This document shows positions 1-64,000 of a DNA stretch of 64,000 nt, in pieces. The notes beneath the pieces were generated by a model. It saw only the letters and a list, made by a program, of their open reading frames with translations, was not told the origin of the DNA and searched no databases. Position 1 is the stretch's first letter; each line of letters opens with the position of its first letter. The DNA is from Immundisolibacterales bacterium. Lineage in GTDB: Bacteria > Pseudomonadota > Gammaproteobacteria > HK1. The position numbers and the translations under genes are program-made. The stretch spans positions 1 through 64,000 of the forward strand of contig JAPOPW010000070.1 of the NCBI GenBank assembly GCA_026712715.1, given 5' to 3'.

Positions 1-87
1 AGCCGGAGATCCACAACCACCCTCGGAGGGGACCCCCAACACCGGTCTCCGAAAAAGATTCCCTTCCATCGGCTATCGTTCACCTCA

Positions 88-1197
88 GTGCCGGTGACGA
101 CAGCCCTCAACCGTCCACACGATCGGGTTAACCCCAGACACTCCAAGGACAAGCGTACCGATTGCGCGCTGCTCACCCTGGGGCTGGTGCTCGATGGCAG
201 CGGATTCGTACGCCGTTCGCAGGTGTTCGCCGGCAACGTGCGCGAGCACCACACGCTCGCCGAGATGCTCAATGCACTCAACGCCCCGCGCGGGGCCCGG
301 GTGGTGATGGACCGCGGCATCGCTACCGAGGACCGCGTGCAGTGGCGGCGTGAGCACGGCTACCGCTATGTGGTGGTCAGCCGCGAGCGCACCCGGCATT
401 TCGACCCCGAGGCGGCACTGCGTATCGAGACCGCATCGAACCACGGCGTGCATCTGCACAGGGTGCTCCGCGACGACGGTCAGGAGGTTCGTCTGTACTG
501 CTTCTCCGAGGCGCGTGCGGCCAAGGAACGCGGCATCGTCGAGCGCTTCGCCCAACGCTTCGAGACCGCGCTCATCGAGCTGTCCGAAGGGCTGTCCAGA
601 CCCCGCACCCACAAACGTGTCGACAAGGTCTGGCAGCGTATCGGTCGGATCAAGGAGAAAAGCCGCGGCATCGCCCAGCACTACGACAACGAGCTCGATA
701 CCGACAACCGCCGCCAACGCGCCAGCGCCGTTCGCTTCACCCGCCAAGCGCACCCCGGCTCGATGATGACCCATCCGGGCGTGTACTGCCTGCGCAGCAA
801 CGAAACCGATTGGGACGAGGCCACCCTGTGGCGCACCTTCTTCATGCTCACCGACCTCGAAGCGGTGTTTCGCTCGTTGAAATCCGAGCTCGGGCTACGC
901 CCCATCTATCACCACAAGCCCATTCGCGCCGAAGGGCATCTGTTCATCACCGTCCTGGCGTATCAGCTCGCACAGGTCATCCGCCCTCGGCTGCGGGCGG
1001 CGGGTGACAACGCGGGCTGGACCACGTTGCGGCGCATCCTGCAAGGGCAGCAACGCTTCACCGCCACCTTCGCCCGGGCCGACGGGCGAACCGTGCACGT
1101 GCGAAATCCCACCCGTGCCGAACCGCCTCAGCGGGCGACCTGCGACGCATTGGGCATCAACGCTGAGCCCGGAGGAACCCGCAAGACCATCGTGTAG
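88..1197 (+). pseudogene. IS1634/IS4-type transposase, 5'-truncated
   Basis: This is a DDE transposase of the IS1634 group (IS4 superfamily) with its N-terminal part missing. Recognisable family sequence begins at about base 130 (HSKDKRTDC) and continues through VFAGN, VVMDRGIA (second catalytic Asp region) and FRSLKSELGLRP (region of the catalytic Glu) to the typical C-terminal GGTRKTIV. The frame stays open to the first base of the window, but bases 1-115 encode nothing resembling the usual block with the first catalytic Asp, in any of the three forward frames. The GTG at 88 is therefore probably not a real start. The C-terminus looks complete. I infer an inactive remnant. Confidence is high for the family and moderate for inactivity. 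Confidence 0.8.
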
Positions 1198-1255
1198 AAC
1201 GCCCCCAGCACCCACTTGTAGTGCCACTTGCCCGTCTCGGGCCTCGTAACTAGCT
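115..1255 (+). mobile_element. Insertion-sequence remnant (IS1634-like), left part lost
   Basis: The extent is approximate: from where transposase homology begins to just beyond its stop. Downstream of the gene, about bases 1218-1255, lies a short stretch beginning tgtagtgccac that could be the right terminal inverted repeat. No partner repeat is visible upstream, consistent with loss of the left end. The adjoining toxin-antitoxin genes and the different base composition after 1255 fit an accessory segment. Confidence 0.45.
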
Positions 1256-1464
1256 GATATAGAAAGATTCGCTCAGACGCATGTAAAACTTAGGCTGGCA
1301 ATGGACGTCGGCCCACGATTCTCCCCATGCCGCACTCACCGTTCGTTGTCGGGGAACGGGCGCCGCCGGTGCAGGGAGGACGAAAAAGACCTGCCGAGCT
1401 CCAGCCGACGCATGCCTCGGTTCGAGCTGTTCCACGAGTTCACGGGCGGGGAACGGGCGAGACA

Positions 1465-1860
1465 TCAAGAAGGCGGCCAGGCCACGATGTCGGTCCGGGC
1501 GAAGTCCGTCCCCTTGTACAGCAACGGCTCGTCGAACGTCTTCGCGAGAGCGTACGCAAAGCAGTCCCCGAAGCTGAGCCCGGCCGGGTGGCGGCGCCTT
1601 CCGTAGTCTCGGAATGCGGTTCGGGCGATCTGTGCCTGGTCGATATCGACCGGAACGAGCTCGATCGCGGCCTTCGCAATGAACAGGTCGAGAGCGCGAA
1701 TTCCTTCCGGGCCGAAGCGCGACTCGATGATCATGGATGTCTCGACGAACGAGGCAACCGACATCGAACGCCGTTCCGCCGCTTCGATGGCCTGGTTGAA
1801 CCAGCCTCGCTCGGGCTCATTCTTGAGGATGGCGACGAGCGCCGACGTATCGATGACCAT
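1465..1860 (-). CDS. vapC: VapC-type PIN-domain ribonuclease toxin
   Basis: A 131-residue PIN-domain protein, the usual length for a VapC toxin. VapC toxins are Mg-dependent endoribonucleases held inactive by VapB. The N-terminal VIDTSALVAIL carries the first conserved Asp, VETSMII holds the conserved Glu, and LSFGDCFAYALAK carries the third acidic residue. The C-terminal LLYKGTDFARTDI is the typical VapC ending with another Asp. The ATG shares one base with the vapB stop (TGATG), so the pair is translationally coupled. The gene is intact and probably functional. The RNA target cannot be predicted from sequence. Confidence 0.9.
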   Translation of the reverse strand: MVIDTSALVAILKNEPERGWFNQAIEAAERRSMSVASFVETSMIIESRFGPEGIRALDLFIAKAAIELVPVDIDQAQIARTAFRDYGRRRHPAGLSFGDCFAYALAKTFDEPLLYKGTDFARTDIVAWPPS

Positions 1861-2114
1861 CAGGCCGGCAGTCCGCGTTCGTCGTACCCGAGAATGTCGT
1901 CCTCGTCTCTATCGTCGAGAACCGGGAGGGACGCGCAATGCCGGGCGATGTCGTCAAGCTCGCGGGCGAGGCTTCGCCCGGAGCGTTCGCGCCGCACTCG
2001 CTCGAGCCGGTCGTGCAATGCCCTGGTGACCGCCTCCGTCTTGGACTCTCCCGTGAGCCTCGCCAGCGCCTCCGCCAACTCCTCGGTTCTCCGGTTCCGG
2101 ATGTTCAATGCCAT
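1860..2114 (-). CDS. vapB: VapB-type antitoxin (ribbon-helix-helix)
   Basis: An 84-residue antitoxin of the proteobacterial VapB/PSK transcription-factor type. The N-terminus (MALNIRNRRTEELAEALA) and GESKTEAVTRAL match the DNA-binding ribbon-helix-helix portion. The C-terminal half, rich in acidic residues (VLDDRDEDDILGYDERGLP), would wrap the toxin and insert into its active site. It lies immediately upstream of vapC and overlaps it by one base. An inverted repeat 14 bases upstream of its ATG is a plausible autoregulatory operator. It belongs to a different antitoxin class from the Phd-like remnant at 4673-4966. Confidence 0.88.
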   Translation of the reverse strand: MALNIRNRRTEELAEALARLTGESKTEAVTRALHDRLERVRRERSGRSLARELDDIARHCASLPVLDDRDEDDILGYDERGLPA

Positions 2115-2127
2115 CGATTTTCATTAC

Positions 2128-2147
2128 ATGTAGAACAACATCTACAT
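2128..2147. promoter_or_regulatory. Inverted repeat, probable VapB operator
   Basis: ATGTAGA and TCTACAT form a 7-bp inverted repeat with a 6-base spacer, just upstream of the vapB start in a locally AT-rich patch. VapBC complexes commonly bind such palindromes over their own promoter. The assignment is inferred from position and symmetry. Confidence 0.55.
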
Positions 2148-2344
2148 TGTAGCAATCGCCATCAAATCAGGGTCCGCACGACGCGCTCGAAGTCGCGGAT
2201 CGGGCGGGACGACTACAATCGGTCGCCACGCGCCCCGACGCGACCGACGTGGGGCGCGCCCACCTCGTCCGGCCGCCGCCGGAATGTCCGGCCCCGCGCG
2301 CTCGACCGTGCGCGCGCCCGCCCCACCGTTCCCGGAGGAAACTG

Positions 2345-4045
2345 ATGAAGCCCGGAACTTCCAATGCCGCCGCCGCGGGCGGAAACCTCATCACGGGGCG
2401 TTCCGCCTTCCTCTCCCTGCTCCGCGACGAGGGGGTCGACCGCCTGTTCGGCAACCCGGGCACCACCGAGCTCCCCATCATGCACGCGTTGAGCGGCGAG
2501 CCGGACATGGGCTACGTGCTTGGCCTCCAGGAAGGTATCGTGGTCGCGATGGCGGACGGCTACGCCCGGGCTAGCGGCCGGCTCGCCGCCTGCAACGTGC
2601 ACGTCGCCCCCGGCCTCGGAAACGCCATGGGCTCGCTCTACAACGCGAAGTTCTGGGGCTCGCCGGTGCTGGTGACCGCAGGGCAGCAGGAGATCGGGCA
2701 CGGCCTCACCGAGCCCCTCCTCTACGACCCCCTCGTCCCCATCGCGGAGCCGCTCGTCAAGTGGGCGGTCGAGGTGCACCGGCTCGAGGACCTGCCGCGC
2801 ATCGTCCGCCGCGCCGCGAAGGTCGCGCTGACCCCGCCCACCGGACCCGTCTTCATCTCCCTTCCGGGCGACATCCTCAACCAGGCGGCGGCCATCGATC
2901 TCGGCGCACCCACCCGGGTGGACGCGGCCGGCCGGCCGGGCGACGAGGCCCTCGCCCGGCTCGCCGAGCGGCTCCTCCGGGCCGAGCGGCCGGTCATCGT
3001 GACCGGGCACGAGGTGGCGACGAGCGACGCCCTCGAGGAGGCGGCCCGCCTCGCGGAGGTGCTGGGAGCCCCCGTCTACCAGCAGACCGTGCCGTACGGC
3101 GCGCACTTCCCGTCCGAGCATCCCGCCTTCCTCGGCGCCCTGACGCGCGTCCAGAAGCAGGTGCGCGAGGCGCTCGAGCCCTACGACCTCGCGATGTTTC
3201 TCGGTTCCGACGTGCTCCGGATGTCGGTGTGGAGCGAAGTCGAGCCCCTTCCGGACGATCTGCCGGTGGTGCAGATTGGCCTTCGCGACTGGGAGCTCGG
3301 CAAGAACTACCCGGCCGAGACCGCGGTCCGGGCGGACGTGAAGGAGACCCTGCGCGCCCTCCTTCCGGTGCTCGAGAATGGCCGGGACGAGGCCGGGCGG
3401 AGCGCGGCCGCCGCCCGGCTCGACGCCATCGCGGACCGCAACTGGACCGCGAAGCGCGCGCGCCTGCGGGCGGCGGCGGAAGCGGCGGAAGCGAAGGACC
3501 CGATCGCGCCCGCGGCGGCGGTTCGCCACCTCGTCGACGCACTGCCCGCGGATGCGGTGTTCGTGGACGAGGGGCTCACGACCTCGAACACGGTGCTCGG
3601 GCAGTACCCGTTCCGGGACCCCAACAGCTACTTCGGTCTCGCGAGCGGGGGGATCGGGTTCGCGGTGGCGGGCACCATCGGCATCCACCTGGCGACCCCC
3701 GACCGTCCCTGCGTCGCCCTCATCGGCGACGGCAGCGCCATGTACAACGTGCAGGCCCTGTGGACCGCCGCCCACCTCGAGCTGCCGATCACCTACGTCA
3801 TCGCGAACAACCGCAGCTACCGCATCCTCAAGGACCGGCTCGTCGCCTTCCACGGCGACGACAACTTCATCGGCATGGACTTCCAGTCACCGCGCATCGA
3901 CTTCGTGGGGCTCGCCGAATCGATGGGGGTCTCCGCCCGGCGGGTCGAGCGGGCGGCGGACCTCGGCGACGCGGTGCGCGAGTCGCTCGCGAGCAGCATG
4001 CCCCGGCTGCTCGACGTCACCATCTCGAACGGCTACGACACCTGA
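2345..4045 (+). CDS. ThDP-dependent decarboxylase, benzoylformate decarboxylase-like
   Basis: A 566-residue thiamine-diphosphate enzyme of the acetolactate synthase/benzoylformate decarboxylase family. The start is the ATG at 2345 because GGAGGAAAC lies just upstream. The N-terminal domain has FGNPGTTELP with the conserved ThDP-activating Glu region, and VHVAPGLGNAMG aligns with the segment holding benzoylformate decarboxylase His70. FPSEHPAFLG aligns with the segment holding His281. The Ser26 position is Thr here. The C-terminal ThDP/Mg motif runs from GDGSAMYN to IANN. Likely substrates are 2-oxo acids such as benzoylformate, but oxalyl-CoA-like or other 2-oxo acid substrates are possible. 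The gene stands alone between vapB and a Nudix gene. A TACAAT box at 2214-2219 is a weak promoter candidate. Confidence 0.82.
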   Translation: MKPGTSNAAAAGGNLITGRSAFLSLLRDEGVDRLFGNPGTTELPIMHALSGEPDMGYVLGLQEGIVVAMADGYARASGRLAACNVHVAPGLGNAMGSLYNAKFWGSPVLVTAGQQEIGHGLTEPLLYDPLVPIAEPLVKWAVEVHRLEDLPRIVRRAAKVALTPPTGPVFISLPGDILNQAAAIDLGAPTRVDAAGRPGDEALARLAERLLRAERPVIVTGHEVATSDALEEAARLAEVLGAPVYQQTVPYGAHFPSEHPAFLGALTRVQKQVREALEPYDLAMFLGSDVLRMSVWSEVEPLPDDLPVVQIGLRDWELGKNYPAETAVRADVKETLRALLPVLENGRDEAGRSAAAARLDAIADRNWTAKRARLRAAAEAAEAKDPIAPAAAVRHLVDALPADAVFVDEGLTTSNTVLGQYPFRDPNSYFGLASGGIGFAVAGTIGIHLATPDRPCVALIGDGSAMYNVQALWTAAHLELPITYVIANNRSYRILKDRLVAFHGDDNFIGMDFQSPRIDFVGLAESMGVSARRVERAADLGDAVRESLASSMPRLLDVTISNGYDT

Positions 4046-4100
4046 CCGCGGCCGTTTCGGATCCGCCGACGCGCCGAGTCCCCTCGCCGGACCGGACCCA

Positions 4101-4700
4101 GTGCATCGCCGGAAGTTGAAGGAGCTCCTCGCCGCCTACCGCGTGCGGTGGCCGCACGAGTCGGAGACCGTCGCGCGCTTCGATGCCTTCATCGACGCGC
4201 ACCCCGATTGTTTCCACCGCGCCTGCCCGACCGGCCACGTCACCGGGTCGGCGTGGATCGTGGACGCAAGCGGCGACCGGGCGCTTCTCACCCACCATCG
4301 AAAGCTCGGGCTTTGGCTCCAGCCCGGCGGACACTGCGACGGCGACCCCGACCCCCTCGCGGTGGCGCTGCGTGAAGCGCGCGAAGAAACCGGGCTCGAG
4401 GTGCGGGCGCTCGACGAGTCCATCTTCGACCTTGACGTCCACCCGATTCCGGCCCGGGGGCACGAGCCCGCCCACCACCATTTCGACGTGCGCTTCCTCG
4501 TCCGTGCCGCGAACGACCGGTTCCGGGTGAGCGAGGAGTCACGTGCGCTCGCGTGGGTGCCGGCGGATGCAGTCGTCACGCTGACGGAACGGGAATCGGT
4601 GCTCCGCATGGCACGCAAGTGGCTCGCCCGCCGCGCGGAAAGAGCGCGTTCCGAGCAATCCGGAACCGTGCTTCAGACGGCGCGGACAGGACCCGGATAG
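4101..4700 (+). CDS. Nudix hydrolase
   Basis: A 199-residue Nudix-family protein. The Nudix box (GGHCDGDPDP then REAREETGL) has the RE-EE core that binds Mg, but the first Glu of the canonical GX5EX7REUXEEXGU pattern is Pro. The GGHCDGD form is recurrent in one Nudix subgroup, so this is probably a subfamily trait rather than damage. The best start is GTG 4101, 55 bases after the preceding stop. The frame is open further upstream only because of base composition. The C-terminal ~20 residues overlap, tail to tail, the toxin-antitoxin remnant on the other strand. The substrate is unknown. Confidence 0.75.
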   Translation: MHRRKLKELLAAYRVRWPHESETVARFDAFIDAHPDCFHRACPTGHVTGSAWIVDASGDRALLTHHRKLGLWLQPGGHCDGDPDPLAVALREAREETGLEVRALDESIFDLDVHPIPARGHEPAHHHFDVRFLVRAANDRFRVSEESRALAWVPADAVVTLTERESVLRMARKWLARRAERARSEQSGTVLQTARTGPG

Positions 4701-4966
4701 CGTGCGATCAGCGCGTCCGCGGTCAGGAGCGTGATCCCCTCGACCCGAGCCTGCGCGACTAGGAGGCGGTCGAAGTCGTCCGGCACCGAGAATCGGCCCG
4801 CCAGGAATTCGAGCCGGCGGGCCGCACCGACGTCCGCAGCGTCTACCGCCGTGACCTTGACGACGGGCTTGCCGGCGCGGGCGATGATGAACGGCTCGCC
4901 GTTGGCGGCGGCCTCGACGAGGCGGGAGAGATGGGTCTTCGCTTCGTGCATGTTGACGGTGCGCAT
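4673..4966 (-). pseudogene. Phd/YefM-type antitoxin fused to VapC tail (deletion remnant)
   Basis: This is a 97-codon open frame made of two pieces. Residues ~1-66 (from MRTVNMHEAKTHLSRLVEAA) are a Phd/YefM-type antitoxin of the kind usually paired with VapC, with the conserved EPFIIARAGKPV and RRLEFLAGRFSVPDDFDR. From FDR onwards the sequence is instead the C-terminal end of a PIN toxin (LLVAQARVEGITLLTADALIARYP), including the conserved late Asp. Antitoxins of this kind usually continue after PDDFDR, and VapC proteins usually have PFDR before LLVAQA. The simplest explanation is deletion of the antitoxin end and about three quarters of the toxin through the shared FDR coding sequence. The start could also be ATG 4975. 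It probably still makes an antitoxin-like protein but no toxin. Confidence 0.72.
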
Positions 4967-5178
4967 CGACGGCATCCCAAACTTGGTCAATTGACCTTGG
5001 TCCAGCCGGATCCCCTTCGCAACCGGGCACTCGATGACCACCGTGCCGGCACGACGCCGCTCGCCTTCGTCCTGAACCGACGCCTCTCGCGCGGTGAATG
5101 GCGCTCCCGCAACCGGCCTCCGATTCGCACTTCCACCCCGACCGGAACGGCGTCGGCGACGCGTGGCATGCCCCGGAT

Positions 5179-5568
5179 TCAGGGGTCGACGGGGTTGAGG
5201 AGGGGAACCTTGGCCTTGGCGTAGGTCTGCTTCTCGACGAGCTTCCCGTCGGCGAAGTGGAGGATGTCGAGACCGCGCCAGCCGCCCGGCCCCTTGCGGG
5301 TCGTCATCGTGCAGGTCCAGCTTATGAGGACCTTGCCCGCTTCGGCGTCCGCGAAGAGATCCTCCTGGTCGAATCGGACCTCCCCGTACGCGCCCCGGAA
5401 CTGGGGCTCGAAGGCGGCGCGGATGGCGTCTCGCCCCTCGTGCCGCATGCCGTGAAACTCGTCGTAGACCGATTCCTCGGCGAAGAAGCTCATGACGCCA
5501 TCGAGATCGTCGCGGTTGAAGGCGTCCGTGAACCGGATGGCGAGTTCTTCCAGTGCTTGCTTTTCCAC
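5179..5568 (-). CDS. SnoaL-like / NTF2-fold polyketide cyclase-type protein
   Basis: A 129-residue NTF2-fold protein of the SnoaL-like group. It has the usual opening helix (ALEELAIRFTDAFNRDDLDG), then VMSFFAEESVYDEF, the GRDAIRAAF segment and a C-terminal GLDILHFADGKLVEKQTY. These small proteins can be isomerases, hydratases or cyclases, or simply ligand-binding. The start is GTG 5568 because GGGAG lies eight bases upstream. The open frame extends 18 codons further but with no better ribosome site. No partner gene is adjacent, so its substrate is unknown. Confidence 0.75.
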   Translation of the reverse strand: MEKQALEELAIRFTDAFNRDDLDGVMSFFAEESVYDEFHGMRHEGRDAIRAAFEPQFRGAYGEVRFDQEDLFADAEAGKVLISWTCTMTTRKGPGGWRGLDILHFADGKLVEKQTYAKAKVPLLNPVDP

Positions 5569-6067
5569 GTCTTCAGCTCCCGAAGGCAAAGGAGGGAGGC
5601 GGCTCGCTGAACGAGCTGCCACGTGCCGGCCCCGTCATGTCGCCGCGAGCATCGCGACCTGGAGGACGAGACGAACCGTCCCCTTCGCAATCCGAACGCC
5701 CGGCGAGCACGTCTAGCGAGGCTGCGCCTCAGACCGACGAGACCTGTTCGATGCCACCCATCCTGGTTCGAGACCCGGCCGCTCCGTACCGGGAGAAATG
5801 CAAGCATTTCTCCCGGTAGCAGCCTCGAACGTTTCGTTCCTGAAACCGCTTTGCAAACTTGACTCATCTGCAAAGATTGGGGCCCCTCAAGGAGTCTGGG
5901 GAGGCTGCGGACCGGGGACTCGATGGCATGCGCGAACAATGCCCGGAACGGGGGGGCGGCGCAACCGGAAGGTGGCCCGGCGTCTGGCCTCGACCCGGAA
6001 GGTGCGGGCCGCGGGTCCCGGGGAAGAGACCGATCATGAGAACGTTTTTTGACCGGAGGCGACGAAG
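5569..6067. other. Intergenic region, no gene recognised
   Basis: This ~500-base divergent spacer lies between the SnoaL-like gene and the acyl-CoA synthetase gene. Short open frames exist but none has recognisable protein sequence. The one clear structure is the 14-bp perfect hairpin at 5787-5818. A TGGTTCGAGACC stretch at about 5764 resembles a tRNA T-arm, but no tRNA can be folded around it. The segment may contain debris of mobile DNA. Confidence 0.6.
5787..5818. repeat. Perfect 14-bp hairpin with CAAG loop
   Basis: TACCGGGAGAAATG (5787-5800) is exactly the reverse complement of CATTTCTCCCGGTA (5805-5818), with a four-base loop CAAG. The stem is perfect and mixed in composition, so it is not a by-product of GC richness. 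There is no T-run after it on either strand, so it is not a classic terminator. Alternatives are a protein-binding palindrome, a REP-like element or the tip of a small mobile element. Confidence 0.6.
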
Positions 6068-7753
6068 ATGACCGAAAGGACGAGGGGAGTGCAGCGCGCG
6101 GCGGAGGACGCTCCGTTTCATGAAGACTTCATGGCGACGTTTCACGCCGAGGATCTGGTCGCGTCCCTCTCGGGCGATCCGGCCACCGGCATCAACGCGT
6201 GCATCGAATGCTGCGACCGCCACGCCGAGGCCGAGGCCGAACGTGCGGCGCTCTACTGGGAGGGCATCGACGGGAGCAGCGAGGTCCTCACCTTCACGCA
6301 GTTGCAGGAACGGGCGGCTCGCTTTGCCAACGTCCTCGCCGCCCACGGCATCCGCGCCGGCGACCGGGTTGCGGTCATGCTGCCCCGCATTCCGGAGCTG
6401 ATGGTGGCGGCGCTGGGCGTGTGGCGGGCAGGCGCCGTCTACACTCCTCTCTTCACCGCGTTCGGTCCAAAGGCCATCGAGCACCGCCTCGCGCAGAGCG
6501 ACGCCAAGCTCGTCCTCACCGATCCGGCGAACCGGGACAAGCTCGACGAGGTCCCGGCCCCGCCGCCGATCATGGTGGTCACGCGCGAGCCGGATGACGC
6601 CGTCAGGCCGGGCGATCTCGATTTCCACGATGGGATGCGTTCGCACCTGCCGACCTTTGCGCCGGTCCTGCGTGGTGCGGACGATCCATTCCTTCTCCTG
6701 TTCACCTCGGGCACGGTCGGCGCCCCGAAAGGGGTGGCGGTCCCGCACAAGGCGCTGCCCTCGTTCGTCGCGTACATGAAGCACGCCATCGACCTCAGGC
6801 CCGAAGACCGGTTCTGGAACATGGGCGATCCCGGCTGGGCCTACGGCCTGTACTACGCCGTCGTCGGCGCGCCCCTGGTGGGGTGCGCCACTCACTTCTG
6901 CGAGGGAGGTTTTTCCGTCGAGAGCACCTACCGGATGCTCGAGAAGTACCGGATAACCGTGCTGTGCTCCGCACCCACCGCGTACCGCCTGCTGATGGCG
7001 GGCGGCGGCGAGGCCGCCGACGCGTGCCGGGCCCCCCTCCGAGTGGCATTCAGCGCCGGAGAGCCACTCAATCCGGAAGTGATCCATTGGGTGAACGATC
7101 ACCTCGGCTGCCCGGTGCATGACCAGTACGGCCAGACCGAAGGCGGGATCGTGGTGACCAACCACCACGCCATCGACCATCCCCGGCAACCCGGTTCGAT
7201 GGGCGTGCCGACGCCGGGCATCCGCGCCGTGATCGTCGACGAGCAATGCTGCGAGCTCGGCGCGGACGTCCCCGGCCGCCTCGCCATCGACACCCGGAAG
7301 TCGCCGCTCTTCTGGTTTCACGGGTACGAAGGGCGAGGCTCCCCGCTCGAAGGTCCCTACTACATCACCGGCGACATGGCGCAGGTGAATGAGGAAGGAT
7401 GCTTCTTCTTCCTGGGGCGCGACGACGACATCATCTCGTCGGCCGGCTACCGCATCGGTCCGTTCGACGTCGAGAGCTGCCTCATCGAGCATCCCGCCGT
7501 CGCCGAGTCCGGCGTCGTCGGCAGGGCCGACGCGGAGCGAGGAGAGATCGTCGTCGCCTTCGTGGTGCTGAACCGGGACCGTCCCGGCTCGGCCGACCTG
7601 GTTCGGGAGCTCCAGGAGCACACCCGCAACCGGTTGTCCGCGCACGCCTATCCGCGTGAGGTGTTCTTCGTCGACGAGCTCCCGAAGACCCCGAGCGGCA
7701 AGATTCGCCGTCATGTTCTGCGCGAGCGGCTGAACCGGCCAGGAGGTCGGTGA
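6068..7753 (+). CDS. AMP-forming acyl-CoA synthetase (Acs-like)
   Basis: A 561-residue member of the ANL adenylating superfamily, which activates a carboxylic acid with ATP and transfers the acyl group to CoA. The phosphate-binding motif LLFTSGTVGAPKG is at ~residue 215. YGQTEGG, YYITGDM and the hinge GRDDDIISSAGYRIG follow in order, and the C-terminal catalytic Lys is in PKTPSGKIRR. Overall it resembles the acetyl/propionyl-CoA synthetase branch, including CIECCDRHAE near the N-terminus, but the substrate cannot be fixed by eye. GGAGG lies eight bases before the ATG. A role feeding acetate, propionate or acrylate into CoA metabolism would fit nearby genes but is only inferred. Confidence 0.85.
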   Translation: MTERTRGVQRAAEDAPFHEDFMATFHAEDLVASLSGDPATGINACIECCDRHAEAEAERAALYWEGIDGSSEVLTFTQLQERAARFANVLAAHGIRAGDRVAVMLPRIPELMVAALGVWRAGAVYTPLFTAFGPKAIEHRLAQSDAKLVLTDPANRDKLDEVPAPPPIMVVTREPDDAVRPGDLDFHDGMRSHLPTFAPVLRGADDPFLLLFTSGTVGAPKGVAVPHKALPSFVAYMKHAIDLRPEDRFWNMGDPGWAYGLYYAVVGAPLVGCATHFCEGGFSVESTYRMLEKYRITVLCSAPTAYRLLMAGGGEAADACRAPLRVAFSAGEPLNPEVIHWVNDHLGCPVHDQYGQTEGGIVVTNHHAIDHPRQPGSMGVPTPGIRAVIVDEQCCELGADVPGRLAIDTRKSPLFWFHGYEGRGSPLEGPYYITGDMAQVNEEGCFFFLGRDDDIISSAGYRIGPFDVESCLIEHPAVAESGVVGRADAERGEIVVAFVVLNRDRPGSADLVRELQEHTRNRLSAHAYPREVFFVDELPKTPSGKIRRHVLRERLNRPGGR

Positions 7754-8032
7754 GCATTCCGGGTCGGCCATTCATCCCCGAAATCGCGACGTTTCTCGCG
7801 AAGATCCGTTGCACCGAAGGAAACAAGAGCCGTGTTCGAAATGTTCTCCGGCGTGGCGGCCGCGGCCCGCGAACCGCCTGGTTCACGAGCGATGATCACC
7901 CTGCCGCGAACGGTCTGCGGAGCTCGCTCCGGGGGGCTCTGCGTGTCGGCTATGATGCGCCATGGTGGGTACTTTCAAGCCGCCGGTCGACCATCCACGG
8001 GTCGTCGTCCGGCTCGCCCGGAAGGACGGAGC

Positions 8033-9013
8033 ATGCCGAACCGCAACCGAAGGATCCTCGTCACCGGCGCCGTGGGCCAGGTGGGTACCGAGCTCGTCCC
8101 GGCCCTTCGCGATCGTTTCGGTGCCGAGCACGTCATCGCCGCCGGACACCGTACGCAGCCGAGCGAAGGGTTCCGGAATGCGGGTCCCTACACCACGGTG
8201 GATGCCACCGACATGGACGGCCTGAAAGCCTTGCTTCAGGAACACGATATCGGCGTCATCTATCACCTCGCGACGCTTCTCTCCGCCGACGGCGAGAAGG
8301 ACCCCGAGCGGGCGTGGCGGGTCAACCTCGGCAGTCTCAAGAACGTACTCGACCTGGGGGTCGAGCTCGAGATGGACCAGATCTTCTGGCCGAGCTCCAT
8401 CGCCGTGTTCGGACCCACCACCCCCCGGGTCGATACCCCGCAGCGAACCATCCTCGAGCCCACCACCATGTACGGCGTCACCAAGGTGGCGGGCGAGAAC
8501 CTGTGCAACTACTACTTCACCCGGTACGGGCTCGACGTGCGCGGGCTTCGCTATCCGGGCCTCATCAGCCACGAGACGTTCCCCGGCGGAGGGACCTCGG
8601 ATTACTCGGTCGAGATCTTCGTCGCGGCCATCGAGCGGGGGCACTACACCTGCTTCGTCAATGCCGACACCGCACTGCCCCTCATGTACATGGACGACGC
8701 CATCCGCGCGACGGTGGGGGTCATGGCGGCGGACGCCGCACGGATCAGCGTCCGGACCAGCTACAACGTCTCCGCGTTGAGCTTCACCGCCGGCGAGCTC
8801 GCCGCCGAAGTGTCCGGACGCGTCGATGGATTCACCTGCGACTTCGAGCCCGACTTTCGTCAGGCGATCGCCGATTCCTGGCCCGACTCCATGGACGACT
8901 CGGTGGCTCGCCGCGATTGGGGGTGGAAGCCGGAATATGACCTTCCAACCCTCGTCGACGCCATGCTGAACGGGGTGCGCGAAAAGCTCGGCGGCGCTTG
9001 GCCGCGAGTGTGA
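8033..9013 (+). CDS. L-threonine 3-dehydrogenase, epimerase-type (SDR)
   Basis: A 326-residue extended SDR/NAD-epimerase protein. It closely follows the non-zinc, GalE-like L-threonine dehydrogenase family: GAVGQVGTEL nucleotide motif, IYHLATLLSADGEKDP, FWPSSIAVFGPTTP, the catalytic pair YGVTK, then YPGLIS, GGGTSDY, ALPLMYMDDAIRAT and DFRQAIADSWP. These enzymes oxidise L-threonine with NAD+ to 2-amino-3-oxobutyrate, which is split by 2-amino-3-ketobutyrate CoA ligase (not present in this window). The ATG at 8033 has an AAGGACGG ribosome site. The ORF is open further upstream, but that part lacks family resemblance. A TATGAT box at 7951-7956 is a possible -10. Confidence 0.85.
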   Translation: MPNRNRRILVTGAVGQVGTELVPALRDRFGAEHVIAAGHRTQPSEGFRNAGPYTTVDATDMDGLKALLQEHDIGVIYHLATLLSADGEKDPERAWRVNLGSLKNVLDLGVELEMDQIFWPSSIAVFGPTTPRVDTPQRTILEPTTMYGVTKVAGENLCNYYFTRYGLDVRGLRYPGLISHETFPGGGTSDYSVEIFVAAIERGHYTCFVNADTALPLMYMDDAIRATVGVMAADAARISVRTSYNVSALSFTAGELAAEVSGRVDGFTCDFEPDFRQAIADSWPDSMDDSVARRDWGWKPEYDLPTLVDAMLNGVREKLGGAWPRV

Positions 9014-9133
9014 CCGGGGTTGCGCTCCGGCTCCGGAACCTGCCCGAGCGATGCCGGCCGCGAACGGGGATGCGGCGGGTGCCGTCCCGGTCAGCGCGTC
9101 CCGGAGAATCGGGACCCCGACACCGCCGAGGCG

Positions 9134-10744
9134 TTACGGTCGGTAGGTGAAGCGCGACGGCCCCGACTCGCGCAGCGGCGCGGCGAGGTTCGCGAACTCG
9201 CAAAGGAGTCTTCGGGTGTCGCGCGGGTCGATGATCTCCTCCACCCAGTACGTCTCCGCCGTCCGGAACGGTGAGCGTGCCAGTTCCAGGCGCTCCTCGA
9301 TGTCCTTGAGGGCCGCCTCCCGGTCCTCCGCCGCCTCGAGATCCGCCTTGTAGGCGGCCTCTATCCCCCCTTCCACGGGAAGCGAGCCCCAGTCCGCGGA
9401 CGGCCAGGCGTAGCGGTACCGGAGCCGATCGGTGTTCATGTGGGCGGCCCCCGCCACCCCGAAGCACTTGCGCACGATGATGCTGCACCAGGGGACGGTG
9501 GTCTGGAACACCGACGCGAGCGCCCGCGCACCGTGCCGGATGGTTCCCGAACGCTCGGCCTGCGTCCCGATGAGGAAGCCCGGGATGTCCACGAGGTGCA
9601 CCACCGGAAGGTGGAAGGTCTCGGCGAGCTCCGCGAAGCGGGTCATCTTGAGGGAGGCATCGGCCGTCCACGCCCCGCCGTAGAAGTAAGGATCGGCCGC
9701 GACGACCGCGACCGGCCAGCCGTCCAGGCGCGCGAACCCGGTGATGAGCGAGCGCCCCCACGCCTTGCCGATCTCGAAGAACGAGCCCCGGTCCACCACC
9801 GCCTCGATGATCGGACGCATCCGGTAGACCTTGCGCCGGTCGCGCGGGATCGCCCGGATGAGCCAGTCCTCGCGCCGTGCCGGATCGTCGTCGACCGGGC
9901 CGCGCGGCGGGAGCTCGTGCACCGACTGCGGCAAGTAGGAGAGAAAGCGGCGCGCGTGGGCGAACGCGTCCGCCTCCGAGTCGACGACCGCGTCCACCGC
10001 TCCGATGCCGGCGTGCATGTCCGCGCGGCCGAGCTCCTCCTTGTCGACCGTCTCCCCGATCCGGGCGACGACCGGTGGCCCGGCCACGAACACCTGGGAG
10101 GTGCCGCGCACCAGCACCGAGTAGTGGCTGGTCACGAGCCGCGCGGACCCGAGTCCCGCAATCGAGCCGAGGCCGAGGCCGATGACCGGCACGGTCGCGA
10201 GGTTCGCGACGGCGTGCTGCCAGCCGATGGCCTGGCTCACGTAGGTCCGGCCTTCGGTCTCGATGGTCTTGACCGAGCCGCCTCCTCCGGTGCCGTCCAC
10301 GAGCCGCACGAGGGGGAGCCTGAGCTCGCGCGCCATCTGCTCCGCCGCCACCATCTTGTCCCAGATCGAGGCGTCCGCCGCCCCGCCCCGGACTGTGAAG
10401 TCGTCGCCTTCGACCACCACCCGGCGCCCGTCGAGGTCCCCCCGACCGTAGATGAAGTTGGCGGGACGAAGCCCGGTCAGGCCTCCGTCCTCGTCGTAGG
10501 TGGCGACCCCGGTGACCGAGCCGATCTCGTGGAAGGTGCCGGGGTCGAGGAGCCCGTCCACCCGTTCGCGCACGGTGAGCTTTCCCTGGCCGTGGTGGCG
10601 CGCGACCTTCTCCGGCCCGCCCATCTCGGCGACGAAGCGCTGCCGCCGGCGAAGCTCCTCGAGCTCGGGCTCCCAGCCCGCGGACGTTGCCGCGCCGACC
10701 TCGCCGTGGTCCTTGTCCGATTCAGGGTTCGTGCTCATGGTCAT
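9134..10744 (-). CDS. Acyl-CoA carboxylase carboxyltransferase (beta) subunit
   Basis: A 536-residue biotin-dependent carboxyltransferase of the propionyl-/methylcrotonyl-CoA carboxylase beta type. It moves the carboxyl group from carboxybiotin to an acyl-CoA. The N-terminal crotonase-fold half starts with the family block around residues 50-70 (LTVRERVDGLLDPGTFHEIG). The C-terminal half has VVHLVDIPGFLIGTQAERSG and FGVAGAAHM, with the oxyanion-forming glycines. The C-terminal IIDPRDTRRLL is standard. Two close starts are possible (10744 or 10738). No biotin carboxylase/biotin carrier alpha subunit is nearby, so its partner must lie elsewhere. The gene is 46 bases downstream of the LLM oxidoreductase gene on the same strand. 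The acyl-CoA specificity is not assignable. Confidence 0.87.
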   Translation of the reverse strand: MTMSTNPESDKDHGEVGAATSAGWEPELEELRRRQRFVAEMGGPEKVARHHGQGKLTVRERVDGLLDPGTFHEIGSVTGVATYDEDGGLTGLRPANFIYGRGDLDGRRVVVEGDDFTVRGGAADASIWDKMVAAEQMARELRLPLVRLVDGTGGGGSVKTIETEGRTYVSQAIGWQHAVANLATVPVIGLGLGSIAGLGSARLVTSHYSVLVRGTSQVFVAGPPVVARIGETVDKEELGRADMHAGIGAVDAVVDSEADAFAHARRFLSYLPQSVHELPPRGPVDDDPARREDWLIRAIPRDRRKVYRMRPIIEAVVDRGSFFEIGKAWGRSLITGFARLDGWPVAVVAADPYFYGGAWTADASLKMTRFAELAETFHLPVVHLVDIPGFLIGTQAERSGTIRHGARALASVFQTTVPWCSIIVRKCFGVAGAAHMNTDRLRYRYAWPSADWGSLPVEGGIEAAYKADLEAAEDREAALKDIEERLELARSPFRTAETYWVEEIIDPRDTRRLLCEFANLAAPLRESGPSRFTYRP

Positions 10745-10790
10745 CCCGCTTCGTCATCGCGCCGCCGCGCTCGCGACGGGGATCCGCCGT

Positions 10791-11663
10791 TCAGACGCCG
10801 AGCGCCGCGAGGAAGCGGCGATGCGCGTCGAGATGCGCGTCCGGGTCCGCGAACCCGCAGTCGATGGTGCGGAAGGTGACGTGGGTCGCACCGCTCGCCT
10901 CCCAGGTCCGCGCGTCCTCGGCCCAGCGCTCCGGATCGTCGCCGTGGGCGTGCACCGTCGCGTCGATCCCGATCTCCGCGGGGGCGCGCCCGGCCTCCCG
11001 CGCGAAGCCGTGAAACTCGTCGATCGCCGCCCGACCCTCGTCGCCGCAGGGCGTTCGCGGGTTCATGAGCCAGCCGTCGCCGAGCTGCGCGGCGCGCCGG
11101 ATCGCGACTGCCTCGAAGGCACCGAACCACACCGGGATGGGTCGCTGCACGGGGGGTGGATTGAGGCCGACGTCGCTCAATCGGTGCCAGCGGCCCTCGA
11201 AGGTCACGAGGTCCTCGCTCCAGAGCCGGCGAAGGACCTCGACCTGCTCTCCGACCCGCCGGCCACGATCGCGGAAGTTCTCGTTCAGCGCCTCGAACTC
11301 GACCGCGTTCCAGCCGATGCCGATACCGAGGCGCGTCCGACCGCCGTTCAGGACGTCAAGCTCGGCCGCCTGCTTGGCGACGAGCGCGGTCTGGCGCTGC
11401 GACAGGATAAGGATCGCGGTCGTGAACTCGATGCGCTCGGTCACCGCCGCGAGATGGGCGAAGAGCAGGAGCGGCTCGTGGAACATCCGATCGCGCGTGT
11501 AGAACTTCGCGTGGGGCGGGCCGCTCGGCGTCCGCGCGCCCAGAACGTGGTCGATCGCGGTGAGGTGATCGAAGCCGAGCCCCTCCACCGCCTGCACGTA
11601 GTCCCGGATTGCGGCCGGATCGGCCCCGATCTCGGTCTGCGGAAAGACCGCCCCAATTCGCAT
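10791..11663 (-). CDS. LLM-class flavin/F420-dependent oxidoreductase
   Basis: A 290-residue luciferase-like monooxygenase-fold protein. Diagnostic segments are MRIGAVFPQTEIG, AILILSQRQTALVAKQAAELD, RTRLGIGIGWNAVEFEALN and RPIPVWFGAF, which match the group annotated as probable F420-dependent oxidoreductases (TIGR03619 type). In proteobacteria the cofactor may be FMN rather than F420. The start is ATG 11663, with GGGGGGAG directly upstream. It probably shares a transcript with the carboxyltransferase downstream. The substrate is unknown. Confidence 0.8.
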   Translation of the reverse strand: MRIGAVFPQTEIGADPAAIRDYVQAVEGLGFDHLTAIDHVLGARTPSGPPHAKFYTRDRMFHEPLLLFAHLAAVTERIEFTTAILILSQRQTALVAKQAAELDVLNGGRTRLGIGIGWNAVEFEALNENFRDRGRRVGEQVEVLRRLWSEDLVTFEGRWHRLSDVGLNPPPVQRPIPVWFGAFEAVAIRRAAQLGDGWLMNPRTPCGDEGRAAIDEFHGFAREAGRAPAEIGIDATVHAHGDDPERWAEDARTWEASGATHVTFRTIDCGFADPDAHLDAHRRFLAALGV

Positions 11664-11924
11664 CTTCTCCCCCCCTCGGCCGGTTGATGGACGAGCCGCC
11701 GGTGCCCCTTGACCGCCGTTGCGCAGCACGACGGCCGAGACGCGTCCACGCGAAACGGGTGGTCACGGCGGCGGCGGACCGGATATTACACGCTGGCCGG
11801 CGTCCGGACCGGGACCGGATCGAGGGTCCGTTGCCGCATCGAACATCGCCCGCGAACCTCGTTCGGGACGGATTCTCACGGACGGGCGCGAATGCGCCCG
11901 CGCAGGACTCGGCCAGCCCTCCGC

Positions 11925-12671
11925 TCAAATCCGGATGGTCTGGCCCGGGCGGGCGGTGATCCACTCGCGCCCGGGCTCGCGGAGCGCCGCGACCGCCCGA
12001 TGAAGCTTCGCCTTGTACTCGCGGGAGTGATGCGAAACGACGACGCGCGAGACCTCCGCCCTGGCCGCAAGCGCCCGGAGCTCGGCGAGGGTCGAGTGGC
12101 CGGGAAGCTTGCGGCGGATCGAGTAGAGCTCGTGGAAGAGGACGTCCACCCCCCGGTAAAGGGCCTCGGTGGCTGCGCTCGGCGCCCCGTCCCCGCTGAA
12201 CGCGCACGACGCTCCCTGCGCCTCGAAGCGCACGCTCAGGTTGAGCACGCCATGGTCGGAGCGGGCGCACGCGAGCGAGAGCGCTTCGAAGTCGAGGCGC
12301 CGAGAGGGCGAGACGGTGATGAACTCGAGCGGGAAGGGAAGATGCTCCCGCATCCCGGGATAGCCGAGGTCGAGCGCGCGCCTGACGAAGCTCCCCACCC
12401 CCGAGTGACCGATGACGGGGAGCGGGCGCTCGCGGCGCTCGACGAGGTAGCGTCCGATGAGAGGAACGATGCCGAAGGAGTGGTCCGCGTGGGTGTGGGT
12501 GAGGTAGACCCCGTCGAGCTTGCGATGGAGTCCGGTCGCCCAGAGCCTCTCGGGGATCTGGTAGCCGCAGTCGACGAGAAGGGTGGGCAGCCCCCGCCCG
12601 TGGAGCAGGAACGCGTTGTTCCCGATTCCCGAGTCGAACGCCTCGCCGGTGCCGATGACGGTGACTTTCAC
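11925..12671 (-). CDS. MBL-fold metallohydrolase (RNase Z-like)
   Basis: A 248-residue metallo-beta-lactamase-fold hydrolase. The signature THTHADH (residues ~58-64) supplies metal ligands, SGDG the bridging Asp and VVSHHSREY the last His region. The opening VTVIGTGEAFDSGIGNNAFLL is typical of the RNase Z/arylsulfatase-like branch, although the length is shorter than tRNase Z and there is no obvious exosite arm. GTG 12671 starts ten bases after the BKACE stop, and its ribosome site lies inside the end of that gene, so the two are translationally coupled. It may hydrolyse a thioester or lactone linked to the BKACE reaction. That role is inferred. Confidence 0.78.
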   Translation of the reverse strand: MKVTVIGTGEAFDSGIGNNAFLLHGRGLPTLLVDCGYQIPERLWATGLHRKLDGVYLTHTHADHSFGIVPLIGRYLVERRERPLPVIGHSGVGSFVRRALDLGYPGMREHLPFPLEFITVSPSRRLDFEALSLACARSDHGVLNLSVRFEAQGASCAFSGDGAPSAATEALYRGVDVLFHELYSIRRKLPGHSTLAELRALAARAEVSRVVVSHHSREYKAKLHRAVAALREPGREWITARPGQTIRI

Positions 12672-12681
12672 GGCGGCGTCC

Positions 12682-13575
12682 TCAGGCCGCGGCGCGCAGC
12701 GCGAGCCGCTCGCGGACCTCGACCGGACCGAGGACCCCCACGTTCATCGCGCGCAGGATCTCGGCGGCCCGGGCCACGAGATCGGCATTCGAGGCATGGA
12801 CCCCCCGTTCGAGGTAGAGGTTGTCCTCGAGACCGACCCGCACGTTTCCGCCCGCGAGCACCGCCATCGCGACGTAGGGGAGCTGCATGCGGCCGATCGA
12901 GAAGGCCGACCAGTGGGTGCCGGGCGGAAGCTGGTTGACCATCGCGAGCAGGGTGCCCGGATCGTCCGGCGCGCCGTAGGGAATGCCCATGCAAAGCTGC
13001 ACGAGGAGCGGAGAATCGATGAGGCCCTCGTCCACCATCCGTTTGACGAACACGAGGTGCCCGGTATCGAAGACCTCAAGCTCCGGACGTACCCCGAGCT
13101 CCTTCACCCGCCGGGCCATCGTCCGGAGCGCGGACGGGGTGTTGGTCATGACGTAGTCGCCCTCGGCGAAGTTCATGGTGCCGCAGTCGAGGGTGCAGAT
13201 CTCGGGGAGCAGCTCCTCGACATGGGCGAGCCGTTCGAGCGGACCCGCCATGTCGGTCCCGTCCGGATCGAGAGGGAGCGGGCTCTCCCCCGGTCCGAGG
13301 GTCAGGTCGCCGCCCATCCCGGCGGTGAGGTTGAGGACCACGTCCGTGCCGGACGCGCGGATGCGCTCCACCGCCTCGCGAAACAGCGCCGGGTCGCGTG
13401 CCCCGCGGCCGGTCTGCGGATCGCGCACGTGGATGTGGACGACCGCGGCGCCGGCCCGGGCCGCCTCGATCGCGGAGTCGGCGATCTGAGCCGGCGTGAC
13501 CGGTATGGCGGGATGCTTGTCCACCGTGTCCCCGGCGCCGGTGATCGCGCAGGTAATGAAAGCGTTCCAGTTCAT
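12682..13575 (-). CDS. Beta-keto acid cleavage enzyme (BKACE, Kce-like)
   Basis: A 297-residue protein of the BKACE family (formerly DUF849). Characterised members condense a beta-keto acid with acetyl-CoA and release acetoacetate plus a new acyl-CoA; examples are 3-keto-5-aminohexanoate and dehydrocarnitine cleavage. It shows [11 protein letters not shown] at the N-terminus, [11 protein letters not shown] with the HxH zinc ligands, VLNLTAG, the GTMNF segment and [15 protein letters not shown] containing the zinc-binding Glu. No carnitine or lysine fermentation genes flank it, so its substrate is open. The coupled MBL hydrolase downstream is the best contextual clue. Confidence 0.85.
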
Positions 13576-13794
13576 CGGTACGGTCCTCGGGGGCGGGATC
13601 GCTCTCGCGCTCCGGCCGTGGCTTGCATGCGAACGGCTCGGACGAAAGCGTGCACCCCGTTTCGCGGGAAAATCAACCTCGGCCCGCCGCGATGGACCGT
13701 ACGGTCGGGCCGCGAGCGTTTCGCGGCCCCGTGCCGCAACCGACGCAATTGCGGGCTATAGTTCGCCGTTTGCAATCGCGGGGAGCCGACGAGG

Positions 13795-14961
13795 ATGCTG
13801 CGCCAGGAATTCGAGACGCTCGAGCAGAACGGAATCACCGCCGTCGCGCTTCCCCGGATCGCGGACCCGACGGTCATCCCCCTCTGGTTCGGAGAAGGCG
13901 ACGCGGTGACCCCGGAGTTCATCCGGGAGGCGGCGAAACGCGCGCTCGACGACGGGCTCACCTTCTACGACCACCCGGCCGGGCGGGCGGACCTTCGCGG
14001 CGCAATCAAGACTTACCTCGATCGGCTCTACGGCACCGACCTCGCGGCCGGCCGCATCGTCGTGCCGGGCTCCACCATGCTCGGCATCTACATGGCGGCG
14101 CGGATGACGCTCGGCGCCGGGGACCACGGGATCATCGTGGGCCCGGCGTGGCCGAACATCGACCGTTCGTTCCAGATGACGGGGGGCAGCTTCGACTTCG
14201 TCCGCCAGCGCCTCGAGGCGTCCGGATGGCGCCTCGAGCTCGAGGATGTCTTCGCGGCGGTGCGGCCGAACACCAGGACCATCTTCCTGAACAGCCCCAG
14301 CAACCCGACCGGATGGGTCATGAAGAGCGAGGAGCAGTCGCGCCTCCTCGCCTTCTGTCGCGAGCGCGGCATCGTCATCATCGCGGACGAGGTCTATCAC
14401 CGGAACGTGTTCGAAGGCGAGGTCGCCCCGTCGTTCCTGAGCGTCGCGGCCCCGAACGACCCGGTCATCGTCATCAACGGGTTCTCGAAGGCGTACGCGA
14501 TGACCGGCTGGCGGCTCGGATGGATGGTCGTCCCGGCCGGATTCGAGGAGCAGATGGATGCCTTCTCCGAATGCTGCAACACGGGAGCGCCGAACTTCAT
14601 CCAGAGCGCCGGGATCGCGGCCCTTGCCGGGGGAGACCCGTTCGTGCGCGAGATGCGCGAGCACTACCGCGGCGGGCGGCGGGCGGTGATGGAGATCCTG
14701 GCCCCGCACCCGCGCATCGACCTGAGCGAGCCGGTGGGCGCGTTCTATGCCTTCCCGCGCGTTCAGGGCCTTCGCAACAGCCTCGACTTCGCCCAGGGCC
14801 TTCTGGCCGAGGAGGACGTCGGCGTGGCCCCCGGCTACACGTTCGGCCCCGGCAACGAGGACCACTTCCGGATCTGCTTCGCGAAGTCGCACGAGCGCCT
14901 GGAGACCGCCCTGCACCGCATCGTCCGCTACCTCGACCGCCACGACAACGACTTCGGCTGA
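13795..14961 (+). CDS. Class I/II PLP-dependent aminotransferase
   Basis: A 388-residue fold-type I aminotransferase. The PLP lysine lies in INGFSKAYAMTGWRLGW, preceded by the SPSNPTGW and IIADEVYH motifs that contact the cofactor. The C-terminal FRICFAKSHERLETAL carries the substrate-carboxylate Arg. The length is normal. ATG 13795 follows GGGGAGCCGACGAGG. The gene stands alone and divergent from the BKACE gene, separated by ~220 bases that include a TATAGT box at 13757-13762. It is [29 protein letters not shown], with donor specificity unknown. Confidence 0.85.
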   Translation: MLRQEFETLEQNGITAVALPRIADPTVIPLWFGEGDAVTPEFIREAAKRALDDGLTFYDHPAGRADLRGAIKTYLDRLYGTDLAAGRIVVPGSTMLGIYMAARMTLGAGDHGIIVGPAWPNIDRSFQMTGGSFDFVRQRLEASGWRLELEDVFAAVRPNTRTIFLNSPSNPTGWVMKSEEQSRLLAFCRERGIVIIADEVYHRNVFEGEVAPSFLSVAAPNDPVIVINGFSKAYAMTGWRLGWMVVPAGFEEQMDAFSECCNTGAPNFIQSAGIAALAGGDPFVREMREHYRGGRRAVMEILAPHPRIDLSEPVGAFYAFPRVQGLRNSLDFAQGLLAEEDVGVAPGYTFGPGNEDHFRICFAKSHERLETALHRIVRYLDRHDNDFG

Positions 14962-15020
14962 CCGCAGGACGCGGCTCCGCATCGAGATGTCCGTCGAAGC
15001 CCGGGGCCCGGGCGGCCGGG

Positions 15021-16199
15021 CTAGAGCGAGAGGCGGCAGTCCGTCCAGGCGCCCCCCGCGTCCGACGAAGCCTTGGCGGCGGCGATGAACGCCATGCCGC
15101 GGGCTCCGTCCTCCACGGTCGGGAAGTCGAGGGCAAGGGGATCGGCCGGGGTGCCGGTCAGGCGAGCGGCGACCGCCTCGGCGACGTCCGAGTAGAGGTT
15201 CGCGAACGCTTCGTGAAAGCCTTCCGGATGGCCGACGGCGATGCGGCTTGCCCGCTCCGCCGCGGGCTTCAGCCCCGGTCCGTTGCGGCTGAGCATGCGG
15301 CGCGGCCCTTCGAGCTGCATGTGCACGAGCCAGGTCGGGTCTTCCTGGTGCCACTCGAGGCCGCCCTCGGCGCCGTGGATCCGGAACTTGAGCCCGTGCT
15401 CGGCCCCCGCCGCGGCCTGGGTGACCCACAGGATTCCGCGCGCGCCGTTGGGGTAGCGGATCAGCACCCCGGCGGTGTCGTCGAACCGGCGCCCCGGCAT
15501 GACCGGGCCGATGTCGGCCGCGACCGCCTGCGGCTCCATCCGGGTCACCGTGTGCAGCAGGTGCCAGGCGTGGGTGCCGATGTCGCCGAGGATCGCCGAC
15601 GGCCCGGAACGCCTCGCGTGGAAACGCCAATAGTCGGGATCGTCGAGATCGGGGCGCACCGCGAGCTGCGGCTGGATGTACTCGACCTGGCCGAGGCGGA
15701 GCTCCCCGATCTCGCCGTCCGCCACCATCGCCCGCGCCTGGCGCACCATGGGAAAGCCGGAGTAGTTGTACGTCGTGCAGAAGACGAGGCCGCTCGCCCG
15801 AACCCGGGCGACGAGGTCGCGCGCGTCGTCCAGTTTGGTAGTGAGCGGCTTGTCGCAGATGACGTCGCGACCTGCGTCGAGCCAGCGGCAGGCGAGCGGG
15901 TAGTGGCCGTCGTTCGGGGTCATGATCGCGACCACGTCCACCCCGTCCGGGCGCGCCGTCTCGGCCGCGAGCATCGCGTCCACGTCCTCGTACGCGCGCT
16001 CGGGCGCGAAGCCGAGGGCCCGCCCCGCCGCACGGGACCGTTCCGGATTGGAGGACAGCACGCCACCGACCACCTCGTAGCGGTCGTCGAGGCGTGCCGC
16101 GGTGCGATGGACCTCGCCGATGACGCTGCCGGGCCCTCCGCCGATGACTCCAAGGCGGAGCCGCCGGCCCAACTTCTCGATCACCGGATTGCCGGTCAT
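15021..16199 (-). CDS. Gfo/Idh/MocA-family oxidoreductase
   Basis: A 392-residue NAD(P)-dependent oxidoreductase of the Gfo/Idh/MocA family, which acts on sugars, inositols and similar polyols. The N-terminal Rossmann motif is LGVIGGGPGSVIGEVH, the cofactor/substrate motif is DVICDKPLTTK (EKP-like), and GDIGTHAWHLLH supplies the catalytic His region. ATG 16199 is chosen because family similarity begins shortly after it. The same frame runs open for more than 1,100 further codons upstream, purely from base composition. It is the last gene of a seven-gene minus-strand run. Confidence 0.83.
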   Translation of the reverse strand: MTGNPVIEKLGRRLRLGVIGGGPGSVIGEVHRTAARLDDRYEVVGGVLSSNPERSRAAGRALGFAPERAYEDVDAMLAAETARPDGVDVVAIMTPNDGHYPLACRWLDAGRDVICDKPLTTKLDDARDLVARVRASGLVFCTTYNYSGFPMVRQARAMVADGEIGELRLGQVEYIQPQLAVRPDLDDPDYWRFHARRSGPSAILGDIGTHAWHLLHTVTRMEPQAVAADIGPVMPGRRFDDTAGVLIRYPNGARGILWVTQAAAGAEHGLKFRIHGAEGGLEWHQEDPTWLVHMQLEGPRRMLSRNGPGLKPAAERASRIAVGHPEGFHEAFANLYSDVAEAVAARLTGTPADPLALDFPTVEDGARGMAFIAAAKASSDAGGAWTDCRLSL

Positions 16200-16381
16200 G
16201 GCGTCCTCGCGTGCGTTCGTCGTGGGTCGTCGGGGCCCCGGCTGCCACCTCGTCGCGCGCGACCCTTCCGTCGCAGTCTGCCGCAGGAAGCCTCGCCGCC
16301 GGCTTCCCGGCGACACCCCTCGAAACGAGCCTATCACAGCCTCCGGATACGCCGCCGTGGCCGCTGGCGGGCCGCGCAGCG

Positions 16382-17728
16382 CTACCAGTCTTCCAGAGGA
16401 TAGCTCGAAATGAGCTCGTGCCCCGTCTCGGTGACGAGGGCCTGCTCCTCGAGCTTCACTCCGCACGAACCCCCTTCGGCCCCGACGTATGCCTCGACGC
16501 TCACCATCATTCCGGGCTCGAAGACGCCATCCCAGCCGGACCCCGCGTAGTCCTCGGGGTACTTGATGCTCGGATACTCGTCGCAGAGCCCCGTGCCGTG
16601 GGCGATGACCCCGTAGCGGCCGGCGCGGAAACGTTCGGGCAGCCGGTGGCTCTTCTCGGTCAGCTCCGCGAAGCCGAGGCCCGGGCGCAGCAGCTCGAGG
16701 TTGAAGGCGATGTGCCGGCGCGCGACCTCGTTCAGCTCGCGCTGCTCGTCGGTCGCCCGCCCCTCCCCGCAGATCCAGGTGCGCGAGACGTCGACGCAGT
16801 AACCGTACGGGCCGATGAGGTCCGTGTCGAACGCGACCGTGTCGCCTTCCTTCATCACCCGAGGCCCGCATTCCTGGAACCACGGATTCGTGCGCGGTCC
16901 GGAGGAGAGCAGCCGGGTCTCGATCCACTCCCCGCCCCTTCTCACGTTCTCTACGTGAAGGACCGCCCAGAGATCGTTCTCCGTCATGCCCGGACGCATC
17001 AGGCGCCGCATCTCGCGCATCGCGTTCTCGCAGGCGACCATGGCACAGCGCATGGCGTCGACCTCGTTCGCGTCCTTGATCTTGCGGGCGTGCTCGGTGA
17101 CGCGCTGTCCGTTCCGGATGTCGATCCCGAGCCGGTCGAACGCACGCACCCCGGCAATCTCCATCTTGTCGACCGCGAGGCGCCGGTTGCCCCCGCCGTG
17201 GGCGCGGAGCAGCTCGTCGATCTCGACCGCGAAGCGCCCGGCCATCTCTTCCGTGCGCTCCGCGGACGAGAAGTAGAAGAACGGTATCGCGGGCCGCACC
17301 TCGTCTACGAGCGGCAGGTGATCGGCGAGGTGCATGGCCTGGCGGTACTCGAAGAGGACGACCGGGCCCTCCGTTGCGATGAAACAGGCCCGCGACGAGT
17401 TGTGGGTGATCCAGACCTGCATGTTGGTCGTGTCGGTCGCGTAGCGGATGTTGAGCGGGTCGAAGAGGAGCAACCCCGCACAGTCGTTGCGCCGAAGCTC
17501 GCCCCGCAGCCGCTCGAGCCGGTACGCGCGCAACGCCTCGAGGTCCGGCGCCCGCACCCCGGCCTCCTCCCACTCCCGAAAGGCGAGCGGGGTCGGGCCG
17601 ATCTCGACCCGGTCGTCGTCGTCGGGAGTCCCGTCGGGCCGCCGCCTCGACGGGCGCGCGGACCCCACCCCCCCGACCGGTCGCCGGCCGGGACCAATCT
17701 TCGGATCCGGAACGGAGTAGCTGCTCAT
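16382..17728 (-). CDS. dddP: DddP-type dimethylsulfoniopropionate (DMSP) lyase, M24 fold
   Basis: A 448-residue M24 (creatinase/aminopeptidase-fold) protein. The N-terminal creatinase-like domain has DDRVEIGPTPLAF and FDPLNIRYATDTTNMQVW, which I recognise as DddP-like. In the catalytic domain Asp301, Asp303, Asp313, His377, Glu412 and Glu427 occur at exactly the spacing reported for the DddP iron ligands (295, 297, 307, 371, 406, 421). Asp383 and Tyr372 sit where the reported catalytic Asp377 and Tyr366 should be. DddP splits DMSP into dimethyl sulfide and acrylate in the cytoplasm. It is followed by a Gfo/Idh/MocA gene and preceded by a 3-hydroxyisobutyrate-dehydrogenase-like gene. A non-DMSP M24 enzyme remains possible, but the full residue set argues against it. 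Confidence 0.82.
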   Translation of the reverse strand: MSSYSVPDPKIGPGRRPVGGVGSARPSRRRPDGTPDDDDRVEIGPTPLAFREWEEAGVRAPDLEALRAYRLERLRGELRRNDCAGLLLFDPLNIRYATDTTNMQVWITHNSSRACFIATEGPVVLFEYRQAMHLADHLPLVDEVRPAIPFFYFSSAERTEEMAGRFAVEIDELLRAHGGGNRRLAVDKMEIAGVRAFDRLGIDIRNGQRVTEHARKIKDANEVDAMRCAMVACENAMREMRRLMRPGMTENDLWAVLHVENVRRGGEWIETRLLSSGPRTNPWFQECGPRVMKEGDTVAFDTDLIGPYGYCVDVSRTWICGEGRATDEQRELNEVARRHIAFNLELLRPGLGFAELTEKSHRLPERFRAGRYGVIAHGTGLCDEYPSIKYPEDYAGSGWDGVFEPGMMVSVEAYVGAEGGSCGVKLEEQALVTETGHELISSYPLEDW

Positions 17729-17824
17729 CTCCCGTACGCAGGCCTCCCTGACGTCCGGGAAGCCTAACCGGAAGAATTCGCCACCTTCTTGCCCAGCGGC
17801 GACGAAAGTCGGTCGTCTTTCGGC

Positions 17825-18727
17825 CTAACCGTCGCGGGGCTTGCCGCGCACCTCGCGCTGCAGCGTGTCCTCGTAGACCCGCATCATGGCCGTCGTGTCG
17901 TCGCCGCCGTAACCGGACCCTCGGGCCATGCGCATCAGGTTGTGGGTCTGGGCCGCGAGGGGGAGCGGAATGCCGATCTCGTCCGCGAGCTCGAGGGCGA
18001 GATGCATGTCCTTGTATGCAAGGTCGAGCGCGAACGTCGGGCTCCAGTCCCCGCGAAGGGCCTTGTGGGCGACCGCCCGATATCCGAATCCGTCGCCGCT
18101 CGAGCTGCGGATCACCTGGTTCAGCACGTCCGGGTCGATCCCCGCCGACGCCCCCAGCATGAGCCCTTCCGCCGCGCTCGCCATGTTGCAGAACGCCACC
18201 ATGTTGTTGACGATCTTGGCGACACTGCCGGCCCCGAGGTCGCCGGCGTAGATGACGTTCTTGCCGAACGACTCGAAGAGCGCCCGGTGCTCGTCGAAGA
18301 CCGCCCGGTCGCCGCCCACCATGATGGCGATCGTCGCGTTCTCGGCCCCGCTGGTGCCGCCGCTCACCGGCGCGTCGAGCATCTTGATGCCCTTCGGCGC
18401 GAGCGCGGCGGCAATGCCGCGAACCATGGCCGGCGCGTTGGTGCTGAGGTCGACGTGGACCGTGCCCTGGCGGGCGCTCGCCGCGATTCCCCCCTCGCCG
18501 AGGGCCACCGCCTCGACGTCCTTCGGCATCGGCAGCGACGTGAACACCACGTCGGACTCGGCCACCGCCTCCGCGATGGAGCCGGCACCGGTTCCCCCGA
18601 CCGCCACGCAGCGCTCGACCGCCACCGCGTCGCGGTCGCAGACGAGGACCTCGTGCCCGCAGTTCTTGATCATGTTGCGGCACATCGGGCCGCCCATGTT
18701 CCCGACCCCGATGAATCCAATCTTCAC
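17825..18727 (-). CDS. 3-hydroxyisobutyrate dehydrogenase-family oxidoreductase
   Basis: A 300-residue beta-hydroxyacid dehydrogenase. The dinucleotide motif IGFIGVGNMGGPM opens the protein, DAPVSGGTSGA is the substrate-binding block and GAGSVAKIVNNM holds the catalytic Lys. Family members oxidise 3-hydroxyisobutyrate, reduce tartronate semialdehyde or handle other 3-hydroxy acids. GTG 18727 is preferred because GGGAGGG lies just upstream; an ATG seven codons earlier has none. It is the gene immediately upstream of dddP on the same strand. A role with 3-hydroxypropionate from acrylate is conceivable but unproven. Confidence 0.85.
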   Translation of the reverse strand: MKIGFIGVGNMGGPMCRNMIKNCGHEVLVCDRDAVAVERCVAVGGTGAGSIAEAVAESDVVFTSLPMPKDVEAVALGEGGIAASARQGTVHVDLSTNAPAMVRGIAAALAPKGIKMLDAPVSGGTSGAENATIAIMVGGDRAVFDEHRALFESFGKNVIYAGDLGAGSVAKIVNNMVAFCNMASAAEGLMLGASAGIDPDVLNQVIRSSSGDGFGYRAVAHKALRGDWSPTFALDLAYKDMHLALELADEIGIPLPLAAQTHNLMRMARGSGYGGDDTTAMMRVYEDTLQREVRGKPRDG

Positions 18728-18949
18728 GTGTCGCCCTCCCGCCGGCATTTGCGCGCGGCGAGGCTACCACATGGGTCCGGCGGCAGAACATGCCGACCGC
18801 ACCGGGCACGCGCGCGGAGCGGCGGACGGGCGTGACGTTGCCCTCCCGAACGCTTGGGCCGCGGTCGCGCGGCGAGGGCCGACGCGCGTCAGGCCATCGA
18901 GGCTGCGGGGCCGGAGCGGAAGCCGGGGCGGGCCGGCGCGACCCCGGAT

Positions 18950-19492
18950 TCAGTCGATTCGGGGGGCGTTCTCCGGGTTGCCACCCGCCGGGCGGAGGGC
19001 GAGAAGGCGCTCCAGCGCGACCAGGGTATCGGGCGTGAGGGGCAAAATGCGGCCGGCACGGATCTCGTCCACGGTATGGAACGCCACGCTCTCCACCTCC
19101 TCGGGCTGAAGGGTGAACGGACCTTCGTGCCGGCAGGTGAACACCCGGCCGAAGCAGCGTACGCGCTCGTCCTCGTGGTAGAAGTCGAACTTCGGCTCGA
19201 GGGCCGTCCCGCGGATCCCGAGCTCCTCCGCCGCCTCCCGCTCCGCGCACTCCTCGTATGATTCGCCGGCCGCGACGCCCCCGCCCGCCGCGACGTCGTA
19301 CCAGCCCGGGCAGACGTCCTTGATTGCGGTGCGGCGCTGCACGAGCACCCGTCCCCGCCGGTCGAATACGAAGATATAGGTTGCCCGATGGGCGAGGTTC
19401 TCGCTGCGGACGCGGTGGCGCGGAAGCTCGGCGACCGGGCGGTTCTCGCCATCGACCACGGTGACGATTTCGTCGCTCGCAAGGGCCGGCAT
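18950..19492 (-). CDS. Nudix hydrolase, YfcD/IDI-like
   Basis: A 180-residue Nudix protein. It begins with VTVVDGENRPVAELPRHRV and continues through ATYIFVFDRRGRVLVQRR, the arrangement of the YfcD/isopentenyl-diphosphate-isomerase-like branch. The Nudix box reads GGGVAAGESYEECAEREAAEELG, with the full Glu and RE-EE core. Substrate class is unknown. ATG 19492 has GAGGAAG right before it. It lies 35 bases downstream of the chorismate mutase-methyltransferase gene, so it is probably co-transcribed. Confidence 0.82.
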   Translation of the reverse strand: MPALASDEIVTVVDGENRPVAELPRHRVRSENLAHRATYIFVFDRRGRVLVQRRTAIKDVCPGWYDVAAGGGVAAGESYEECAEREAAEELGIRGTALEPKFDFYHEDERVRCFGRVFTCRHEGPFTLQPEEVESVAFHTVDEIRAGRILPLTPDTLVALERLLALRPAGGNPENAPRID

Positions 19493-19527
19493 CGCTTCCT
19501 CGTTCTCGCCGACCGAACCGGCTCCAC

Positions 19528-20658
19528 CTAGCCGTTCGGACGGGCGACGACGGCGATGATGCAGCTTCCCCGGTCGACGCCGGGGGCGGCAAGGTGGTCG
19601 TCGAGCTGCCGGCACGCGTCGTAGAGGGCGCGGGCACGGGGGCTCCTCGCGACGAACGCGGGGAGGATCGGCTGGAGCGTCGGATACGTCCCCGCGAGCC
19701 GGAACTCGAGACCCGCCGACTCGCAGGCGCGCCGCGCGCCGTCCACGGTCATCGCCCGCGCCCGGATGGTGTAGACGGACCCTCCCGACCACACCTCGAG
19801 CGTGTCGTTGTGGGGATTGAGATGCGAGTGGACGGTGGCCGGCCAGGGATAGAACCACTCGTTCACGAGGGCGTCCCGGTTGTACCAGGAAAGGACCGCG
19901 GTGCCGCCCGGGCGAAGCACCCGGGCGAGCTCGCGAGGAAGATCCGCGGCCAGCTCGGACGCGGCGCCGAAGTTCGCGACCGCGAACGACACGGTGCCGT
20001 CCCCGGCGGGAATGCCGTCGTCGAGGTCGCGGACCTCGAGCTCGACCCCCCCGCTCCAGTCGCGGCGCGCCCGCGCGTGCTCGATCATGGCCGGCGAGAT
20101 GTCGAACCCCCGCACCCGCTCGAACCTCGACTCCAGGAACTCCGCCACCTGACCGGTCGCGCAGCCGAGGTCGAGGGCGAGGGCCCGGTTTGGGGCCTCG
20201 CGGGCCGCCGACTCGATCGATTCGAGCTCCCGGTCGATGTAGGACGACACCGCGTCCGCCCCCTCGCCCCGCAGGTACGTGTCATAGCGCGGCGCTTCGA
20301 CCGCAGTGAGCTCGAGGAGCTGCTCGTGGAGCCGTTCGGGAGAAACCGGATTCGTGTCCAGGAAGGTGTCGCGGCCAAGCTCGTCGCACTCGATCTGCTT
20401 GGAATGCCAGATCATGAGCGAGACCAGCTCGGCCACGTAGTGGAAGTCGAGCCCGAGCACCCGGCACTGGATCTGCTTGCGCGCGAACATCGACGCCTCG
20501 CGGTCCGCGGATTGAAGGCTCACGCCCTTGGCCTCCTTGATTCGCGCCACCTCGCGCACCAGGCTCGCCCTGGTCGCGAGCCACTCGAGCATCTGCGTGT
20601 CGCCGAGGTCGAGACGGTCCCGGATCTCGTCGAGGGACATGAGGGGCTGTTCCGGCAT
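19528..20658 (-). CDS. Chorismate mutase (AroQ-type) fused to SAM methyltransferase
   Basis: A 376-residue two-domain protein. Residues ~9-92 are an all-helical AroQ chorismate mutase-like domain. Compared with E. coli numbering, Arg11, Arg28, Lys39, Arg51, Glu52 and Ser84 are present (here Arg13, Arg30, Lys41, Arg53, Glu54, Ser86), Asp48 is Ser and Gln88 is Glu. A linker leads to a class I SAM methyltransferase with motif I LDLGCATGQVAEF at ~residue 165, a GFDIS acidic loop and LARVLRPGG. The ATG has a strong AGGAGG. It lies 26 bases downstream of pyrF. An enzyme that makes and methylates a chorismate-derived acid is possible, as is a domain that only binds such a ligand. I know no characterised homologue. 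Confidence 0.75.
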   Translation of the reverse strand: MPEQPLMSLDEIRDRLDLGDTQMLEWLATRASLVREVARIKEAKGVSLQSADREASMFARKQIQCRVLGLDFHYVAELVSLMIWHSKQIECDELGRDTFLDTNPVSPERLHEQLLELTAVEAPRYDTYLRGEGADAVSSYIDRELESIESAAREAPNRALALDLGCATGQVAEFLESRFERVRGFDISPAMIEHARARRDWSGGVELEVRDLDDGIPAGDGTVSFAVANFGAASELAADLPRELARVLRPGGTAVLSWYNRDALVNEWFYPWPATVHSHLNPHNDTLEVWSGGSVYTIRARAMTVDGARRACESAGLEFRLAGTYPTLQPILPAFVARSPRARALYDACRQLDDHLAAPGVDRGSCIIAVVARPNG

Positions 20659-20684
20659 GCGCGCCTCCTGATGGTCGCTCTCGC

Positions 20685-21422
20685 TCAACCGGCGGCCGGC
20701 GGCCGCATCTGCGCTCCGCGGGCGATGTCGTCGACGATCCGCGCGACGGTCGCGGACGGGTCCGGGGCGTTTCGGATCGGCCTCCCCACCACCAGGTAGT
20801 CGGCGCCGTCCCGGGTCGCTTCCATCGGCGCGAGGGTGCGCTTGTGGTCGTCCGCACCCGCGCCCGCGGGACGAATCCCGGGGACCACCACCACGAACTC
20901 GCGGTCCGGAAACCCGGCCCGGATCCGCCCTACCGAGCTTCCGGACGCGATGAGTCCGTCGCAACCCGCGTCGAGGGCGGCGCGGGCGCTGGCGACCGCG
21001 TAGTCGTCGATATCGAGCCCCGGACCCTCGTTGACGCCGCGCACATCCGCCGTGTCGACGCTCGAGAGCGCCGTCACCATCAGAAGCCGCGGGCGCGCCC
21101 GGTCCGCCCGGCCGGTCCGCGCCGCCCGCACCGTGGCGGCCGTCCCCTGGAGGGTCAGGAACTCCACCTCCTCCTTCATGTTCGCCACGGCGGCCTGCAC
21201 CGTCGCGTCGATGTCGCCCACCTTGAGGTCGAGAAAGACCTTCTTGCCCCGTTCCCCGAGCTCGCGCACGAACGCGAACCCGGCTCCGATGAAGAGCTGC
21301 CAGCCGACCTTGTAGAAGGTCACGGCCCCGCCGAGCCGGTCGACGAGACGCCGGGCCGGATCGCGGCCGTCGAAGTCGAGGGCGACGATCAGCCGTTCGC
21401 CCGGATTCTCGAGTGCGCTCAT
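20685..21422 (-). CDS. pyrF: Orotidine 5'-phosphate decarboxylase
   Basis: A 245-residue OMP decarboxylase, which makes UMP in the last step of pyrimidine synthesis. The catalytic array is in VFLDLKVGDIDATV (the conserved Asp-x-Lys-x-x-Asp). The N-terminal LIVALDFDGR binds the base, and VVPGIRP and DYLVVGRPI close the phosphate site. The length is normal. It is the housekeeping member of an otherwise catabolic-looking minus-strand run, followed after 26 bases by the chorismate mutase-methyltransferase gene. Confidence 0.93.
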   Translation of the reverse strand: MSALENPGERLIVALDFDGRDPARRLVDRLGGAVTFYKVGWQLFIGAGFAFVRELGERGKKVFLDLKVGDIDATVQAAVANMKEEVEFLTLQGTAATVRAARTGRADRARPRLLMVTALSSVDTADVRGVNEGPGLDIDDYAVASARAALDAGCDGLIASGSSVGRIRAGFPDREFVVVVPGIRPAGAGADDHKRTLAPMEATRDGADYLVVGRPIRNAPDPSATVARIVDDIARGAQMRPPAAG

Positions 21423-21535
21423 GCTTGCGTCTGTACCGCTGCCCTGCGTGACCGCGCCGGCGACGGGGGGCCGGCGCGACCGGCGACAAGGCTACCCTCG
21501 GCCGGACGCGGTTGCCACCGCGGGCGATCGCGCGC

Positions 21536-22423
21536 TCAGGCGCGCCGGGCCGGCTCGCGCAACACGAGCGCGAGTCCGATGGCGACCTCGATGAGCCCAA
21601 CCACGAAGCTCTGGGACACCGTTTCGCCGAGGATCCAGGCGGCGAGCGCGGCCCCGGAAACGGGGGTGACGAAGCCGAGGCTGATCATCGTGCTCGGCCG
21701 GTAGCGTCGCAGCAGGTAGGCGATGACCATGAACCCCAGACCCGCGATGATCACCCCCTGGAAGAGGATGCCCGCGATGGGCCGCCATCCGATCGCATGC
21801 CACGCGATGGTCTCGGAGGCGAGCGCCCCGGCGAGGAACCAGGGCTGGGCAAGCACCATCTGCCAGAACGTGGCGCGGGCGGGGTCCGTCGCACGCATGA
21901 TCCGCGCCGACATCACGAGCCGGATGCCGAGCAGGGTCCCGCTCAGGAGCACGAGCCAGTTGCCGGTCGAGAAGACCTCGAGCTGTCCCGTCTCGGACTC
22001 GCCGAGGAGCACCGTCGCGGTACCGATGAACGCGGAGACGAGCCCGAGCGCCCGCACCGCGTCCAGCCGGTCGCCGGCGACCGCCCACGGCCCGAGAAGG
22101 GCCGCGACGAGCGGATACACCGAGATGAGCACCGAGCCCATGATCCCCGACGTCAGGCCGTAGCCGACGTTCATGATCCAGATCTGGACCCCGAAGAGGA
22201 TGCTGAGTCCGAGATAGGGCCTCCACTCGTCGGGAGTCGGAAACAGGCGGATGCCGGTCAGTCGCGCCCAGACCGCAACGCACGCGATCCCGAGGCAGAA
22301 GCGCAAGAAGGCGGTCCAGAGCGGCGGGAACGCTTCGAGCGAGAGCTTGACCGCGACCGGGTTTCCGCCCCATACGCAGTTCATCGCCACCGCGACGGCG
22401 ACCGCCATCCAGGGAATCGGCAC
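21536..22423 (-). CDS. DMT-superfamily (EamA) transporter
   Basis: A 295-residue integral membrane protein with about ten hydrophobic segments arranged as two EamA repeats. The first starts with NCVWGGNPVAVK and the second ends with GFVTPVSGAALAAWILGE. DMT permeases export amino acids, drugs or nucleotide sugars. The substrate cannot be predicted. GTG 22423 is the likely start. It is the first gene of the minus-strand run, 113 bases upstream of pyrF, and divergent from the FAH-family gene. Confidence 0.85.
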   Translation of the reverse strand: MPIPWMAVAVAVAMNCVWGGNPVAVKLSLEAFPPLWTAFLRFCLGIACVAVWARLTGIRLFPTPDEWRPYLGLSILFGVQIWIMNVGYGLTSGIMGSVLISVYPLVAALLGPWAVAGDRLDAVRALGLVSAFIGTATVLLGESETGQLEVFSTGNWLVLLSGTLLGIRLVMSARIMRATDPARATFWQMVLAQPWFLAGALASETIAWHAIGWRPIAGILFQGVIIAGLGFMVIAYLLRRYRPSTMISLGFVTPVSGAALAAWILGETVSQSFVVGLIEVAIGLALVLREPARRA

Positions 22424-22537
22424 GTTTCTCGGTTTCCCGCCCGACCGCGTTCGCCGCCGACGCGATTAGAATACGGCCGCGCGGTGCGGCCGCGACCGAT
22501 CGGCCGGGGTCACGGCCCTGAAGAACAGGAGAACGAC

Positions 22538-23389
22538 ATGAAGCTGCTTCGTTTCGGCGAGCGGGGAAGCGAGAAGCCGGGGCTTCTCGACGCGAGCGGA
22601 ACCATTCGCGATCTTTCGGGGAGAATCGACGACATCGGACCGGAAGCGCTCGCTTCCGACTCGCTGGCCCGCCTTGCCGGCCTCGACCCGGCGTCGCTGC
22701 CGGCGGTCGATTCCGGCGTTCGGATCGGCCCGTGCGTCGCTGACGTGGGCAAGCTGCTGTGCATCGGCCTCAACTACTCCGATCACGCCGCGGAGACGGG
22801 CTCCCCGATCCCGAGCGAGCCCATCCTCTTCATGAAGGCTACCACCGCGATCGGCGGCCCGAACGACCCCGTGATCGCTCCGCGCGGCTCGACCAAGCTC
22901 GACTGGGAGGTGGAGCTCGGGATCGTGATCGGGCGCCGGGCGAGCTACGTCGAGGAGGACGAGGCGCTCGATCATGTGGCCGGCTATTGCGTGGTCAACG
23001 ACGTTTCGGAGCGCGAGTTCCAGATCGAGCGCCCGGGCGGACAGTGGACCAAGGGGAAGAGCTGCGACACGTTCGCGCCGATGGGGCCCTGGATGGTCAC
23101 CAGGGACGAGGTTCCCGACCCCCAGGTCCTTCCGCTCTGGCTGGAGGTGAACGGCCACCGCTTCCAGGACGGGAACACGTCGACGATGATCTTCGACGTG
23201 AAGACCATCGTCAGCTTCGCGAGCTGCTACATGACCCTCGAGCCGGGCGACGTCATCCCGACCGGCACCCCGCCCGGGGTGGGCGCAGGCCAGAAGCCCC
23301 AGCGCTTCCTGCAGGCGGGCGACGTGATGCGCCTCGGAGTGGGAGGCCTCGGCGAGCAGCGGCAGGAAGTCCGCGCCTGGCCGGGCTGA
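22538..23389 (+). CDS. Fumarylacetoacetate hydrolase-family protein
   Basis: A 283-residue FAH-family enzyme. The metal site is the usual E-x-E...D: DWEVELGIVIG with two Glu, then GYCVVNDVSERE with the Asp. KSCDTFAPMGPW and the GDVIPTGTPPGVG segment are family landmarks. Members hydrolyse or hydrate 2-oxo acids (for example ureidoglycolate lyase-like, acylpyruvase and 2,4-diketo-3-deoxy-L-fuconate/rhamnonate hydrolases). The last role would link to the rhamnose locus 23 kb away, but this is speculation. ACAGGAGAAC precedes the ATG. The 288-base gap downstream (23390-23677) contains nothing I recognise. Confidence 0.85.
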   Translation: MKLLRFGERGSEKPGLLDASGTIRDLSGRIDDIGPEALASDSLARLAGLDPASLPAVDSGVRIGPCVADVGKLLCIGLNYSDHAAETGSPIPSEPILFMKATTAIGGPNDPVIAPRGSTKLDWEVELGIVIGRRASYVEEDEALDHVAGYCVVNDVSEREFQIERPGGQWTKGKSCDTFAPMGPWMVTRDEVPDPQVLPLWLEVNGHRFQDGNTSTMIFDVKTIVSFASCYMTLEPGDVIPTGTPPGVGAGQKPQRFLQAGDVMRLGVGGLGEQRQEVRAWPG

Positions 23390-23677
23390 CCGGGGCCGCC
23401 CGAGACACCTGGGGCACCAGGGGCGATCGGGGCCGTCCGGCCGCGGTCGCCGCCCCGTCACGCGGTTCCCGTCGAGTCCGCCGGAGGCCGCGGCGCCCCG
23501 CACCGATCGGAACGGCACCACGGGACAGGCCGGGAATCGCGACGGTCGCCCGCGGCGCGGCCGGTCGGGAGGCACGCGCCGGGCCTCGCGTGCCCGCGGT
23601 GGTTGGTTGGACCCGGGAGGCACGGCCGACGCGCCCGATGCCTCCCGGACCCTTCTCTGCTGCTCGCTTCTCCCGTA

Positions 23678-24769
23678 CTACGCGGCGGCGGGCTTGAGGT
23701 GAGCCACCCGGGGAGCGACCTCCTCCATCAGCAGCCGGAACGAGTTGCGCCACACTTCCGGCGCATGGGCGTAGTCGAAGCAGAAGACGAGCAAGGTGCC
23801 GACCCCCCCGACCTCGTCGTAAACCTGCTCGAGCTTCTCGACCACCGTGTCCGGCGAGCCGACGACCCAGTTCCGGCGCGCGCAGTATTCGGGGGTCACG
23901 TCAGAGTCCGGCACGCTCGGATCGTGCTTGAGGAAATCCGTGAAACCGAAGTTCGCGAGAAGCGGCAGGAAGTACTCCCCCATCATCCGGCCCATCATGT
24001 CCCCGGCGGAAAGGCGCATCGCCTCCTCGTCGGTCTCGGCCACCAGGACCTCGCGGACGAGCCGCCACTCGCCCCGGTGCGCGCTGCGGCCCGCCCGCGC
24101 CGCCCCTTCCTCGACCGCCTCCCAGTGCGAGCCGACGTAGGCGGGGTTGAGGTTGAGGCTCATGGGGATGAAGCCGTGCTCGCCAGCCATCTTGAGCGTG
24201 TCGGAGTTCTTGCTGAGCCCCGCCACCCCGATGGGAGGATGGGGGTCCTGAAGGGGCCGAAGGTGCGGCCGGAGCGAGTCGAACATCACGTCCGTCTTGC
24301 TTACGTTCCAGTATTTTCCCTTGTGATCGAAGGGCTCCGGATCGGTCCACAGCCGGAGGATGATGTCGAGCGCCTCGCGGGTCATCTCCCGGTTCTGACC
24401 CGACATCCCGTCCACGTTGAACATCGCCCAGTCGCTCGGGAGTCCGCTTGCGGCGACCCCGAAGTTGAGCCGTCCTTCGGAAATGTGATCGAGGATCGCG
24501 ACCCGGTTCGCCAGCTCCGCCGGATGGTGATACGGGAGGAGGAAACCGCCCGGACCGAGCCGGATGTTCTTCGTCTCCTTGAGCGACTGCGCGACCAGCA
24601 AGTCCGGCGAGGGATGCGGCTCCCACGGCGCGGTGTGGTGCTCCCCGATCCAGGCTTCCGTGAAGCCGTACTCGTCCGCCCAGCGCAGGGTCTGCAGGTC
24701 CCACTCGTGACCCTCGCGGAGATCGCGCTCGGGGGGATGGGAAGGCATGGTGAACAGACCGAAATCCAC
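23678..24769 (-). CDS. LLM-class flavin-dependent monooxygenase
   Basis: A 363-residue luciferase-like protein, longer than the one at 10791. It begins VDFGLFTMPSHPPERD, followed by GFTEAWIGEHHTAPWEPHPSP and LGPGGFLLPYHHPAELANRV, which are characteristic of FMN/FMNH2-using members such as alkanal or limonene monooxygenase-like enzymes. RLNFGVAASGLPSDW and PPIGVAGLSKNSDT build the phosphate-binding region. GTG 24769 is preferred since AAGGAG lies seven bases upstream and the family N-terminus matches. It stands alone, and its substrate is unknown. Confidence 0.83.
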   Translation of the reverse strand: MDFGLFTMPSHPPERDLREGHEWDLQTLRWADEYGFTEAWIGEHHTAPWEPHPSPDLLVAQSLKETKNIRLGPGGFLLPYHHPAELANRVAILDHISEGRLNFGVAASGLPSDWAMFNVDGMSGQNREMTREALDIILRLWTDPEPFDHKGKYWNVSKTDVMFDSLRPHLRPLQDPHPPIGVAGLSKNSDTLKMAGEHGFIPMSLNLNPAYVGSHWEAVEEGAARAGRSAHRGEWRLVREVLVAETDEEAMRLSAGDMMGRMMGEYFLPLLANFGFTDFLKHDPSVPDSDVTPEYCARRNWVVGSPDTVVEKLEQVYDEVGGVGTLLVFCFDYAHAPEVWRNSFRLLMEEVAPRVAHLKPAAA

Positions 24770-25107
24770 GGCTGACTCCTTGTGTGGGGCTTCGCGGAAC
24801 GAGCGAGGGCGCCATCCGGCCGCGCGGGCCGTGCCGCCTTCTCGCTCCGCGCACTCTATCAGCCGCCGCGGCGCCCATCGAGCCGCAGTCGGGGAAGCAG
24901 GGCGGGCGCAGGTCCGAAATGGCATGATCCGGGTGAATGGGAAGGCCGGGAGGTTGTGAGCATGTGGTTCCGGTCGGGACTTGCAGCCGCGATCGGCGCG
25001 ACACTCGCGCGGCGCAGGGCCACCTGAGACGGTCTACTGATTCGGAACAACTCCGCGCCCTGCAGCGGTGGTGCCGCCACCAACCCGGTCGCGGCCATCG
25101 GACGCAG
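24770..25107. other. Intergenic region, no gene recognised
   Basis: This is a 338-base spacer between two minus-strand genes. A 21-codon frame starting ATGTGGTTC at about 24961 has a GGGAGG before it, but no support beyond that. A short GGTGG/CCACC stem lies near 25066. No terminator with a T-run is visible after the lacI-type stop. Confidence 0.5.
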
Positions 25108-26184
25108 TTACCTTCTTGACGCGGCGACAGAGTTGCGCTCGACCAATTCGCACTCGAGCTTCGTCACCGGAAAAGGGCCATCGCGCAACGCTGGCGGGTG
25201 ATAATGTTGCTCGACAACCCAACGCCCCATGGCCCGATGAGGGAGATTCATCGTCGTCAGGGGCGGGAAGAGATGCCGCGAGATCTCCTCGTCGTCGTAA
25301 CCAACAACCGACATGTCGGCGGGGATTGAGTAGCCGGACTCCTTCAGTGCCTCGTAACAGCCGATCGCCATGCGATCGTTCTGGCAGAAAATCGCGGTCG
25401 GCGTCCGGTCGAGTTTCAGGAGCTTCATGGTCCCGTTGAACCCGGCGCTGGCAGACCAGTCTCCTTCAATGACCAGCCCAGGATCGAAGGGAAGGTCTGC
25501 CGTTGCCAGCGCCCTCCGGTAACCGGTCAACCGATCCCCGCTCGCCTCCATGTAGCTCTCGCCCGTGATGGTGCCGATTCGCGTGTGCCCGGCATCAAGC
25601 AGAACGTTCGTCGCGCGCTGTCCACCGGCGATCTCGCTCGGCACGACTGCTGGACGAGCATTGTCCTTGGAATGGCAATTGAGGAGATAGACCGGGATGT
25701 CGGTCGCCTTCAATGAATCGGGAAGGATGACCTCGCGGGTGTGGACGCAGGCATAGATGATTGCCTCGACTTCCTGCTCGATCAGGAGCGAGAGCGTCTT
25801 CGGTTCGATACTCGGATCGTTCTGGGTCTCCGCAGCGAGGACCACCGCACCGGTGCCGGCAGCCGCTTGGCGAACACCCATGAACGCCGCGGGAGATTCC
25901 CAGCTCGTTGCCAGGCTGTCCACGACGAAGGCGATGACGTTCTTCGTCACCAAATTGGTTTCCGCACGCGCGGTGGCCGGGACCCCCTCGTACCCGAGCT
26001 CTTCGGCGACGCGCTTCACCCGCTCCCTCGTCGCCTCGGAGACCTGGACCGACGCGTTGTTGTTGAGAACGAAGGAGACGGTCGACTGGGAGCAGCCGGC
26101 GACCCGCGCGACATCGGTCATGGTCACCCGGCGGCGACCTCGTACCCGGCCCACTCCAATCGTTCGTGACTTCGGTTCGTCCAC
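25108..26184 (-). CDS. LacI-family transcriptional regulator
   Basis: A 358-residue LacI/GalR-type repressor. The N-terminal helix-turn-helix reads TMTDVARVAGCSQSTVSFVL, followed by the hinge helix region ERVKRVAEELGY. The rest is a periplasmic-binding-protein-like sugar sensor (NVIAFVVDSL, GHTRIGTITG, PTAIFCQNDRMAIGCYEAL, MSVVGYDDEE). GTG 26184 is chosen because GGGAG lies eight bases upstream. It is divergent from the ytfQ-like importer across 173 bases, so it most likely controls that operon in response to the imported sugar. Confidence 0.9.
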   Translation of the reverse strand: MDEPKSRTIGVGRVRGRRRVTMTDVARVAGCSQSTVSFVLNNNASVQVSEATRERVKRVAEELGYEGVPATARAETNLVTKNVIAFVVDSLATSWESPAAFMGVRQAAAGTGAVVLAAETQNDPSIEPKTLSLLIEQEVEAIIYACVHTREVILPDSLKATDIPVYLLNCHSKDNARPAVVPSEIAGGQRATNVLLDAGHTRIGTITGESYMEASGDRLTGYRRALATADLPFDPGLVIEGDWSASAGFNGTMKLLKLDRTPTAIFCQNDRMAIGCYEALKESGYSIPADMSVVGYDDEEISRHLFPPLTTMNLPHRAMGRWVVEQHYHPPALRDGPFPVTKLECELVERNSVAASRR

Positions 26185-26357
26185 CGCACCTGCTCCCTTG
26201 TTCTTGAAATGTGATTGATCTACCGGAATTATTTCACACCTCTGAGGGAAAACCCCTTGACCACGGAACAAGATAATAAATATTTATTGACTAACTTGAA
26301 ACCGTCGTGTCTACTCGACCTGCGGCGGACTGCGCCGCCGGGAAACAGGAGAGGACC
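26185..26357. promoter_or_regulatory. Divergent control region of regulator and sugar importer
   Basis: An AT-rich island in GC-rich surroundings. It holds a perfect 14-bp palindrome AATAAATATTTATT at 26275-26288 and a TTGACC at 26257-26262 followed after 17 bases by ATATTT, a weak but correctly spaced promoter pair overlapping the palindrome. A second TTGACT at 26287-26292 overlaps its right edge. LacI-type operators normally have a central CG, so the palindrome may be promoter structure rather than the operator itself. Confidence 0.5.
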
Positions 26358-27335
26358 ATGACGACTCGAATCGCTCGAACGATCGCGATAGCCGCCGGAG
26401 CGGCTCTCTTCGCGTCAGGTGTACTCGCCGCCGATCTGCCGCCCCTGGCCAAGAAGGATCGCTACAAGGTCGGCTTCGCGCAGATGGAGAGCAACAATCC
26501 GTGGCGAATCGCCGAGACCAAATCCTTTCATGACACCGCCGACACGTGCGGCTGGGACCTCATTGCCACCGATGCGGCGGGGTCCGCGGCCAAGCAGGTC
26601 GCAGACGTTGATTCGATGATTGCGCAGGGCATCGACGTGCTGTTCCTGCCCCCCCGCGAAGAGAAGCCATTGGTGCCGGCAGTCATGAAGGCCAGGGCGG
26701 CGGGAATTCCCACGTTCCTGGTCGACCGCTCCGTCGATCCCAACGTGGTCAAGGCCGGAACACACTTCGTCGCATTCCTGGGTTCGGACTTCGTCGATCA
26801 GGGTCGGCGTGTCGCCGAATGGACACTGGAGAACTTCCCAGGCGACACGGGCATCATCGTCGAACTGGAAGGAACGACCGGCTCCTCCCCAGCGAACGAC
26901 CGAAAGAAAGGCTTCGACGACGTGATGGCCATGCACGACAACATGACCATCGTCGCATCCCAGAGCGGCGACTTTGCGCGGGACCTCGGGCGTCAGGTGA
27001 TGGAGACACTGCTTCAGGCGCACCCCGAGGTGAACATCGTCTATGCCCACAACGACGAGATGGCCATTGGCGCCATCCAGGCGCTGGAACTCGCTGGCCG
27101 CAAGCCGGGCGGGGACGTGCTCGTCGTGTCGATCGACGGAACCCGTGACGCGCTGCAGGCCATCATCGACGGCAAGATGGGAGTAACGGTCGAGTCCTCG
27201 CCCTTCTTCGGGCCGCTCGCCTGCGAGACCATGATGCGCTACGTGAACGGCGAGACCATCGAACCCTGGGTCAAGGTCGAGGACCGCATCTTCACCAAGG
27301 CGAACGCCGCGGATCACATCGACGAAGCGTATTGA
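26358..27335 (+). CDS. ytfQ: Sugar ABC transporter substrate-binding protein, YtfQ-like
   Basis: A 325-residue periplasmic binding protein of the ribose/galactofuranose class. It has a signal peptide (residues 1-24, ending GVLAAD). The mature part follows E. coli YtfQ, which binds galactofuranose: VGFAQMESNNPWRIAETK, FLVDRSVD, the segment with NDRKKGFDDV, SQSGDFARDLGRQVME, YAHNDEMAIGAIQAL and SIDGTRDALQAI. AGGAGAGGACC precedes the ATG. First gene of a four-gene importer, followed by a strong hairpin that probably makes it the most abundant product. Exact sugar (galactofuranose, arabinofuranose or other) unproven. Confidence 0.87.
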   Translation: MTTRIARTIAIAAGAALFASGVLAADLPPLAKKDRYKVGFAQMESNNPWRIAETKSFHDTADTCGWDLIATDAAGSAAKQVADVDSMIAQGIDVLFLPPREEKPLVPAVMKARAAGIPTFLVDRSVDPNVVKAGTHFVAFLGSDFVDQGRRVAEWTLENFPGDTGIIVELEGTTGSSPANDRKKGFDDVMAMHDNMTIVASQSGDFARDLGRQVMETLLQAHPEVNIVYAHNDEMAIGAIQALELAGRKPGGDVLVVSIDGTRDALQAIIDGKMGVTVESSPFFGPLACETMMRYVNGETIEPWVKVEDRIFTKANAADHIDEAY

Positions 27336-27357
27336 TCTCCGCCCCCCAAGCCTGATG

Positions 27358-27387
27358 GGGACGGGACCACGGCTGCGGTCCCGTCCC
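27358..27387 (+). terminator. Intra-operon hairpin after ytfQ
   Basis: GGGACGGGACC (27358-27368) pairs perfectly with GGTCCCGTCCC (27377-27387) around an 8-base loop. There is no T-run. It sits between the binding-protein gene and the ATPase gene, where such stems typically slow 3' decay or partly terminate transcription. Confidence 0.6.
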
Positions 27388-27409
27388 TCTCGTGGCAAGC
27401 TGTCGTGCC

Positions 27410-28933
27410 ATGTCCCCGCTCCTGTCGATGTCGGGTATCGAAAAGGCATTCTCCGGGGTTGCCGCGCTCACTTCGGCGAGCCTCGAGATCGCACCCGGCG
27501 AAGTGCACGCCCTCATCGGACAGAACGGCGCCGGTAAATCCACACTCGTCAAGATTCTGACCGGAGTCTATCGGCGCGACGACGGCGACATCCGGTTCGA
27601 CGGTCGACCCTCCCGGATCTCAAGCCCGCGCGAGGCCCAGGAGAACGGCATCTCGACCATCTATCAGGAGCTGAACCTGGTCCCGCTTCGCAGCGTCACG
27701 GAGAACGTGACGATGGGGTACGAGCCGCGCGGACGAAGCGGGTTCATCCAGTGGGGCAACGCGCACCGGCGAACACGGGAAATTCTTTCGCGCTTCAGTA
27801 TCGATGTCGACGTCAAGGCGCCGCTCGGCGCCTGCTCGACCGCCATCCAGCAGCTCGTCGCCATCGCGCGCGCCATCTCGCTGAACGCCAAGCTGGTCAT
27901 CATGGACGAGCCGACCTCCTCGCTAGACGATCACGAGGTCGATGTGCTGTTCGGGGTCGTGCGCACGCTGAGGGAGTCCGGCGTCTCGGTGCTCTACATC
28001 TCGCACCACCTCGACGAGCTGTTCCAGATCTGCGACCGGGTGACGGTCATGCGCGATGGCCGGACCGTGGCCTGCAAGACCATCGCGGAGACGGACAAGG
28101 TCGAGCTGATCGCGGACATGCTCGGCCGAGACGTCGAGGACATCGCGGCCGCCGGGATGACCGATCTCGGCGGCGGGGAAGGTGACCGCACCCGTGGAGA
28201 GATCTTGCTCGAGGCGAACGCAATCGCCACGGGCCGGCGCCTCAGAAAGCTCGACCTTTCGCTTCGCCGGGGTGAGATCGTCGGCCTGGGCGGACTCCTC
28301 GGCTCCGGGCGCACCGAGGCCGCGCGGGCACTGTTCGGAGTCGATGCGCTCAGCGCCGGCACGATTACCCTGCGGGGCACCCGCGGCGCGCCGGAGAATC
28401 CCGCCGCCGCAATCGCGGCCGGCCTGGGCTATCTCACCGAAGACCGAAAGGCCGAGGGCATCGTGCCCGAGATGTCCGTGCGCGAGAATCTGACCCTGGC
28501 GCTTGTGCCCAGGCTGACGGGATTTCTCGGCCGTATCCGGCGCGGCCACGAGCTCGAGATTGTTGCCGAATTCATCAGGGCCCTCGACATCAAGACCGCC
28601 GACCTGGACCAGCCGATCCGCGAGCTGTCGGGAGGCAACCAGCAGAAGGTGCTCCTGGCGCGGTGGCTGGCGACGGAGCCCGAGCTGCTGATCCTGGACG
28701 AACCGACCCGCGGCGTCGACGTGGGTGCAAAGCTCGAGATTCAGTCCATAGTGCGGCAGTACGTGGACAAGGGGTTCGGCGTCATCCTGATCTCGTCGGA
28801 GTTCGAGGAGCTTGTCGAGGGCGCGGACCGAATCGTGGTACTGCGCGATGGCCGCTCCGTGACAGTCCTCGAAAACCCGGGCATCACGCAAGATGCGCTG
28901 GTGAGGTCGATTGCCCAACACGACGATTCGTGA
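27410..28933 (+). CDS. ytfR: Sugar ABC transporter ATP-binding protein, YtfR-like
   Basis: A 507-residue tandem ATPase of the RbsA/YtfR type. The first domain has a normal Walker A (GQNGAGKST) and Walker B (LVIMDEPTSSLD), but its signature is degenerate (STAIQQLVAIARAIS). The second has a degenerate Walker A (GLLGSGRTE) and normal LSGGNQQK and LLILDEPTRGVD. This pattern is usual for carbohydrate uptake importers of this class. ATG 27410 matches the family start; GTG 27392 is an alternative. It overlaps the following permease gene by GTGA. Confidence 0.9.
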   Translation: MSPLLSMSGIEKAFSGVAALTSASLEIAPGEVHALIGQNGAGKSTLVKILTGVYRRDDGDIRFDGRPSRISSPREAQENGISTIYQELNLVPLRSVTENVTMGYEPRGRSGFIQWGNAHRRTREILSRFSIDVDVKAPLGACSTAIQQLVAIARAISLNAKLVIMDEPTSSLDDHEVDVLFGVVRTLRESGVSVLYISHHLDELFQICDRVTVMRDGRTVACKTIAETDKVELIADMLGRDVEDIAAAGMTDLGGGEGDRTRGEILLEANAIATGRRLRKLDLSLRRGEIVGLGGLLGSGRTEAARALFGVDALSAGTITLRGTRGAPENPAAAIAAGLGYLTEDRKAEGIVPEMSVRENLTLALVPRLTGFLGRIRRGHELEIVAEFIRALDIKTADLDQPIRELSGGNQQKVLLARWLATEPELLILDEPTRGVDVGAKLEIQSIVRQYVDKGFGVILISSEFEELVEGADRIVVLRDGRSVTVLENPGITQDALVRSIAQHDDS

Positions 28934-29940
28934 GCATGCGCACCGGGACCCGCAGTGAGACAAGCCCGCGCGGACGGCCCAGCCCCGACGTTTCGTGGTT
29001 GCGGTTGATTCGCCGACACGGCACGGTTGCAGCGCTCCTCGCGTTGGTGATCTTCAACGCGCTCGTAACCCCGAATTTCCTTCAACTGCAGACCCTGTTC
29101 GTCAACATCAGCCAGGTAGCGACGATCGCCATCGTCGCCACCGGGATGGCCCTCGTCATCGCTACCGAGGGCATCGATCTGTCGGTCGGCGCGGTGATGG
29201 CCCTCGCAGGCGCGCTCGCACCGCTCATCTTCATGTCGACGTTTGGCGTGGAGCATCCAGTGCTCGGTTTGACGGCCGCATTCGTGCTGCCACTGACGGT
29301 CGCGGCTGCCTGCGGCCTGTTCAACGGGGTGATGGTCAGCTTCCTCGGGATCCAGCCGATCATCGCGACCCTCATCCTGTTCATCTCCGGGCGTGGAATT
29401 GCACAGGTCTTGACCAACGGCAACCTGCAGACATTCTCCAACCCGGCCTTCAGCTATCTGGGAACGGGCAAGATCCTGGGGCTGCCATTCCAGGGTTGGC
29501 TCACGCTCGCGCTCGCTGCCGCGATCTCGTGGCTGGTGACCCGAACGGTGTTCGGGCGCTACCTGCTCGCGATCGGGGGCAACGAGCGCGCCGCCAGCCT
29601 TGCCGGCGCACCGGTGCGTCCGGTCAAGATCGGCGCCTACGTCATCTGTGCAATCCTCGCGGGGATCGCCGGTTTGATTGTCGTCGCGATCAACTCCGCC
29701 TCGGATGCCGCTCGCAATGGGAACCTGATGGAGCTGGACGCCATCGCCGCAGCGGTGGTGGGCGGAGCGGTCCTGCAGGGCGGCCGCGCTCCAATCTTCG
29801 GAGCGGTCCTGGGAGCGGTCATCATCCAGTTGGTCAAGTACACCCTGCTCGCCAACGGGGTAGCGGACGAAGTCGCGCTGATCGTCAAGGCGGTCATCAT
29901 CGTGCTGGCGGTCTATCTGCAGCAGACACGCAGGGAATAG
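28930..29940 (+). CDS. ytfT: Sugar ABC transporter permease 1, YtfT-like
   Basis: A 336-residue inner-membrane permease of the RbsC/YtfT family with about ten hydrophobic segments. It has the conserved TEGIDLSVGAVMALAG near the second membrane segment and the C-terminal GAVLQGGRAPIFGAVLGA motif. GTG 28930 overlaps the ATPase stop (GTGA); ATG 28936 is the alternative. It ends six bases before the second permease gene, and the two would form a heterodimer. Confidence 0.88.
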   Translation: MSMRTGTRSETSPRGRPSPDVSWLRLIRRHGTVAALLALVIFNALVTPNFLQLQTLFVNISQVATIAIVATGMALVIATEGIDLSVGAVMALAGALAPLIFMSTFGVEHPVLGLTAAFVLPLTVAAACGLFNGVMVSFLGIQPIIATLILFISGRGIAQVLTNGNLQTFSNPAFSYLGTGKILGLPFQGWLTLALAAAISWLVTRTVFGRYLLAIGGNERAASLAGAPVRPVKIGAYVICAILAGIAGLIVVAINSASDAARNGNLMELDAIAAAVVGGAVLQGGRAPIFGAVLGAVIIQLVKYTLLANGVADEVALIVKAVIIVLAVYLQQTRRE

Positions 29941-29945
29941 CAGCG

Positions 29946-30953
29946 GTGCCAGGACCGGACGCTTTCGACCTCAGGAGGTACTTGCGCGGCAACACGCGGA
30001 CGAACGGTGTGTGGCTCGCGCTCGCGGTGCTCATCGTGTTCGGTCTGCTGCGGTACGAGAACTTCGGCAGCGCCTACAACATTGCATCGTTTCTCAACTA
30101 CAACTCGATGTTCATCCTGATCGCGATTGGCATGTGCTTCGTGATCATGACCGGCGGGATCGATCTTTCGGTGGGTTCGGTAGCCGCGTTCGCATCTGTG
30201 GTCGCGGCCTATCTCAGCCCCTACGGACTGGAAGTCGCCCTGCCCGGCGGAGTGCTGGCTGGCGTCGGGTTTGGCGCGGTCCATGCCTTTGCAATTGTCG
30301 TCATGCGCGTTCCCCCGTTCATCACCACGCTTGCCGGCATGCTGGCCGCCAAGGGCGGAGCGCTGGTGTTGAGCGGCGCCAAGACCATCGCCGTCGATTG
30401 GGGCAGCAACTTCACCAAGCTCGGAATGGAAAACGCTCTTGGCGTGCTGCCGTGGACCATCGTCATCGTCGCGGGCGTAGGCCTGACGGCCTGGTGCGTG
30501 CTCGAGCGGACCTCGCTCGGACGCACGGTCCTAGCCATCGGCGACAGCGAGGAAGCCTCGACTCTGATGGGCCTTCGAGTCAACCGTGCGAAGGTGTTCG
30601 TCTATCTGTTCAGCGGCGGCTGTGCGGGCCTTGCGGGGGTATTCCTTGCCTCGGGTTTCGGGGCGGGGCAACCGCTGGAAGGGTTGGGCTGGGAACTCGC
30701 GGCGATCGCCTCGGTCGTGGTCGGTGGAACGCTGTTGACCGGCGGTCTCGGATCAGTCCCGGCAACAGTGGCCGGCGCCTTGCTGCTCGGTCTTGTTTTC
30801 AACATCTTGAACTTCGAGAACGGGCGCGGCACCATCAGCCTGAGTGCCTATTGGCAGCTCGTCATCAGGGGCGCCTTCCTGCTCGTTGTCATTCTCCTGC
30901 AGACGCGAATGTCCGGTGGACACGACGCCGCGGATGCCCGCGTACCTGATTGA
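29946..30953 (+). CDS. yjfF: Sugar ABC transporter permease 2, YjfF-like
   Basis: A 335-residue permease of the same family. MTGGIDLSVGSVAAFASVV and VVVGGTLLTGGLGSVPATVAGAL are the conserved blocks. The separate second permease is what distinguishes the ytfQRT-yjfF layout from single-permease ribose systems. GTG 29946 begins five bases after the ytfT stop. It closes the operon. Confidence 0.86.
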   Translation: MPGPDAFDLRRYLRGNTRTNGVWLALAVLIVFGLLRYENFGSAYNIASFLNYNSMFILIAIGMCFVIMTGGIDLSVGSVAAFASVVAAYLSPYGLEVALPGGVLAGVGFGAVHAFAIVVMRVPPFITTLAGMLAAKGGALVLSGAKTIAVDWGSNFTKLGMENALGVLPWTIVIVAGVGLTAWCVLERTSLGRTVLAIGDSEEASTLMGLRVNRAKVFVYLFSGGCAGLAGVFLASGFGAGQPLEGLGWELAAIASVVVGGTLLTGGLGSVPATVAGALLLGLVFNILNFENGRGTISLSAYWQLVIRGAFLLVVILLQTRMSGGHDAADARVPD

Positions 30954-31253
30954 CCACTTCCGTGAGTCGTCTTTCAACTGAGTCATATACGCAACAAGAC
31001 GTCCCTTGGGCCGCATCTGTCCGGCGTAGCTCCCGCCGCGCGTTCTCAGACCCGGTCCCAGATGGTGGGTCTTGGCTGAGCGCGAGACCCCGACATCGTT
31101 CGGAAAACTCGTCGTCGTACGCGCCCGAAGCCCGTGCCTGCGTTCGTCTCCCGTCGATGAGGTGGCTCGGAGAGCCGGTGTGCGGCACCCGGCGTGCCGC
31201 CCGCTATACTCCGGCGCCTGGACCGCCCAGTTCACCCGGCCCGCCCGGTACGG
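30954..31253. other. Intergenic region between sugar importer and reductase gene
   Basis: About 300 bases with only composition-driven short frames. TATACT at 31205-31210, 44 bases before the next ATG, is a possible -10 with no convincing -35. No stem with a T-run was found after yjfF. Confidence 0.45.
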
Positions 31254-32333
31254 ATGCCCGACTCCCGCTCCATCTCCGCCGCGTTTCCCGGCCGTCCCGT
31301 ACCGGCCGACCTCGCGGTATTCGACGTCGCGCTGGACCCCGAGGGACCCGTGTTCTCGGCCGGGCCGGACGAATCCGTCCTCGACGCGGCGCTGCGCCAG
31401 GGCGTGCCTCTTCCCTACGGTTGCCGCAACGGAGCGTGCGGGGCGTGCCGGGCACGGATTCTCGACGGAAAGGTCCACTTTCCGGATGAAGCGGAGCTGC
31501 GCGGCCTCACCGAGCGCGAGACCCGGGCCGGGTGGACCCTGCTATGCCAGGCGCGGGCCTCGTCCGACCTTCGCATCGCCTCGCTCGCGGAGGGCGCCGG
31601 GCCGGCCGTTCGCACCCTTCCCGCCCGAGTCGCATCCAGAACGCGGCTCGCCCACGACGTGATGGAGCTCCGCCTCGAGCTTCCCCCCACCGAACGCCTC
31701 CAGTACCGAGCCGGGCAGTACGTCGACATCCTCCTGCGGGACGGGCGCCGGCGCGCGTTCTCCCTCGCCAACTGCCCGGCGGACGACGCGCACCTCGTGC
31801 TCCACATCCGCCACGTGCCGGGCGGCGCCTTCTCCGGACAGGTGTTCGAGACGCTCGGCGAGCGCGCCCTCCTTCGGCTGCAGGGCCCGCTCGGGAGCTT
31901 CCACCTGCGCACCGACTCCGATCGCCCGGCCGTCTTCCTTGCGGGGGGCACCGGCTTTGCACCGATCAAGGCCATCATCGAGAATGCGCTGCTGGCACCA
32001 TTGAGACGCGAGATGCACCTCTACTGGGGAGTCCGCACCGAACGGGACCTGTACCTGCCCGACCTGCCGCGGGAGTGGGCAAATGCGCACTCGAGGCTGC
32101 ACTTCGTACCGGTGCTTTCGGAGCCCGATCCGGGGTGGACCGGACGCACCGGCCTGGTCCACGAGGCGATCCTCGCCGACTTTCCGGACCTCGCCGGACA
32201 CGAGGTCTACGCGAGCGGCCCACCTCCCATGGTGTCGGCAGCGCGGGAGATCTTTCCCGAGCTCGGGCTGGACCTCGAGCACCTCCACTTCGATTCATTC
32301 GACTACGCATACGAGACCGGACACGATGGCTGA
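31254..32333 (+). CDS. 2Fe-2S NAD(P)H-flavin reductase (AscD/glucoseen reductase-like)
   Basis: A 359-residue three-domain electron-transfer protein. The N-terminal plant-type ferredoxin domain has [14 protein letters not shown] plus the fourth Cys in LLCQA. Next come a flavin domain ([21 protein letters not shown]) and an NAD(P)H domain ([26 protein letters not shown]). It resembles proteins annotated as CDP-6-deoxy-delta-3,4-glucoseen reductases, although no dideoxysugar genes are nearby, so that name should not be taken literally. Its last eight bases overlap the upstream leuS start. Confidence 0.85.
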
Positions 32334-35019
32334 GGGCACGGCAGAGGGCGTCGGCGCGATGGACCACGGGGAGAACGCCGGCACCGCGGCCGCCGGATCC
32401 GCCCGTCCCCCGGCGGGGAACGGCAGCGCGCCCTCCCTCCCGGAGCGCTACGACCCCGCGGCGGTCGAAACGGCGGCGCAGGCCTTCTGGGACGAGACGG
32501 ATACCTTCCGGGTCACCGAGGACCCGTCGCGCGAGAAGTTCTACTGCCTCTCGATGTTCCCGTACCCGAGCGGGCGCCTGCACATGGGCCACGTCCGCAA
32601 CTACACGATCGGCGACGTCGTCTCGCGCTACCAGCGGATGCGCGGCAGGAACGTGCTCCAGCCGATGGGCTGGGACGCCTTCGGGCTGCCCGCGGAGAAC
32701 GCTGCGATCGAGAACCGGGTTCCGCCCGCGAAGTGGACCTACCGCAACATCGCGGACATGAAGGCGCAGCTCCGCCGGCTCGGCTTCGGCTACGACTGGT
32801 CGCGCGAGTTCGCCACCTGCACCCCCGACTACTACCGGTGGGAGCAGTGGATGTTCGCCCGGATGTACGAGAAGGGCCTCGCCTACAAGCGCAACGCGGA
32901 GGTGAACTGGGACCCGGTCGAGGGAACCGTGCTCGCCAACGAGCAGGTCATCGACGGGCGCGGCTGGCGCTCGGGCGCCCCGGTGGAACGGCGCGAGATC
33001 CCCCACTGGTTCCTCAAGATCACGGACTACGCCGAAGAGCTCCTCGCGGGGCTCGACGGCATCGGCTGGCCGGATGCGGTCAAGACGATGCAGCGCAACT
33101 GGATCGGGCGCTCGGAGGGCGTCGAGTTCGACTTCGCGCCGGCCGGCGGGGGGGCGCCCGTCACCGTGTTCACGACCCGCCCCGACACCATCTTCGGCGC
33201 CACCTACATGGCCGTCGCGACCGGGCACCCGCTCGCGGCGGAGGCGGCCGCGGCGGATCCGGCGGTCGCCTCGTTCATCGAGGAGTGCCGGCGGATGGAG
33301 ACTTCCGAAGCGTCGCTCGAGACCATGGACAAGCAGGGCATCGCCATCGGCCGCAACGCGATCCACCCGATGACCGGCGAGGAGATCCCGATCTGGATCG
33401 CGAACTTCGTCCTGATGAGCTACGGCACGGGCGCGATCATGGCCGTGCCGGGCCACGACCACCGCGACCACGAGTTCGCGACGCAGTACGGTCTGCCCGT
33501 CACCCAGGTCATCCGCCCGGCGGACGGCGAAGACCTCGACATCGCCGCCGGAGCGTTCGTCGAGCCGGGGATCGTGATGAACTCCGGGCAGTTCGACGGC
33601 ATGACCTCGGCCGCCGCGTTCGAGGCGATCGCCGACTGGCTGGAGACCACGGGAAAGGGCCGGCGCACCGTCAACTACCGGCTGCGCGACTGGGGGGTGT
33701 CCCGGCAACGCTACTGGGGCTGCCCGGTCCCCGTCATCACGAGCGAGAAGAGGGGCGAGCGGCCGGTGCCCGCGGAGCGTCTCCCGGTCGTGCTCCCGGA
33801 GGACGTGAACGTCTCGGGGGGCGGCTCCCCGCTCGCCACCCTGCCCGAGTTCGTCGAGACGACGGACCCCGAGACCGGCGATCCGGCGCGGCGCGACACC
33901 GACACCTTCGACACGTTCATGGAGTCCTCGTGGTACCACGCCCGCTTCGCCAGCCCGGACTGCGACACCGGGATGGTCGACGCGAGGGCGGACTACTGGC
34001 TGCCCGTGGACCTCTACATCGGCGGGATCGAGCACGCGATCCTGCACCTCATGTACGCCCGCTTCTTCCACAAGGTCATGCGCGACGAGGGCCTCATCGA
34101 GAGCGACGAGCCGTTCGCGAACCTTCTCACCCAGGGCATGGTGCTCAACGAGACGTTCTACCGCGGCGACCCGAACGGCGGAGCGACGTACTACTCGCCG
34201 ATGGATGTGGACATGGAGCGGGACGACAAGGGACGCGTGACGGGAGCGCGGCTCACCGCGGACGGCGAGGCGGTCACGGTGGGACGGCTCGAGAAGATGT
34301 CGAAGTCCAAGAACAACGGCATCGATCCCGCGGACATGGTCGGGCGCTACGGAGCGGACACGATCCGGCTCTACATGATGATGCAGAGCCCGCCGTACCA
34401 GACCCTCGAGTGGAGCGACGCGGCGGTCGAGGGGGCCTTCCGCTTCCTGCGGCGATTGTGGCGGATGGTGGCGGACCACGTCGCGGCGGGGCCGGTCGCC
34501 GACCTCGCCACGGATCGGCTCACCCCGGACCAGCGCGCCCTGCGGCGGAAGATCCACGAGACGATCGCGAAGGCGGGCGACGACGTGGGACGACGCTACA
34601 CCTTCAACACCGCCATCGCGGCGGTCATCGAGATGCTGAACGCGCTTCGTGCCCGCGACGACGCGACGCCGCAGGGACGCGCGCTCCACCGCGAGGGCCT
34701 GCGCGCCGCAATCCTGCTGCTCGCGCCGGTGGTGCCGCATGTCGCGCACGCCCTGTGGCCCGCGCTCGGCGGGGAAGGACCGGTGGTGGACGCGGGCTGG
34801 CCGGAGGCGGACCCGACCGCCCTCCAGCGTGATACCGTAACCCTCGTGGTCCAGATCAACGGCAAGCTGCGGGGCCGGGTGAACGTTCCGGCGGGCGCGG
34901 AACGCGACGAGGCGGAAGCGGCGGCGCGCGCGAACCCCAACGTGGCCCGCCACCTCGAAGGCAGGTCGGCGCGGAAGGTCATCCTGGTGCCCGACCGGCT
35001 CCTCAACATCGTAGTGTGA
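32326..35019 (+). CDS. leuS: Leucyl-tRNA synthetase
   Basis: An 897-residue class I synthetase that charges tRNA-Leu. The HIGH-type motif is [13 protein letters not shown] and the KMSKS loop is MSKSKNNG. The CP1 editing domain is present, with [13 protein letters not shown] and [16 protein letters not shown]. The bacterial start of the family ([18 protein letters not shown]) lies ~40 residues in, so the protein has a longer than usual, Gly/Ala/Pro-rich N-terminus if ATG 32326 is used; ATG 32359 is equally possible. Its stop overlaps the following small ORF (GTGA). Confidence 0.96.
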
Positions 35020-35180
35020 CGTGGGAAGTGCTGCGCTTCTCGCTCTGGACCATCGGCGCCGTCGGGGCCGCCTCCGCCGTCGGACTCGCCGGCTGCGGCT
35101 TCGTTCCGGGGCTCGATCCCTGGCTCGATACGCGATCGTGCCTCACGATCGGCTTCATCGCCGGGAAATTCCTGGGTTGA
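35016..35180 (+). CDS. Small hydrophobic protein, 54 residues, between leuS and lptE
   Basis: A 54-codon frame beginning GTG that overlaps the leuS stop (GTGA) and ends one base before the lptE ATG. The protein has one hydrophobic stretch ([19 protein letters not shown]) followed by CGF, so it looks like either a single-pass membrane peptide or a lipoprotein with an AGC lipobox. Perfect packing between two coupled genes argues that it is translated. No homologue is recognised. It could instead be a decayed gene that persists as a coupling frame. Confidence 0.5.
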
Positions 35181-35181
35181 C

Positions 35182-35661
35182 ATGCACATCCTGTCCCGCC
35201 TGACCGGCACCCTCCTCGCCCTCGTCCTCGCCGGCTGCGGCTTCCAGCCGCTCGGGGAGCTGGATCTGCCGGGCTCGGTGCGGGTGCAGGGAGGGTCGTA
35301 CGAGCTGCGCAGCGCCCTCGAGGCAAGGCTCGCGGGCAGCGGCGTGCGAATCGCGGGGAATGGCGCGGATATCGTGCTCGCCCTCCAGCCCGGGAGCTTC
35401 GACGAGCGCCTGCTCTCGGTGGAGCCGGTGCGCGGAGAGGCGCGCGAGTACCAGGTCGCATTCCTGGTGCGCTATGGGGTTCGCGACCGCAAGGGGGGAC
35501 AGGTCCTCGAGCCCGGCGAGGTAAGCGTGCTGCGCGAGTACCGCGTGCATCGCGGGGAGCGGTTGAGCCGGACCCGGGAACGCGCGCTCGTGCACGACGA
35601 GATGCGCCGGGAAGCGGCCGCCGCCATCGTGCGCCGGCTGTACGCCAGCTCCGGGCGCTGA
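35182..35661 (+). CDS. lptE: LPS-assembly lipoprotein LptE
   Basis: A 159-residue outer-membrane lipoprotein that plugs and assembles the LptD channel inserting lipopolysaccharide. It has a short signal and lipobox LAGC (Cys19), then GFQPLGELDLPGSVRV. The length and the position between leuS and holA are diagnostic for the weakly conserved LptE family. YQVAFLVRYGVRDR and LSRTRERALVHDEMRREAA are the recognisable core and C-terminal parts. Presence implies an LPS-bearing outer membrane. Confidence 0.88.
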   Translation: MHILSRLTGTLLALVLAGCGFQPLGELDLPGSVRVQGGSYELRSALEARLAGSGVRIAGNGADIVLALQPGSFDERLLSVEPVRGEAREYQVAFLVRYGVRDRKGGQVLEPGEVSVLREYRVHRGERLSRTRERALVHDEMRREAAAAIVRRLYASSGR

Positions 35662-35678
35662 AGCGGCGCCGACTCCCC

Positions 35679-36707
35679 GTGCAGGTCCGGCCAGAACAGC
35701 TCGCCGGCCATCTCGAGCGGGGACTCGCACCGATCTACCTCGTGAGCGGCGACGAACCGCTCCAGTTCAACGAGTCCCTCGATGCCGTACGGAACGCCGC
35801 ACGCCGTCAGGGATTCGGAGAACGTACCGTTCTCGACGTGGAGTCCGGCTTCGACTGGTCCAGGCTCGGCGAGGCCGGCGCGAGCCTCTCGCTGTTCGCC
35901 GAGCGGCGCCTCATCGAGCTTCGTCTCCCGACCGGGCGTCCGGGGACGGAGGGCGCGAAGGCGCTCTCCGCGTTCGCGGGCACCCCGGGCGAAGATGTCA
36001 TGCTGCTCGTCGGCACGGGCCGGCTCGACGCGCGAACGAAGCGCTCGGAGTGGTTCCGGGCGCTCGACCGGGCGGGCGCGACCATCGAAGTCTGGCCCAA
36101 GGAACGTCCCGCGCTTCCCGCCTGGCTCCGGGACCGCGCCGCCGCCCGGGGGCTCACCGCGGCGCCCGACGCGCTCGACGAGCTCGCCGACCGCTGCGAA
36201 GGCAACCTCGCCTACGGAGCCCAGACCATCGAGAGGCTCGCGCTCCTCGTCTCCGGGGGGCGCATCGAGCTCGACGACGTGCTCGACGGGGCAGCCCACG
36301 GAGCGCGATTCACCTCCTTCGACCTCGTGGACGCGACCCTCGCGGGAGACGCTCCGCGCGCGCTGCAGGTGCTGGCCGGGCTTGCGGCGGAAGGCGAAGC
36401 GCCTCCGGCCATCATCGGCGCGCTTGCGTGGGAGGTCCGGACGGTGGTGCGGATCGGTCGCGATGTCGAGCAGGGAGCCGCGATCGGCGATGCGCTGCGC
36501 CCGTTCCCGGCGTGGCGCCGCCGACGTCGCCAGGTCCTCGCCGCACTCGAACGCAGGCGGAGCCGGTCGTGGCAAATACGCCTCGTCGCCCTCGCCCGCC
36601 TCGACGCCATTTCGAAGGGGGCGGCCCCGGGCGACGTCCAGGACGCCCTGCGCCGCCTCGTGCTCGACCTCTGCGGCCCGCGCGTGGTGCCGGCCCGGGC
36701 CGTATAA
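35679..36707 (+). CDS. holA: DNA polymerase III delta subunit (clamp loader)
   Basis: A 342-residue HolA, the wrench of the clamp loader that opens the beta ring. It begins [23 protein letters not shown], the normal delta N-terminus. [17 protein letters not shown] and [20 protein letters not shown] are the middle and collar-domain landmarks. GTG 35679 is the likely start. Its stop lies inside a perfect TATAAT (36703-36708) just upstream of proA. Confidence 0.92.
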
Positions 36708-36708
36708 T
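36703..36708 (+). promoter_or_regulatory. Possible -10 box for proA
   Basis: A perfect TATAAT overlapping the holA stop codon, 40 bases before the proA ATG. No good -35 is seen 16-18 bases upstream, so promoter activity is tentative. Confidence 0.35.
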
Positions 36709-36747
36709 CGCTCGAAGAGGGGACGAAACGGACCCTGGAGAAGGGGA

Positions 36748-38031
36748 ATGGCGGCCACCGTCGACAGCATCGAGGAAACGGCGGATATCGCCCGCTACAT
36801 GCGCGGGCTGGGAGAGGCGGCGCGCGCCGCGGCGCGCGACCTCGCCCGTTCGGGCACCGCCGCCCGCAACCGCGCGCTCCTCGCGACGTCGGAAGCGATC
36901 CGGTCCCGGCGCGCGGAGCTGGCCGAAGCCAACCGGCGCGACCTCGAAGCCGGCCGGAACCTCGAGGCCGCGCTCGCGGACCGGCTGGAGCTGACCGACG
37001 CCAGGATCGAGTCGATGGCCCTCGGGCTCGAGGAGATCGCCGCGCTGCCCGACCCGATCGGGGAGGTGACGGAGGTCGGCTACCGGCCGTCCGGCATCCA
37101 GGTGGGACGCATGCGGGTGCCGCTCGGGGTGGTCGGCATCATCTACGAGTCGCGCCCCAACGTCACCGCGGACGCGGGCGGACTCTGCCTCAAGGCCGGC
37201 AACGCGGTCATCCTGCGGGGCGGATCGGAGGCGATCCACTCGAATCGGGCGATCGCGCGGTGCATCCGCACCGGGCTCGCGGAGGCCGGCCTTCCCGCCG
37301 ATGCGGTCCAGGTGGTCGCGACGACCGATCGGCGCGCGGTCGGGGAGTTGCTGCGACTCGACGAATTCGTCGACATCATCGTTCCGCGCGGCGGCAAGGG
37401 GCTCATCGAGCGGGTCATGACCGAATCGCGGATCCCGGTCATCAAGCACCTGGACGGGATCTGCCACGTCTTCATCGACGAGCGGGCGGACTTCGACAAG
37501 GCGGTTCGCGTCGCCTACAACGCCAAGACCCAACGCTACGGGACCTGCTGCACGATGGAGACGCTGCTGGTGGACCGCGCCGTCGCCGCGCAGGTTCTGC
37601 CGCCGCTCAGCGAGCGATATATCGAGGCGGGAGTGGAGCTGAGGGGCTGTCCGGTCACGCGACAGCTCGTCGACGACTGCGCGAAGGCCACCCCCGAGGA
37701 CTGGGATACCGAGTACCTCGCGCCCATCCTCGCCATCCGGGTGGTGGACGGCCTCGACGAGGCGATCGACCACATCGCCGCGCACGGCTCCGCCCACACC
37801 GACGCGATCGTCACCGAAGACTGGTCGCGGGCGCAGCGCTTTCTCCGCGAGGTGGATTCGAGCTCGGTGATGGTCAACGCATCGACCCGGTTCGCGGACG
37901 GATTCGAGTACGGCCTCGGGGCGGAGATCGGGATCAGCACCGACAAGCTGCACGCGCGCGGCCCGGTCGGCCTGGAGGGGCTCACATCGCAGAAGTTCAT
38001 CGTCCTCGGCGACGGCCACGTCCGCCAGTGA
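36748..38031 (+). CDS. proA: Gamma-glutamyl phosphate reductase
   Basis: A 427-residue ProA, the NADPH-dependent second enzyme of proline synthesis, reducing gamma-glutamyl phosphate to the semialdehyde. [38 protein letters not shown] and [13 protein letters not shown] are family blocks. The catalytic Cys is in [13 protein letters not shown]. The end is the typical [10 protein letters not shown]-like segment, here [27 protein letters not shown] precedes the ATG. Its position between holA and nadD is as in Pseudomonas. Confidence 0.95.
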
Positions 38032-38261
38032 GATGCGGCCGGCCATTGCGGGGCGGGGTCCGGGAACGGAAGCCCGCGGCCGCGGCAGGCCGCGGCGCGC
38101 CGGACGGCGGAACCGGCCCGACTCGATCGCGGCCGCCGACCGCGAACCGGACGATCGAACGTGAGGCGACCGGCCCGCAGGCCCGGAGACTGCCCTGACG
38201 GTGCCGGGATATCCCGCCCAGGTGCCCGAACCGCCACGCGAGGGAGGGTGAGGCCGCGGGC

Positions 38262-38906
38262 ACGACGGGACCTCTCGGTATCCTGGGCGGCACCTTCGAC
38301 CCCGTCCACAACGGCCACCTGCGGTTCGCGGAGGAAGCTCGTCGGCAAGTCGGACTGGATCGGGTGGCGCTGGTTCCGGCCGGTGTTCCGGTGCACCGGC
38401 GCGCGGCGCGGGCGACCGGCGACCAGCGCAAGGACATGCTGGCCGCGGCGGTGAGCGGGTTTCCGGGACTGTACGTGGACGACCGCGAGCTCTCCGGCGA
38501 CGGACCCGGATGGACCATCGACACCCTCGCCTCCTTCCGCGCGGAGTCGGGAGAGCGCCCTCTTTGCCTCCTGATCGGTGCCGATCAGCTCGAAGTGCTC
38601 GACACCTGGAGGCGCTGGCGGGAGCTGACCGACTACGCCCACCTGGTGGTGGCCTGGCGAAACGGCGCCGGCTGGCCCGGCGGGGAGGAAGCCTCCCGCT
38701 GGGCAAAGGCGCGACGGTGCAAGGACTCGTCCTCTCTTCACGAGCGACCGGCCGGCTCCCTTCTCATGATGGACCTTCCGGCCGTGGACATCTCATCCAC
38801 CGACATCCGGGCACGGTGCGCGGCCGGCGCCGGGCTCGGCGAGCTCGTCCCCGAGGCGGTGGAACGGTACATCCAGCAGGAGAAGCTCTATTCTCATGGC
38901 ACGTGA
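38262..38906 (+). CDS. nadD: Nicotinate-nucleotide adenylyltransferase, start codon unclear
   Basis: NadD makes nicotinate adenine dinucleotide in NAD synthesis. The protein reads GILGGTFDPVHNGHLRFAEEA (nucleotidyltransferase HxGH) from about 38277, then LIGADQLEVLDTW and the ISSTDIRAR motif. The frame is open from the TGA at 38196-38198, but contains no ATG, GTG or TTG before GTG 38364, which would cut off the active site. The start given is the ACG at 38262, which yields a normal 214 residues. AGGGAGG lies 15 bases before it. A GTG at 38248 would need a one-base frameshift to join. It overlaps rsfS by 11 bases. Function is certain, the start is not. Confidence 0.85.
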   Translation, partial: TTGPLGILGGTFDPVHNGHLRFAEEARRQVGLDRVALVPAGVPVHRRAARATGDQRKDMLAAAVSGFPGLYVDDRELSGDGPGWTIDTLASFRAESGERPLCLLIGADQLEVLDTWRRWRELTDYAHLVVAWRNGAGWPGGEEASRWAKARRCKDSSSLHERPAGSLLMMDLPAVDISSTDIRARCAAGAGLGELVPEAVERYIQQEKLYSHGT

Positions 38907-39297
38907 TGCAAGACGGAGCGTACGGGGTCAGGACGGTCCGGGCGGCGAGGAGCTGCTCCGGCTCGTGGTGGCCGATATCGAAGAGCTCAAGGGAGACCAC
39001 GTCACCGTTCTCGACGTGCGCGAGCCCACCGACGTGGCGGACTACATGGTGGTGGTCACCGGGCGTACCGGCCGCCATGTGCGGGCGATCACCGAGAAGA
39101 TGGTGGTCGAGGCGAAGCATCGGGACGCACCGCCCCTCGGGGTGGAGGGCGACCGCGATGGAGAATGGGTCCTCGTCGACCTCTGCGACGTGATTGTCCA
39201 CGTCATGCAGCCGGCGACGCGCGAGCTCTACCAGCTCGAGAAGCTGTGGTCGCCGGTCGTGGCCCTTCGCGAGCAGACCGGGGCTCCGGCACCCTGA
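38896..39297 (+). CDS. rsfS: Ribosomal silencing factor RsfS
   Basis: A 133-residue RsfS/YbeB (DUF143) protein that binds ribosomal protein uL14 and blocks subunit joining in starvation. It has LLRLVVADIEELKGDHVTVLD, the ADYMVVVTGRTGRHVRAI motif, WVLVDLCDVIVHVM and the C-terminal YQLEKLW. A 17-residue polar N-terminal extension precedes the core. It overlaps the end of nadD, so the two are coupled. Confidence 0.93.
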   Translation: MARDARRSVRGQDGPGGEELLRLVVADIEELKGDHVTVLDVREPTDVADYMVVVTGRTGRHVRAITEKMVVEAKHRDAPPLGVEGDRDGEWVLVDLCDVIVHVMQPATRELYQLEKLWSPVVALREQTGAPAP

Positions 39298-39555
39298 CCC
39301 GTCGGTCCGGGGGCACGTAGCGGGAGAGACGACCGGACCGCCGCAGCCGGCAGGGGCGGACGGACCGAAGCTGGCCATCGCCGCAGCTGTCGCCGTCGCC
39401 GTCGCCGTCGCTCCGGACCCGTTTGCGGACGGGACGGCGGTGGTGCGCGAGAGGCTCGGTTCCACCAACCGCCCGGGGCGCGGGGTCGTTGGTTTCCGAC
39501 CGGAGCGGTGCGAGAAGAACGCAGACAACGGCTCCGGGAACGAAGTGGTACGAAT
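39298..39555. other. Spacer between rsfS and rlmH with CGCCGT repeats
   Basis: In most relatives these two genes almost touch; here 258 bases separate them. The gap contains three tandem CGCCGT units (39391-39408) and no recognisable gene. The long spacing may give rlmH a separate promoter, but none is clear. Confidence 0.45.
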
Positions 39556-40041
39556 ATGAAGATCGTGCTGGCCGCGGTCGGGACCCGGATGCCGGGGTGG
39601 GTGGACACCGGGTTCGAGGACTACGCGAAGCGCCTGCCCCCGGCCTGCCGGCTCACGCTCCGGGAGGTTCCGACCGCCTACCGCGGCGCGGCGGGACGCA
39701 AGGGGGCCGGCGCCCCCGCCGCCTCCATTCGCCGCGAGGGCGAGGGCCTACTTCGAGCCGTGCCATCCGGCGCGCGGGTCGTCGCCCTCGATGAGCGAGG
39801 CACCGTCTGGTCCACCCGGGACCTCGCCGAGCGACTCGGGTCGTGGCTCGCGGACGGGCGCGACACCGCCCTCCTCGCGGGCGGTCCGGACGGTCTCGCA
39901 CCCGCCTGCCGGGAACGCGCCGACCTCAACTGGTCGCTCTCCCGCCTCACCTTCCCGCACGGACTGGTGCGGGTCATCGTGGCGGAGCAGGTCTGGCGCG
40001 CCTGGTCCCTCCTCAACCGCCACCCCTATCACCGAGCCTGA
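39556..40041 (+). CDS. rlmH: 23S rRNA pseudouridine-1915 methyltransferase
   Basis: A 161-residue SPOUT methyltransferase that N3-methylates pseudouridine 1915 of 23S rRNA. The SAM-binding knot includes LLAGGPDGLAP, and the C-terminal SRLTFPHGLVRVIVAEQVWRAW and HPYHRA are diagnostic. MKIVLAAVGTRMPGWV is the normal start. It ends the housekeeping block; the usual next genes (mrdA, mrdB) are absent here, replaced by a binding-protein-like gene. Confidence 0.94.
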   Translation: MKIVLAAVGTRMPGWVDTGFEDYAKRLPPACRLTLREVPTAYRGAAGRKGAGAPAASIRREGEGLLRAVPSGARVVALDERGTVWSTRDLAERLGSWLADGRDTALLAGGPDGLAPACRERADLNWSLSRLTFPHGLVRVIVAEQVWRAWSLLNRHPYHRA

Positions 40042-40132
40042 GCGACCGATTCCCGCAGCTCGTCCACCCAGGGCTCTCCGGGGACGCGCGCTTGCGTAGA
40101 ATCGCGTCTCCCTTCAAACCGGGCACCACAGC

Positions 40133-40858
40133 ATGAATCCGGACCTTCGTTCCGAGCTCGCGCCGAGCGGCACGCTCCGCGCCGCGATCAACCTCGCCAA
40201 CTTCCTGCTCGTGACCGGGCGCAGCCCCGGCGGCGATCCGGAAGGCGTCGCCCCCGACATGGCGGCGGCAATCGCGAAACGGCTCGACGTGCCCATCGCC
40301 TACGTGCCGTATGCCACGCCTTCCGAGCTCGCGGACGCGGCGACCGACGACATGTGGGACATCGGGCTCATCGGGGCGGAACCGGCCAGAGCCGAGACCA
40401 TCGCGTTCACCGCGGCCTACACCGAGATCGAAGCGACGTACCTGGTGCCCGCGGGCTCCCCGCTCGGTCGCATCGAGGACGTGGATCGCGAAGGGGTTCG
40501 CATCGCGGTCGCCGGCGGCAGCGCCTACGACCTTTACTTGAGCCGCAACCTCGAGCGCGCGGAGCTCGTGCGGGCGAGCGGGCTCGACGGATCCTTCGAC
40601 CTCTTCGCCGAGCAGAAGCTCGATGCCCTCGCAGGGCTCAGACCGCGCCTGCTCTCCGACGTCGGGCGACTGCCCGGAGCGCGCATCCTCGACGGACGGT
40701 TCACCGCCGTCCAGCAGGCGGTGGGCACCCCGCGCCCGCGCGAGCGCGGGGCGGCGTTCCTCGCGGAGTTCGTCGAGGAGGCCAAGGCGAGCGGTCTCGT
40801 GCAACGCCTCATCGACCGCCACGGCGTGCGCGGGCTCTCGGTCGCGGGCGCCGCGTAG
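40133..40858 (+). CDS. Type 3 solute-binding-protein-like protein, no signal peptide
   Basis: A 241-residue protein with the fold of polar-amino-acid ABC binding proteins: GTLRAAINLANFLLV, GVAPDMAAAIAKRLDV, WDIGLIGAEPARAETIAFT and AAYTEIEATYLVPAGSPL. The expected signal peptide is missing. An in-frame TAG at 40097-40099, only 34 bases upstream, rules out a longer N-terminus. No permease or ATPase lies nearby. It might be a cytoplasmic ligand-binding protein or an enzyme of the cyclohexadienyl-dehydratase-like branch. The function is open. Confidence 0.7.
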   Translation: MNPDLRSELAPSGTLRAAINLANFLLVTGRSPGGDPEGVAPDMAAAIAKRLDVPIAYVPYATPSELADAATDDMWDIGLIGAEPARAETIAFTAAYTEIEATYLVPAGSPLGRIEDVDREGVRIAVAGGSAYDLYLSRNLERAELVRASGLDGSFDLFAEQKLDALAGLRPRLLSDVGRLPGARILDGRFTAVQQAVGTPRPRERGAAFLAEFVEEAKASGLVQRLIDRHGVRGLSVAGAA

Positions 40859-40993
40859 CGCCGGAAAGCCGGTCCGTTCGGAACGCAGTCGGAGCCGGTT
40901 TGACCAAATCGGAGAAACGCATGGCCCGGAAGCGCCCGTCCCGGAGCGGCACCCGGCTCGTTCTCGAGGCGCGGCGGAACGGGGGAATCGCGT

Positions 40994-41653
40994 TCAACCA
41001 TCCTCTTCGAATGCCGGCGCCCCGGCGGGCGAAGAGCCGCGCGGCGGCGGCAGGAAGGGCACGCCGGCCCGGGCGAGGAGCTCCACCGTCTCGTGGACGG
41101 GAAGCCCGACCACCGCGCTCCAGCTCCCTTCCAGGCGAGTGACGAAGGCGGCGGCATACCCCTGGATGGCATAGCTTCCCGCCTTGTCGGCAGGCTCACC
41201 GGTCGCAAGGTAGCGTCGGCGCTCTTCCTCGGAGAGGTGCCGGAACCACACCCGGCTCCTGGACAGGCGAAGCTCGACCGCGGCGCGGTCAGCCACCCCC
41301 GACAGCACCGCCACCGCCGACAGCACCAGATGGTCGCGCCCGGAAAGGCGTTCGAGGTGGTCCAGAACCTCGGCATCGTCGCGCGGCTTGCCGAGGACCG
41401 TGCCGTCGACGACGACGGTCGTGTCCGCTCCGAGGACCACCGCGGACGAGCGGCGAACGCCGGGTCCCTCGCGCACGACCGCGCCGAGCCCGGCGAGCGC
41501 CTTTTCCCGCGCCATGCGTTCGACGTAGCGAGCCGGCGTCTCCCCGCCCGGCCGGCTCTCGTCGATTGCGGTGTCCACCACCTCGAACCGGTAGCCGAGC
41601 CCCGCGAGGAGCTCGCGCCGGCGCGGCGACCGCGATGCAAGATACAGATCCAC
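40994..41653 (-). CDS. maf: Maf-like nucleotide pyrophosphatase
   Basis: A 219-residue Maf/HAM1-superfamily protein. LYLASRSPRRRELLAGLGY is the N-terminal signature, VVLGADTTVVVDG holds the catalytic Asp and KAGSYAIQGYAA the C-terminal one. Characterised YhdE-type members hydrolyse dTTP, UTP and modified pyrimidine nucleotides to monophosphates. The C-terminal ~25 residues are a Pro/Gly-rich extension beyond the family. It converges with the upstream binding-protein-like gene. Confidence 0.9.
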   Translation of the reverse strand: MDLYLASRSPRRRELLAGLGYRFEVVDTAIDESRPGGETPARYVERMAREKALAGLGAVVREGPGVRRSSAVVLGADTTVVVDGTVLGKPRDDAEVLDHLERLSGRDHLVLSAVAVLSGVADRAAVELRLSRSRVWFRHLSEEERRRYLATGEPADKAGSYAIQGYAAAFVTRLEGSWSAVVGLPVHETVELLARAGVPFLPPPRGSSPAGAPAFEEDG

Positions 41654-41844
41654 CCGATCAGCTCCTCCTGCCGCCGCGCCCCGACCAACCGGGATGAGCG
41701 CGGAACTTCGACAGGAATGATGACAGCTGTCGACTCGGAGCCGAACTTGCCGCGGAGCATCGGCATGGGCGCTCGTATACTCGTGCGTCGGCGACGGGCT
41801 GCGGTAGCGCGGACGGCATCGGTAACACTCGGGAGGGCAGGACG

Positions 41845-43086
41845 ATGGGCAGCATTCTCTTCGCGAATGCGAGCATCCTCGACGGGCAGTCGACGCAGCG
41901 GCGTGAAGGACACCACGTTCTCGTCGAGGGGGAGCGCATCGAGGAAGTATCCGACCGGCCCATTTCGACGGGCACGGCGGAGCGCGAGATCGACCTCGCC
42001 GGCCGCACCCTGCTGCCTGGCCTCATCGACGCCCACGTGCACGTCAAGGCCACCCATCTCGACGTCGCCGCGATCAACGACGTTCCGATCACCTACCTGA
42101 CCGCCCGGGCCGGCGAGCTCATGAAGGCGATGCTGATGCGGGGCTTCACCTCCGTGCGGGACGCGGCCGGCGCCGATCGGGGGATGGCGGACGCGGTGGA
42201 GGACGGCCTGCTCGTCGGCCCGAGATTGTTCGTCTCCGGCCTCGCCCTCAGCCAGACCGGCGGGCACGGGGACGTGCGCCCCCGCACCATGTCCTCCAAC
42301 GTGATCACCTGTGCCTGCCAGGCTTCGACCGAGCAGCTCGGGCGCATCGCCGACGGCATCGACGAGTGCCGCCGGGCGGCCCGCGACGAGCTCCGCAAGG
42401 GCGCGCACCAGATCAAGATCATGGCCGGGGGCGGGGTGGCGTCGCCGACCGACCCGATCCAGAACACCCAGTACTCCGCGGGCGAGATCCGGGCGATCTG
42501 CGAAGAGGCGGAGGCGTGGCGAACCTACGTGCTCGCGCATGCGTACATCCCGAAGGCGATCATCCGCGCAGTCACCAACGGGGTGCGGACCATCGAGCAC
42601 GGCAACCTGCTGGACGCGGAGGCGGCGAAGGTGATGGCGGACCACGGCGCGTACCTCGTGCCGACGAGCGTGACCTACCGTGCGCTTCACGAGCACGGCC
42701 GCGAATTCGGATTCCCCGAGGTCTCGATGCGCAAGCTCGGCGACGTGCTCGAGGTCGGCATGCGGGCGATCGAGATCGCACGCGACGCCGGGGTCCGGAT
42801 CGGGCACGGGTCCGATCTCCTCGGCGAGTGTCAGGTCTATCAGTCCGACGAGTTCGCCATCAAGGCGGAGATCCTCGGGAACCACGAGGCGATCCGGCAG
42901 GCGACCGAGGTGAACGCGGAGATTCTCGGCATGGAGGGCGAGCTCGGGGTGGTGCGGGCGGGCGCGCTTGCCGATCTCGTCGTCGTCGACGGCGATCCGC
43001 TCGCCGACATCGGCCTCCTCGCGGGCCAGGGCGCGCATATGCCCGCCATCATGAAGGGCGGACGGTTCTTCAAGGACGCTCTTTAG
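41845..43086 (+). CDS. Metal-dependent amidohydrolase (imidazolonepropionase/Xaa-Pro dipeptidase-like)
   Basis: A 413-residue amidohydrolase-superfamily enzyme with a binuclear metal site. The ligands in order are GLIDAHVHV (HxH), HQIKIMAGGG (carboxylated Lys), YVLAHAYIP (His), TIEHGNLL (His) and RIGHGSDLLG (Asp). This set matches the group that includes carboxypeptidase-like Sgx9260 enzymes acting on Xaa-Pro or N-acyl amino acids. GGGAGGGCAGG precedes the ATG. TATACT at 41776-41781 is a possible -10. The substrate is not determinable by eye. Confidence 0.85.
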   Translation: MGSILFANASILDGQSTQRREGHHVLVEGERIEEVSDRPISTGTAEREIDLAGRTLLPGLIDAHVHVKATHLDVAAINDVPITYLTARAGELMKAMLMRGFTSVRDAAGADRGMADAVEDGLLVGPRLFVSGLALSQTGGHGDVRPRTMSSNVITCACQASTEQLGRIADGIDECRRAARDELRKGAHQIKIMAGGGVASPTDPIQNTQYSAGEIRAICEEAEAWRTYVLAHAYIPKAIIRAVTNGVRTIEHGNLLDAEAAKVMADHGAYLVPTSVTYRALHEHGREFGFPEVSMRKLGDVLEVGMRAIEIARDAGVRIGHGSDLLGECQVYQSDEFAIKAEILGNHEAIRQATEVNAEILGMEGELGVVRAGALADLVVVDGDPLADIGLLAGQGAHMPAIMKGGRFFKDAL

Positions 43087-43094
43087 AAACCGAC

Positions 43095-44021
43095 TCAGCC
43101 GGCCGGGACGCCTTTCTCGTGCGGGGCGAGGGCGGCGTAGACGGCGCGGTGGGTCGGGGTGTCGACCCGGGCCTCGCGTCCGAGGCGGTCGATCGCGCCG
43201 TTTAGGGCCGACGCCTCCAGCCGTTCGCCGCGCTCGAGGGCCGCGAACATGGACGCCTTCATGGGGGCCGGCAGCTTGTCCAGGACCTCCATCGTCCGGA
43301 TTTCCTGATCGTCCGGCAACGAGACGCCGCGCGCCCGCGCGACGGCAACCGATTCGGCGACGAGATTCTCCATCATCGCGCGCGTCGCGGGGTTGCTCCG
43401 GCACGCGCCGAGCGGCAGGCGGGTCAGGCAGTTGGCCCCGGCCAGGGTGGTGATCATCACCACCTTCTGCCAGAGCTCGCGCTCGATGTCCTTCGGCGCC
43501 GGGCACGCGATCCCGGCCGCCGCGCAGGCTTCGCGCAGGGCGAGGACCCTCGCGGTCGCGGAGTTGTCCATCTCGCCGATGCGAAGGATCTGCAACCGGT
43601 CGAAGTGCCGGATGACGCCGGGCGCCTCGATGAGCGCGCTGATGTGGGCGACCCCGCCGAGCACGCGGTCCGGTCCGAGCACCCGGCGAAGGACCTCCAC
43701 GTGGCCGATCCCGTTCAGCAGCGGGACCACGCACGTATCCGCGCCCAGGGCCGGGCGCACCGCCTCCGCCGCGCGCTCGCAGTCGTAGGTCTTGACCGTG
43801 AACAGCACGCAATCGGGAGCTTCGAACGCGGCCGGGTCGTCGCTCGCGCGGACGGGCCGGAGCTCGATGTCGCCGAGCTGGCTGCGGACCGCGAGACCGT
43901 TCGCGCGCAGCGCCTCGAGATGCCGGCCGCGGGCGACGAAGCCGACCTCGTGCCCCGCCGCCGCGAGCCGCGCGCCGAAGTACCCCCCCACGCCCCCCGC
44001 GCCCATCACCGTGAACTTCAT
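43095..44021 (-). CDS. Ketopantoate reductase-family protein
   Basis: A 308-residue PanE/ApbA-family enzyme. VMGAGGVGGYFGARLAAAGH is the NADPH motif. VLFTVKTYDCE carries one conserved Lys, ELWQKVVMIT the catalytic Lys, and the final Ser/Glu-containing helix is around MKASMFAALERGERLEASAL. PanE reduces 2-dehydropantoate in pantothenate synthesis, but many genomes have paralogues acting on other 2-oxo acids and no pan genes are nearby, so panE is not assigned. Converges with the amidohydrolase gene, eight bases apart. Confidence 0.82.
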   Translation of the reverse strand: MKFTVMGAGGVGGYFGARLAAAGHEVGFVARGRHLEALRANGLAVRSQLGDIELRPVRASDDPAAFEAPDCVLFTVKTYDCERAAEAVRPALGADTCVVPLLNGIGHVEVLRRVLGPDRVLGGVAHISALIEAPGVIRHFDRLQILRIGEMDNSATARVLALREACAAAGIACPAPKDIERELWQKVVMITTLAGANCLTRLPLGACRSNPATRAMMENLVAESVAVARARGVSLPDDQEIRTMEVLDKLPAPMKASMFAALERGERLEASALNGAIDRLGREARVDTPTHRAVYAALAPHEKGVPAG

Positions 44022-44186
44022 TCTCGAACGCCCTCCCGTACCACCACCGCTTCGGCTTCGCCGTCGGCGGCCCGAGCGGCAGGTTAGCGCATTCGCGGGA
44101 CCCTCCCCTCCGCAATTCGCGGGCGCCAGCCGGGAAATTGGCGATCTTTCCGGGCTAGACTGTCCGGCGGGAATCGGAGTCTCCGG

Positions 44187-45254
44187 GTGACGGCAATCCA
44201 GAAGAAGGCACGCATCGCGGTGGTCGGTGCGGGGTGGTGGGCTTGCGAGCACCACATTCCGCACGTGCGGCAGAATCCCCATGCGGACCTGGTCTCGGCC
44301 TGCCGCCTGGGGGCGGCGGACCTCGAGCATGTGCGCGCCCATTTCGACCTTCCCCACGTCACCGAGAACCACCTCGAGGTGTACGACGTCCGTCCGGACG
44401 GGGTGATCGTCGCCTCGCCGCACGTGTCGCACTTCGAGCACGCCGCCGCGGCCCTCGCCCGGGGATGCCACGTGCTCGTCGAGAAGCCGATGGTCACCGG
44501 CACCGGACAGGCGCGCGAGATCGTCCGGCTCGCGGGCGATGCGGGCCGCACCGTCATGACCCCCTACGGCCTCAATCACACCGGCTACATGGAACGGGCG
44601 GCGGACTGGGTGCGGGCCGGGCGGATCGGGGCGGTGCGCCACGTGATGGTGCACATGTCTTCCGCACTTCTCGACCTCTTCGGCGGCGAGCCGATGCTCG
44701 AGACGGAGGGCCACCTCTACCGTCCGCCTCCCTCGACGTGGGCGGACCCGGGTCGCGCCGGCGGGTACGGATGGGGACAGCTCTCGCACGCGCTCGCCGC
44801 GCTCTTCTTCGTCACCGGGCTCGAGCCCGAGAGCGTCCATGCCGCCGTCCACCGCTCGAAGACCGGGGTGGACGACTTCGACGCGGCCGTCCTTCGATTC
44901 ACGGAAGGGGCCATCGGCACCCTCTCGGGGGCGGCCGGCCTGCCGAAGCACGGCGCCCCCCAGCTCGACCTCCGGGTGTACGGGGAGGACGGGATGCTCC
45001 TCGTGGACGTCGAGGAAGGCCGGGAGCGGGTCGCGCTCGAGCGATTCGACGGCACGGGGGACGAGCGGCGGATGAGTCGGGGCGAGGGGTTCGGCTCCTA
45101 CACCACCCGCGCGGCGGTGGACCGGTTCATCGACATCTGCCGCGGCACGCCGGCCCGCAACTGCGGCGACCAGCTCGTGGGACTCAGGACCGTTCAGGTC
45201 CTGGAGGCTCTCCATGCGTCCGCGCAGTCCGGCGAGACGGTGGCTTGCGGATGA
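44187..45254 (+). CDS. Gfo/Idh/MocA-family oxidoreductase
   Basis: A 355-residue NAD(P)-dependent sugar/polyol oxidoreductase. IAVVGAGWWACEHHIPHV is the Rossmann motif, HVLVEKPMVTG the EKP motif and GQLSHALAALFFVTGLEPES the active-site His region. GTG 44187 has only a weak ribosome site. It lies ~180 bases upstream of rhaM on the same strand, so it may belong to the rhamnose-type locus as an alternative sugar dehydrogenase. It is only distantly like the paralogue at 15021. Confidence 0.83.
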   Translation: MTAIQKKARIAVVGAGWWACEHHIPHVRQNPHADLVSACRLGAADLEHVRAHFDLPHVTENHLEVYDVRPDGVIVASPHVSHFEHAAAALARGCHVLVEKPMVTGTGQAREIVRLAGDAGRTVMTPYGLNHTGYMERAADWVRAGRIGAVRHVMVHMSSALLDLFGGEPMLETEGHLYRPPPSTWADPGRAGGYGWGQLSHALAALFFVTGLEPESVHAAVHRSKTGVDDFDAAVLRFTEGAIGTLSGAAGLPKHGAPQLDLRVYGEDGMLLVDVEEGRERVALERFDGTGDERRMSRGEGFGSYTTRAAVDRFIDICRGTPARNCGDQLVGLRTVQVLEALHASAQSGETVACG

Positions 45255-45437
45255 GCCGCCGCGCCCTGCGACGGGATGCGGATGGGCGCAATTTGCGGCC
45301 CGACGCCCGGTGGCCCATTCGGGGGCGAACGGACGGGCGCCAGGCATGAACGCGTTCGCGACCCCGGTTCGGCGCCGCGCCCGTCCGGGCGACCTGCCTC
45401 GCTCGGTCCCCGCCTTCCATTCGAACGAGGTCCGATC

Positions 45438-45755
45438 ATGAGCCATCGGCACGCGTGGGTGCTCGAAGTGCGACCCGGCTACGAGGAGGAGTACAAGCGC
45501 CGGCACGACGAGATCTGGCCGGAGATGGTCGATGCCCTGCGCGAGGCCGGGGTCCGGAACTATTCCATCTTCCGGCACGGGCTCACCCTGTTCGGCTACT
45601 TCGAGACCGACGACCTGGACGAGACGATCGCCCGCCTCGGAACAAGCGACGTCAATCGGCGATGGGCCGAGTACATGGCGCCGGTGATGAAGATCGAGGT
45701 CGACCCGGCGCGCAACTTCCCCTTTCTCCTGCCGCTCCAATGGAGCATGGACTGA
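45438..45755 (+). CDS. rhaM: L-rhamnose mutarotase
   Basis: A 105-residue RhaM (YiiL) protein that interconverts alpha- and beta-L-rhamnose. RPGYEEEYKRRHDEIWPEM contains the catalytic His. NYSIFRHGLTLFGYFE and RRWAEYMAPVM follow; relatives usually have a Trp pair where WA stands. The C-terminus is about the usual length. Its place at the head of the rhaTPQS-type transporter supports the sugar assignment. Confidence 0.9.
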   Translation: MSHRHAWVLEVRPGYEEEYKRRHDEIWPEMVDALREAGVRNYSIFRHGLTLFGYFETDDLDETIARLGTSDVNRRWAEYMAPVMKIEVDPARNFPFLLPLQWSMD

Positions 45756-45911
45756 GCGTGGCGATGAATGGCCCGCAACTCCTGCCTTCCTCGCGCCGCG
45801 ACCGCCGAGACGGCGCGGTCGCGGCTCCGATCCGCCGTCGACGTCGTTTCGTCCGTGCGCCGCGACGGCGCGACGTTTCGGCGACCTCGCCGCGAATACA
45901 ATCGGTGAGGC

Positions 45912-47539
<1,628 letters not shown>

Positions 47540-47543
<4 letters not shown>

Positions 47544-48514
47544 GGCTTCGCGCGGAGACGAGGCGCGAGGGCGTGCTGCTTCTCCTCATCGTGCTCGTTC
47601 TGTTCGGCTTCTCCCTCGTCATCGAGAACTACCTGAGCGCGCGGCTCTTCAACCGGGTCTCGGCGAGTGTCGCGATTCTCGCGATTCTCGCCATCGGTCA
47701 GACCCTGGTGGTCCTGACCCGCAACATCGATCTCTCGGTCGGTTCCATCGTCGGGTTCACGGCCTACTTCGTGGGCCAGCAGCTCTCGCTCGACAACGAC
47801 ATCCACCCCCTGGTGGCGGTGCTGATGGCGGTCGGCCTGGGAGCCGCGCTCGGGGCGTTCAACGGCGTGCTCGTGGCATTTTGCCGGGTGCCCGCGATCA
47901 TCGTCACCCTCGGCACCCTGGCCCTCTTTCGCACAATCCTCGTCGAGTACTCCGATGCGCAGACCATCCTCACCGTCAACCTTCCGCAGTGGCTGATCGA
48001 CCTTCCGCGGCTCAACGTGGTGAGCTACGAGCGGCTGCATCTGCGGGTGGTGGTGGCCGTGATGCTCGGCGTGGCGGTGCTCTTTCAGCTTCTCCTTCGA
48101 TATTCCTCGTTCGGACGCCGGCTCTACGCGATCGGGTCGAGCCCGGAAGCGGCCCGCAATGCCGGGTTTCCCACCCGGCGGCTGGTGTTCACCGCCTTCG
48201 TGCTGTGCGGGGCGCTCGCGGGGCTCACCGGGTTCCTCTTCCTCGCCCGGTTCGGCAACATCACGGTGATCGCGGGAATCGGGCAGGAGCTCAAGTCGGT
48301 GGCGGCGGTGGTGGTCGGCGGCATCAACATCTTCGGCGGCTCGGGCAGCGTCCTCGGCGCGGTGCTGGGGGCAAGCCTCATCGACCTCCTCGAGAACAGC
48401 CTCATTCGCTCTCTCCAGATCAGCGAGTTCCTGCGGGACGCGCTGCTCGGGATGCTGATCCTGGCCGCGGTCGCGGTCGACAGCGTGCTCATGCGGCGAA
48501 GGCGGGACCGGTGA
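47540..48514 (+). CDS. rhaP: Rhamnose-type ABC transporter permease
   Basis: A 324-residue inner-membrane permease of the RbsC family. The conserved [20 protein letters not shown] and [22 protein letters not shown] segments are present, with about nine or ten hydrophobic stretches. ATG 47540 overlaps the ATPase stop. It pairs with the next permease to form the channel. Confidence 0.87.
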
Positions 48515-48551
48515 GCCGGGGCCGGGGCCGGGGCCGCGGGAGGCGCGCCCC

Positions 48552-49622
48552 GTGAACGCACGCATGGACGAACGCGGGTCCCGCTCCCCCAACCCTCCCG
48601 ACCCAATGGAATCGAGCCGGGCAGGCCCCGCGCCCGCCGCCGCCCGGCTTGCCGCCGCCCTCGGGGCGCGGGTGCGGAGCTGGGAAGGATTCCTCGCGGT
48701 GCTGCTGCTGTGCATCATCGCGATGAACGCCCTCACCTCCCCGTCCTTCCTCACCGCCGAGAATCAGGTCAACCTCTTCGCCCTCTCGATCGAAAAGGTC
48801 ATCGTCGCCCTCATCATGACCTTCGTCATCCTGAACGCGGAGATCGACCTTTCCGTGGCGTCGATGATGGGACTTTCCGCCTGCGCGCTCGGCTGGCTGG
48901 TTCAGCAGGGCGTTCCCATGCCGGTCGCGATCCTGGCCTGCCTTTTCATCGGGATGCTCGGCGGCGCGTTCAACGGGTTCTGGATCACCGTCGTGGGCCT
49001 CCCGTCCCTGGTGGTGACCCTCGCGATGCTGATCGGCTTCCGGGGCCTCGCCCGGGTGCTGGTCGAGGACCGCTCCATCAAGGAGTTCCCGGCGTGGTTC
49101 GAGGCGCTCGGCCAGCAGCCCCTGGTCGGACCGTTCCCGCTCTCCCTCATCATCTTCTTCGCCCTGCTGGTGCTCGCGGTGGTGGTGCTCCGGTACAGCG
49201 GATTCGGCCGGCAGGTCTACGTCATCGGCATCAACCTCGAGGTGGCCCGCTACTCCGGGATCAACGTCGCGCGGGTCAAGATGCTGCTCTTCACCACCTC
49301 CGGTTTTCTCTCCGCCCTCGCCGGCATCCTCTTCGCGGCCCGCCTCGGCACGGTCCGCGGCGACATGGGTCTTGGCTTCGAGCTCGACATCATCACCATC
49401 GTGCTGCTCGGGGGGGTGAGCATATTCGGGGGCGCCGGTTCCGTCTACGGGGTCATCCTGTCGATCCTCATCGTGCTGTACCTGCGCAACGGGATGTCGC
49501 TCAGCAACATCACCGGGCACCTGCAGACCGGGGTCATTGGCGTCCTGCTGATCCTGTCGGCTATGATTCCGAACGTGCGGAGCTTTCTCGCCCATGTGGT
49601 CCGCCCGGGGCGCCTCCGTTAG
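48552..49622 (+). CDS. rhaQ: Rhamnose-type ABC transporter permease
   Basis: A 356-residue permease with a ~40-residue hydrophilic, Pro/Ala/Arg-rich N-terminal extension before the first membrane segment ([15 protein letters not shown]). [20 protein letters not shown] and [21 protein letters not shown] are the family motifs. GTG 48552 has GGAGG upstream. The gap to rhaP contains repeated GGGGCC units. Confidence 0.87.
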
Positions 49623-49712
49623 TCTCTCCGGCCGCCCCTGCGGTTGGACGGTCGGGACATTCATTGCGCAGTCGAAGCGGCGTAGCCACCGCCCAGATTT
49701 CAGGAGAAATAC

Positions 49713-50753
49713 GTGAAATTCAATAAATTACTGACCCTGTCAGCCGTCGTCGCAGCCCTCGGCGCAGGCCCCGCCCACGCCGAGGTCATGGCCGAGAAGG
49801 GCAAGAAGGCGAACCTCGTGCTCGTGCCGAAGTTCATCGGCATCCTGGTGTTCGACCAGGCTCACGACGGCGCCCGGGAAGCGCACGAGGAGCTCGGAAA
49901 CCCGGGCACCCTGGAATTCATCGGGCCGACTCCGGAGAACAGCGTCGCCGGACAGATCGAGATCGTGACCACCGCCACCACCCAGGGGCAGGACGGCGTC
50001 ATGCTCTCGAACAACTCCGGGGACCAGATCGTCCCCGCCGCCAAGGCGGCGCGCGAGAAGGGGCTGACCCTCGTCACCTGGGACTCCCAGATCCCGTCCG
50101 CCGAGGGCGAGCAGGTGTTCGTGGCCCAGGTCGACTTCGATCAGACCGGGGTGGTGATGGCCGACATGGCGCTCAGCATCCTCGGGGAGGAAGGCGGCGA
50201 CTTCGCGATCCTCTCCGCGACACCGGACGCCGCCAACCAGAACTCCTGGAATGCGGCCATGCAGAACGCCCTCCAGGAGGAGAAGTACGCGGGGCTCAAT
50301 CTCGTCGACATCGTCTACGGTGACGACCAGTCGGAGAAGAGCTACAACCAGGCCCTCGCCCTCATCGACAAGTACCCGAACATGAAGCTCATCATGGCCC
50401 CGACGACGGTGGGCATCGTCTCCGCCTCGAAGGCGCTTCAGGACGAGGACCTGTGCGACCAGATCAAGGTGAGCGGGCTCGGCCTCCCGGCGGAGATGGT
50501 GAGCTACACGTTGAACGGCTGTGCCCCGGAGTTCGCGCTCTGGAGCTTCGTCGACCTCGGCTACCTCACGTACTACGTGACCTACCTCATCGCCACCGGG
50601 CAGATTGAGGGCGTCGAGGGCGAGACCTTCAACGCCGGGCGCATGGGCACGTACACCATCCACAAGGATCCGACCCGCGAGAACGGACTGCGGGTGCTGA
50701 TGGGACCGTTCTCGGTCTACAACAAGGACAACGTGGAGGCGGACGCGAGCTGA
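49713..50753 (+). CDS. rhaS: Rhamnose-type ABC transporter substrate-binding protein
   Basis: A 346-residue periplasmic binding protein with a signal peptide (residues 1-23, cleavage after AHA). It follows the RhaS family: [75 protein letters not shown] and [28 protein letters not shown] precedes GTG 49713. Unusually it is the last transporter gene (order T-P-Q-S). A 15-bp hairpin lies 41 bases after its stop. Confidence 0.88.
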
Positions 50754-50794
50754 GGGCCCGGCCCGGCCGGGAGCCGCGCTCCCGGTCCCGGTCC

Positions 50795-50829
50795 CCGGAA
50801 GCCGGCGGCGGGGTGCCGCCGGCTTCCGG
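50795..50829 (+). terminator. 15-bp perfect hairpin after rhaS
   Basis: CCGGAAGCCGGCGGC (50795-50809) pairs exactly with GCCGCCGGCTTCCGG (50815-50829) around the loop GGGGT. No T-run follows. It is likely a 3'-stabilising or partial-termination structure between the transporter and the lactonase gene. Confidence 0.6.
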
Positions 50830-50867
50830 AATTCCGCTGGCCCGGGTCATCGGTGGGGACAAGCTGA

Positions 50868-51797
50868 ATGAAGCTCTGGGACCCGCACTTCCACCTCTGG
50901 GACGTGTCACCGGGGACGACCACCGGTCACGACCCGAGCCAGCTCTTCGCGGCCGATGGCGACCCGCTCTACGACCGGGCGCGCTACGAATCGGATCTGG
51001 CCGTCGAGGGATTCGAGCTCACCGGCGGCGCCCTCGTCGAGGCGGTCAGCGTCTGTCACGTCGAGGTGGACGGCCCGCGCTTCGCCCGGGCATGCGTCGC
51101 CGAAGCGCGCTGGGTCTCCTCGCAGCTCGCTCCGCCACCCCTGGACTATGTCGTCGTCGCCTCCGCGGCGCTCGAGGATACCGAGCTGCCCGCGATCCTT
51201 CGCGATCTCGCGGACTGCGAGGGAATTCGAGGAATTCGGCAAATCGTGAACCACGAGCCGTCCTGGCCACGCAACGAGCGGCGCGGCGACCTTCTCGATC
51301 GCCCGGCCTGGCAGGGCGGACTCGCGCGGCTCGAGGAATTCGGACTTTCCTTCGATCTCCAGCTGAACCCGCACCAGTTCCGCAAGGCCGCCCGTCTGCT
51401 CGCCCGCCATCCCGGGATCCCCGTCGTCATCGGCCACCTGGGAAGCCCCACCCTCGATGACCTCCGCGAAGGGAGGGGGTATTGGGACGGACTCGAGGCC
51501 CTCGCCGACCTCGAGCAGGCGTATCTCAAAATCTCGATGCTCTCGTACCCGGATCCGCAATGGGATCGGAACCCGCTCGTGCGCGAATCGGTGCATCGGG
51601 CCCTCGAGCTCTTCGGCGTGGACCGGTGCATGTTCGCGTCGAACTTCCCGGTCGAGAAGCACGTCGGGTGGCCGGTCGATCGCCTGTACGCCGCATTTCG
51701 GGGCCTTGTCTCACGCTTCGACGAATCCGACCGGCAGCGCCTGTTCGCGGACAACGCTCGACGGGCCTATCGGGCTCCCGAGCACCCGTCCCCTTGA
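50868..51797 (+). CDS. Amidohydrolase_2-family sugar lactonase (rhamnono/fuconolactonase-like)
   Basis: A 309-residue COG3618-type amidohydrolase. KLWDPHFHLWD gives the HxH pair, IPVVIGHLG a further His, and CMFASNFPVEKHVGWP is the family C-terminal block with Asn where many amidohydrolases have the metal Asp, as is common in this group. Members hydrolyse L-fucono-, L-rhamnono- or related lactones. Next to rhaM, the RhaS-type importer and an SDR dehydrogenase, an L-rhamnono-gamma-lactonase step is the natural reading, though unproven. Confidence 0.78.
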   Translation: MKLWDPHFHLWDVSPGTTTGHDPSQLFAADGDPLYDRARYESDLAVEGFELTGGALVEAVSVCHVEVDGPRFARACVAEARWVSSQLAPPPLDYVVVASAALEDTELPAILRDLADCEGIRGIRQIVNHEPSWPRNERRGDLLDRPAWQGGLARLEEFGLSFDLQLNPHQFRKAARLLARHPGIPVVIGHLGSPTLDDLREGRGYWDGLEALADLEQAYLKISMLSYPDPQWDRNPLVRESVHRALELFGVDRCMFASNFPVEKHVGWPVDRLYAAFRGLVSRFDESDRQRLFADNARRAYRAPEHPSP

Positions 51798-51903
51798 TGC
51801 GCGCCCGGCGGGGCTCGACGACCCGGCACCCTCACATTCACCGCCGTACGCCCGGATGCGCGATGGCCACGAGACCCGGTCCGGCACAACTCGGAGAGAT
51901 CCC

Positions 51904-52668
51904 ATGCGACTGACGGGCAAGAACGCGATCGTCACCGGAGCCGGAGCCGGAATCGGCCACGCCACCGCCCTGCGGCTCGCCGAGGAAGGAGCGCGGGTGA
52001 TGGTCGCCGACCAGGACGAGGAGTCCGGGCGCAAGACCGCCGAAGAGATCCGGCGCGCGGGCGGCGAAGCGTCGTCCTGCCGGACGGACGTCTCGGACGC
52101 GGCGGCGGTGGAGCGCATGGTTGCGCAGGCGGTGGCGGACTTCGGCTCCGTGAACGTCCTCGTCAACAACGCGGCCGCCTTCGTGTTCGGCCGGGTCGAG
52201 GAAGTCTCGGCAGCGGACTGGGCGAAGGTCCTGGGGGTGAACATCCTCGGCTACACCCACACGGTGCGGGGGGTGCTGCCCCACATGCGGGAGATCGGGG
52301 GAGGGGCCATCGTCAACGTCGCCTCCCAGAGCGGATTCGTCGCCCAGCCGGGCTTCGTGCCGTACAACACATCGAAAGGTGGTGTGATGCAGCTCACCCG
52401 CTGCCTCGCCATGGACCTCGCGGCGGACAACATCCGGGTGAACGGAGTCTGTCCGGGGCCGATCTACACGCAGGCGAGCGAGCGCCACATGGACTTCATC
52501 GGGATCGACCGCGAGGAGGGGCGGCGCATCTTCGGACAGGAGACCCTGCTGAAGCGCATGGGAGAGCCGGTCGAGATCGCCAACGGCATTCTCTTTCTGG
52601 CCTCGGACGAAGCCTCGTTCATCACCGGCGCCCACCTCGTCATCGACGGCGGCGCCACCATCGACTGA
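51904..52668 (+). CDS. Short-chain dehydrogenase (probable sugar dehydrogenase)
   Basis: A 254-residue classical SDR. TGAGAGIGHATA binds the cofactor, ADQDEE suggests NAD preference, and NVLVNNAA, NVASQSG (Ser), YNTSK (Tyr, Lys) and IRVNGVCPGP follow. This class includes L-rhamnose 1-dehydrogenase and L-fucose dehydrogenase of the non-phosphorylating pathways, which form the lactone hydrolysed by the enzyme encoded just upstream. GGAGAGATCCC precedes ATG 51904. It is followed after 18 bases by the peptide-type binding-protein gene. Confidence 0.82.
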   Translation: MRLTGKNAIVTGAGAGIGHATALRLAEEGARVMVADQDEESGRKTAEEIRRAGGEASSCRTDVSDAAAVERMVAQAVADFGSVNVLVNNAAAFVFGRVEEVSAADWAKVLGVNILGYTHTVRGVLPHMREIGGGAIVNVASQSGFVAQPGFVPYNTSKGGVMQLTRCLAMDLAADNIRVNGVCPGPIYTQASERHMDFIGIDREEGRRIFGQETLLKRMGEPVEIANGILFLASDEASFITGAHLVIDGGATID

Positions 52669-52686
52669 AGTGTCAAGGAGAAAGAA

Positions 52687-54288
52687 ATGATACGGACTCG
52701 TTTGCAGGCCACCGCGGTTGCGGCCGCGGCTCTGTGCGGCATCCTCGCCGCCGCCCCCTCCCAGTCGGCAACGTTTCGCTGGGCGTTCCAGGGCGACGTC
52801 CAGACCATGGACCCGCACGGTCTCTTCGAGACGATGACCCTCGGCTTCCAGCGCAGCATCTACGAGGGCCTCGTTGCGCGCGACGACGACATGAAGGTCG
52901 TCGGCGCCCTCGCGGAGCGGTGGGAGAACGTAGAGCCCGACACGTGGCGCTTCCACCTCCGCAAGGGCATCAAGTTCCACGACGGGTCGGACTTCGCGGC
53001 CGACGACGTGGCGTTCTCCGTCGAACGGATCGGCTCCGAGGGTTCGGACCTCAAGGTCGTTGCCCAGCTCATCCGCGCAACGCGGATCATCGACGACCAC
53101 ACCATCGACCTCATCACCCCCGCCCCGAACCCGATCCTTCCGCTCCAGCTCGAGATCTTCTACATCATGGACCGAGGGTGGGCGGAGCGGAACAACGCCT
53201 CGGAAGTGACCAACGTCAAGGGCGGCGACGAGGGCAACTACGCGAACCTCAACGCCAACGGCACCGGGCCCTTCATCCTCGAGTCGCGGCAGTCCGGGGT
53301 GAAGACGGTGCTCGCCGCCAACCCCGACTACTGGGGCGAGATGAAGGGCAATGTCACCGAGGCGGTGTTCACCCCCATCTCCCAGGACGCGACCCGGGTC
53401 GCGGCCCTCATCTCCGGCAACGTCCACATGGCCTACCCCGTGCCCGTGCAGGACTGGCAGCGTCTTGCGGACGCGGACGGCGTGAAGCCGCTCACGGGCC
53501 CCGAGGCGCGCACCATCTTCCTCGGCTTCGACCAGATCCGCGACGAGCTCCTGTACTCGAACGTCAAGGGCGAGAACCCGATCAAGGACCTCAGGGTCCG
53601 CCAGGCGTTCATCCAGGCCATCGACATCGAGGCGATCCGGAAAAAGGTCATGCGCGGCGCGAGCGTGCCCGCGGGCCTGATGGTCGCGCCGCAGATCAAC
53701 GGGTTCACCGAGGCGCTGAACGACCGGCCGCCCCACGACGTCGCGAAGGCGAAGGAGCTGCTCGCGGAAGCCGGCTGGCCGGACGGCTTCGAGATCACCA
53801 TGGACTGCCCCAACGACCGCTACGTCAACGACGAACGGATCTGTCAGGCGGTCGCGTCGATGCTCGCGAAGATCGGGGTGAAGGTGACCCTCCTCGCGCA
53901 GACCAAGTCGAAGTACTTCGGCAAGGTGCTCGCCCAGAACGACTACGACACGAGCTTCTACCTGCTCGGGTGGACCCCCTCCACATTCGACAGCCACAAC
54001 CCCATCTCGGCGCTGATGGCGTGCCGGGGCGGCGAGGACAAGATCGGCGCGTTCAACCTGGGCGGCTACTGCAACCCGCGGATCAACGAGCTCGCGGCAA
54101 TGATCCAGTCGGAGACGGACCAGACGAAGCGCCAGGCCATGATCGACGAGGCGTTCGGCATCCACCGGGACGAGGTGGGCCACATCCCGCTCCACCAGCA
54201 GCCCCTTTCCTGGGGCGTGTCGGAGCAGGTGGATCTGGTCCAGCGCCCGGACAACGTGCTCGACCTTCGCTACGTCACCGTGCGATGA
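52687..54288 (+). CDS. Peptide/opine-type ABC transporter substrate-binding protein (DppA-like)
   Basis: A 533-residue family 5 (SBP_bac_5) binding protein with a signal peptide (residues 1-28, ending SQSA). FRWAFQGDVQTMDPHG, RWENVEPDTWRFHLRKGIKF and HDGSDFAADDVAFSVER are the family N-terminal signature, and VRQAFIQAIDIEAI and AKELLAEAGWPDGFEI the second-lobe ones. AAGGAGAAAG before the ATG is a strong ribosome site. Such proteins bind di/oligopeptides, but also nickel, opines, glutathione or cello-oligosaccharides. Confidence 0.87.
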   Translation: MIRTRLQATAVAAAALCGILAAAPSQSATFRWAFQGDVQTMDPHGLFETMTLGFQRSIYEGLVARDDDMKVVGALAERWENVEPDTWRFHLRKGIKFHDGSDFAADDVAFSVERIGSEGSDLKVVAQLIRATRIIDDHTIDLITPAPNPILPLQLEIFYIMDRGWAERNNASEVTNVKGGDEGNYANLNANGTGPFILESRQSGVKTVLAANPDYWGEMKGNVTEAVFTPISQDATRVAALISGNVHMAYPVPVQDWQRLADADGVKPLTGPEARTIFLGFDQIRDELLYSNVKGENPIKDLRVRQAFIQAIDIEAIRKKVMRGASVPAGLMVAPQINGFTEALNDRPPHDVAKAKELLAEAGWPDGFEITMDCPNDRYVNDERICQAVASMLAKIGVKVTLLAQTKSKYFGKVLAQNDYDTSFYLLGWTPSTFDSHNPISALMACRGGEDKIGAFNLGGYCNPRINELAAMIQSETDQTKRQAMIDEAFGIHRDEVGHIPLHQQPLSWGVSEQVDLVQRPDNVLDLRYVTVR

Positions 54289-54605
54289 CCGTGGGATGGG
54301 AGGGGGCCGTCGCCCCCTCCCGAACCGCTCCGGAGCCCCCTCGATCGACCGCGGCCGTTCCCTCGCGATGCGGGACCCCCGCGGCGCGCCGGACGGCACC
54401 GGACCGCCGCGCAACGGCGCGGCCCACGACCGGGAGGAGAGCGAACCGTCCCGGCGCGACCGATCGGCGGCACGGACCCGGCGCCCGGCCCCTTCGCCAC
54501 CCCCCGACCCTCGCGCCGACCGAGCGAAAGCGCTGCGCGCGGATACTCCGGTGGGACGACGTCTCGAGCAACCCGCCCGTCCCGGACCCTCGGGGGTCTC
54601 GCTGA
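54289..54605 (+). other. Intra-operon spacer with hairpin
   Basis: 317 bases between the binding-protein and first permease genes. A 10-bp perfect stem GGGAGGGGGC/GCCCCCTCCC with loop CGTC lies at 54298-54321, nine bases after the stop. The remainder contains no gene I recognise. A stem here would favour a high binding-protein to permease ratio. Confidence 0.6.
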
Positions 54606-55592
54606 ATGCCCGCCTTCCTCCTTCGTCGATTCCTTCAGTCGATCGTGGTCATGCTGACCGTGGCCCTGATCGCGTTCGGCCTCTTCCGCTACGTCGGCGA
54701 CCCGATCAACAACCTCGTCGGACAGGACACGACCCTCGAGGAACGTGACGAGCTCCGCGAGCGCCTCGGGCTCAACGACGCCTTCATCGTCCAGTTCGGC
54801 CGCTTCGTCCGCGACGTCTCGATCGGCGAGTTCGGGTTCTCCTACCAGCACCGCCGTCCGGTAAGGGAGCTGGTGGCCGAACGGCTGCCGGCGACCCTCG
54901 AGCTCTCCCTGGTCTCCGCCCTGCTCGCCCTCCTCGTGGGAGCCCCCATGGGGGTCTACACGGCGCTTCGCCGGCGCGGATTCGTTTCCCGCGGCTTCAT
55001 GACCCTTTCCCTCATCGGAATCTCGCTGCCGACCTTCCTCATCGGCATCCTGCTCATCCTCTTCTTCGGGGTAATCCTGCGCTGGCTGCCGACGTTCGGC
55101 CGCGGCGAAGTCGTCGCCCTCGGCTGGTGGACCACGGGATTCCTGACCGCTTCGGGCCTCAAGTCCCTCGTCATGCCGTCGATCACCCTCGCCCTCTTCC
55201 AGATGACCCTCATCATGCGGCTCATCCGGGCGGAGATGCTGGAGGTGCTCCGGACCGACTTCATCAAGTTCGCCCATGCCCGCGGGCTTCCCGCCCGTTC
55301 CGTGCACTTCCGCCACGCGCTCAAGAACACGATGGTGCCGGTGATCACCATCACCGGTCTGCAGCTCGGCTCCATCATCGCGTTCGCCATCATCACCGAG
55401 AGCGTGTTCCAGTGGCCGGGCATGGGCCTGCTCTTCATCCAGGCCATCGGCGAGGTCGACATTCCGGTGATGGCCGCCTACCTGGTCCTCATCGCGTTCT
55501 TCTTCGTGGCCATCAACCTCGTCGTCGACGTCCTCTATTTCGTCGTCGACCCGCGCCTTCGCGCGGACAAGGCAACCGCGAACGGGCAGTAG
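54606..55592 (+). CDS. Peptide-type ABC transporter permease (DppB-like)
   Basis: A 328-residue permease with six main hydrophobic segments. The N-terminus RRFLQSIVVMLTVALIAFGL is typical of DppB/GsiC proteins, the ~100-residue periplasmic region follows, and the EAA loop reads TDFIKFAHARGLPARSVHFRH. The DppC-type partner gene begins 16 bases downstream. Confidence 0.88.
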   Translation: MPAFLLRRFLQSIVVMLTVALIAFGLFRYVGDPINNLVGQDTTLEERDELRERLGLNDAFIVQFGRFVRDVSIGEFGFSYQHRRPVRELVAERLPATLELSLVSALLALLVGAPMGVYTALRRRGFVSRGFMTLSLIGISLPTFLIGILLILFFGVILRWLPTFGRGEVVALGWWTTGFLTASGLKSLVMPSITLALFQMTLIMRLIRAEMLEVLRTDFIKFAHARGLPARSVHFRHALKNTMVPVITITGLQLGSIIAFAIITESVFQWPGMGLLFIQAIGEVDIPVMAAYLVLIAFFFVAINLVVDVLYFVVDPRLRADKATANGQ

Positions 55593-55608
55593 GGAGCGGC
55601 GACGGTCC

Positions 55609-56556
55609 ATGGCGGAAATCCAACCCGCGGGCTCGAACCGAGTCGGCGATCGCCTGCGTCGCGCGATCGAGAGCGACATCTGGTTCAGCTTCACCCGCTC
55701 GCCGGTCACCATGCTGTCGGCGGCGGTCACCGCGATCGCATTCCTTGCGGCGCTGTTCGCACCGTGGATCGCCCCGCACGATCCCTTCGACCTCGCCAGC
55801 ATCGACCTCCTGGATGCGAGCCTGCCGCCGGCCTGGATGACGGACGGCGATCCGCGGTTCCTGCTCGGGACCGACGACCAGGGACGCGACGTCTTCTCCA
55901 CGATCATGTTCGGCGCCCGAATCTCGCTCGTCGTCGGGTTCGCGTCGGTGCTCTTCTCCCTCGTGCTCGGAGTCGGGCTCGGTCTCGTCAGCGGCTACGC
56001 CGGCGGCCGGCTCGACGCCTTCATCATGCGGGTCGCGGACGTGCAGCTTTCGTTCCCGGCGATCCTGATCGCGCTCCTGATCGACGGGGTAGCCCGTTCC
56101 GTGCTCCCCCGCGACCACCACGACGAGCTGGCGTTCTACGTCCTCGTCTTCGCGATCGGAGTCTCCGGCTGGGTGCAGTACGCGCGCACCGTGCGAGGCT
56201 CCACCCTGGTCGAGAAGAACAAGGAATACGTGCAGGCGGCTCGCGTCATCGGCATCCGGCGGAGCACCATCCTGCTTCGGCACATCCTGCCGAACGTGAC
56301 GGGGCCCGTGCTGGTCATCGCGACCATCCATCTCGCCGTCGCGATCATCACCGAGGCGACGCTCAGCTTCCTCGGGGTCGGGGTGCCTCCGACGACCCCT
56401 TCGCTCGGCACCCTCATCCGCGTCGGGAACGACTTCCTGTTCTCGGGCGATTGGTGGATCACCATCTTCCCGGGCCTCGCGCTGGTGGTGCTGGTGCTCG
56501 CCGTGAACCTGCTCGGCGACTGGCTCCGCGACGCACTCAACCCGAAGCTGCGCTAA
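55609..56556 (+). CDS. Peptide-type ABC transporter permease (DppC-like)
   Basis: A 315-residue DppC/GsiD-type permease. FLLGTDDQGRDVFSTIMFGARIS is the hallmark motif of this subunit, followed by GLGLVSGYAGGRLDAFIMR and the EAA loop KEYVQAARVIGIRRSTILLRH. GGGAGCGGCG lies before the ATG. The ATPase gene begins ten bases after its stop. Confidence 0.9.
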   Translation: MAEIQPAGSNRVGDRLRRAIESDIWFSFTRSPVTMLSAAVTAIAFLAALFAPWIAPHDPFDLASIDLLDASLPPAWMTDGDPRFLLGTDDQGRDVFSTIMFGARISLVVGFASVLFSLVLGVGLGLVSGYAGGRLDAFIMRVADVQLSFPAILIALLIDGVARSVLPRDHHDELAFYVLVFAIGVSGWVQYARTVRGSTLVEKNKEYVQAARVIGIRRSTILLRHILPNVTGPVLVIATIHLAVAIITEATLSFLGVGVPPTTPSLGTLIRVGNDFLFSGDWWITIFPGLALVVLVLAVNLLGDWLRDALNPKLR

Positions 56557-56566
56557 GGTCGCGGCG

Positions 56567-58300
<1,734 letters not shown>

Positions 58301-58896
58301 GCCTGGCTTGAGCCGTACCGGCCACGGCACCGTGATCGCTTCCAACGTGCGGAACGGGCGCGCGGTACGCACAATCGGCGGCCGGATGCGGCAAGCCCGT
58401 CCGTCCCTGCAACGACGAGAGCTGCACGGACTTCGTCCCTGCCCTGTCCGAGTCGGGGACGAGACGGAGGAAGGTCACGCGGGCTGGCGGGAGATCTGGT
58501 CTCTCTCAAGAACGCCCGAGAGCCGGCGGCATGCCGCGATACGCCGCGACGGACTCCGGCCGCCGCCGAGAGCCTCCTCCGTGACGGCACGCCCCGGTAT
58601 CCGACGCACGGGTACACCGCGCGCCAGGAGCGGTGCCCCCGCGAAGGCCGCCGCCGCTCGCGACCGAGGCCTGAAGCCGGAAGTCCCTGACGCGAACGAA
58701 CATCCCCGCAAGTAATTATTGGACAAATTTCCGTGATTTGTTAGCATTCGCGCGCCCCGGCGCGAGTTCGTTTCGCACCGCAGTTCCCGCCACGCTCGAT
58801 TCCAACCGGACGATGGCGGAGTGCGCCAGGGCCTGCGGCCTTCGTACTCGGCGGGGGTCCACCGAATTAGCGGGCGCCACGTTCGGAGTTTCCCAT
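58301..58896. other. Intergenic region upstream of hppA
   Basis: Almost 600 bases without a supportable gene. The first 400 are GC-rich with only shadow frames and no T-run terminator. The last 190 contain the promoter candidate for hppA, in a short AT-rich island around 58711-58750. A structured leader is possible, but no known riboswitch was recognised. Confidence 0.5.
58720..58747 (+). promoter_or_regulatory. Probable sigma-70 promoter of hppA
   Basis: TGGACA (58720-58725, five of six consensus) and TAGCAT (58742-58747, four of six) are separated by 16 bases inside a conspicuous AT-rich island, about 150 bases before the hppA ATG. Confidence 0.5.
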
Positions 58897-60903
58897 ATGA
58901 GCACGAATGCCTTGATTCCGACTTTGTTCGGAGTCGTCGGCCTCATCGCCGCGATGATCATCTACCAGCGGGTCCGCAGGTATCCGACCGGCGACGCGAA
59001 GGTGGCCGAGATCGGCGATCAGATCCATCTCGGGGCGATGGTCTTCATGCGCCGCGAATACACCATGCTGGCCTGGTTCTGCCTCGTGCTCGTCGTGCTG
59101 CTGTGGTACTTCCTCGGATACAAGACCGCTCTCTCGTTCATCGCCGGGGCGGTCGCCTCGGCCGCGGCCGGCCTCATCGGCATGCGCACGGCCACCCGCG
59201 CGAACGTGCGCACCACGGTCGCCGCGCACAACGAAGGCCGCGACGAGGCGCTCGCCGTCGCTTTCTTCGGAGGCTCGATCATGGGCCTCGCCGTCGCCTC
59301 CCTGGGGCTGCTGGGACTCGGCACCCTCTACCTTTTCTTCGGCGGCGATCCGGAAACCGCGCACTCGATCCACGGATTCGGCATGGGCGCCTCCAGCGTC
59401 GCCCTGTTCTCGAGGGTCGGCGGCGGGATCTTCACCAAGAGCGCGGATATCGGGGCGGATCTGGTCGGCAAGGTCGAAGCCGGCATCCCCGAGGACGATC
59501 CGCGCAACCCCGGGGTCATCGCCGACAACGTGGGCGACAACGTGGGCGACGTGGCGGGCATGGGCTCGGACATCTTCGAGTCCTATTGCGGGTCGATGAT
59601 CGCCTCCATCGCGATCGCCTCCACCATGGTCATCGACGTGATGGACCCGCTCGGAGAGCGAACGGCCCTCATGTTCCTGCCCCTCGCCCTGGCCTCCACC
59701 GGGCTCGTCTGCTCCATCATCGGGATCGTGCTGGTGCGCGCTTTCGCGGCGCGGGAACCGGGGTTGGCGCTTCGTATCGGAACCATCGGTTCGGCGGTGA
59801 TCTTCATCGCGCTCGCATTCGTCGTCATCCAGTGGGTGGAGGTCAGCTACAAGATCTGGCTGGCGGTGCTCGCCGGCGCCATCGGCGGGATCGTGATTGG
59901 CCTCGTCACCGAGTACTACACCTCGAGCGGCCCGGTGGAGCGGATTGCGCGCGCCGGCGAGACGGGACCCGCAACCGTGATCATCACCGGCTTCGCCAAG
60001 GGCATGGAGTCGGTAACCATCCCGGTGCTCACCCTGTGCGTCATCATCACCGTGTCGAGCCTGCTGGCCGGGCTCTACGGGGTGGGGCTCGCGGCGGTGG
60101 GGATGCTCGCCACCGTCGGCATGACCATGGCCATCGACGCCTACGGACCCGTCGCGGACAACGCGGGCGGGATTGCGGAGATGAGCGGACTCGGCGAGGA
60201 GACCCGTGCCATCACCGACTCGCTCGACGAAGTCGGCAACACCACCGCAGCCATCGGCAAGGGGTTCGCAATCGGCGCGGCCGCCCTCGCCGCCCTCGCG
60301 ATCATCGCCGCCTACGTGGAAACGATCTCCGCTGCGAAACCCGACTTCGTCCTCGCGATCAGCGATCCCAAGGTGCTCGTCGGGCTCTTCATCGGGGGTA
60401 TCCTGCCCTTCTTAATCGCCTCGCTCACGATGACCGCGGTAGGCGATGCCGCCTACGAAATGATCAACGAGATCCGCCGCCAGTTCCGGGAGATCCCCGG
60501 CCTCCTCGAGGGCCGCGCGAAGCCCGACACGGCGCGCTGCGTCGACATCGCCACCGCCGCGGCGATCAAGCGGATGATCCCGCCCGGGGTCATCGCGGTG
60601 GCGGTGCCCTGGGTCGTCGGGTTCGGCATCGGGCCGGAGACCCTGGGAGGGGTCCTCGCCGGCGCGCTTCTCGGGTGCGTGCTCCTGGCTCTCACCATGG
60701 CGAACGCGGGCGGCGCCTGGGACAACGCCAAGAAGTTCGTCGAGAAGGGGAACCTCGGCGGGAAGGGCACCGACACCCATGCGGCGACGGTGGTCGGCGA
60801 CACCGTCGGCGACCCGTTCAAGGACACCTCCGGTCCGTCGATGAACATTCTCATCAACGTGATGGCGCTGGTGAGCCTGGTCATCGCACCGCTCCTCGCC
60901 TGA
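58897..60903 (+). CDS. hppA: Membrane-bound ion-pumping pyrophosphatase
   Basis: A 668-residue M-PPase with about sixteen membrane segments, coupling pyrophosphate hydrolysis to H+ or Na+ export. The active-site blocks are KSADIGADLVGKVEAGIPED, DDPRNPGVIADNVGDNVGD and, near the C-terminus, DNAKKFVEKGNLGGKGTDTH. The segment GNTTAAIGKGFAIG has Ala and Gly where K+-independent enzymes have Lys and Thr, indicating a K+-dependent type. Ion choice (Na+ or H+) cannot be settled by eye. It is tail-to-tail with the PPi-type phosphofructokinase gene. Confidence 0.94.
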   Translation: MSTNALIPTLFGVVGLIAAMIIYQRVRRYPTGDAKVAEIGDQIHLGAMVFMRREYTMLAWFCLVLVVLLWYFLGYKTALSFIAGAVASAAAGLIGMRTATRANVRTTVAAHNEGRDEALAVAFFGGSIMGLAVASLGLLGLGTLYLFFGGDPETAHSIHGFGMGASSVALFSRVGGGIFTKSADIGADLVGKVEAGIPEDDPRNPGVIADNVGDNVGDVAGMGSDIFESYCGSMIASIAIASTMVIDVMDPLGERTALMFLPLALASTGLVCSIIGIVLVRAFAAREPGLALRIGTIGSAVIFIALAFVVIQWVEVSYKIWLAVLAGAIGGIVIGLVTEYYTSSGPVERIARAGETGPATVIITGFAKGMESVTIPVLTLCVIITVSSLLAGLYGVGLAAVGMLATVGMTMAIDAYGPVADNAGGIAEMSGLGEETRAITDSLDEVGNTTAAIGKGFAIGAAALAALAIIAAYVETISAAKPDFVLAISDPKVLVGLFIGGILPFLIASLTMTAVGDAAYEMINEIRRQFREIPGLLEGRAKPDTARCVDIATAAAIKRMIPPGVIAVAVPWVVGFGIGPETLGGVLAGALLGCVLLALTMANAGGAWDNAKKFVEKGNLGGKGTDTHAATVVGDTVGDPFKDTSGPSMNILINVMALVSLVIAPLLA

Positions 60904-61007
60904 GACGGTGCCGACGCGACCCGGGGGAGGAGCCCGGATCGGCGCGGTCTCCCTGTTCTCCTCCATCCGGACCCGGGCCGCGCTCGGGCTCGGGCTCGGG
61001 CTCGGGC

Positions 61008-62270
61008 TCAGATATCGAACCCGGCGGCGACCTTCTTCGGAACCGGCGCGTTCTTCAACCGCACGTAGGCGGGAAGACCGCCCTCGAACGGGGGAAAGTC
61101 CTCACCGGCGATGAGCGGGCGAAGATATCTCCGGCACGCCTCCGTGATGCCGAAGCCGTCTTCCGTGATGTAGGCGCGCGGTACCTTCTTCTCCACGTTG
61201 GCGACCTCGGCAAGCGGGACCTCGCCCACCTCCCAGGCGTAGGGCTCATCGCTGACGCGCACGATCACCGGCATGACGGCATTCTTGCCCGCGCGCGCGA
61301 GCTCGACGGCGGCCCGCCCCATCGCGTAGGCCTGCTCGACGTCCGTGCCCGAGGCGATATGGCGGGCCGCACGCTGGAGATAGTCGGCCACCGCCCAGTG
61401 GAACTTGTAGCCATGGCGGGCCCGAATCATCGCCGCGACGACCGGGGCCACCCCGCCGAGTTGGGCGTGGCCGAATGCGTCCCGGGTACCGGAATCGGAG
61501 AGGAATCGTCCGTCCGAGTAGCGCGCGCCCTCCGAGACCACCACGACGCAGTACCCCTGCGCGTCCACGCATTCACGCACCCGATCGAGAAACCGCTCGT
61601 CGTCAAAGGCCACCTCGGGAAAGATGATGATGTGCGGGGCGTCGCCCTCGAACTCGGCGGCGAGCCCTCCGGCGGCCGCGATCCAGCCCGCATGCCGGCC
61701 CATCACCTCCAGGATGAAGACCTTGGTCGAGGACCGGGCCATCGATCGGACGTCGAACGCCGCCTCGCGCACGGAGACCGCGACGTACTTCGCGACCGAA
61801 CCGAAGCCGGGGCAGTTGTCCGTGACGGGGAGGTCGTTGTCGACCGTCTTGGGAATTCCGATGCAGGTGATGGGGAATCCCATGCGCTCGCCGATCTGCG
61901 ACACCTTGTGCGAGGTGTCCTGGGAGTCCCCGCCGCCGTTGTAGAAGAAGTAGCCGATGTCGTGGGCCCGAAAGACGTCGATGAGCCGCTCGTACTCGGC
62001 GGGAGCCTCCTCGAGTCCCTTGAGCTTGTGGCGGCACGATCCGAACGCGCCGGAAGGGGTGTGGCGAAGGGACGCGATTGCTTCCTCCGGTTCCTGACTG
62101 GTATCGATGAGATCCTCGGTCAGTGCACCGATGATGCCGTCCCGGCCGGCATAGACCTTGCCGAAGACCTCCGGATGACGGCGTGCGGTCTCGATGACCC
62201 CCGCCGCCGTCGCATTGATGACCGCGGTCACCCCGCCGGACTGGGCATAGAGGACGTTGCGGGCGCTCAT
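61008..62270 (-). CDS. pfp: Diphosphate-dependent phosphofructokinase (PFP type)
   Basis: A 420-residue PFKA-family enzyme. IGIPKTVDND has Lys where ATP-dependent enzymes have Gly (PGTIDND), and the nucleotide loop is YNGGGDSQDT rather than GGDGS. Both are marks of PPi-dependent enzymes, which interconvert fructose 6-phosphate and the bisphosphate reversibly. VMGRHAGWIAAAGGLAAE and SEGARYSDGRF are substrate-site blocks. The ATG at 62270 gives the normal MSARNVLYAQSGGVTAVIN start. The stop lies in a CTCGGG tandem run (60983-61006) next to hppA. Confidence 0.92.
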   Translation of the reverse strand: MSARNVLYAQSGGVTAVINATAAGVIETARRHPEVFGKVYAGRDGIIGALTEDLIDTSQEPEEAIASLRHTPSGAFGSCRHKLKGLEEAPAEYERLIDVFRAHDIGYFFYNGGGDSQDTSHKVSQIGERMGFPITCIGIPKTVDNDLPVTDNCPGFGSVAKYVAVSVREAAFDVRSMARSSTKVFILEVMGRHAGWIAAAGGLAAEFEGDAPHIIIFPEVAFDDERFLDRVRECVDAQGYCVVVVSEGARYSDGRFLSDSGTRDAFGHAQLGGVAPVVAAMIRARHGYKFHWAVADYLQRAARHIASGTDVEQAYAMGRAAVELARAGKNAVMPVIVRVSDEPYAWEVGEVPLAEVANVEKKVPRAYITEDGFGITEACRRYLRPLIAGEDFPPFEGGLPAYVRLKNAPVPKKVAAGFDI

Positions 62271-62704
62271 GGTCGTTTCTCTCGGCTGCACGAAGACGCG
62301 GGAGAATAGCGAAGCGGGCAGACGCGCGCTACCGATTCCGATTGCCGGCGGTCGCCGCGACCCGCGCGCGCCCATTCGTTGCGGATCGGCGGGCGGATTG
62401 CTCTCGCAAAGGGCCTGTTGACGAACCCCGGCGCGAGGGTCCTGCGCTGCGGCCATTGCGCCGGCCGTCGCATCGGCGGACCGCATGCTCCTTCATCGCA
62501 ACGCCATCGCGTCCGTTCTCCTTCCAGTCCGCTTTCGCTCGTCAGGCTCCTCGACTTGTAGAGGAAACGCGTTTCGAGTCTCCGAATCACGCCGAATTCA
62601 AACCTTGCCGCCAGCCGTCCCCTCCCGAATCCTAGCCGTACCTACCGGGGGAGACTGCTAGAATTCACCTGTCGTTCGAATCCCCAACAATCGAGGCGCG
62701 GCCC
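62271..62704. other. Divergent intergenic region between pfp and the M48 protease gene
   Basis: 434 bases, no gene recognised. The right part carries the extended -10 element at 62656-62664. The left part must contain the pfp promoter, but no clear boxes are visible on the minus strand. Confidence 0.5.
62656..62664 (+). promoter_or_regulatory. Extended -10 promoter of the M48 protease gene
   Basis: TGC followed directly by TAGAAT forms an extended -10 (TGnTATAAT-like), which needs no good -35. It lies about 40 bases before the TTG start. Confidence 0.5.
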
Positions 62705-64000
62705 TTGTCCCCGGTCCGTCCATCCCGCGCGCGCCGCACGCCGAGATCCGTCCATTGGCGACTGGTGCTCGTGCTCGTGCTTGTTGGAACGTTTGCGGCC
62801 GCACCCCGCGCGATGGCGGAGAACCGGCTACCCGACCTCGGCGACGCGGCCGGGGAAGCGCTCGACCGGTCGGCGGAGGATAGGCTCGGCCAAGCGTTCC
62901 TTCGCCAGATCCGGCGGCGGCTCAGTCTTGTCGACGATCCCGAAGTAAGCGATTACATCGACGGGCTCGGGCAACGGATCGCGCGCGCGGACCCGGAGCG
63001 CCGCTACCGGTTCCTCGTGGTCGACGCTCCGACGGTCAATGCGTTTGCGGGACCAGGCGGCGTCATTGCCGTGAACGCGGGTCTCGTGGTCATCACGGAG
63101 TCCGAGAGCGAGCTCGCGGCGGTGCTCGCCCACGAGATTGCCCACGTCACCCAGCGACACCTCGCCCAACTCATCGAGCGCTCAGGGCTTGCCTCGCTCG
63201 CCACCCTTGCGAGCGTGTTCGCGAGCATCGTGATCGCGACCCAGAACCCCGAAGCCGGGCAGGCCGCCATTGCGGCGACCGCGGCCGGCGCGCAGCAGTC
63301 CGCACTCCGGTTCTCACGCGAGAAGGAGATGGAGGCGGATCGAACCGGCATGGCCCTGCTCCATCAGGCCGGTTTCGACCCCCGCGCGGTTCCTGCCTTT
63401 TTCGAGCGGTTTCAGGACTGGCAACGGTTCACCTCCACGCCGCCCGAGTTCCTTTCCTCTCACCCCGTCACACTCTCGCGAATCGCCGATACGCGTGGAC
63501 GTGCGGAGCAGTTCGCGCCGCGTACCTACCGGGAGAGTGCCGATTACCCGTTGATTCGCGCGAAGATGCGGGTCCGGCTCGCTACCAAGCCCGGTGCCAT
63601 GGTCGAACATTTCCGGGCGAGGGTCTCGGCGGCCGGCCGGGATTCCGCCGAAGCGGACCGCTACGGACTCGCGCTCGCCCTGATGGGCGCCAGCCGGCAC
63701 GAGGAGGCGAGCGTCATTCTCGAGGAGCTCCGTCGGGAATTTCCCGATCGGCCGGCGCACCGCGCGGCCGAAGCGCAGAGCTATTCGGCGCTCGGCGAGA
63801 GCGACCGCGCGATCGAGCTGCTCGCCGCTTCCCTCGAGTGGTTCCCCGACAATCGGGCCCTCGTTTACGGGTACGGCCGGGAGCTCGTGCGAGTGGGCCG
63901 CCCGGACGAAGCCGCCGCCCACCTTCGACATTTCCAGCGCTCTCACGATTCCGATCCGGCGCTCTACCGACTGCTCGGCCTGGCCCACGAGCGAGCGGGC
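62705..64000 (+). CDS. bepA: BepA-like M48 periplasmic metalloprotease with TPRs (cut by window end)
   Basis: 432 residues are visible and the frame runs off the window. BepA-type proteases degrade stalled outer-membrane barrel proteins, notably LptD, and act with the Bam complex. TTG 62705 gives a basic signal peptide ending APRAMAEN and has GAGG nine bases upstream; ATG 62813 would lose it. The zinc site is AVLAHEIAHVTQRHLAQL (HExxH), with the third ligand in REKEMEADRTGMALL. ESADYPLIRAKMRVRLA and then TPR-like helices (AEAQSYSALGESDRAIELL and on) follow from ~residue 280. Function fits an LPS-bearing cell with LptE. Confidence 0.88.
   Translation, partial: MSPVRPSRARRTPRSVHWRLVLVLVLVGTFAAAPRAMAENRLPDLGDAAGEALDRSAEDRLGQAFLRQIRRRLSLVDDPEVSDYIDGLGQRIARADPERRYRFLVVDAPTVNAFAGPGGVIAVNAGLVVITESESELAAVLAHEIAHVTQRHLAQLIERSGLASLATLASVFASIVIATQNPEAGQAAIAATAAGAQQSALRFSREKEMEADRTGMALLHQAGFDPRAVPAFFERFQDWQRFTSTPPEFLSSHPVTLSRIADTRGRAEQFAPRTYRESADYPLIRAKMRVRLATKPGAMVEHFRARVSAAGRDSAEADRYGLALALMGASRHEEASVILEELRREFPDRPAHRAAEAQSYSALGESDRAIELLAASLEWFPDNRALVYGYGRELVRVGRPDEAAAHLRHFQRSHDSDPALYRLLGLAHERAG

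Follow-up and report, generated by a model that had tools for sequence, protein, structure and literature searches.

In the window, by which we mean the whole 64,000-nucleotide stretch of DNA analyzed here, a minus-strand gene (positions 19528 to 20658, stop codon included) encodes a 376-amino-acid protein that joins an N-terminal AroQ-type chorismate mutase (CM) domain to a class I SAM methyltransferase. We put at about 70% the probability that this is a two-domain enzyme in which an active AroQ mutase, likely the only one in the cell, is combined with a methyltransferase that probably acts on a small molecule. Known fusions of chorismate mutase, an enzyme that works at a key branch point, pair it with other members of the same pathway. 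What is surprising in the present fusion is the methyltransferase partner, along with the fact that no second mutase was found. If this is indeed the sole mutase of the cell, as it seems, a methyltransferase attached to it would represent a new wiring of the chorismate branch point.

The reading frame is open from the ATG at 20658 to the stop codon at 19528 to 19530, and a ribosome-binding site, AGGAGG, can be read 5 nt ahead of the start codon (20664 to 20669, minus strand). Residues 12 to 90 (20389 to 20625, minus strand) form the AroQ domain, as assigned from Pfam, its active-site residues, and its low dN/dS, and match Pfam CM_2 with an E value of 1.2e-11 and 45.0 bits against a cut-off of 27, covering positions 1 to 79 of the 80 in the profile. 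A junction of 17 residues (residues 91 to 107; 20338 to 20388, minus strand) leads into the methyltransferase region (residues 108 to 376; 19531 to 20337, minus strand), which was delimited from Pfam, motifs, and a fold model and consists of a core (residues 151 to 262) followed by a distinctive C-terminal part (residues 263 to 376). Methyltransf_25 (residues 162 to 252, E value of 5.4e-15) and Methyltransf_11 (E value of 3.1e-14) both score above their cut-offs, with the methyltransferase matches spanning about residues 160 to 255. Because the chance of either domain match arising at random is negligible, the architecture is real. An earlier note, made from the sequence of the window, had proposed this fusion of an AroQ domain to a class I methyltransferase and had named the lack of a significant CM_2 match as grounds for giving it up; the profile search and the second species described below bear the proposal out.

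When 84,980 species genomes were scanned for shared peptide words, a method that detects close relatives only, one ortholog came up, 88% identical over residues 3 to 374, at a locus (L002) in an uncultured gammaproteobacterial genome (G002) assembled as a single 5.09-Mb contig. The junction is conserved and lies within a single open frame in both species, with residues 96 to 150 being 85.5% identical between them, which rules out a sequence artefact or the joining of two frames, the other worry raised at the outset. Both loci also share the gene order FAH-like, EamA, pyrF, and fusion. Directly upstream of the fusion gene, with a gap of 26 nt, lies pyrF for orotidine-5'-phosphate decarboxylase (20685 to 21422, minus strand; PF00215, E value of 1.1e-43; NF001273 above cut-off), preceded by an EamA-type transporter (21536 to 22423, minus strand; PF00892, E value of 4.7e-24) and by a divergent fumarylacetoacetate-hydrolase (FAH)-like gene (22538 to 23389, plus strand), named by sequence resemblance and with its start estimated from a homolog. 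Downstream, the two loci differ: the window has a YfcD-like Nudix hydrolase (18950 to 19492, minus strand; PF00293, E value of 3.9e-21; NF011922, 166.5 bits against a cut-off of 152), and L002 has a fragment resembling the C terminus of a DISARM or type IIG methylase. The suggestion that the fusion is coupled to both pyrF and the Nudix gene thus holds for pyrF, which is adjacent in both species, but not for the Nudix gene, which adjoins the fusion in the window only and was dropped as a candidate functional partner.

Beyond the genus, no fusion was found among 185 relatives searched by BLAST or among 398 genomes of the phylum and 369 of the class searched by profile, sets that overlap; altogether, the proteobacterial genomes sampled outside the genus, about 900 in number, lack it. 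No full-length match turned up on plasmids and no fusion on viral contigs, and DNA motif searches of viral contigs for further methyltransferase sequences yielded only weak relatives. On the question, raised in the earlier note, of how widespread the fusion and its context are, the searches find it in a second species with its pyrF context kept and in none of the other genomes sampled. A third member of the genus (G001), known from a fragmented assembly, has neither pyrF nor any CM_2 match, likely owing to an assembly gap, since the missing pyrF and fusion genes are neighbors in the other two species. The open-access full texts searched contain no chorismate mutase-methyltransferase fusion, in agreement with the earlier view that no characterized enzyme of this architecture is known. 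The fusion is a real, rare, and lineage-restricted joining of known domains.

The case for a working mutase begins with the gene content of the two genomes. The fusion is the sole CM_2 match in the genome of the window and in G002, with one match each, and none of the 17 genomes of the family has AroH (CM_1), which the same search does detect in controls such as Bacillus subtilis. The absence of a second mutase refers to these two profiles and to two genomes estimated to be about 97% complete; a mutase from another family could exist elsewhere in the genome. The prephenate dehydratase (PDT) of the genus stands alone without a CM domain, while eight other members of the family have a normal CM-PDT PheA. 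PDH (TyrA) was found in all genomes searched, and PDT and PDH are separate genes here; aroC is present, and aroA adjoins tyrA. With chorismate made and prephenate consumed, a mutase is needed, and the fusion gene is the only candidate. Because it is the sole detectable mutase, beside a PDT without a mutase domain and with aroC, aroA, and tyrA present, its mutase half most likely fills the housekeeping role in phenylalanine and tyrosine synthesis, a conclusion reached by elimination from profile searches of near-complete genomes.

The stand-alone PDT gene adjoins the series gyrA-serC-serA-tyrA-aroA-cmk-rpsA, in which the genes were mostly named by eye. At L106 (6645 to 17224, in G002) and L105 (in G000), the PDT gene sits upstream of gyrA, and the usual place of pheA, after serC, is taken by a PGDH-like serA; both loci represent a rearranged serC-tyrA-aroA-cmk-rpsA cluster. 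Other departures from the usual PheA occur in the family. In another genus (g2; L040, L042, and L044 to L046), a CM domain is followed by a region at the place of PDT without a PDT match, as checked for L040 and L046, and an intact PDT is located elsewhere; these proteins apparently derive from PheA by erosion of the dehydratase domain and have been retained for the mutase. Another odd sole CM, a protein of 236 amino acids whose C-terminal half matches CM_2 weakly (31 bits) and whose N-terminal half is unassigned, is encoded in G004 (L108, 5955 to 6662), which also has a mutase-free PDT.

The catalytic residues of the mutase half point the same way. In an alignment that included the Escherichia coli sequence, checked against PDB 1ecm, and the PheA proteins of relatives, equivalents of Arg11, Arg28, Lys39 (Lys41 in the fusion), Arg51, Glu52, and Ser84 (E. 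coli numbering) are present, with Glu at position 88 and, by ungapped counting back from Arg51-Glu52, Ser at position 48. These are the residues that the earlier note had listed, but the hint it drew from Ser48 and Glu88, namely, an altered activity or a mere ligand sensor, is not supported, as both positions are ordinary in active enzymes. Position 48 is Ala in the ortholog and Arg in PheA proteins of the same bacterial family. Glu88 is found also in the CM-PDT proteins of relatives (L035, L037, L041, and L043), and Glu occupies the corresponding site in active AroQ enzymes, as Glu109 of the exported mutase of Mycobacterium tuberculosis and Glu246 of the yeast enzyme (PMC7762937). In view of the relatives' PheA and this literature, the idea of a degenerate or noncatalytic mutase, drawn from the two positions, was rejected.

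Compared across the two species, the CM domain differs at 2 of 87 residues, with a Nei-Gojobori dN/dS of 0.024 against 0.18 for the methyltransferase region; the mutase half is under stronger constraint than the methyltransferase half. Among the NCBIfam models, those for TyrA-type and stand-alone mutases score higher on it (41 to 43 bits) than those for PheA-type mutases (23 to 27 bits), all of these scores lying below the equivalog cut-offs. PheA (P-protein) and TyrA (T-protein), in which an AroQ-alpha mutase is joined to PDT or PDH, are the obvious points of comparison. They share with the fusion the N-terminal position of the AroQ domain, the same catalytic residues, a second enzyme fused behind it, and, for the PheA of relatives, Glu88; they differ in that the partner here is a SAM methyltransferase rather than a prephenate-consuming PDT or PDH. 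The exported CM-CDT and CDT-CM proteins, with CM-CDT fusions known from nine species, are likewise extremely rare CM fusions limited to a few Proteobacteria, but they carry AroQ-gamma domains and their hosts also have a housekeeping CM-PDT (PMC10520331), whereas no mutase was found beside the present fusion, which begins directly with the AroQ domain and so leaves no room for a signal peptide.

In the methyltransferase half, SAM motif I, DLGCATG (residues 163 to 169), and the acidic Asp186 after β-2 are intact, and this half looks able to bind SAM. It fits no named family. All named NCBIfam methyltransferases score far below cut-off on the fusion, the best reaching 33 bits against 180, and membership in BioC, UbiE, UbiG, or Tam was rejected since their equivalog models are all below cut-off. 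The nearest solved sequences, CalS10 and METTL27, match the core only. Compared to class I small-molecule and N-methyltransferases in general (CalS10, METTL27, BioC, and the UbiE/YcgJ type), the fusion shares the SAM-binding core, at 25 to 40% identity over ∼100 to 180 residues, while its C-terminal 110 residues have no relative beyond the genus. These C-terminal residues are nevertheless better conserved between the two species (89% identity, dN/dS of 0.11) than the core (80%), which suggests that an acceptor site has been retained. A model of residues 108 to 376 built with eight sequences (pTM of 0.74, mean pLDDT of 69) is adequate for the fold only, being of low confidence in parts and weak in the C-terminal parts; the full-length model, with a pLDDT of 36, is unusable. 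Searched against the PDB, the model of the methyltransferase region broadly matches Rossmann class I methyltransferases, with E values down to 2.7e-12, and a Foldseek search of viral structures returned generic methyltransferases only.

Taken together, the fusion would be a cytosolic enzyme whose AroQ domain is predicted to convert chorismate to prephenate, which the separate mutase-free PDT and TyrA would turn into phenylalanine and tyrosine. The fusion would have taken over the mutase role after PheA lost its mutase domain in this genus. A small molecule is the most likely substrate of the C-terminal methyltransferase, whose SAM site is intact. By analogy with the intertwined dimers of AroQ-alpha domains, the AroQ domain probably doubles as a dimerization unit. 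That the protein also embodies some undescribed chemistry or control, either a methylated metabolite derived from chorismate or prephenate and made by coupling both active sites, or a mutual control linking the synthesis of aromatic amino acids with the SAM pool in an organism whose sole chorismate mutase is attached to a methyltransferase, we entertain only tentatively. The methyltransferase half, which fits no named family, offers a well-delimited target for experiments that seek a new substrate.

Whether the two halves work in sequence is a separate matter. Gene fusions often unite consecutive steps, and the conservation of the C-terminal methyltransferase region would suit a short pathway in which prephenate formed by the mutase, or a compound derived from prephenate or chorismate, is methylated by the second half. 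CM is also known in fusions with enzymes that use prephenate or precede it, namely, PDT, PDH, CDT, and DAHPS (PMC10520331 and PMC5526877). We nevertheless regard this arrangement as doubtful: apart from pyrF, no pathway genes adjoin the fusion, and no homolog with a known acceptor specificity was found. If the mutase serves phenylalanine and tyrosine synthesis, most of the prephenate must leave the protein, and channelling was not found in CM-CDT fusions (PMC10520331).

It is unlikely that the mutase half is a ligand-sensing domain through which chorismate or prephenate controls the methyltransferase. AroQ domains can be mainly regulatory, and the DAHP synthases of Listeria, Bacillus, and Geobacillus provide the precedent, their N-terminal CM domains binding chorismate or prephenate and regulating the attached enzyme (PMC5526877). 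The fusion resembles the Listeria and Bacillus proteins in that an AroQ domain at the N terminus precedes an enzyme unrelated to it, but Bacillus has AroH, whereas no other mutase was found in this genome, and this single-mutase argument favors catalysis here, as do the complete catalytic residues. The stronger conservation of the mutase half likewise opposes the sensor hint of the earlier note.

The reverse arrangement, in which the methyltransferase replaced an ACT domain and, with little or no methyltransferase activity, binds SAM or SAH to regulate the mutase, appears improbable. In its favor, control of AroQ mutases usually passes through a partner that is fused or bound to them (PMC10520331 and PMC7762937), and the methyltransferase core evolves faster than the mutase. 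The greater conservation of the acceptor-side C-terminal region relative to the SAM-binding core, however, fits acceptor selection, and the PDT of the genus appears, by eye, to keep a C-terminal ACT-like region of its own.

A mutase-CmoA fusion would be chemically sensible because prephenate and SAM are the substrates from which CmoA forms carboxy-SAM (PMC12783734), and the methyltransferase half shares with CmoA its fold and the DLGC and DxSPAMIE motifs, with CmoA entries (4gek, 4iwn, and 1im8) among the top structural rows (Z of 17.6 to 18.2, root mean square deviation of 2.8 to 3.0, ∼190 residues aligned). A CmoA-like carboxy-SAM synthase supplied with prephenate by the fused mutase is nonetheless very improbable, since those rows are tied with many ordinary methyltransferases, the genome search gave no TIGR00740 match at the fusion locus, neither CmoA nor CmoB scores above cut-off in the whole family, which leaves no known consumer of carboxy-SAM, and an equivalent of Arg199, the key CmoA residue that binds the carboxylate (PMC3663124), could not be placed in a region where the alignment is unreliable.

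Two observations concern the surroundings of the fusion gene. Just downstream of the ortholog, the methylase fragment at L002 (7167 to 7835) resembles the C terminus of DrmMI or a type IIG restriction methylase (PADLOC, E value of 5e-82) and adjoins a large helicase-like open reading frame; this region likely represents the remains of a defense island. In the window, positions 16382 to 17728 (minus strand) encode an M24-type protein whose score of 556 bits with the model for the DMSP lyase DddP comes near the cut-off of 600; it belongs to the gene neighborhood of the fusion and suggests marine DMSP use.
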